37,162 nt of DNA, taken from the NCBI GenBank assembly GCA_012271015.1, contig JAAXHD010000258.1, positions 1 to 37,162 on the forward strand, written 5' to 3'. The translations under genes were made by a program, and so were the position numbers. Under the pieces are notes generated by a model. It ran no database searches. It saw only the letters and a program-made list of their open reading frames with translations, and was not told where the DNA came from. This document shows, piece by piece, positions 1 through 37,162 of this stretch (position 1 is its first letter; each line of letters begins with the position of its first letter). This stretch comes from Candidatus Poribacteria bacterium. GTDB taxonomy: Bacteria; Poribacteria; WGA-4E; WGA-3G.

Positions 1-125
1 TGTACTGTGTGCGATTTTGAGTAGATCTCCGTTCAACCCAACCTACGAGACGCTAATACGAATATTCACCCGTTCATATAACGATATATGAGTGTGTAAA
101 TAATTACGGGCTCCACTATAAAAAA

Positions 126-2543
126 TCAGTTCCCACTGTGCTGTTCAACCCAATCGAGAACCATCTCACGGTTTTCCGTATCACCGCGTTGTTGGAACCA
201 ATTGGCGAGTTGTCTGCCGGTTTCAGTGAAGAGCGAATTCATTTCTTTGGATTTATCAGATTTTTTGACAGAAGTCAGCGCGAGTTGATATTTTTCAACC
301 GCGGCAGTCGGTTGTTTTCGATACATCAAGGCAATAGCAAGCAGGCATCGGACCTTGACGAGGGTAGCCTCTCTCATTTTATTCCCACGTCTACGGATCA
401 ACAGGGATTCTAACGACAATAGATTCCTAAAGGCAGGCATGTTAATCGGATCTTTTCGCAGGACAGTTTCAAAACCAGCGAACGCTTTCGCATGTTTACC
501 TTCCACGAGATAGAGGTAACCAATAGTGTTATAAATTTCGATGTCGCGCGCAGATTCCGGAATCGCCTCAAATTCAGCGAGCGCTTCGGCGTGCTGTCGT
601 TGCCGCATGAGAGCGTTGCCTCTTCGGATTTTCAGGTTAATCTGCTCTTCCTTTGCCTGTAGATTTTCTGGTGCTTGTGCCAAAACGCGCGATATTTCCA
701 TAGCGGCACCCTCGTAGTCTTCGACACCTTGGTATGCGTTCGCCAGACTCAACCGTAAATTCAGATCGGTAGGCACGAGTCGAAGTGCCTCTTCAAGCAA
801 TTGGATCGCTGTTGTATAGTCTCCCACATCGCTGAGACTTCGCGCATAGTGATGATAGGCGGCGATGAGGTTGTGTAAGGCATGTTCAGCGTTAGAATTG
901 GCGTTGTAGACGTGCTGAAATACCGACAACGCATCGGCATAATCGCCTTTTTTGAGATATAATTCCCCAAGTAAATTGCGAATATGCATTTCGTGTGGAT
1001 GGAGTTTCTGCAATTCGAGATATGCCGCCACGGCTTCATCTAATTCACCTGCTTCGCTATGTGCCTTCGCCTTTCGGGTAAATGCGTCACTCAGATTGAT
1101 TCGGGCAATTTGGAGCGTCGGCATCAACCGCAAAGCGTTGCGATACGCATCAATCGCCTCGTCCCATTTCTCACGGTTTCGTAGCGATACACCGTAATTG
1201 TTATAGCATTGTGCGAAGTTTTGCTGTGTCAGCGCATCGACGGGATTAAGGTCAATCGCTTTCTGATAGTAGCGGATCGCCTTTTCAAATTGTCCGGCTT
1301 GGGCGTATCCGTTGCCCATGAGTTGATAAGTAGGCGCGTTGAGAGGCTCTATCTGTAGCACCTTTTCAAAGGTGGTGGTGGCAGTCTCAAAGTCTTTTGA
1401 TGCCAGTGCTTTGAATCCTTTGGCTCGGAGGAGTTGATGTAGATTTCGGCGTGCGGCTTTGTGATAGGGCGCGATATGGAGTGCTTTTTCAAACGCTTGT
1501 ATTGCCTTCTCAGCATCTTTTTTCTCATAATAGAAGATGCCGAGTGTGTTGTAATCCGCTGGCGACGGTTTCTGCGTTATCCGTTTCTCAAGAAGATCGA
1601 TTGCCTCATGCGTCTGGTCTGTTTCGTGGTAAACTTGGATCAGTTTCTCTATTGCGGGTTGAAATTTAGCATCTAACTCCCTGCAGGTTTGAAAACTGTC
1701 GATGGCGGATGCTGTATCGCCTTGATCGAAGTAAATGGCTCCGAGTAGATAGTGTGTCCGCAATTTTGTTTGAGGATCGGTATAGGGTTTCTGTTCAATC
1801 TCGGTGTTCAGGACCTTGATAGCGACATCGTGTTGTGGTGTATTAAGGGGCGTGTTATAAAGTTTCCGCAGCGTGGCTATATCGCGGTCAGATGGCTGTT
1901 GTGCCGTCGCTGTCGGATAACAGATGTCTCCAGGATGCGGGCTATGTCCCCACAAGCCGATTGCGTGTCCGAATTCGTGGACGCACACCGTTCGCATCTC
2001 TTCCTGCGACAGATCCCCGACAGTTGCATCCCCTTCTAACATAAGGATAACCTCTACTGTAAAACTGATCTCGTGTCCTGTTTCGGTCGATCGGTCTTCA
2101 ACTGCAGTGATAGAGCCTACTTCTAATCCGTTAGAAAAGGTGCCGATTTGGACGCTATCTTTGAGGCGTGTTAACTCTGCACTGCCGAGTCTCGTATCCT
2201 GAAAATCGGCGAGGAGACCGGTGTAGCCCCAGCTGACGCGAATGTCTGCATTCTGAGGTATCTCGGTTTCTTCAAATAGGATAGCCCCATCGCTGGCGGT
2301 GTGCCATGCTTGCATAGCATATCGGATTTCAGGTAGGTACGGACTCTCTCTTAGGATAGGGGAGATATATACCCGAATCGGCATTTCTGTAAAACGGGTA
2401 ATCCTTCCTTGAGAGAAGAGTGTGATGTGGTCAAAATAGTCTATGTTAGGGGACAGAGGAGCTTCCTGTGCTGTTACGTGTGTTGTGAAAGCAAACGCTA
2501 TGAAGGTAACAACGAAAAATGTTTGTAAAGTTCTGGTTTGCAT
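126..2543 (-). CDS. Secreted matrixin-like zinc metalloprotease domain fused to a long TPR array
   Basis: 805 aa ORF; N-terminal signal peptide (MQTRTLQTFFVVTFIAFAFTTHVTAQ); HEFGHAIGLWGH matches HExxHxxGxxH; many TPR-like units (e.g. ADYNTLGIFYYEKKDAEKAIQAFEKALHIAP). Confidence 0.88.
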   Translation of the reverse strand: MQTRTLQTFFVVTFIAFAFTTHVTAQEAPLSPNIDYFDHITLFSQGRITRFTEMPIRVYISPILRESPYLPEIRYAMQAWHTASDGAILFEETEIPQNADIRVSWGYTGLLADFQDTRLGSAELTRLKDSVQIGTFSNGLEVGSITAVEDRSTETGHEISFTVEVILMLEGDATVGDLSQEEMRTVCVHEFGHAIGLWGHSPHPGDICYPTATAQQPSDRDIATLRKLYNTPLNTPQHDVAIKVLNTEIEQKPYTDPQTKLRTHYLLGAIYFDQGDTASAIDSFQTCRELDAKFQPAIEKLIQVYHETDQTHEAIDLLEKRITQKPSPADYNTLGIFYYEKKDAEKAIQAFEKALHIAPYHKAARRNLHQLLRAKGFKALASKDFETATTTFEKVLQIEPLNAPTYQLMGNGYAQAGQFEKAIRYYQKAIDLNPVDALTQQNFAQCYNNYGVSLRNREKWDEAIDAYRNALRLMPTLQIARINLSDAFTRKAKAHSEAGELDEAVAAYLELQKLHPHEMHIRNLLGELYLKKGDYADALSVFQHVYNANSNAEHALHNLIAAYHHYARSLSDVGDYTTAIQLLEEALRLVPTDLNLRLSLANAYQGVEDYEGAAMEISRVLAQAPENLQAKEEQINLKIRRGNALMRQRQHAEALAEFEAIPESARDIEIYNTIGYLYLVEGKHAKAFAGFETVLRKDPINMPAFRNLLSLESLLIRRRGNKMREATLVKVRCLLAIALMYRKQPTAAVEKYQLALTSVKKSDKSKEMNSLFTETGRQLANWFQQRGDTENREMVLDWVEQHSGN

Positions 2544-2571
2544 AAAAACTTTTTTCCTTTTCCGCGATGGA

Positions 2572-3729
2572 CTAACTCCGACTTGCCAGTTTGTTTGAGA
2601 AGATGCTGATTAATCCACCTAACATCATATACCCAAAAATGACTTCCAACGTAACGAGAAAACGCGCACCGGCATTGTCCGCGACAACATCTCCGAAACC
2701 AAGCGTTGTGAAGGTAACAATGCTGAAATAGAAACAGTTCCAGAAAGTTAGCGGCTCACCGCTGTAAGCACCCGTCGATTGGTAGAAACGTGGGGTCCAG
2801 TTTTGCATCCAATCTGGCACCCACGTCGGAAGCGGCATATACGCAAGCGCGAACAGAAACGCAAAGAAAAGAGACCAGAACGCCCAGAGTATCAGACTCC
2901 GACCGTAGTCAGAACTCCATCGCCATAACTTTGCCAATATCGGATTTACCTGATTGAACTCACGTATGAACTGCTGGTCGGCGACGTACCTTTTGAAAAA
3001 AGGACTCGCGACCTCGTCTATATGTCGACTGTCTAAGTAGAATTCAGTAGGACGATGCTGTTTTCTGCTAAGTTTGGCTTTCACAGCGTGGAAAAGTGTA
3101 TTTGGGATATACTGAACGTCGCGGAAAGTAGCGACAGAGGCGAACTGTGCGGCGGTAAAGTTGGCGGTACCGAAAAATGTGGCGTTGTTGAACGCTGTTG
3201 CTTCAGGAAACCAGGTCCCTGTGCAGTCAAGGATGCCTTGGAACAACACACTCCGAAAATTGGCTGCAGTGAAGAAATTAGCCTCATGAAAAACTGCGTT
3301 TTCACGGAATTGAACCCTGTGAAAATCGGCAACATTATGAAATCGTCCCCGCCAAAAACTCGCACTCCTGTGGAAAATCGCACTGTGAAAATCCGCACGT
3401 CGTTGGAAGATCGCTTCGCGGAACGCGCAGGGACCGTGTAAAATGGCTTCATCGAAGTCAAGGTCTGCCTCAAAGAGCGTACGCCGAAAATCCACCTCTT
3501 GTAGGAAGACGACTGTCCGGAAATTAACGATGTTTTTAAACGTACACCCGATGCAGGAGAGTTTCTTATTCAGAAGAATCCGATCGTTTTCATCCCGCTC
3601 CAATTCTATAAAAAAAGGGTCAACAACCCCTTCAATCGTGCAATTCGTGAAGGTAACGGATACGGCATCGCTTTGCAATGCGTCAAGGAAGGTTTGTGCT
3701 TTGATTGTTTCTCCGTGCTTCTCGTACAT
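2572..3729 (-). CDS. Pentapeptide-repeat protein with C-terminal two-TM potassium channel (Ion_trans_2-like) domain
   Basis: 385 aa; pentapeptide periodicity (ADFHSAIFHRSASFWRGRFHNVADFHRVQF...); pore/selectivity filter FYFSIVTFTTLGFGDVV flanked by two hydrophobic helices. Confidence 0.88.
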   Translation of the reverse strand: MYEKHGETIKAQTFLDALQSDAVSVTFTNCTIEGVVDPFFIELERDENDRILLNKKLSCIGCTFKNIVNFRTVVFLQEVDFRRTLFEADLDFDEAILHGPCAFREAIFQRRADFHSAIFHRSASFWRGRFHNVADFHRVQFRENAVFHEANFFTAANFRSVLFQGILDCTGTWFPEATAFNNATFFGTANFTAAQFASVATFRDVQYIPNTLFHAVKAKLSRKQHRPTEFYLDSRHIDEVASPFFKRYVADQQFIREFNQVNPILAKLWRWSSDYGRSLILWAFWSLFFAFLFALAYMPLPTWVPDWMQNWTPRFYQSTGAYSGEPLTFWNCFYFSIVTFTTLGFGDVVADNAGARFLVTLEVIFGYMMLGGLISIFSNKLASRS

Positions 3730-3787
3730 CTGTCTCTTTAACCTTAATTTTATATTTCATATAATCGGGTGGACGGTATGCGCTGTG

Positions 3788-5266
3788 TTAAATGTCTGTA
3801 AGGAGGTCGGCAAGTGGGTTCTGGAGAACCGATTTCCTTTTGGGTTGGACAATGGAACGACTTATCCCATCTTTAAGATGATAAACTTCCACATCTTCAG
3901 GCATTAACCAACATAACTTTGGGACACGCGTCTCCATTTCAGCAGCAGCTCTTGGATTCTTTTTTGAGCGGCGTCCGGCGGTTAGGAGCTTTTTAAGGAC
4001 CGCCAAAAGATACGGACTATGGGTTGTCATAATGATTTGGCTGTCAATGTGATTTCGCATCAGGGCAATGATGTGCATAAGGTGTTTCTGGGTTGTTGGA
4101 TGAAGGTGTGCTTCGGGTTCTTCAATGACACGAAAAACCATTTCGTTGTAGAGCATACTCATGAAAGCATCTTGTAGGATTCGAATGAGATTTTGCTGTC
4201 CTGTCGATGCGTTTTCTAAAAAAGTTGTGTTCTCACCCGTTGGGTGCGAAAAAAGTCGAGATTGAGAAATTTTGTCTATTGTTTCATATTCACCGTTTAA
4301 GATGAGGGAAATCTTCTTGAGCAGAAACTCTATTATCGGTTTATCGACTTCTTCCGATTCTTCCTCAATTCTTTGATCAAAAAGACTCCGAAAGTTCTGT
4401 GTGCTAAAGGCGTCAAGGAATTCTTCATTTTTTTCCAAGAAGCGTGCGATGAGATGAAGATTGGCACGTGAACGGGCCGCAGTACGTGTATGAAGATCGC
4501 TTTTTATGCCACCGTAGAAGATCCTTTTAAGGGCATCTGGATAGTTAGTAGCGATATTCCTATCTGCCGGAATAAAAAGACTGTCACGATGTTTACCGGC
4601 TAATTTCTCGGTGATGTCGCTCATTCCGATCGCCATATTCAAGAGATAGTGGAATCGATCGGTGTTTTTATTTGTTTGAGGGGCATCCGCTGAAGACGCA
4701 TCTGTTTCTTCGGGTGAACCGGGTTCCGCTGTGGCATTATCGGACTCCATTATATTAACGCTTTTTAGTCTCTCCAGTAAGTTGTAACAAAGGTCTTCAA
4801 CTTCGTCCATAACCGTGGGTAATTCGATATGGAGCGATTTCTCATCGGTTAACGTCAACCTGATGGCACTTTCGGCTGTATAATAGTAAATGATTTCAAA
4901 GTGGCGATCGGCTATCGACGGGGACCCTGTCGGTTTTCGCTTAACATTCACGTCCTCTTGCGGACTGCTATTCGGTTTTGGAAACCCTGTGGCATCACCA
5001 AAAAACTCACGGAACTTGCGGGCAATTTGCGTCCGAAACACTGTTGACAATTCTTGTCCGGGTGTTTTCAGGTGTTCTGGTGGGTAGGAATTAATTTGTC
5101 TGATGTATTGACGAAAATCGCGGATCAACTCTTGAAAAAGATAGAGCAACTTCGCAAGGACGCTTTTTCCGCTGGCGGTTTCACCGATGAAAACCACCAA
5201 GGTTTTATCCATATCGATTTCTGCTTCGCGGATATTTATGAAATTTTTGACAACCAGTTTAGGCAT
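3788..5266 (-). CDS. AAA/ABC-type ATPase, OLD-like (AAA_15/AAA_21 type)
   Basis: Walker A GETASGKS, signature-like STGQQ, Walker B VFRVIEEPEAHLHP, H-loop-like TTHSPYLL; likely start MPKLVVKNF at 5266 inside the ORF 3788..5365. Confidence 0.88.
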   Translation of the reverse strand: MPKLVVKNFINIREAEIDMDKTLVVFIGETASGKSVLAKLLYLFQELIRDFRQYIRQINSYPPEHLKTPGQELSTVFRTQIARKFREFFGDATGFPKPNSSPQEDVNVKRKPTGSPSIADRHFEIIYYYTAESAIRLTLTDEKSLHIELPTVMDEVEDLCYNLLERLKSVNIMESDNATAEPGSPEETDASSADAPQTNKNTDRFHYLLNMAIGMSDITEKLAGKHRDSLFIPADRNIATNYPDALKRIFYGGIKSDLHTRTAARSRANLHLIARFLEKNEEFLDAFSTQNFRSLFDQRIEEESEEVDKPIIEFLLKKISLILNGEYETIDKISQSRLFSHPTGENTTFLENASTGQQNLIRILQDAFMSMLYNEMVFRVIEEPEAHLHPTTQKHLMHIIALMRNHIDSQIIMTTHSPYLLAVLKKLLTAGRRSKKNPRAAAEMETRVPKLCWLMPEDVEVYHLKDGISRSIVQPKRKSVLQNPLADLLTDI

Positions 5267-5395
5267 GGAGCCTCCAAGGAAGGGATAGGATGTCGCTTGT
5301 GAACCGATTGAATGGTCGGTTTCCAAGCGGAATAACAAGCAATCTTTCGGACAGCACGCCATCACGATGATCCTGATCGCGTGACTGCCGAGTGG

Positions 5396-6592
5396 TTAGC
5401 TGGGGATCTGTGTCCATCCCCTGCTTGTCCGGATTGCATCAATGGCGATTTGATAACGCCAACCATCTTGAAAGGTCAGATAAGGTTCGTGTGGACGGTT
5501 CTCGATATCCGCGAGAAAGTCTCGAACAAGTGCGACCCATTTGTTTTGGATGTCGTCACCAATGCGTGGTAGTGCCTCGGTGAATCGTTTCGGCACGGGC
5601 AATTCTTCAGCTGTATCGTCAATATTTTTAGGTGTTGTTTGCGAGTCCATAGTGTACAGCACAATCGGAGATAAAATATGTCTGCCTTGCCCGACAAGTG
5701 TCCCGTTACTGCCGTAGAAATACCACCCACCGATAGGGGGCTGCGTTGGCACACCCGGATGCGTCCGCATGGTCACCAAGATTTTTTGTGAAAACTTTGA
5801 TGCCTTGGTAGGACCCGGTGCCATCCAGAAAAGTGCCGAGAAATCACCCTCTGCATCGCATACCTGCCACTCAAATTTGGATGCTTCCTTGACCGTGAGT
5901 TCTTTACGCGCCCACACTCGAAAGTCGCGAATTTCCGGCACAACGGGGGCTTCTCTGATGACTGTCCTCGCTTCACCTATAGCAGAGACAATCTTCATAC
6001 CTGTCATCCGCTCCAACATACCGAGTTGATGCGTGAGTCCGTTGTTCAGGACACCGCCACCATGGGCTAATGAATGCATCCAATTCCACGGTTTTACTGT
6101 CTCGGAGGAGGTGCTATTTGTAATCCGACGGTTATATCCAATGTCAACTTCTTTTACTTCACCGATGACTTTTTGCTGCGTCAGCAGTCGATGCATATAG
6201 GCGACACTCGGATCATATAGATGTGTTGCCGCGAAGCCGTGCTTCAGTTCTGTGTCTTTGATGAGGTCGTAGATATATCCTGCTTCTTCCGCGGTGAGTG
6301 CTAACGGTTTTTCGCTAATGATGTGGCATCCGAGGTCCACTGCTAATTCGATAACTTCGGTCCGCAGAATCGCGGGTGTTGTGAGTGCGACAATATCCGG
6401 TCTGTGTTTCAACAGGCTTTTACGCCAATCGGTTGAAGCCTCAGCTACACCTAATCGAGAGGCAACCTTTTGCACGATCTCTGGTTTGCGGGCACAGATA
6501 GCCAAGACTTCAACACCATAGTATTGAAGCGCTTTTGTGTGACCCTCAGCTGACCAGCCAGCACCAACGACAATCGCTTTTAATTTTTTCAT
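5396..6592 (-). CDS. Gfo/Idh/MocA family oxidoreductase
   Basis: MKKLKAIVVGAGWSAEGHTKAL Rossmann start; SEKPLALT motif; start refined from 6763 to 6592 because the upstream extension crosses an intergenic hairpin. Confidence 0.88.
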   Translation of the reverse strand: MKKLKAIVVGAGWSAEGHTKALQYYGVEVLAICARKPEIVQKVASRLGVAEASTDWRKSLLKHRPDIVALTTPAILRTEVIELAVDLGCHIISEKPLALTAEEAGYIYDLIKDTELKHGFAATHLYDPSVAYMHRLLTQQKVIGEVKEVDIGYNRRITNSTSSETVKPWNWMHSLAHGGGVLNNGLTHQLGMLERMTGMKIVSAIGEARTVIREAPVVPEIRDFRVWARKELTVKEASKFEWQVCDAEGDFSALFWMAPGPTKASKFSQKILVTMRTHPGVPTQPPIGGWYFYGSNGTLVGQGRHILSPIVLYTMDSQTTPKNIDDTAEELPVPKRFTEALPRIGDDIQNKWVALVRDFLADIENRPHEPYLTFQDGWRYQIAIDAIRTSRGWTQIPS

Positions 6593-6625
6593 CCAGTCCC
6601 TAAGTCTGAATCGAGTGCTTAAGAA

Positions 6626-6651
6626 GCGAGGTTTCTTGGAAAACACCTCAC
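6626..6651 (-). repeat. Imperfect intergenic hairpin (GTGAGGT...ACCTCGC on minus strand)
   Basis: GCGAGGT 6626-6632 and ACCTCAC 6645-6651 pair with one wobble on the minus strand; GCTGG flank shared with the hairpin at 21828. Confidence 0.45.
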
Positions 6652-6680
6652 CAGCAGGGCACCAACCGTTCCTCAACAAA

Positions 6681-6705
6681 TAGGCGCGCTTTGTAAGCGC
6701 GCCTA
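6681..6705. repeat. Perfect 11-bp palindromic hairpin, 3-nt loop
   Basis: TAGGCGCGCTT-TGT-AAGCGCGCCTA in the gap between DUF1501 and Gfo/Idh genes. Confidence 0.8.
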
Positions 6706-6722
6706 ACAGTAGATGTTTCAGG

Positions 6723-8201
6723 TTATGCCAGGAGCTCCCTGACAACGCGCGCTCTTTCCTCAACGCCCGTTAACCGATGGTCAAGCCCTTGAAACTTAAA
6801 GGTTAACCGCTCGTGGTCGATGCCAAGTAGATGGAGAATCGTGGCATTTATGTCCCGAGCAGAGACAGGATCTTTGACGATGTTGTAGCTAAAGTCATCG
6901 GTTTCGCCATGAACGACACCCCCCTTAATACCGCCGCCAGCCATCCAACGTGTAAAGCATTTCGGATGATGGTCACGCCCGTAGTTATCCTGACTGAGTT
7001 TGCCTTGGCAGTAGACAGTTCGTCCGAATTCGCCACCCCAGACAACTAAGGTTTCGTCCAGCATGCCACGTTGTTTCAAATCCTTGATAAGTCCAGCCGA
7101 GGGCTGGTCTATATCGCGAGCCTGATTGCGGATGTTCTTGGGCAGTTCTCCGTGCTGATCCCAGCCACGGTGGAAGACTTGAACGAGGCGGACATCACGC
7201 TCCATCATCCGACGCGCGAGAATACAACAATTGGCGAATGTACCAGGGGTTTTGACCTCGGGTCCATACATCTCTAAGACGTGCTCAGGTTCCTGAGACA
7301 AGTCCGCAAGTTCAGGGACACTCGTCTGCATACGGAATGCCATTTCGTATTGTGAGATACGCGCATGCGTTTCAGGATCGCCGACTTCCTCGTAAAGTTC
7401 CTTGTTGAGTTCAACGAGGGTGTCTAACATCCGTTTCCTGGTCTTTTCATTCATACCTTCCGGGTTCGAGAGGAATAGGACAGGATCACCTTGGCTGCGA
7501 AGTAGCACGCCTTGGTGTTCTGAGGGGAGGAAACCGGAACCCCAAAGCCGATTATAGAGTGCCTGCGCGCCCTTCGGACCGCTCCACGTAGCGTTCATCA
7601 CAATGAAAGCGGGGAGATTCCTGTTTTCACTACCGAGTCCATAACTCAGCCATGCACCAAGACTCGGTTTGCCGGGACTTTCATCGCCGGTACAGAAGAA
7701 GGTGATAGCAGGGTCGTGGTTAATCGCTTCAGTGTGAACCGTCTTGATAACCGCAAGGTCTTTCGCCACCGATCCGGTGTGCGGTAACAGTTCGCTCATC
7801 CAGACACCGTCACCACCATTGTCGTGCTTCTTGAATTCAAATATAGAGGGCGCGATCGGGAACTTATCCTGTCCGGAGGTCATTGTTGTAAGGCGTTGAC
7901 CCATCCGGACGGATTCTGGGAGATCCGTATCGAACCATTTCCCCATATTCGGTTTGTAGTCGTAGAGATCCAACTGGGACGGGGCACCGGACATGAACAG
8001 GTAAATAGCACGTTTTGCTTTCGGTGCGAAGTGCGGTAACTCTGGTAAACCGCCAAATCTCGGTTTCGCTTGACTTTCGAGAGCGTTGACAACGGCAGTT
8101 GGTAGTAGTGAAGCAAGTGCCACACCGCCGAGACCTGACGCGAATTTACCAAAAAATTGGCGACGGGTTTCGAGTTTCAAATATTCCTTAATTGGGTCCA
8201 T
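6723..8201 (-). CDS. DUF1501 domain-containing protein with Tat-type N terminus
   Basis: 492 aa; [24 protein letters not shown] Tat-like signal; [19 protein letters not shown] and [19 protein letters not shown] typical of DUF1501. Confidence 0.9.
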
Positions 8202-8227
8202 TATCTATCTCCTAATTTTCATCAAAT

Positions 8228-8249
8228 GGACGCGCCTGAAGGACGCGCC
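8228..8249. repeat. Intergenic hairpin GGACGCGCC-TGAA-GGACGCGCC
   Basis: Arms pair with bulged A residues (GG(A)CGCGCC / GG(A)CGCGCC); lies between the DUF1549 stop and the DUF1501 start. Confidence 0.5.
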
Positions 8250-8258
8250 CAATAGGCA

Positions 8259-11200
8259 TCATCCCTTATTCAGGACTTCGTCCAGGTTGAGAATCAGGTT
8301 TGCAATCATTGTCCATGCAGCGACTTCGACTGCATCTAAAGTCTCATCAGGTGACGATTCACCGACTGCGATGAGTTCTTGGGCTGCTTCCGGATTTGAC
8401 TCCAACTCTTGGTAGTGAGCTTGGAACGTTTCCAGTAGCAGTGCTTCCTCCTTCGGATTCGGAAGGCGAGCGGTTGCTGCCTCAAAGATGTAGGCGATAC
8501 GCGCTTCTACTGTTTCGCCTCCCTCCTTAATGGTGTGCTCTGCGAAAGCACGCGCCGCTTCAAAGAACTGTGGATCGTTCATCAGCATTAACGCCTGCAT
8601 CGGCGTGTTGGTACGTTCACGGCGGATTGTGCAGGCTTCACGTGACGGCGCATCAAGGATGTTCATCTGTGGCGGTGGTGCGGTGCGCTTCCAGAATGTG
8701 TAGAGACTCCGGCGGTATACCTTATCAGCACCGGTATCTTTAACGAACGTGTCGGTATTGGATCCGGTAAACCCGACGGCTTTCCAAAGTCCATCCGGTT
8801 GTGGTGGTTTGACACTTGGACCGCCAATTTTAGTATACAACAAGCCGCTGAGGGCAAGCGCGTTATCCCGCACAATTTCGGCATCAAGCCGGTACCTTGG
8901 ACTGCGAGAGAGGAGTTCGTTATCTGCATCGCGTTCCAATTTTTCCGGAGTAACTTGTGCGCTCTGACGATATGTTGCTGAGGTGAGCATCAATTTGAGC
9001 ATGGCTTGAATATCCCATCCCGATGCAACAAATTCGGTCGCAAGCCAATCGAGAAGTTCTGGGTGCACCGGTGGGATGCCTTGTGTCCCGAAATCTTCTG
9101 ATGTTTTCACAATCCCCGTCCCGAAGACGTTTTGCCAAAATCGGTTAATCGTGACACGAGCTGTAAGCGGATGTTCCGGTGAAAGCAGCCACTTTGCAAA
9201 TCCGAGACGGTTCGGCGTTGCATCTTCCGGCAGAGGTGACAACACTGCCGGGGTTTGGGGATAAACCTGTTCCTCCCGATGCTCGTATTCACCGCGTGCT
9301 AAGACGTAGGCACCTCTCGGTTCCTCTCGCTCTTGCATGACGAGTGTAGTTGTTACCGAAGCATCGAGTGTGTTCCGCTTCCCTTGAACTTCTGATAAGT
9401 CAGCAAAAAGCGTTTTCAGATCCGCGAAGGCGCGCTTGGTATTTTCGTTGATGCTCTTATCTGGCGTGATGTTCTGCCTGTAGAAATCTCGGATCTGTTC
9501 CGTCTGTGCGGTCTCGCGTTCGCCGCGAAGCATCCCAGCGATATCGACAATATTGGCTGGCACCATCGGTGGCGCGCTTTCAATACGGAAGTAGAAACCG
9601 GACCGACCCGAGTAGTTGACAACTTTCAAGAGCAGTGTATTGTTACCGGGCTTGAGATTGACCTGCACCTGCTCTTGGTCGGCAACTGCATCCCGCTGAA
9701 CGTTTTTGGCAAGAAGTTCTGTACCATTCATCCAAACCTTCAGGGCATCGTTGCTTCCGATGTACAGAAGTGCTTTCTGTTGTGTAACAGAGGTTATGGT
9801 GCGGGAGAGGTAGGTGGCACTATTTTCGCCAACGATGTCGTTATGTACCTGTTCGTCAACCCAATGGGTCTGCTTTTCCCATTTGATGGTTTTACCGTTC
9901 ACCTCAAATGTAGCGCCTGTGTTGACGTCTTTCGTTTCAGGTTCGTAGACTTGATAGAAAGCGAGATTACCGTGCTCAGCAGTGAACGGACCGGCGGAAT
10001 GCCAGTCACCTAAGGTAATTTTGGAACCGATGGGATAAATCGTTGTGGTATCCGTAAGAGCGAGTCGAAATCGTCCAAGTTGCTTGTGCCGCAAGTCATA
10101 TTCGTGCTTGAGGCGGACTTTCAATCTACCGCCCTCCATTCCAAAGGGTGCAGCGACAAGGAAGATGGCTTGCCGATCTTCACTCTGTCTGTCAAGTGCC
10201 CATCCGGTTTCAGGTTTATCGTCAATCGCATTGGCAACGACACCATCGAGATTGTTTTCCCCAAGTGCTTGCTCGTGGTCTGCCCAGGCATGCACGACTT
10301 GGATACGGGTCCATGGATCGTCGGTATCGGTATTTTCGGTCTCGCCTTCTACGCTTGCGTCCCCTGTTAATGTGCTTTCCGTTTGCGCTTCGGCATCGAC
10401 ATCAACGGTGGGTGTGCTTCCCGTTCCCGCCTCAGTGTCGGCATCAGCGACAGGCGCACTTCCCGTTTCCGCCTCAGTATCGACATCAATGGTGGTTTCG
10501 CCTTCTACCTGCGTCTCAGCGTCGTTATCACTGCCTTCCTCTGTCGGAGAGGCATTGCCTTCTACAGATGGCGCAATGAAGAGCGCGAAATCCGTCAAAA
10601 CAACATTGCCGTTATCACTCCTACCGAACCCACTTTCTGGCAGGGACTCGTGTATGAGACCTTCTAAACGAACGGCACTCCATTGGTTTCCGGGTGGTAT
10701 TTCAACAGTAACCTCGTAGATCTCCTGTTCAGGGTTGTTGCCACTGACTAATATGGAGTTGTCCTCTAAAACTTCGAGTGTCGCGTCGCCTTTTGAGTAG
10801 AGTGAGGTCGGTTTCAGCGTCGTCCAGTGCGGTGTCCTATTTTCCCAAGCGATTTGGGTCGCATCTATTTCAGGGATAGACGCTTTCGTCTGCGCGTCCA
10901 GTTCGGCGATCTGTTCATCGAACGCGGCGAGTTCAGCTTCCTGCTCCGGGGTCGGTAACTTCACAACAGGCGGAGAATCCTTGCGGTTGCCATCCATAGC
11001 CTTTTCAGTGATGTTGTTGAAATAGGCGTAGAGTTGATAGAATTCCTTCTGCGTGATCGGATCGTATTTGTGATCGTGGCACTGCGCGCATCCGACAGTT
11101 AATCCCATCCAGACAGTGGAGGTTGTGTCGGCTCTGTCAATCGCGTATTGGACATAGTATTCCTCATCAATCGAACCGCCTTCACTCGTCGTGACATGGC

Positions 11201-12113
11201 ACCTGTTAAAGCCTGTAGCGATCTTTTGTTCAAGTGTTGGTTCCGGCAGGAGATCTCCCGCTAACTGCTCAGTTGTGAACTGATCAAAAGGCATATTTTG
11301 ATTGAATGCCTCGATAACCCAATCACGGTAGGGCCACATTTCACGATAGTTATCTAAGTGGAGTCCGTGCGTATCACCGTACCGTGCGACATCTAACCAG
11401 AAGCGTCCGAGATGTTCGCCATATTCCGGCTTTGCCATGAAGGCTTCAATAACTTTTTCGTAAGCGTTGGGTGAATCGTCTGCAAGGAATTCGTGAATTT
11501 CCTCACGCGTCGGTGGTAAGCCAGTGAGGTCTAAACTTAAACGTCGGATAAGAGTTCGTTTATCGGCTTCATTTGCGGGTTGTAGACCCTCTTTTTCGAG
11601 GCGTGAAAGTATGAACGCATCAATGGGGTTTCGTACCCAATCTCCGTTCTTGACCGCTGGTGGCATTGGACGGACGGGTGTAGTAAATGCCCAGTGTTCT
11701 TCCCATTTCGCGCCTTCGCGAATCCACTGTGTAACCGCTTCAATTTGTGCCGGTGTCAGCGTTTTATTGAAATCTGCTGGCGGCATGCGATAATTGTCAT
11801 CGTTGGAGATGATGCGAAGGTGGAGTTCGCTCTCTTTTGGTTTACCGGGAACGATTACAGGGTATCCGCTCGGTTCAGAGAACGCCCCTTCTTTCGTATC
11901 AATCCGTAGGTTCGCTTGCCGAGTGTTCACGTCTGGTCCGTGGCACGCATAACAGTTATCCGAAAGAATAGGTCGGATGTCAAGGTTGTAATTAAGGGGG
12001 GGTTGTGGTGTTTCGCTCTGTTCCGCGAGGACAGTGGGAAGTCCTAAGACGGCGAGGTAGAAACATACCAACAAGGTTCCCATGAGGGGAATCGTATTCT
12101 TAGCAGTCTTCAC
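8259..12113 (-). CDS. Planctomycete-type cytochrome c (PSCyt1) / DUF1549 / DUF1553 protein
   Basis: 1284 aa; signal peptide; NCYACHGPD haem-binding motif; [12 protein letters not shown] (DUF1549), [36 protein letters not shown] (DUF1553). Confidence 0.93.
   Translation of the reverse strand: [1284 protein letters not shown]
10320..10529 (-). repeat. Intragenic 42-bp minisatellite, 5 degenerate units (14 aa each)
   Basis: Translated units: [14 protein letters not shown] / [14 protein letters not shown] / [14 protein letters not shown] / [14 protein letters not shown] / [14 protein letters not shown]. Confidence 0.75.
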
Positions 12114-12130
12114 TGGTATTCTCTCCCTTT

Positions 12131-12173
12131 GCTGACGAAGCCTTCAATTGGAAATTGAACAGCGAAGGTCAGC
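12131..12173. promoter_or_regulatory. Structured leader/palindrome upstream of the DUF1549 gene
   Basis: Nested inverted repeats: GCTGAC 12131-12136 / GTCAGC 12168-12173 and TTCAATT-GGA-AATTGAA 12143-12159. Confidence 0.5.
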
Positions 12174-12197
12174 TTTCAGCGTTGTAGACAGCAGTTC

Positions 12198-12239
12198 GCA
12201 AGTCGGCTGATTACAAATAAAGTACAAGCCGCGACTTGC
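12198..12239. repeat. Intergenic inverted repeat (possible terminator or REP-like element)
   Basis: GCAAGTCGGCT (12198-12208) pairs with AGCC-GC-GACTTGC (12227-12239) with a 2-nt bulge. Confidence 0.5.
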
Positions 12240-12385
12240 CATAGTAGAATTAGCAATTGTGACGCTAAATCTGTCAAAAGGTTTAGCACTTCACCTATAA
12301 TTTTACGGTGAGGTTGCTTTTTTGTCAAATATTTCGCGCATTGGAGTCAATATCTTGTTTATACTAAATCATAAGAAAAGTCCTA

Positions 12386-13192
12386 CTATGTGCCGATCTT
12401 CTCAAAGATGATAACATGCTGCCAAGGCAAGTCGTGGCGGGTTTCTACCCACACAAGTGGGTGTGGTGTTGCCTCTTTAATCACCTGTAACTCACTCATC
12501 TTGTGCAAACGCTTGATCGGGACACTCCGATCTTCAGCACGATATTCGACAAAAACGACCCTACCCCCCGTTTTGAGCCCACGGCAGATGTTCTGCAGCA
12601 TCTCATACGGATGTGAAAACTCGTGATAGACATCCACCATAATCGCCAAATCTACTGATTCCGGCGGCAGTTTCGGATCGGTAATCGTGCCCAACACCCC
12701 TTTGATATTGGTAATACCTGCTTCTGCCATCTTCTCAGCAAGGATGTCAAGCATCTCCTGCTGAATTTCAACACCGTAGATGGTGCCTGTCTCACCGATC
12801 TTCGGGGAGATGCGTCGAGCGATATAACCCGTGCCGACACCGATATCTGCGACGACATCTCCTTCTTCGAGTTCCAGTAACTCAACGAGGAGGATCGGCA
12901 TTTCTTCGTGTTCACGTTCCGGACGTTCCAACCATTCTGCGCCTTGGTGGCCCATTACACGAGAGATTTCGCGTCCCATGTAAAATTTGCCAATGCCGTC
13001 CGGACTGCGTTTGCCCTGTTTATAGATTGTACTCGCTGGACGCGTAGGCTCGGTTTCTGATTGCGACTCACCGCGTGGCACTGTTGCCACATGATTCAAC
13101 AGGAGCAACACACCTATAATGCTTACGGAGAGTTTAGGGATCTTCAAAGACCCGCGGCGCACTGCTGTGACTTTCCAACGATTTTTGAGCAT
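12386..13192 (-). CDS. Class I SAM-dependent methyltransferase with N-terminal signal/anchor segment
   Basis: VVADIGVGTGYIARRISP motif I; hydrophobic LSVSIIGVLLLLNHVATV near N terminus; start MLKNRWKV at 13192, directly after the stop of the upstream gene. Confidence 0.85.
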   Translation of the reverse strand: MLKNRWKVTAVRRGSLKIPKLSVSIIGVLLLLNHVATVPRGESQSETEPTRPASTIYKQGKRSPDGIGKFYMGREISRVMGHQGAEWLERPEREHEEMPILLVELLELEEGDVVADIGVGTGYIARRISPKIGETGTIYGVEIQQEMLDILAEKMAEAGITNIKGVLGTITDPKLPPESVDLAIMVDVYHEFSHPYEMLQNICRGLKTGGRVVFVEYRAEDRSVPIKRLHKMSELQVIKEATPHPLVWVETRHDLPWQHVIIFEKIGT

Positions 13193-13196
13193 CGCG

Positions 13197-14240
13197 TTAC
13201 CACCTTCCGAGGTAAAGTGCCCGATTTTCCATCGGCATTGGCACCCGAACCCCCTGCTGTCGTTGCGAGTCAACTATTGCGAAAACCATCTCAGTGCTTC
13301 GGTGTGCAAGGCGAATGTTGCCTTGCGTCTCGGTATCGGTCTCAATCGCATCGACGATATCTTCAATACAACCCACAGTGCCACTCTTCCGTTCATAGGG
13401 TGGGAATTGCGCTTCTAAAATCTCGTTAAACTGTCCTTGCCGTTTGCGGAGGTAGAAACCGAGCCCGTTATTGAGTGCCCGAACTGTGCCTTCGCTACAA
13501 TTCACCTCAAATTCGTAAGCCGTGCCGGGAATGCTGATGCCGTTAATACCGTTCTGGAAACGGATAAATCCCATAACAATACTGGGATCGGTTTCAGTGC
13601 GGTTATCCGCAAAATCGGCATCGTCAACCGCAACGTTGCCTTGCACGTATTCTATTGGTGAATCGCTTGCCAAGAAGAGAAGCATATCCGCCGCGTGCGT
13701 ATATCCCCAGAGAGCAGAGCCACCGCTATAGGCGATAATAGAGCGTCTTTCGCCAAGTTCACCACTTTCGAGGATCTCGCGCATTTTAATATAGCCTGGT
13801 GTATAACGGCGTTGCGTGCCGAGATTGAATTTGACGTTATATTTTTCGCATACCTCTACCATGGCATCTGCCTCTTCCATAGAGGCACAAAGCGGTTTAT
13901 CGCAGTAGATGCCTTTTACACCGTTTTCTGCGGCGAATTGCGTGATGTCGGCATGGTTACCCGGACGTGTAGCGATGCTGACAATATCCGGTTTCTCTTC
14001 AAGGATCATCTCTTGATAGTCTAAATAGTACTTCGGGATATCCCATTTATCACAGACGTATTGCGCCTTCTCTTCGACGACATCTGCAGCGGCGACAATG
14101 TCTGTCCGTTCAAAAGCAGTATACCCCGCGGCGTGGGAATACGGCAGTGCTCCGTGCGGTGTTGCACGGACTTCTTCATCGATTGTGCCGCCCATTCTAC
14201 CACAGCCAACAATACAAACACGATATTGACTCGCTCCCAT
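13197..14240 (-). CDS. Gfo/Idh/MocA family oxidoreductase
   Basis: 347 aa; YRVCIVGCGRMGG nucleotide-binding start; CDKPLCASMEEAD motif. Confidence 0.9.
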   Translation of the reverse strand: MGASQYRVCIVGCGRMGGTIDEEVRATPHGALPYSHAAGYTAFERTDIVAAADVVEEKAQYVCDKWDIPKYYLDYQEMILEEKPDIVSIATRPGNHADITQFAAENGVKGIYCDKPLCASMEEADAMVEVCEKYNVKFNLGTQRRYTPGYIKMREILESGELGERRSIIAYSGGSALWGYTHAADMLLFLASDSPIEYVQGNVAVDDADFADNRTETDPSIVMGFIRFQNGINGISIPGTAYEFEVNCSEGTVRALNNGLGFYLRKRQGQFNEILEAQFPPYERKSGTVGCIEDIVDAIETDTETQGNIRLAHRSTEMVFAIVDSQRQQGVRVPMPMENRALYLGRW

Positions 14241-14312
14241 TGGATTTCCCTCCCTGTTCGGGTTTTCGCTGGCAAGCCGAGAACTTGCTATACAGAAATC
14301 TGAATTACCATG

Positions 14313-15152
14313 TTAAACGCTTAACTCTACGACATCTTGTTTGGTAATTTCCTTCGTATGTCCATAAGACGCGGTTTGCACCAGTTCTTGAACTTCGGGT
14401 GTTAAACGGTTGACAATTGACTCCGGCAGACTTATCTGACCCTCATATTGCGGGCGGTATCGGAGAATCAGGAAACGTCTATCCCTATCCTTCGGCTTCC
14501 ACCGCAAAACACCATGTGTCAACAGTTCAGAGATGACGACAAAATCACCCGCCTTCGGAGTGATATTGGTGAAAACGTCATCGGGTTCCGGGTCGATACC
14601 GTCGGGTCCCGGCGTTAGTAAATCTTCAGGTCTCTCAAATTTGCTCTTGTGCGAACCGGGGATAACAATGAGTCCGCCTTCGCCGGGTTGCACATCTGTC
14701 AGATAAAAGAACGCTACAAAGTCGTTGCAGTAGATTTGGCTGTTCTGAACTTCATAGCGGGTAAGCCAGGGTCGTCCCTCGCGTGCACAGTGCAAGCCTG
14801 ACGGATTTGTCCCCATCGGTTGCCTGTCCGGATTATGCTGTTCGAGTGTGAGGGTGCCAGTGACAAATCTTGGTTTATCGTAAGTGAATTCTTTGATAAG
14901 TGGCCAGATAGTTGGATGCACCGTCATCGCTTCAAGGGACCGGTCGAAGGCGAATCCGTGTTCGTATCTGCCACCTTTACCGGGGTCTAAGTCGCGAGGG
15001 CGCGTCGTAAATTCTTCAGGGCGCTCATCAAGTGGCATGTGGATGTACCTATCCACAGCCTCTTGTGCCTCCTTCAGGATGTCCCCTTTGACCGCACCCT
15101 TGATGTGTAAATAGCCTGTGACATCGAACAGATAACGTTGTTCTGGTGTCAT
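14313..15152 (-). CDS. Phytanoyl-CoA dioxygenase (PhyH)-like protein
   Basis: 279 aa; FYLTDVQPGEGGLIVIPGSHKSKF and LTHGVLRW...RRFLILRY patterns. Confidence 0.85.
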   Translation of the reverse strand: MTPEQRYLFDVTGYLHIKGAVKGDILKEAQEAVDRYIHMPLDERPEEFTTRPRDLDPGKGGRYEHGFAFDRSLEAMTVHPTIWPLIKEFTYDKPRFVTGTLTLEQHNPDRQPMGTNPSGLHCAREGRPWLTRYEVQNSQIYCNDFVAFFYLTDVQPGEGGLIVIPGSHKSKFERPEDLLTPGPDGIDPEPDDVFTNITPKAGDFVVISELLTHGVLRWKPKDRDRRFLILRYRPQYEGQISLPESIVNRLTPEVQELVQTASYGHTKEITKQDVVELSV

Positions 15153-15355
15153 TTTTTACTCCCATTAGGTTATTTGAACATGTTCTCTTTTGACAATATC
15201 CTTGATGTGCGTATAAAGTCCACCGATCGTTCGTGCGAAAATTATACACGCGCGTCCAGTTTTCGTCAAATGTCTTTTTATCAGATGTGCACCTTGAACG
15301 CAAAAGGCGAAACTTCAAACTTTGCCACGAGGTAAGCGGGAATCTTAGTATGCAC

Positions 15356-15384
15356 TTGCAAGCTGACTCTTTCTGTAGTAAAAT
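15356..15384 (+). promoter_or_regulatory. Putative sigma70-type promoter
   Basis: TTGCAA (15356-15361) - 17 nt - TAAAAT (15379-15384), 26 nt before the ATG at 15411. Confidence 0.55.
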
Positions 15385-15410
15385 GTCTGAAAACGAAATA
15401 GGGGTTGTAT

Positions 15411-16325
15411 ATGAAACTCGGATTTGTGAGTGCAATTTTGCCAGAGCAGACGTTGGCAGAAATTGTCCAGTTCGCCGCAGATACCGGCTATGACTGCGTT
15501 GAATTGATGTGTTGGCCCAAGGGAAAGGCAGAACGCCGTTACGCTGGTGTTACACATGTTGATGTGACGGAACTTTCCGAAACAGAGGCGGATGAAATCC
15601 TGCAATGCGTCTCGGATGTGGGAATAACGATCAGCGGGTTGGGTTACTATCCCAATCCACTAACATCTGACGCGGCGGAAGCGGCTATCTATAGCGAACA
15701 TCTCAAAAAACTGATTCTGGCAGCAGAATGTCTCTCAGTGGACATCGTAAATACATTTATCGGTAGAGATCAAACGCGCACAATAGATGAGAATTGGCAC
15801 CGTTTTAAACAGGTATGGAAACCCATAATCCAATTCGCCGCCGACCACGGTATCCGCATCGGGATTGAGAATTGCCCAATGTTTTTCACCGAAGACGAAT
15901 GGCCCGCTGGGCAAAACCTCGCTTATTGTCCCGCGGTTTGGGAGCGAATGTTTGAAGAGATTCCCTCCTCGAATTTCGGGCTTAACTTCGATCCATCGCA
16001 TTGTATATGGCTCCAGATGGACTACCTTAAACCGCTCGTGACCTTTGCGGATCGAATCTTCCACGTGCATGCAAAAGACGCTCGGTTGGATAGGGCAAAG
16101 CTTGATGAGGTCGGTGTCCTCGCAACGCCTTTGTCGTATCATACGCCGAAATTGCCGGGATTAGGAGATGTCAATTGGGGCAACTTCTTCTCCGTCTTGA
16201 GCGATACCGGCTATGACGGGGCAGTCTGCGTTGAGGTAGAGGATCGGGCTTATGAGGAAACGTTGGAGATGCGGCAGCGTGCTTTAAGCCAAAGCCATGT
16301 CTTCCTGAGGCAGTTTATGGGATAA
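15411..16325 (+). CDS. Sugar phosphate isomerase/epimerase (TIM barrel, AP endonuclease 2-like)
   Basis: [69 protein letters not shown] Shine-Dalgarno before the ATG at 15411. Confidence 0.9.
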
Positions 16326-16354
16326 GTCTGTCCCTGGCGAGATTAAAAGTAGTC

Positions 16355-16371
16355 GGCGCGCGCCGCGTGCC
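16355..16371. repeat. Intergenic hairpin GGCGCGC-GCC-GCGTGCC
   Basis: 7-bp stem with one G.U pair, 3-nt loop; 5' flank GATTAAAAGTAG shared with the hairpin at 34389. Confidence 0.6.
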
Positions 16372-16514
16372 GTAACAGGGTGAAGAGTATAGTATAAATT
16401 GCACACTTACAAGCAGTTTCGTTTGTAGTAGGGTGATTTATCGCCTGTCAGTTACCTAATTTATGAGTGCTCTCATCCTTATAAAATTACCCGCTTACTT
16501 TTTGATTCTTTTTC

Positions 16515-17678
16515 ATGACACATAATTACGACTGGTTGGACACGGAACGTGAAACACTGGAACACGCTGGCTTACGCCGCCACCTCCGTACGGTCAGGAG
16601 TGCCCCAACGGGGACGATTAATCTTGATGGACGCGACGTTGTATTGCTCGGTTCAAACAACTATTTGGGATTAAGCACGCATCCGAAAGTTATCGCTGCT
16701 GCTGTCGAGGCGACACGAACTTTCGGCACCGGATCAAGTGGTTCCCGTCTCATTTCAGGAAATAGCGAACTCTATACAACCTTGGAAGCCAATCTTGCGG
16801 AGGCAAAGGGAACCGAAGCCGCGCTTGTTTTCAGTTCCGGCTATGCCGCCAATACGAGTGTTATTCCTGTGCTTGCGGAGGAAGGCGATCTCATCTTAAG
16901 CGATGCCCTCAATCACGCCAGTATCATAGATGGATGCCGTCTCAGTCGCGCCACCAAAAAAGTCTATCAGCACTGTGATGTGGAACACCTTAAAACCTTG
17001 CTATCAGAATCCTCTACGTTTCGGCGGCGGCTCATCGTAACAGATGGTGTTTTCAGCATGGATGGCGATATTGTTCCCTTACCCGATATTTGCGACCTCG
17101 CTGCAGGGCACGATGCAATGGTGTTGGTAGATGACGCGCACGGATTTGGTGTATTAGGGAAGGATGGAGGTGGCACCGCTGCACATTTCGGGTTGGAAGG
17201 AGAAAATATTATTCAGATGGGCACGCTCAGCAAAGCAGTTGGCGCACTCGGTGGGTATATCGCCGGGAGTCGTCCCCTGATTGAGTTGCTTATTAATCGT
17301 GCCCGCGGCTTCATCTTCACGACAGGACTCCCACCGGCGACGTTGGCTGCTGCGAATGCCGCACTTGACCTCATCCGATCTACACCCGAATTACGCCAAC
17401 GCCTGTTCTCCCATGCGAAGTGCCTCAAAACGGCGTTAATCGATTTGGGATATACCCTATTACCGAGTGAAACACAAATCCTACCAGTAGTGTTGCGGAG
17501 TCCGCAACGGGCGACACGCGTAGCAGAATCGCTACTTGCTGAGGGAGTATTCGCGCCAGCGATCCGTCCTCCAGCTGTGCCGCCTGAAACGAGCCGCTTG
17601 AGGCTTACCGTCATGGCAACGCATACGGAAGCAGAAATCCAACGTGCGATTGATGCATTTACAGCAGTCGTTCCCTAA
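16515..17678 (+). CDS. bioF: 8-amino-7-oxononanoate synthase / 2-amino-3-ketobutyrate CoA ligase family (BioF-like)
   Basis: 387 aa; LLGSNNYLGLSTHPKV, FGTGSSGSRLISGN, VDDAHGFGVLGKDGGG, GTLSKAVGALGGYIAGS. Confidence 0.85.
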   Translation: MTHNYDWLDTERETLEHAGLRRHLRTVRSAPTGTINLDGRDVVLLGSNNYLGLSTHPKVIAAAVEATRTFGTGSSGSRLISGNSELYTTLEANLAEAKGTEAALVFSSGYAANTSVIPVLAEEGDLILSDALNHASIIDGCRLSRATKKVYQHCDVEHLKTLLSESSTFRRRLIVTDGVFSMDGDIVPLPDICDLAAGHDAMVLVDDAHGFGVLGKDGGGTAAHFGLEGENIIQMGTLSKAVGALGGYIAGSRPLIELLINRARGFIFTTGLPPATLAAANAALDLIRSTPELRQRLFSHAKCLKTALIDLGYTLLPSETQILPVVLRSPQRATRVAESLLAEGVFAPAIRPPAVPPETSRLRLTVMATHTEAEIQRAIDAFTAVVP

Positions 17679-17730
17679 ATTTCATTAGTAACAATTTCAA
17701 ATCACGCCGAACCGTCCCAAAATCTCTTCC

Positions 17731-17767
17731 AATCCGCGTAATCCGCACAATCTGTGATAATCCGCGG
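17731..17767 (+). repeat. Short degenerate tandem repeat, ~9-10 bp period, 4 units
   Basis: AATCCGCGT / AATCCGCAC / AATCTGTGAT / AATCCGCGG. Confidence 0.6.
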
Positions 17768-17819
17768 TTCAGACAATTGGCACCCTACACATCTCACTCA
17801 AAGGCTTTACTTTCATCTC

Positions 17820-17848
17820 TTGAATTTTTTCCCGCTTCATGCTAAACT
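17820..17848 (+). promoter_or_regulatory. Putative sigma70-type promoter
   Basis: TTGAAT (17820-17825) - 17 nt - TAAACT (17843-17848), upstream of the cupin gene ATG at 17881. Confidence 0.45.
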
Positions 17849-17880
17849 AAAACAAATCCTAAGAAAGACGGTGATCAGAA

Positions 17881-18294
17881 ATGAGCACAAAAGCACATAT
17901 CATCGACTTTGAGAAACAGAACCCTATAGACCGAGGAACCGGTGTGAAAACCGTCCCATTAGCCGGTAAATGGATCGATTCCACGTCACTCACCAACGGT
18001 GTAACAATGTTTGACCCCGGCGCCGCAATCGCACGCCACTATCACAACTGCGATGAGTCCGTTACGATTCTTGAAGGCGAAGCCTCCTGTGAGGTTGATG
18101 GCGAGGTTTTCGCCATGAAAGCCTTTGACACGACATTCGTTCCCGCGGGTATCCCGCATCGGTTTTGGAATGACAGCGATGCACCCATGAAAATCTTATG
18201 GACCTATGCTTCTGTTAGCGTGACCCGCACCTTTACAGAAACAGGCGAAACCGTGGAACACTTGTCACCGGGCGATCAGGCGGTTGTCAAATAA
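17881..18294 (+). CDS. Cupin domain protein
   Basis: 137 aa; [47 protein letters not shown] matches cupin motifs 1 and 2. Confidence 0.9.
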
Positions 18295-18315
18295 CAACGA
18301 CTGAGGAGACCTAAA

Positions 18316-19554
18316 ATGTCCGTTCAAACCTATATTAAGAACAATCAAGCCGCGCTCTGTGCGTTGCTTCAGGAACTCGTCAGGATTCCTACGGTTAACC
18401 CACCCGGCGAAAATTATGCCGACATTGTTGGACTACTGGACGCGAAGGGTCAGGCATTGGGGATGCAGACACGGATTGCCGAGGTCCCCACGGCACGTGC
18501 TGAACAGGTTATCCCGAACGCCGACAGCCATCCGCGGTTGAACCTTATTGCCCGTTGGGATGTCGGAGCAGAGAAGACAGTACACTTCAACGCACACTAC
18601 GATGTGGTCCCCGTGGCAGGGGACTGGCGTTTCAATGATCCATTCAGTGGTGAGATTGATGGTGAGTGGCTATACGGGCGCGGAGCCGACGATATGAAAG
18701 ATGCCATCGCTGCACTCCTGTTTGCAATTCAGGCTGTCCAAGAAACGGGAGTCAAACCGCAGTTCAACATCGAATGTTCTTTCACCTGTGATGAAGAAAC
18801 CGGCGGAGAGTTAGGGGCGGGATATGTTGTTGAGGAAGGGTTAGTTAATGCAGATTATGTCGTCAATTGCGAGGGCGGTTCAGAAATGAACATCGGTAAC
18901 GGGCATAACGGTGTACTGTGGTTGGAGGTTGAGGTGCAGGGCAAAGCGGCACACGGGGCACAGCCAGATAAAGGGATAAACGCCTTTGAGAAAGCGGCTG
19001 AGCTCGTAACGGCACTCCAACGGGTTAAACGGAACCTGAAGGTGCCTGAGCGTGCCTTTAAACTCAGTGATGGCGGCGACCGGCATCCAACGTTAAATAT
19101 CGGCGGAACGTTCCGCGGAACCGATGGTGATAAGGTCAACACCGTTCCTGCGCGTGTCACCTTCTCGATTGATAGGCGGATTACCCCGAACGAAGAACTC
19201 GAATTTGCCGAACTCGAATTGCGGGAGGCAATTTCCGGGGCGTGCCAATACTATCCCGATTTGGTTGCAGAAGCGAGAGCCATCTTGCGAATTGAACCCT
19301 GTTTGACAGATACCGCTTCACCGATAGCGCAGGCGTTCGCTGACGCAGTGCGTACAGTCCGTTTCAATCAACCGCGGTTTAAGGGCACTACCGGATTTAC
19401 AGACTTGCACTACTTCGTCAATACAGGTTTACCGGGAGTTGGCTACGGACCAAGCGGCGAGGGCGGACACGCTATCAATGAACGTGTGAATATTCCCGAT
19501 CTGGTCAGAACCTCCACTATCTACGCAACCTTTATGACGCGCGCTGAACTGTAA
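18316..19554 (+). CDS. M20 family metallopeptidase (ArgE/DapE/CPG2-like)
   Basis: 412 aa; NAHYDVVPVAGDW, WLYGRGADDMKDAIAAL, CDEETGGELGAGYV. Confidence 0.92.
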   Translation: MSVQTYIKNNQAALCALLQELVRIPTVNPPGENYADIVGLLDAKGQALGMQTRIAEVPTARAEQVIPNADSHPRLNLIARWDVGAEKTVHFNAHYDVVPVAGDWRFNDPFSGEIDGEWLYGRGADDMKDAIAALLFAIQAVQETGVKPQFNIECSFTCDEETGGELGAGYVVEEGLVNADYVVNCEGGSEMNIGNGHNGVLWLEVEVQGKAAHGAQPDKGINAFEKAAELVTALQRVKRNLKVPERAFKLSDGGDRHPTLNIGGTFRGTDGDKVNTVPARVTFSIDRRITPNEELEFAELELREAISGACQYYPDLVAEARAILRIEPCLTDTASPIAQAFADAVRTVRFNQPRFKGTTGFTDLHYFVNTGLPGVGYGPSGEGGHAINERVNIPDLVRTSTIYATFMTRAEL

Positions 19555-19627
19555 AAAATAATCCTTTCAAGATTTCAGTTTCTTTGTTGGTGAGGTTTCC
19601 AACGTTATTCTCTTTAAGGCAGTGCGC

Positions 19628-19972
19628 ATGATAACACACCACCAAGTAGGTTTTGGAGGATCTCGCTTGAAGAAAAAATTCCAACGCTACATTGAAAATT
19701 TCACCTGCGCACAGTGTGGCATCTCCGTCAAGGGGAACGGCTATACCAATCACTGTCCAGAATGCCTCTGGAGCCAACACGTTGACGTAAACCCCGGCGA
19801 CCGATCCGCGTCCTGTCACGGTTTGATGGAACCGATAGGCTTTACTATAAAACACGGCGACTATATCCTAACCCACCGCTGCACAACTTGTGGTGTAGAA
19901 AAAAAGAATAAAACATCAAAAAATGACAGCTTTGAGGCTATCCTTAGCCTACAGGGGGAATTAAATGTCTAA
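19628..19972 (+). CDS. RNHCP-domain-like small zinc-binding protein
   Basis: FTCAQCGISVKGNGYTNHCPECLWSQHVDVNPGDRSASCHGLM...RCTTCG; overlaps the next gene start (ATGTCTAA). Confidence 0.75.
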   Translation: MITHHQVGFGGSRLKKKFQRYIENFTCAQCGISVKGNGYTNHCPECLWSQHVDVNPGDRSASCHGLMEPIGFTIKHGDYILTHRCTTCGVEKKNKTSKNDSFEAILSLQGELNV

Positions 19973-20888
19973 AAAAGGGATCCTCGCAAGTGTATCTATC
20001 TGTGTTGCTGCTGTTGCTGCTATCGTTCTGGCAATAATACTCTATTCAACTTCAGGCAAACTCAAAGAGACACAGGCGGAACTGGCTGCTACCAATATCA
20101 CCTTGCAGAGAACTGAAACCGCAAAAGCCGATCTGGACAAACAGTTAACCCAAACCCAAAGCACATTGGAAAAGACCCAAAGCACGCTGGAGGAAACACG
20201 TTCAGAACTCAGCCAAACGCAGGAAATATTGCAGAACGCAAGCGAAGCCGCTCGAAAGATCGCTACCGAACGGAACGCACTCCAGCAGGACAAAAACGCA
20301 CTTGAGCGTGAGAAGGAGAGTCTCCGAGCAAAATTGACCGAAATTGAATCGGAATTACAACGGATTCGGGTGCAGTCGCAACGTTCAATTGTCGCTATCC
20401 AAGAGAAATTTAAGGATACAGTCGGCGCGGTGTTGGACGACGCAGGACGATTGAGACTTGATGTTAAAGGGAAAATCCTGTTTGAAACAGGCAGTGCAAT
20501 CCTGAGCACAGAGGGGAAGGCACTCCTCGATGCGATTGCTGAGGAGGTGCTACTCAATACGAATTATGCGGATTACGCCGTGCGGGTCGAAGGGCATACC
20601 GATGACGCTCCTATTGGTGGTTCTGAACTCCGAAATTGGAACCTCTCAACCGAGCGGGCAATCGCTGCCGTGAAGTATCTGCAAGTACATGCGGAGGTCG
20701 ATGCCCAACGCTTGGCAGCGACAGGATACGCCTTCTACCAACCCATAGATACTGCCGACACAGCCGAAGCGAAAGCCAAAAATCGGAGAATCGAGATTAT
20801 ACTCGTGCCACCTCAAGATTTCTTATCCGAGCTACTGACATCTCTCCAAAAGGTGATGGAATCTATTGAGACGAAGGATCCCCAATAA
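19965..20888 (+). CDS. OmpA-family protein with N-terminal TM and coiled-coil
   Basis: 307 aa; TM segment; heptad-like TQTQSTLEKTQSTLEETRSEL; VEGHTDDAPIGGSELRNWNLSTERAIAAVKYL...RRIEIIL OmpA C domain. Confidence 0.9.
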   Translation: MSKKGILASVSICVAAVAAIVLAIILYSTSGKLKETQAELAATNITLQRTETAKADLDKQLTQTQSTLEKTQSTLEETRSELSQTQEILQNASEAARKIATERNALQQDKNALEREKESLRAKLTEIESELQRIRVQSQRSIVAIQEKFKDTVGAVLDDAGRLRLDVKGKILFETGSAILSTEGKALLDAIAEEVLLNTNYADYAVRVEGHTDDAPIGGSELRNWNLSTERAIAAVKYLQVHAEVDAQRLAATGYAFYQPIDTADTAEAKAKNRRIEIILVPPQDFLSELLTSLQKVMESIETKDPQ

Positions 20889-20916
20889 ATTTTGTCGCCT
20901 CTCTTGGCACAGTTTG

Positions 20917-21810
20917 CTATTTAGAACTCCCTGAAACTGCGCGCTTCGCTTCAATAGCGAGTTTTGTCGCTTGTTTAATCAACCGTCTCGTTTCATCAAT
21001 CTGTTTGATTAGTTGCTCGTTCGTCCACGAAACAGTAGTAAGATACCGCAATTCGCTTGGGCTGTTCAAGGTCTCGGCACCGAGGGCGACCTGAAGTCCA
21101 CTTGTGGTGATATATCGCATCCCGGCGTTCACACCTATCCCATCGAATTCCACGTTCATTGTGACATCGCCTCTCGCGAAAGCCGGTTGAAATTCTTTCC
21201 TTAGACCGACAAACAGACCCATAGGATTTTCTCTGAAAGCAAATCGCTGAGTACCAACGCCGATGTGTCCAGAAAATTGGTGAATCCGTGGCAGATTAAA
21301 GGCCTTACTGACAACGAGAAACGCTGACGGGTTTTCATTCTCTTCTGTTTCCGAGTCCTCCAAAAAAAGTTTAGTGCTAAGGGCCTCAATCCCTATCGCT
21401 ACACTTGGGATTACCCCAACCTCTTGCTCTTTTAAAAGTTGGACTTTCAGATTTACAGTTCGCTCAGTGAAAGGTTCGGATTCATGTTCGTTCCATAGAT
21501 GTTCTAACCCGAATTCGACACGATCAAACAGTCCGAAGTTAAGGCGAATCGCGAGGGCATTGATGGAGGAATTATTCTCCGCAGTTGGGGGCATGTTTTC
21601 AGAGGAAGACTGGACAGTAACGTACGTGCCTGCCCCGAATATCCCATGCCTTAGCACTTCACCCGTTGGAATATCCACCAATCCACGCTCTGTAAATATT
21701 TCTCCGCTAGCTCGATGGGGGATGGTGATAAAGGCGAGGAGGAGCAGAAGGAGCAAGATTTGGTATCTATAGTAAAGCGTAAAAATAAGTGGACACTTTA
21801 GGAAACACAA
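20917..21810 (-). CDS. Hypothetical secreted protein, probable outer-membrane beta-barrel
   Basis: 297 aa; hydrophobic signal; ERGLVDIPTGEVLRHG and alternating beta-strand-like segments; convergent with the OmpA gene. Confidence 0.6.
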   Translation of the reverse strand: MCFLKCPLIFTLYYRYQILLLLLLLAFITIPHRASGEIFTERGLVDIPTGEVLRHGIFGAGTYVTVQSSSENMPPTAENNSSINALAIRLNFGLFDRVEFGLEHLWNEHESEPFTERTVNLKVQLLKEQEVGVIPSVAIGIEALSTKLFLEDSETEENENPSAFLVVSKAFNLPRIHQFSGHIGVGTQRFAFRENPMGLFVGLRKEFQPAFARGDVTMNVEFDGIGVNAGMRYITTSGLQVALGAETLNSPSELRYLTTVSWTNEQLIKQIDETRRLIKQATKLAIEAKRAVSGSSK

Positions 21811-21827
21811 AATATCTCTCCCCCGCT

Positions 21828-21848
21828 GGCGAGGTTTCTAACCTCGCC
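21828..21848. repeat. Perfect 9-bp palindromic hairpin
   Basis: GGCGAGGTT-TCT-AACCTCGCC, between rpiA and the hypothetical outer-membrane gene. Confidence 0.75.
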
Positions 21849-21895
21849 TTCTGTTGGTGTCCAAATAATTATGCGCTTTGCTATAACCATTGGTA

Positions 21896-22588
21896 TTATT
21901 CCATATACCGAATGCCGGAAGGTGTGCCGATGATGATTTTGTCGGCGCGATTGACAAATATCCCATTCTCCACGACGCCGGGAATATTGTTCAGTTGCAA
22001 CTCAATTTCTTGCGGGGCAGGAATTCCATCAAGGTGGCAATCAAGGATATAGTTCCCGTTGTCAGTGATCAGCGGATTTTGTCTTCCATCCTGAGTTGAT
22101 GCGACCCGTAAAGTCGACTTTCCGCAAATTCGATTGACTTCGGTTTGTGTCGCTTCCCATCCGAACTGCACAATTTCTACAGGGAGCGGAAAGGTCGTGC
22201 CAAGGACACGTGATATTTTGCTTTCATCGACAACAATTAATATTTTTTCGGATGCATTGGCGATAATTTTTTCTCTGACGAGTGCCGCACCGCCGCCTTT
22301 AATGAGGTTGAGGTGTGCGTCAACTTCGTCGGCACCGTCAATCGTCAAGTCGATACTGGGATGGGTGGCGAGTGTCACGAGGGGTATCTGTTGTGCTGTC
22401 GCAATTTTTTCAGTGCCTGCGGAGGTTGGAACGCCGACGATATCAAGCCCTGCCCGTACCATCGCTCCAAGTTTCAGGAGCGCGTAGTAGACTGTAGAAC
22501 CTGTCCCTAATCCGACAACCATGCCAGACTGGACACTCTCTGTCGCTTTTTCTGCGGCAATTTTTTTCTGGTTTTCTGTGTTCATCAT
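21896..22588 (-). CDS. rpiA: Ribose-5-phosphate isomerase A
   Basis: VGLGTGSTVYYALLKLG, TIDGADEVDAHLNLIKGGGAALVREKI; ORF begins at 22624 but MM at 22588/22585 is the likely start. Confidence 0.93.
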   Translation of the reverse strand: MMNTENQKKIAAEKATESVQSGMVVGLGTGSTVYYALLKLGAMVRAGLDIVGVPTSAGTEKIATAQQIPLVTLATHPSIDLTIDGADEVDAHLNLIKGGGAALVREKIIANASEKILIVVDESKISRVLGTTFPLPVEIVQFGWEATQTEVNRICGKSTLRVASTQDGRQNPLITDNGNYILDCHLDGIPAPQEIELQLNNIPGVVENGIFVNRADKIIIGTPSGIRYME

Positions 22589-22663
22589 ACATATAAGTTT
22601 ATCAGAGAGTCGTCTTGAAATCAAGCCATAATCCGAACTTTGATGCCTGATTACTATGCTGCT

Positions 22664-22684
22664 GTAGGCGTGATCTGTGCCTAC
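22664..22684. repeat. Intergenic hairpin GTAGGC-N9-GCCTAC followed by GATCGCT repeats
   Basis: 6-bp stem, then TTGATCGCTGATCGCTAATC direct repeats up to about 22712. Confidence 0.45.
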
Positions 22685-22746
22685 GATGCTTGTTGATCGC
22701 TGATCGCTAATCTTCTCACTACCGACTGCTGACTGCCAACCCCGAT

Positions 22747-22775
22747 TTGACTTATTTCACGGATTCTGGTAAAAT
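22747..22775 (+). promoter_or_regulatory. Putative sigma70-type promoter for a leaderless transcript
   Basis: TTGACT (22747-22752) - 17 nt - TAAAAT (22770-22775); ATG at 22783 is about where +1 is expected. Confidence 0.55.
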
Positions 22776-22782
22776 AACCGTT

Positions 22783-23769
22783 ATGAGGAACAAAATTCGC
22801 CATAGCCAGTTGGTAGTTGGGCAATTAGTCGCCGAACCCGGAACCCGAACAGAAGGACATATCAAGGTCGGCAGCATGCCCGATGGAACGGCTGTCCGAC
22901 TGCCTGTTGTGCTCATCAACGGGAGGTACCCCGGCAAAACACTCTACATCCAAGCGATTAGCGATGGGGATGAACTCAATGGAATTGCCGTTATTCACAG
23001 AGTACTCTGTACGATCACACCGGAGCAGTTGTATGGGAAGATTATTGCTGTACCCCTCGTCAACTTCCACGCGTTTCACACGAAACAGGCACTGAACCCT
23101 GTAGACAACCGCAAAATGAACCGCTGTTTTCCCGGTAGGCGCGATGGAACATCAAGTGAACGAATAGCGTATCATCTCTTTCGGCGCGCTATCCAGCAAG
23201 CCGATTACTGTCTCGATCTGCACCAAGGCAGCGTACATCCGATGATTGACGAGGTGCGCGTGCGCGTTGACGAGAAACACGCACTTCATGGTGACTGCCT
23301 TAAACTGGCACGTGTCTTCGGTATAGGACATATTCTCAACCAGAAAGGACCCGAAGGGCAACTCGCGCAAGCGGCACCAGAGGTTGGCATTCCAACGATT
23401 GACCCCGAATTAGGGGGCACCCACGGATGGGATACAGAGAGCATTGAGAAAGGAGTGCGCGGTGTGCTCAATGTACTCCAATATTATAAATTCATTGCCG
23501 GAACCCCGCAGATTCCTCAACGACAAATCGTTGTCAAACAGTTCGTACCGATCCTCAGCAATGAAGGCGGATTTGTCTATTACAAAGCGAAATTATATGA
23601 CCACCTCGCGATGTATCAACCGGTAGCAGACATCTGCGATGTGTTTGGCAATGTGCGGGAATCTATCCGGGCACCGGTCGATGGTGTTTTCTGGGCAAAA
23701 CCCATCTATCCAATGGTCGCCAGCGGTGGTATCGTCGGCAAAATCGGCACACCGATCGAATATCTCTAA
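22783..23769 (+). CDS. Succinylglutamate desuccinylase/aspartoacylase family protein
   Basis: MRNKIRHSQLVVGQL; DGDELNGIAVIHRV, PVDNRKMNRCFPG, DYCLDLHQGS zinc-binding pattern. Confidence 0.85.
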   Translation: MRNKIRHSQLVVGQLVAEPGTRTEGHIKVGSMPDGTAVRLPVVLINGRYPGKTLYIQAISDGDELNGIAVIHRVLCTITPEQLYGKIIAVPLVNFHAFHTKQALNPVDNRKMNRCFPGRRDGTSSERIAYHLFRRAIQQADYCLDLHQGSVHPMIDEVRVRVDEKHALHGDCLKLARVFGIGHILNQKGPEGQLAQAAPEVGIPTIDPELGGTHGWDTESIEKGVRGVLNVLQYYKFIAGTPQIPQRQIVVKQFVPILSNEGGFVYYKAKLYDHLAMYQPVADICDVFGNVRESIRAPVDGVFWAKPIYPMVASGGIVGKIGTPIEYL

Positions 23770-23798
23770 AAATCGCTTTATCTTTAGGAGGAAAGGGA

Positions 23799-25106
23799 TT
23801 GCATAAGCAGAATCGCGAAGCCTTTATCGAAAAAATGGGACGTGGCGGGGTCGCTATCTTCGCCAGTACACCCCCCGCCATCTGGAATCACGACACCGAA
23901 TATAATTATCGTCCGGATCCGAATTTTTATTACCTGACGGGGTTTGAAGAACCAGACTCTATCTGTGTCATCGCACCCGATCATCCGAAACATCAGTATA
24001 TCCTGTTCGTGCGTCCGAAAGATAAGCAGGCGGAAATTTGGGACGGTAAACGCGTCGGGGTTAAGGACGCTCGTAAACGCTACGGCGCAGATAAAGCCTA
24101 TCCGATAGAGAAATTCAGTGAGAAAATCGGGAAATACCTGCAAGGTGCCGAACGGCTTTACTACACCCTCGGTTCTAATCAGGATGTTAACACCGAAATC
24201 CTCGCACGCTTCACGCAGTCCGTCAGATCGAGAATCCGATCCGGGAAAGGCTTTGATACACTTGTCGATCCGAGCCCGATTCTCAGCGAACTGCGGTTAA
24301 TCAAAAATGAGACTGAACTGCAGCGCACCCGACTGGCGACAGAGATTACCGTAGCTGGGCATGTCGCCGCGATGAAGGCAGTCCGTCCGGGATTGTATGA
24401 ATACGAACTCGAGGCTCTCGTTGAATCCACGTTCCGCATGAACGGGGCAAACGGCATCGCCTTTCCGACTATCGTTGCGAGTGGCGGGAACGCGACGACA
24501 CTCCACTATACAACAAATGACTGCCGGATTGAAGATGAAACCCTCGTGCTCATTGACGCAGGTGCGGAATACGGTCGATACGCTGGCGATGTGACCCGTA
24601 CCTTCCCCGCAAACGGAACTTTCACTAAAGCGCAGAGAGAAATTTATCAGATCGTCCTTGACGCACATTATGCCATTATTGATTCTATCCGTCCCGGGGT
24701 TTCCATTGACGAACCCCACCAAAAATCGATTGAGTTGCTAACGGAAGGAATGCTCAGTCTCGGCCTTATCGAGGGAAAAGCAAAGAAATTGATAAAGAAA
24801 GAGGCATACCGACAGTTTTACATGTACCGGATCGGACACATGCTCGGCTTAGATGTCCACGATGTCAATTGTGTCCACGAACCCAACGGCGATTTCAAAA
24901 CCTTCCAGCCCGGTATGGTGATGACAATTGAACCCGGACTCTACGTCGCTGAGGGGACGAAAGATGTCCCACCGGCATATCTCGGTATCGGTGTCCGCAT
25001 AGAGGACGATATCCTTATCACTGAAGATGGTTGTGAAGTCCTGACAGACGGTGTCCCGAAAGAAATTGACGCAGTCGAAGCACTTGTACAAGCGACAAAG
25101 TGGTAG
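23799..25106 (+). CDS. Aminopeptidase P / Xaa-Pro peptidase (M24B) family
   Basis: 435 aa; TTG start with AGGAGG 8 nt upstream; FYYLTGFEEPDS, LVLIDAGAEYGRYAGDVTRTFP, YRIGHMLGLDVHDV, TIEPGLYV, GVRIEDDILIT. Confidence 0.92.
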   Translation: MHKQNREAFIEKMGRGGVAIFASTPPAIWNHDTEYNYRPDPNFYYLTGFEEPDSICVIAPDHPKHQYILFVRPKDKQAEIWDGKRVGVKDARKRYGADKAYPIEKFSEKIGKYLQGAERLYYTLGSNQDVNTEILARFTQSVRSRIRSGKGFDTLVDPSPILSELRLIKNETELQRTRLATEITVAGHVAAMKAVRPGLYEYELEALVESTFRMNGANGIAFPTIVASGGNATTLHYTTNDCRIEDETLVLIDAGAEYGRYAGDVTRTFPANGTFTKAQREIYQIVLDAHYAIIDSIRPGVSIDEPHQKSIELLTEGMLSLGLIEGKAKKLIKKEAYRQFYMYRIGHMLGLDVHDVNCVHEPNGDFKTFQPGMVMTIEPGLYVAEGTKDVPPAYLGIGVRIEDDILITEDGCEVLTDGVPKEIDAVEALVQATKW

Positions 25107-25107
25107 A

Positions 25108-25120
25108 CACACTCTGTGTG
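25108..25120. repeat. Intergenic hairpin CACAC-TCT-GTGTG
   Basis: Related to GGCACAC-TCC-GTGTGCC at 34389; begins just after the pepP-like stop codon. Confidence 0.5.
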
Positions 25121-25218
25121 CCGCTCATCCCGTGTGGATCTTTCAGTGATTTCGAAATTGTATTTTAACTGAGAAAGGCTGAGAAATCTGTGTTACAATT
25201 CTAAAAATGGAGGAACAG

Positions 25219-25785
25219 ATGCCAAAACATGGAATTCCGAAGCAAAGAAAAATGAGAGGCATGAACAAATATCAAAAGAAAGCGCATCGCCGGGGTGAAG
25301 ACAGGTTGCGCGGTAATGAGGTCGAATACTACCTCTCTCTCGCGTATTCTTCCAACCCGGATGATCGCGTCGAGGCGATGGACAATCTTTGTCCGTGTCA
25401 TGTTCGGAAAAGCATCGACAAAGTCTGGGTAGCACTATACAAAGGCTTGGTTGACCCCGACGTGCGCGTCCGGAAAGCCGCGTGGCACACACTTGACGAC
25501 GGCGGAAATCCGAACGATCCGAGACTCCAACCGCTCCTTGAAAGGATCGCCAAAGAAGAAACCGATCCGAGGCTCCGCCAAAATGCCCTTGACCTCATTG
25601 CTGCCACCCGAAAGGTTGAGGAGCAGAAGGAAGTTTTGTTGGGACAAAAAGCGCATACCTTTTCTGGACGATGCGATTGGTGTGGCGCGTCAAACGTGCC
25701 GGTCAGTTATGATTACGAGACCGAGTTTGAGACAAACGGCACCAAACGTTTCGCCTTAGTCTGTGAAGCATGTGAAACCGCATAA
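25219..25785 (+). CDS. Hypothetical protein with HEAT-like repeats and C-terminal zinc ribbon
   Basis: MPKHGIPKQRKMRG after GGAGG; DPDVRVRKAAWHTLDDGG HEAT-like; CDWCGA...VCEACETA CxxC pairs. Confidence 0.65.
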   Translation: MPKHGIPKQRKMRGMNKYQKKAHRRGEDRLRGNEVEYYLSLAYSSNPDDRVEAMDNLCPCHVRKSIDKVWVALYKGLVDPDVRVRKAAWHTLDDGGNPNDPRLQPLLERIAKEETDPRLRQNALDLIAATRKVEEQKEVLLGQKAHTFSGRCDWCGASNVPVSYDYETEFETNGTKRFALVCEACETA

Positions 25786-25907
25786 CGGGTCAGTCGTAAA
25801 AAATTAGGGCATAGTTTCTTTTTTTGAAAAAATAATAAAGAAAAATTGAGTCCGATGCAACAAAACAGATAACGTCCCAATTTTTGCCGCTTTTGAAAAA
25901 AGTGATG

Positions 25908-26092
25908 GGAATTTTGACGTTTCTTTTCTTACATCAAACCGGTAGCCTGCAACAACGGCGCAGGGTGTTTTTGATAGGGGTTTTTGCTTGGGCGTTTCTT
26001 CAATTTCCCCTTGCTTGGGTGTTTCTTCAGGTCTACGGAGAGGCAGATAAAAGCCCAAACCCAACTGACCGAACCGCAAGGTAAAATTAAAA
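25908..26092 (+). repeat. Long dispersed leader repeat, copy 1
   Basis: Shares GGAATTTTGACGTT...CTTTTCT, GGTAGCCTGCAACAACGGCGCAGG, TTGCTTGGGTGTTTCTTCAGGTCTACGGAGAGGCAGAT and TGACCGAACCGCAAGGTAAAATTAAAA with 28915-29069; also has an internal TTGCTTGGG(C/T)GTTTCTTCA duplication. Confidence 0.85.
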
Positions 26093-26094
26093 GT

Positions 26095-26667
26095 ATGATT
26101 CCTGATGATGTGTACGTACACCAAACAGTGGAGGGCGATGCCGAAGCGTTCAATGAACTCGTCAATCGGCATCATTCAAAGATTTATGGGCTTGCGTACC
26201 GAATGCTCGGCAATCCTGAAGATGCCGCTGACGCGACACAGGAGACGTTTTTAGAGGCATACAAGTCAATTAAGGCGTTTCGATTTCAGTCGCAGTTCGG
26301 GACATGGCTCTATAGTATCGGCATCAATACATGCCAGCAGTATATCCGTAAATCGCAATCGCATGAACGCAAGCTTACCGCTTACACCAGAGAAACAGAA
26401 GTGGATGGTGTTGTTTCTGAGATGGACTCACCCGAACGAGCAGTGGTGAATACAGAGCAGAACGAAATGGTCCAAGGTGCCATTGATCGGTTACCACAGA
26501 AACAGCGCGAAGTCGTCACACTATACTATATGCAGCACCTCAAGTACCGAGAGATCGCTGAGATTTTGAAATGTTCAGAAGGCACCGTGGCTTCACGGTT
26601 GAATCAGGCACTGAAGAATCTCAAGCGGAAGTTGAGCAAGTATTATCTCTTGGAAGGAGGGTCTTGA
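26095..26667 (+). CDS. RNA polymerase sigma-70 family (ECF) sigma factor
   Basis: MIPDDVYVHQTVEGDAEAFNELVNRHHSKIYGLAYRMLGNPEDAADATQETFLEAY; region 4 LPQKQREVVTLYYMQHLKYREIAEILKCSEGTVASRLNQALKNLKRKL. Confidence 0.94.
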   Translation: MIPDDVYVHQTVEGDAEAFNELVNRHHSKIYGLAYRMLGNPEDAADATQETFLEAYKSIKAFRFQSQFGTWLYSIGINTCQQYIRKSQSHERKLTAYTRETEVDGVVSEMDSPERAVVNTEQNEMVQGAIDRLPQKQREVVTLYYMQHLKYREIAEILKCSEGTVASRLNQALKNLKRKLSKYYLLEGGS

Positions 26668-27392
26668 TGAATTTGAATTGCGAACAAACTCTTAAGAATT
26701 TGCCACACCTCGTCGCGCAGGGAGATGCCCGGACAACAGGGCCGATTTCTGGCGGAATTTCGCGACGCACGCTTTTGGAGCATCTACGGACCTGTCCAGA
26801 ATGCCAAAGGGAGTACGAAGCGTTATGGCACACCGCAGATGTACTGGAGAATACAGAAGCACCGATTCCACCGCCGGAATTGGTCGGAAACATTCAACAG
26901 CGTGTCCGGCAACTCCATCGACAACAGCAGCTCGCATTCTTCGCGAGTCCCTTAGCATGGTGTCTTGACCGATTAAAGTTGGATCTCTCTCCAAGGTTAG
27001 TCAACGCCATTGTCCTACTCTTCTTTCTTGTCGCTTCCGGTTTTGTCATGAAACTTGCATTCTTCACAAATTCTCCGGAACCGGAGTTCGGTTTGACCGC
27101 AATGGAGAAGACACGACTTCAGCACGTTAGGATCTCATCTTCTCCGTGGGCACTGATTAAAGACACTGAAACGGGGGTAGAGAACCCAGACACACCACAG
27201 CAGTCTGTAATTGCTGCCCAGCATGCGCCTGATTACTTCTTCAGTCCAACGCAGGATTCATCAAGGGTATGGCGCACCGATACCATAGATTATGAAGAAC
27301 AGACAGGCGAAGCCAGCGTAGTTAACTATGCCCGCGATATTGCGAGCGAAAAGTTAACTGTATTTTGGAATCACATTAAAACCGAGTTGTAG
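26667..27392 (+). CDS. Anti-sigma factor with zinc-finger-type N terminus and one TM segment
   Basis: ATG overlaps the sigma stop (TGATG); HLRTCPECQ (Hx3CxxC); TM VNAIVLLFFLVASGFVMKLAFF. Confidence 0.8.
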   Translation: MNLNCEQTLKNLPHLVAQGDARTTGPISGGISRRTLLEHLRTCPECQREYEALWHTADVLENTEAPIPPPELVGNIQQRVRQLHRQQQLAFFASPLAWCLDRLKLDLSPRLVNAIVLLFFLVASGFVMKLAFFTNSPEPEFGLTAMEKTRLQHVRISSSPWALIKDTETGVENPDTPQQSVIAAQHAPDYFFSPTQDSSRVWRTDTIDYEEQTGEASVVNYARDIASEKLTVFWNHIKTEL

Positions 27393-27465
27393 GTATACAA
27401 GTACACCTATGCTGTTCGAGTGCCTTCATTTTTAGTCCTAACTCTGAAAATCCTACCATTTACTC

Positions 27466-27497
27466 AGGCGCGGTTTCTAACCGCGCTTTTCTTTTTT
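27466..27497 (+). terminator. Rho-independent terminator
   Basis: AGGCGCGGTT-TCT-AACCGCGCTT followed by TTCTTTTTT. Confidence 0.85.
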
Positions 27498-27501
27498 AAA
27501 T

Positions 27502-27708
27502 AGGACTTACACACTTCCTCTTAAAGTCCCTCTGATGAGGGGCGGGGAGGTTCCCACACGGGAGACTTCATACCCGGGGAATGCCATACGGAGAACCTTC
27601 ATACCGTTGATTCTGATTCTTTAGGGGGTTAAAAGTACCGAAATACTCTCACTGTGAAGCATTTTTTGGCAAAAAATACATCTTGTCTGTTCAGTTTGCG
27701 TAAGTCCT
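27502..27708. mobile_element. MITE-like element, copy 1 (non-coding)
   Basis: Terminal inverted repeats AGGACTTACACA (27502-27513) / TGCGTAAGTCCT (27697-27708), 11/12 match; core CTCTTAAAGTCCCTCTGATGAGGGG...TTTAGGGGGTTAAAAG shared with 33165-33283. Confidence 0.7.
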
Positions 27709-27745
27709 CTTAAAGTGTATAGCATATAGAATTTAGAGAAAACAG

Positions 27746-27774
27746 TTGACACACAACAGTTTTTTGTGTATAAT
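27746..27774 (+). promoter_or_regulatory. Consensus sigma70 promoter with an inverted repeat in the spacer
   Basis: TTGACA (27746-27751) - 17 nt - TATAAT (27769-27774); ACACAA 27751-27756 / TTGTGT 27764-27769. Confidence 0.85.
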
Positions 27775-27807
27775 CACCTAAAATTTGGCATACCCCTAAG
27801 GTAATCC

Positions 27808-28848
27808 GTGAGAATGACTTCAGGAAAAAAAACAGTTAATGAAAAACCGCTTCTGGAAATTTCGGGCTTAAAAACAGTCTTTCCAACAGATGATGGCATC
27901 GTAAATGCCGTGAACGATGTCAGTTTTAAAATTGCCCGCGGGCAGACCGTCGGCGTTGTTGGCGAAAGTGGCTGCGGAAAAAGCATCACTGGGCTCTCCC
28001 TGCTCCAACTCGTGCCGTCACCGGGACGTATTGAAGCCGGTGATATCCAATTTTATCGCAACGGCGAAGAGGACCCTTTAGACATTGCACAAGTGTCCCC
28101 GAAAAGCGAATTGATGCGCCAAATCCGCGGCAATGAAATTGCCATCATTTTCCAGGAACCGATGACTTCCCTCAATCCAGTCTACACTGTTGGAAACCAG
28201 ATTGCTGAGGCGATTATCTTACACGAGCAGGTTGATAAAAAGACAGCGCGCGAACGCGCAATTGAAATGATCGCGCGTGTCGGTATACCTGCCCCTACCC
28301 AACGCGTCGATGAATACCCGCACCAACTTTCCGGCGGTATGCGTCAGCGTGTCATGATTGCGATGGCACTCTGTTGTTCACCTACCCTGCTCATTGCTGA
28401 TGAACCCACAACTGCCCTTGATGTGACGATCCAAGCACAAGTGCTCGGTCTCATGCAGGAACTCCAAGCGGAAATGGGGATGGCAATTATGCTCATTACC
28501 CATGACCTCGGTGTCATCGCCGATCTCGCTGATGAAGTCGTCGTCATGTACGCAGGGCGCGTCGTCGAAAAAGGCACCGTTGATGACATTTTCTATAACC
28601 CTCTGCATCCGTACACCCAGGGATTGCTAAAGTCGATACCCACCCTTGGAAAGACACCGCAGAGAATCTTGCCCTCTATACCCGGGACAGTGCCACATCC
28701 CTTGACACTTCCAACGGGATGCTCGTTTCAACCGCGGTGTTCGGAACGGATGCCGGAATGCGAGCGGATGCCGGAACTCGCAGAAATCAATGGGAAAACG
28801 GAAACCGATGGACACGATGTCCGATGCTGGCTTCACACAGATTTTTAA
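27808..28848 (+). CDS. Peptide ABC transporter ATP-binding protein (DppD/OppD-like)
   Basis: GESGCGKSITGLSLLQL Walker A; LSGGMRQRVMIAMAL; LLIADEPTTALDVTIQAQ; C-terminal PTGCSFQPRCSERMPEC. GTG 27808 or ATG 27814 start. Confidence 0.95.
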   Translation: MRMTSGKKTVNEKPLLEISGLKTVFPTDDGIVNAVNDVSFKIARGQTVGVVGESGCGKSITGLSLLQLVPSPGRIEAGDIQFYRNGEEDPLDIAQVSPKSELMRQIRGNEIAIIFQEPMTSLNPVYTVGNQIAEAIILHEQVDKKTARERAIEMIARVGIPAPTQRVDEYPHQLSGGMRQRVMIAMALCCSPTLLIADEPTTALDVTIQAQVLGLMQELQAEMGMAIMLITHDLGVIADLADEVVVMYAGRVVEKGTVDDIFYNPLHPYTQGLLKSIPTLGKTPQRILPSIPGTVPHPLTLPTGCSFQPRCSERMPECERMPELAEINGKTETDGHDVRCWLHTDF

Positions 28849-28914
28849 TTTTTTGCTCTTGGGCTGCGCTTCATTTCATTACGCGCAGGTTTTTGACTAG
28901 TTTTACTGGATTTA

Positions 28915-29069
28915 GGAATTTTGACGTTCTTTTCTCTTGGAAACATTAGCCCAAAAAGGTAGCCTGCAACAACGGCGCAGGATTTTTGCTTGGGTGTTTC
29001 TTCAGGTCTACGGAGAGGCAGATGAAAGTTCAACCCCACCTGACCGAACCGCAAGGTAAAATTAAAAAA
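28915..29069 (+). repeat. Long dispersed leader repeat, copy 2
   Basis: See copy 1; ends CTGACCGAACCGCAAGGTAAAATTAAAAAA immediately before a TTG at 29070. Confidence 0.85.
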
Positions 29070-30059
29070 TTGCTTGAGGTGAACGACCTCAGAAAATATT
29101 TTCCGATACAGAAAGGTGTCTTTCAACGCACTATCGGTTATGTCAAGGCGGTCGATGGTATCAGTTTTGACGTCCAACGTGGTGAAACGCTCGGTCTCGT
29201 TGGCGAAAGTGGCTGCGGGAAAACCACCGCAGGACGATGCTTACTCCGGTTGATTCCACCCACAAGCGGGAGTTTCATTTTCGGCGAGGAGGAGGTAGAT
29301 TTAGCGAAGTTGTCTCACCATGAGATGCGTCCGTATCGTAGACGTATTCAGATGATCTTCCAAGACCCGCACGCATCGCTCAACCCTCGAATGACGGTCG
29401 GAGACATCGTCGGAGAGCCGATGCGCGTCAATCAGACCGAAAAAGGATCAGCACTTCAAGATCGAATTGTTGAACTGTTGGAATCTGTGGGCTTGAGGTC
29501 TCAGGATATGCGCCGATACCCACACGCCTTCAGCGGTGGACAGCGTCAGCGCATCGGTATCGCACGGGCGTTAGCACTTCAACCTGAACTCATCGTCGCA
29601 GATGAACCAGTCTCGGCATTGGATGTTTCTGTCCAAGCACAAATTCTCAATTTGCTGGCAGAACTCCGTGAAAAGTTCCACCTCTCTTATATCTTTATCG
29701 CACACGATTTAAGCGTCGTTGAGCATATCAGCGACCGCGTCGCGGTCATGTATCTCGGTAAAATTGTGGAGATTAGCGACGCTGAGACCCTCTATCAATC
29801 GCCAAAACACCCCTACACCGAAGCGTTAATATCCGCTGTGCCGCTTCCAGATCCGAGTGCGCAGCGTGAGCGCGAACATATCCGTCTTGAAGGCGATGTC
29901 CCCGACCCGTCTCAACCGCCTACCGGATGCTATTTCCACCCTCGGTGCCGTTACGCAACCGATATATGCAAACAGGAGACGCCGGAACTCCGTCAGGTAG
30001 CATCGGGTGTTCAGGTGGCATGTCATCACAGTGATACGTTGGAGTTACAGGGAGTGTAG
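29070..30059 (+). CDS. Peptide ABC transporter ATP-binding protein (DppF/OppF-like)
   Basis: [69 protein letters not shown] at 29070 proposed as start; ATG 29022 within the repeat is an alternative. Confidence 0.9.
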
Positions 30060-30061
30060 TA

Positions 30062-32005
30062 ATGATGAGATTTAATCGAACTGCTCTGGATTTTATGAAA
30101 ATATTGATTATCTTCTCGGTTCTCATCGTCGGATGTTCAGGAAACCCACTGGAAGATACCTCCGATTTTCCGCGTGGGATTGAAGCGAAAGAGGCACCGA
30201 TGTGGGCAAAACGCGTCGCCGAAGGCAAACTCCCAACTCTCGCTGAGCGACTTCCAGCAAACCCACTCATCGCCAAGACGAATTTCGATGGCTATGAGCG
30301 TCCAGGTCCCTATGGCGGCACGTGGCACCGATTCCATACACATCCAGATTTGGGGACGTGGAAAATGACAGCGGGTTATGCACCACTCATCCGATGGAAA
30401 TTTGATGCCTCTGGTCTGGAACCTGGTCTTGCTGAAACATGGGAGTTTAATGAGGATGGGAGTGTGTTAACGTTACATCTCCGCAAGGGAGTCAAATGGT
30501 CGGATGGACATCCCTATACCTCTGCTTCGTTCGCTTTCTATTATGACCTCTGCCTTGATGAACGGTACAAGTACAGTCCACCGGTTTGGTGCAAGGTAAA
30601 CGGCATCCCGATGGAAGTCGAAACGCCCGATGATTACACGATTGTGATGAAATTCGCAGGTCCCAACTGGCTCGTGCCACTCTGGTTGGCGACCGGCTTT
30701 TGGTGGTGCAATCAGTATAATATCCCTAAGCACTACATGATGCAGTTCCACCCAGATGAAAACTCAAAATATACGGACTTCATCCAATTTGAGAAGGAGA
30801 ACATCCCACATCAAAACCCGGAGCGTCCGACGTTATGGCCCTGGCGGGTGACGAAATATGAGAAAGGCGGTTTCCGTGTTGAGTTAGAGCGCAATCCCTA
30901 TTACTGTGTCGTCGATGAACTCGGCAGGCAGCTCCCGTACATTGACAGAGTCAAAACGAGTTTGGTGCCTGAACCGCAGGTGCGTGTGCTCAAAATCCTC
31001 GCGGGGGAGATCGACTGCCAATACCGCGGAATGGAACTCCGTGATCTCGCACTCTATTTGAAGGGGCAGGAGAAAGGAAACTATAAAGTCCGTCGCTGGA
31101 AAAGCACGGCAGGTGCACAACCCGCAATTTTGATTAACTGGACCGATCCCGACCCCGCTTTAAGACAGCTCATTCGGGATCAACGTTTCCGTAAGGCGCT
31201 CGCTTACGGTATTGATCGCGTGAAATGTAACGAAATCGCATGGCGCGGCTTGTTGGAACCGCAAGCGGCAACCGTTAGCCAAGAAGGGTGGCACTTCGCC
31301 GATGAAGACGGGCAGACCCTCTTTGAGGAGTGGAAACGCGCCGATGCAGACTTTGATATTGATGCAGGAAATCGACTGCTCGATGAAATGGGACTCACAG
31401 CACGTGATGAGGACGGTTATAGACTACGCCCGGATGGTGAACGGATTGATATACTCATGGACGTTCCGAGTTCTAATCTCAACAGCCAACAAAATGACAT
31501 CGGGCTGATTATTCAGGAAGGATGGGAGCAACTCGGTTTGAAGACTCTGCTCTATACGCCTCCGGGGGCGGAGTTAAGTTTACGGCGCACGCTCGGTAAA
31601 TTCACAATCAGTATGCACGGTGAGGCGGAGATGGATCTGTTCACGTATCCCGATTGGGTATTTCCGACACTCCCCAAGTACTGGCATCCGAAGGTAGGGA
31701 AGTGGTATGAAACAGGTGGTGAAAAGGGTGAACCCGCCACCGGACCGCTAAAAAAATTGCTCGACTTATACGACGAAATTAAAAAGGAACCCGACGAAAA
31801 ACAACGGCATCAATATGTCCGAGATGCCGTCAGAATTCACATCGACGAGGGACCGTTTCATCTCGGTTCTGCGGCGCGTTCGCCATCGCTCTTAGTTGTA
31901 GCAAACCATTTTCACAACGTCCCAAACGACGGCATTTTGGGACCTTGGGCAATTGTTACGCCTGCGACCAGTTATCCCGAACAGTGTTGGATATCGAAGA
32001 AATAG
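30062..32005 (+). CDS. Peptide ABC transporter substrate-binding lipoprotein (SBP_bac_5)
   Basis: Lipobox SVLIVGCSGNP; YAPLIRWKFDASGLEPGLAETWEFNEDGSVLTLHLRKGVKWSDGHPYTS. Confidence 0.92.
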   Translation: MMRFNRTALDFMKILIIFSVLIVGCSGNPLEDTSDFPRGIEAKEAPMWAKRVAEGKLPTLAERLPANPLIAKTNFDGYERPGPYGGTWHRFHTHPDLGTWKMTAGYAPLIRWKFDASGLEPGLAETWEFNEDGSVLTLHLRKGVKWSDGHPYTSASFAFYYDLCLDERYKYSPPVWCKVNGIPMEVETPDDYTIVMKFAGPNWLVPLWLATGFWWCNQYNIPKHYMMQFHPDENSKYTDFIQFEKENIPHQNPERPTLWPWRVTKYEKGGFRVELERNPYYCVVDELGRQLPYIDRVKTSLVPEPQVRVLKILAGEIDCQYRGMELRDLALYLKGQEKGNYKVRRWKSTAGAQPAILINWTDPDPALRQLIRDQRFRKALAYGIDRVKCNEIAWRGLLEPQAATVSQEGWHFADEDGQTLFEEWKRADADFDIDAGNRLLDEMGLTARDEDGYRLRPDGERIDILMDVPSSNLNSQQNDIGLIIQEGWEQLGLKTLLYTPPGAELSLRRTLGKFTISMHGEAEMDLFTYPDWVFPTLPKYWHPKVGKWYETGGEKGEPATGPLKKLLDLYDEIKKEPDEKQRHQYVRDAVRIHIDEGPFHLGSAARSPSLLVVANHFHNVPNDGILGPWAIVTPATSYPEQCWISKK

Positions 32006-32081
32006 CCGTAGACCTTCTCCATTGCGCTGCAGGGTTTAAATAAATGTTTCGGTGATGCCGTTGGAAGAAATGATTGTAGGA

Positions 32082-32098
32082 GCAGGTCTCGTGCCTGC
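32082..32098. repeat. Intergenic hairpin GCAGG-TCTCGTG-CCTGC
   Basis: 5-bp stem in the gap between substrate-binding protein and DppB-like permease. Confidence 0.45.
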
Positions 32099-32152
32099 CC
32101 GTATATTGCTGATAGCCGATGGTTTCCGACAACCAAAAGAGGAGACACACCC

Positions 32153-33139
32153 ATAATTACCTATATCATTCGCCGATGTTTGATCGCAATTCCGACACTC
32201 ATGGCGATTTCCATTATCTCTTTTATCATCATCCAGCTCCCGCAAGGCGATTACCTCGATCGAGAAATTCAGCGATTAGAGGAGGAGTTCGGCGATAGCA
32301 GTTCGCTGGCGCATGTTGAGGAATTGCGGGCACGCTATGGCTTGAACGAACCACTCTGGAAACGCTACTTTATCTGGATAGGCGGCTTTGTGCGTGGTAA
32401 CTTCGGTGAGTCGTTTGAGTATAAACGAGAGGTTCACGAACTGATATGGGACAGAATCGTCTTCACCCTGATTATCTCTGTCGGGTCGCTCATCTTCACC
32501 TATGTTGTCGCTATTCCCCTCGGCGTCTATTCCGCTACGCATCAATACAAATGGTCGGATCATTTTCTTACCTTCCTCAGTTTTGTTGGGATGTCCATAC
32601 CGGCGTTTCTCTTAGCACTATCCTTGATGGTTTTTGCGTTTGACATTTTCGGCGTTCCACTGTTTGGACTGTTCTCCGCTTACTATGAGGGCGCGCCGTG
32701 GACCTGGGGCAAACTGAACGACCTCTTCAAGCACCTCTGGATCCCTGTTATCGTTGTCGGAATCAATGGAACCGCGAGTTTGATGCGGATTATGCGTGGC
32801 AACCTTCTTGATGTTTTGGGACAGCCTTTCGTCCAAACGGCGAGAGCAAAAGGGCTTAAAGAGATCGTTGTGGTGAGTAAGCATGCGGTGCGGATTGCAA
32901 TCAATCCGCTCATCAGCATTTTGGGGATGAGTCTACCCGGTATTCTCTCCGGTTCAGCGATCGTCTCAATTGTCTTGGGATTACCGACAGTCGGACCGAT
33001 TCTCTTGCGCAGTTTATTGAACGAGGACATCTATCTCGCAGGGACGTTGATTATGATGCTGAGCCTCCTTCTGGTTATCGGCAATCTGCTTGCAGACATA
33101 GCCCTCGCTTGGGTAGATCCGAGAATCCGCTATGAATGA
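32153..33139 (+). CDS. Peptide ABC transporter permease (DppB-like), with unusual start region
   Basis: IITYIIRRCLIAIPTLMAISIISFIIIQLPQGDYLD; canonical-looking start position reads ATA (32153) with AGAGGAG upstream; first track start is TTG 32180. Confidence 0.85.
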   Translation: MITYIIRRCLIAIPTLMAISIISFIIIQLPQGDYLDREIQRLEEEFGDSSSLAHVEELRARYGLNEPLWKRYFIWIGGFVRGNFGESFEYKREVHELIWDRIVFTLIISVGSLIFTYVVAIPLGVYSATHQYKWSDHFLTFLSFVGMSIPAFLLALSLMVFAFDIFGVPLFGLFSAYYEGAPWTWGKLNDLFKHLWIPVIVVGINGTASLMRIMRGNLLDVLGQPFVQTARAKGLKEIVVVSKHAVRIAINPLISILGMSLPGILSGSAIVSIVLGLPTVGPILLRSLLNEDIYLAGTLIMMLSLLLVIGNLLADIALAWVDPRIRYE

Positions 33140-33164
33140 TATTCATTTTACCTTACAATTTTGT

Positions 33165-33283
33165 AGGACGGACGCATTCCCTCTGAAAGTCCCCCTGATA
33201 AGGGAGATTTAGGGGGTTGAAAGGACGACATTATGGCTTTTTGGGTCTGAATATCCGATATTTGCTCAATGTGCGTCCGTCCT
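33165..33283. mobile_element. MITE-like element, copy 2 (non-coding)
   Basis: Perfect 12-bp terminal inverted repeats AGGACGGACGCA / TGCGTCCGTCCT; core CCCTCTGAAAGTCCCCCTGATAAGGGAGATTTAGGGGGTTGAAAG. Confidence 0.75.
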
Positions 33284-33297
33284 GTTTGGATTAATAC

Positions 33298-34380
33298 ATG
33301 GAATCTACAATCGAGACTGCTGAAGAAGTTAAAAATGCAGCGGAAATAGGGCAACTGAGTTATCGCCAACTGATATGGAGACGATTTCGCAAAAATCGGA
33401 TGGGTGTTATTGCGGGCGTGCTTCTGCTGCTCTTTTACATTCTCGCCGTTGGTGCCGACTTTTTCGCGCCCTATCATTACAACGAAATCAATATGCGGTT
33501 GCGCCACGTACCCCCGCAACGTCTCCATTTCTCAGTCCAAGACGGGTTCTATGTTCACGGATTAAAATCCGTCCGCAACCCGGAGAGTCTGGAGTTAGAA
33601 TTCACCAAAGATTTGGCGCAACGTCATCCCGTTGAATTCTTTTTCAAAGATGCGGACGACAGACGGCACTTCTTCAGTTCCGCGGGTCCCATGTTCCTGT
33701 TAGGCACTGATCGGATGGGACGTGACCTGCTTTCACGAATCATGTACGGAGCGCGCGTCTCAATGACGCTCGGCTTAGTCGGTGTTTTTCTGAGCATTAT
33801 TCTCGGTTCTATCCTCGGTACTATCTCTGGGTACTGGGGCGGATGGGTAGACAATCTCATCCAACGCGTTATTGAAATCCTTTCAGCATTCCCGGACATC
33901 CCATTGTGGATGGCACTCGGTGCCGCACTACCACCCGGTTGGTCGAGTATCCAAATCTACTTCGGTATCACCGTTATTTTGTCGATTATACGTTGGGGAG
34001 GATTGGCGCGGCAGGTACGTGGAAAAGTCTTAGCGTATCGGGAGAGCGATTTCGTGATGGCGGCACGTGCCTCTGGTGCCGGGCATTGGCACATCATCAC
34101 GAAACATTTGCTACCCGGGTGTTATAGCCATATCATCGTTATCGCTACACTCGCTATCCCCGGTATGATTCTGGGGGAGACCGCACTCAGTTTCTTAGGA
34201 TTGGGGATCCGTCCGCCGATGACGAGTTGGGGGGTACTACTGGAGGAGGCGCAGCGCGTCACCGTTCTGCTCCATTATCCGTGGCTCATTTTCCCCGCAG
34301 TGCCAGTTCTCGTCGTTGTAATTGCCTTTAACTTCTTGGGGGATGCCCTCCGCGACGCCGCAGACCCATACTCGGATTAA
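33298..34380 (+). CDS. Peptide ABC transporter permease (DppC-like)
   Basis: LLGTDRMGRDLLSRIMYGARVSMTLGLVGV; ARASGAGHWHIITKHLLPGCYSHIIV; ETALSFLGLGIRPPMTSWGVLL. Confidence 0.94.
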   Translation: MESTIETAEEVKNAAEIGQLSYRQLIWRRFRKNRMGVIAGVLLLLFYILAVGADFFAPYHYNEINMRLRHVPPQRLHFSVQDGFYVHGLKSVRNPESLELEFTKDLAQRHPVEFFFKDADDRRHFFSSAGPMFLLGTDRMGRDLLSRIMYGARVSMTLGLVGVFLSIILGSILGTISGYWGGWVDNLIQRVIEILSAFPDIPLWMALGAALPPGWSSIQIYFGITVILSIIRWGGLARQVRGKVLAYRESDFVMAARASGAGHWHIITKHLLPGCYSHIIVIATLAIPGMILGETALSFLGLGIRPPMTSWGVLLEEAQRVTVLLHYPWLIFPAVPVLVVVIAFNFLGDALRDAADPYSD

Positions 34381-34388
34381 AAGTAGCA

Positions 34389-34405
34389 GGCACACTCCGT
34401 GTGCC
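34389..34405. repeat. Perfect 7-bp intergenic hairpin GGCACAC-TCC-GTGTGCC
   Basis: Just after the DppC stop; same layout as 16355-16371 and 25108-25120. Confidence 0.65.
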
Positions 34406-34455
34406 GTCCGAAAAATCCAGCCATTTACCTTTCTATTATTTTTTGGAGAAAAAAC

Positions 34456-35283
34456 ATGCCAACAAATAGAGACCTCGGATTCTTCGCAACAGATGTTTCG
34501 TTCACCGATAAATCCGCAATCGTGACAGGTTCCAGTCGTGGTATTGGACGCGCAATCGCAATTGAATTGGCGCGCCAAGGTGCCGATGTACTTATCAACT
34601 ACAACCAGAACCGGGATGCCGCTGAAACCGTCCAGCAGGAAGTGGAAGCACTCGGCAGAAAAGCAGTGATTATCCAAGCCGACATCAGCGACCTCGACGC
34701 GCACCAAAGACTACTCGATACCGCGCACGATGCTTTCGGGAAGGTAGACATCCTCATCAACAACGCCGGTATCACCCGTATCGCTGACATTCTTGAAGAG
34801 ACACCCGAACAGTTCGACCTAATTGTCAACACCAATCTCAAAGCAACCCACTTTCTCACGCAGCGTGTCGCAAACTACATGGTAGCAAACGAGATTCGCG
34901 GGTGTATTATCTATACACTCTCGATTTCCGATATCATGGCATCCGATAACCGCACCGCTTACTGTATCTCAAAAGCGGGGTTAGAGATGAGCATGCGTGC
35001 TTTTGCTGGACGCTTAGCGGCGCACGGCATTAAGGTGAACGGTATCGCGGCAGGTGTGATTGATACCGACCTGTCACGCGTCCGGATCCCGGATTATGAG
35101 GAAGCGGCAGAGAAAGGCTATATCTTTATGGTTCGCGCCGGGGCACCAGAGGATGTCGCACATGCCACTATTTCTGCGATGAAACTTTACGACACCGGAG
35201 TCGTCCTCCCCGCTGCTGGCGGCGTGATGACACCTTTGTTGAACCTTCGATCCATGGCAGAATTAAATATGAATAAAGAGTAA
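34456..35283 (+). CDS. Short-chain dehydrogenase/reductase (SDR, FabG-like)
   Basis: IVTGSSRGIGRAIAIELARQGADVLINYNQ, LINNAGITR, YCISKAGLEMSMRAFAGRLAAHGIKVNGIAAG. Confidence 0.94.
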   Translation: MPTNRDLGFFATDVSFTDKSAIVTGSSRGIGRAIAIELARQGADVLINYNQNRDAAETVQQEVEALGRKAVIIQADISDLDAHQRLLDTAHDAFGKVDILINNAGITRIADILEETPEQFDLIVNTNLKATHFLTQRVANYMVANEIRGCIIYTLSISDIMASDNRTAYCISKAGLEMSMRAFAGRLAAHGIKVNGIAAGVIDTDLSRVRIPDYEEAAEKGYIFMVRAGAPEDVAHATISAMKLYDTGVVLPAAGGVMTPLLNLRSMAELNMNKE

Positions 35284-35310
35284 GATTTACGCATTTACAA
35301 GGAGACGGAG

Positions 35311-36096
35311 ATGTCTGATTTTCCCAGTCGTCCGATGCGTCCGCATCGATGGCACGTAAGAAAAAGTGGACACATCACGAAATCCCAATTGCGCCATCGC
35401 GGCACAATACTGACTGAGGGCGAACTGATGGTGCTTGAGCAAGAGAGAGAACCGAAGACCCCTGACATCATAACCCTCGACGACTTAAACCAACCGAGAT
35501 TTTTCCACTTCGATTCGATACTCGAAGTTGAGCGAGAAAAGATGCTTTTCAATATCCACGATCAAACACTACGAAAAATTTATTGTGAGATTCACGGCAT
35601 AAAGATGCCCAGCCACCCAGAGACACATTTTTCGAGAACCCAGTTGTTAGACCGCGGACACTGGACGGAAGAACGAATCAACGCATTCTTAGAACCAGAG
35701 TCGTTTTCCACATCTCTTCTTGACGTTCGTATCGAATATCTCATCTATGCTAAGACCTCCGTCCGCAAAGTGGAAAGATCCGAAGAATATAAAGCTTTGT
35801 GGCAGGGAGAAAAAGAAAAGAGAGCCGCGAGACGCAAAGAAATCCGTGAGAAAGTGAAAATCACGCAATCACGCTTGATCTCCGAACGTGGTTGGACGAA
35901 AGGATTAATAGAAGACCTGCTGGGCGAGCCTGATCTACTTGTAGACAATCCACATTACAAAACAGCACCACAAATGCGGTTGTACTTCCTCGATCGCGTC
36001 GAAGAAATCGAAAAAACAAGTCCAATTTTTGCTGCGCGACGCAAGGACCGGAGTATCAAAAGTCCCTTGGCATCTAATAGAATCCCGAAGCTTTAG
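35311..36096 (+). CDS. Hypothetical protein with internally duplicated GHWT/GWTKGLIEDLLGEPD module
   Basis: 261 aa; AAGGAGACGGAG SD; QLLDRGHWTEERINAFLEPES...RIEYLIYAKTSVRKVERSEEY and RLISERGWTKGLIEDLLGEPD...MRLYFLDRVEEIEKTSPIF. Confidence 0.75.
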   Translation: MSDFPSRPMRPHRWHVRKSGHITKSQLRHRGTILTEGELMVLEQEREPKTPDIITLDDLNQPRFFHFDSILEVEREKMLFNIHDQTLRKIYCEIHGIKMPSHPETHFSRTQLLDRGHWTEERINAFLEPESFSTSLLDVRIEYLIYAKTSVRKVERSEEYKALWQGEKEKRAARRKEIREKVKITQSRLISERGWTKGLIEDLLGEPDLLVDNPHYKTAPQMRLYFLDRVEEIEKTSPIFAARRKDRSIKSPLASNRIPKL

Positions 36097-36162
36097 GTCG
36101 GGGATATGACGCTGCAGCGTTTAGAGTGAGATCTATCACATGGGGGAACTTGTGTGCGCATG

Positions 36163-37083
36163 TCACATAATCCCGATGTCCCGTAATATTGACTTTTTGA
36201 TTTTGCAAACCATCGTATACGCTGGATCGAAAACGTTACCCATATCGTATTCTACGGCTTGTCCTAATAGGGTGTGTGCGGCACGTTTCTCCAAACCGAG
36301 TTCATCTAACCATCGGAGGAGTTCCGTCGTCGCGTGTTGCACTGCCTGATCCAATGGACGTGCGTTGCCCGCTGCGAGAATGTAATCGCTGTTTTCCGCA
36401 CGGGGCCAGTTGATGCTTTTGCCCTTGAGCACTTCAACCGTAAATTGCACATCAAAAGAGATTTCGATCCCAGTCCCGACGATTTCACCATCACCTTGCA
36501 CGGCGTGTCCATCCCCGAGATGAAAAAGCGCACCCGAGACAAAGACAGGAAAATAGACAGTAACACCCTCCTGAAAACCCCGATAATCCATGTTTCCGCC
36601 GTGTGTAGAAGAGGTCGCTGTGGAAATCGCTTGTCCACGCGGCGGTGCAACGCCGAAACATCCGACCATCGGTTCAAGTGGTAGTGTGAGTTCGCCCAAC
36701 TGCGTCTCTGGGGTCATCAATGTCGCGGTCCACTTCTCTACATCCACATGCCACTCTGCGCGGCCACCGTCAGGCATCTCGGATGCAACATAATCGGGAT
36801 CAAGGACATTAGCAGCAACAACCATAGCCGTCCTTCCGATTAAACGATTCGGAACGATCCGATTGAAATGAACGACTAACGTATCACCAGGCTCCGCCGA
36901 TTTAATATAAAAAGGACCCGTTTGCGGGTTTCCGCCTTCGGTTACCTGTGTATCGTTGGCATCGTATCCCGCATTATCCACGGTAGTTGTGCAGACGGTG
37001 TCACCGCTCTCAATGTGGAGCACCGGTTCGTGCGCACCAATTGCTGTATAATAGACCTTCGGTTCAAAGTGGTGTGTCGCCAT
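36163..37083 (-). CDS. Acetamidase/formamidase family protein
   Basis: 306 aa; GDTVCTTTVDNAGYDAND, NPQTGPFYIKSAEPGDTLVVHF, PMVGCFGVAPPRGQAISTATSSTHGGNMDYR. Confidence 0.92.
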   Translation of the reverse strand: MATHHFEPKVYYTAIGAHEPVLHIESGDTVCTTTVDNAGYDANDTQVTEGGNPQTGPFYIKSAEPGDTLVVHFNRIVPNRLIGRTAMVVAANVLDPDYVASEMPDGGRAEWHVDVEKWTATLMTPETQLGELTLPLEPMVGCFGVAPPRGQAISTATSSTHGGNMDYRGFQEGVTVYFPVFVSGALFHLGDGHAVQGDGEIVGTGIEISFDVQFTVEVLKGKSINWPRAENSDYILAAGNARPLDQAVQHATTELLRWLDELGLEKRAAHTLLGQAVEYDMGNVFDPAYTMVCKIKKSILRDIGIM

Positions 37084-37121
37084 TTTTTAAATTTTCCTTG
37101 CGGTTCGGTCAGGTGGGTTAG
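37084..37121 (-). repeat. Leader repeat, copy 3 (3' part only)
   Basis: Minus strand CTAACCCACCTGACCGAACCGCAAGGAAAATTTAAAAA directly before the ATG of the acetamidase gene. Confidence 0.75.
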
Positions 37122-37162
37122 AAGCCATGAGCAACAAATTATAGTAGATTCCGAAAATAAGT

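Follow-up and report, generated by a model that had tools for sequence, protein, structure and literature searches.

Between its dppB- and dppC-like genes, a Candidatus Poribacteria genome carries a non-autonomous mini-transposon (MITE) with IS701-type ends, an ordinary element of a kind that is abundant in Poribacteria. Very probably, this poribacterial MITE was mobilised by a transposase of the NF049921 subgroup and was inserted between dppB and dppC after the lineage had split from its relatives, with its GG variant at both ends perhaps resulting from copying of one end or from exchange between copies. An initial annotation of the DNA had described the element as MITE-like, and this is borne out by its inverted ends, its many copies, the 5-bp target duplications, the empty orthologous sites and the presence of identical, IS701-type ends on an autonomous insertion sequence, all of which are directly observed.

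Structure and genomic context of the element

The window, i.e., the whole stretch of 37,162 nucleotides that was analysed, contains the element at positions 33165-33283 (119 bp), and the perfect 12-bp terminal inverted repeats that had been claimed for it are confirmed by the sequence. The left repeat (33165-33176, plus strand) reads AGGACGGACGCA and the right end reads TGCGTCCGTCCT, corresponding to AGGACGGACGCA on the minus strand (33272-33283). Both repeats are of the GG variant and are complementary at 12 of 12 bp. Comparison of copies reveals that the mobile unit, a type-A MITE, is 33164-33284 (plus strand), including one base beyond the 12-mer on each side, T on the left and G on the right. 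The core hairpin region AAAGTCCCCCTGATAAGGGAGATTTAGGGGGTT, assigned by sequence and alignment to 33185-33217 on the plus strand, carries a single G to A change in its stem in this copy. According to the 5-bp rule of the family, the flanking target duplication is formed on the plus strand by TTTTG (33159-33163) and TTTGG (33285-33289); it is imperfect, with one mismatch and four of five bases equal.

The element lies, as proposed initially, between dppB- and dppC-like genes, which are co-directional; the former, at 32180-33139, is of the BPD_transp_1 type and the latter, at 33298-34380, of the OppC_N/BPD_transp_1 type. These permease genes belong to an Opp/Dpp-type ABC operon comprising ABC_tran, ABC_tran, SBP_bac_5, BPD_transp_1 and OppC_N genes. 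The element contains no transposase gene; of the listed open reading frames, a single one crosses it, extending in antisense orientation into dppC.

Copy number, core types and distribution

The host genome (G000), a 4.94-Mb draft of 438 contigs, contains 42 matches to the focal element and 181 occurrences of the motif AGGACNNACGCA, compared with 11 for a reversed control; the abundance is therefore far above chance. A search for the paired-end pattern likewise returned 42 elements of 104-134 bp (about 120 bp) and no control matches. These paired elements enclose several unrelated cores: type A with its GTCCCCC hairpin, to which the focal element belongs, the GTAGCATAACCTGTTAGGTTGTGCC type, the CTGTAGCATAAACTGTCAGTTTGTGC type and others. 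At least 26 type-A copies were read at both ends in this genome, within a copy set that was collected locus by locus and is incomplete.

Matches to the focal element are present in 42 of the 60 genomes searched, including its own, and the matching genomes belong nearly all to the same genus or to one other family of the order. The exact core was looked for in viral contigs and was not found. In a plasmid of the cyanobacterium Kovacikia minuta (NZ_CP083583.1:152755-152789), 34 bp of the core hairpin are matched at 97%. A literature search by end or core sequence returned one irrelevant match, and no publication on Poribacteria MITEs was found among the papers searched.

A second copy related to type A is located in the same window at 27501-27709 (plus strand; identified by sequence and copy comparison), with 207 bp between the outer ends of its 12-mers and about 77 bp of foreign sequence within the hairpin. 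It had been said to have the same core as the focal element, which holds for its left end and for some of the core, but not for the foreign insert or the right half, which is of another subtype. The ends of this copy are AGGACTTACACA on the left and AGGACTTACGCA on the right and differ at one base, contrary to the statement that both ends of each copy had changed together. A further type-A copy (G000:C88:37363-37480), situated some 200 bp beyond the end of the window, has mixed ends, TT on the left and GG on the right. The window also contains two other kinds of repeat: short palindromes with the pattern GGCGNGGTTTCTAACCNCGCC occur three times (6683, 21828 and 27467), and an 82-bp repeat is found at 26011-26092 and 28986-29067 with 94% identity, with a 45-bp part of it inverted at 37079-37123.

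Target duplications and empty sites

Alignment of the flanks of 57 elements gives as best match a 5-bp direct repeat, separated from the 12-mer by a single base at either end. The repeat is perfect in 31 of the 57 elements, whereas other offsets of the same length give 0-6. The element is absent from all 22 dppB-dppC junctions that were readable at orthologous positions in relatives. The plain gap in one of them (L166 of G003) is 32 nt long, versus 33 nt here, counted from the sequence after discounting the element and one target copy. The focal copy would have landed in a short dppB-dppC gap after the lineage separated from these relatives, and its insertion was probably near neutral for the operon. 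The gap is a frequent landing place, since one relative (L150) has a 1.3-kb interval at this junction and several others have other short insertions there. In a close relative (L148 of G008), two tandem GTAGCATAGACTGTTAGTCTGTGC hairpins are located within the same gap.

IS701-type ends and the probable mobiliser

An insertion sequence of 1098 bp in the same genome (G000:C117:3575-4672) has the same ends as the MITE and is flanked by an AAAGA duplication. Its transposase (337 aa) passes the IS701-family model NF049921 with 361.7 bits (cut-off 250), and its closest named records are from uncultured Poribacteria. The ends AGGACTTACGCA are identical on the 1.09-kb IS701-type insertion sequence of this genome, of other Poribacteria and of other phyla. 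In the relatives, both ends, called with at most one mismatch per end, are found 1.04-1.09 kb apart at 23 of 27 loci with an NF049921 transposase, and the same ends flank related transposases in records from Cyanobacteria, Chloroflexota, Methylococcales, Acidobacteriota and Spirosoma.

Because the ends are identical, the NF049921 IS701-family transposase is the likely mobiliser of the MITE. This DDE enzyme would recognise ends of the form Y-AGGACTTACGCA together with their GG variant, and would insert the MITE into short, mostly AT-rich sites with duplication of 5 bp. Descent of the MITE from the insertion sequence is unsupported, since the end sequence is all that the two have in common. In G019, an IS701-type derivative of 430 bp (L376:1414-1843) has lost internal sequence but kept the same ends, and may stand midway between insertion sequence and MITE.

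Mobilisation by another transposase that uses the same ends is improbable. In its favour, GG ends are absent from all NF049921 insertion sequences examined, and an intact NF049921 gene was looked for in several copy-rich relatives and not seen: G003, G008 and G026 hold many copies and no such gene above the cut-off. However, draft assemblies lose repeated insertion sequences. Contig breaks partly explain the missing genes, as in G019, where NF049921 fragments end at contig edges, although they may not do so in all relatives. The 12-bp ends are, moreover, invariant on NF049921-subgroup insertion sequences across phyla. Next to the C117 insertion sequence, a second, IS701_3-like transposase gene (L041:1932-2849 in G000:C117) ends prematurely in the right half of a type-A MITE. 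This gene was considered as an alternative parent and rejected, because its intact relatives have no such ends nearby.

End variants and the question of terminal pairing

The matched GG ends of the focal copy had been taken as a sign that the two ends change together and that terminal pairing matters, either for an RNA hairpin or for transposase binding. The check proposed at the outset, a comparison of left and right ends across copies, goes against it. Among 131 elements with both ends readable, from this genome and its relatives, the central dinucleotides are TT/TT in 90, TT/GG in 32, GG/GG in 5 and others in 4, although many of these loci had been picked for holding the GG motif, a sampling that favours GG/GG and not mixed ends. 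The mixed state is thus the commonest GG-bearing one, and left-right covariation was rejected as a sign of pairing. Type-A elements of the host genome comprise 16 TT/TT, 5 TT/GG, 4 GG/GG, no GG/TT and 1 GA/TT.

The two ends are also unequal in their outer base. When type-A copies are oriented by their core, the base outside the 12-mer is T on the left and C on the right; this fixed polarity rules out a random choice between C and T. GG is tied to one particular end, the C-flanked right one, and the paired GG elements of four relatives (G003, G008, G014 and G026) almost always combine TT on the left with GG on the right. Copies with mixed ends have good, intact target duplications; insertion therefore does not require the two ends to be equal.

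The alternative that the paired ends represent a selected RNA stem in the dppB-dppC transcript, acting, as in Correia elements, through termination, differential stability or processing by RNase III, and with compensatory TT/GG changes, is very unlikely. The element does lie between co-directional genes, and its plus strand is more stably folded than shuffled versions (-49.5 kcal/mol, z -4.6), but such folding is expected of any element with long inverted ends such as the 12-bp repeats present here. In 47 aligned type-A copies, both-sided changes in the end helix are limited to the two TT/GG pairs; four sequences retain pairing through GG/GG, while five break it. The type-A left-right association (Fisher p 0.01) can arise from relatedness, and mixed ends outnumber GG/GG by 32 to 5. 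The internal hairpin of the same 47 copies has no compensatory change, and five of its pairs depart only by unpaired cells. The compensating left and right changes of an RNA element selected for terminal pairing are consequently not found. An Rfam scan of the window gave no match, and a terminator scan detected no terminator-like site within the element. Transposase binding, the other option raised initially, would fit the end sequences; an RNA hairpin may form but has no sign of selection, and a role of the element in the dpp transcript is possible but unsupported.

Our simpler guess for the GG/GG state is that one end was copied from the other or that copies exchanged sequence, because GG/GG copies are scattered over the core tree, where, with weak branch support, L012 (GG/GG) adjoins L013 (TT/TT). 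Such events would have taken place in lineages in which the right end was already GG. In Wolbachia, the asymmetry of the ends of an insertion sequence has been abolished by recombination of one end with the other (PMC3004938).

Possible exchange of cores and ends

The GTCCCCCTGATAAGGGGGATTTAGGGGG core hairpin is also present in four elements of the host genome (L028, L029, L030 and L093) that have another common left flank (AACGTGAGTTTGATAAATA...AGACG), which suggests that cores are exchanged between end types. Somewhat doubtfully, ends and cores could be exchangeable modules: one end system would serve several unrelated palindromic cores in elements of about 120 bp, the GTCCCCC hairpin would also be used with ends of another kind, and conversion would spread a variant end from right to left. 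If true, MITEs inside one genome would form a system in which ends and cores are shuffled.

Relation to known systems and significance

Like the reviewed prokaryotic MITEs, e.g., Chunjie, QMITE and the ISSoc2-derived MITEs (PMC10969869), the element is shorter than 500 bp, lacks a transposase gene, and has inverted ends, short target duplications, many intergenic copies and an autonomous relative with the same ends. It differs from them in its IS701-family partner, in the several unrelated cores per end sequence and in the slight inequality of left and right ends. Its identical 12-bp ends and 5-bp duplications correspond to those of the NCBIfam NF049921 subgroup of the IS701 family, but, unlike these insertion sequences, it is non-coding, 119 bp long and shares their ends alone. 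As in the RNA-active Correia and ERIC elements (PMC10969869), the sequence is palindromic, lies between co-directional genes and would fold in the transcript, whereas neither processing nor selection on pairing is supported here. Its assignment as an ordinary MITE of known kind with an IS701-type partner is well supported.

For a repeat family that is very abundant in Poribacteria, these findings point to a probable mobiliser and supply an insertion rule. They also remove a false lead, as matched ends in two copies are no evidence that RNA pairing is selected. What remains of most interest, albeit a mild curiosity, is that elements seem to exchange cores and ends. The unequal ends, with a T-flanked TT on the left and a C-flanked TT or GG on the right, represent a natural experiment on the tolerance of a DDE transposase for unlike ends.
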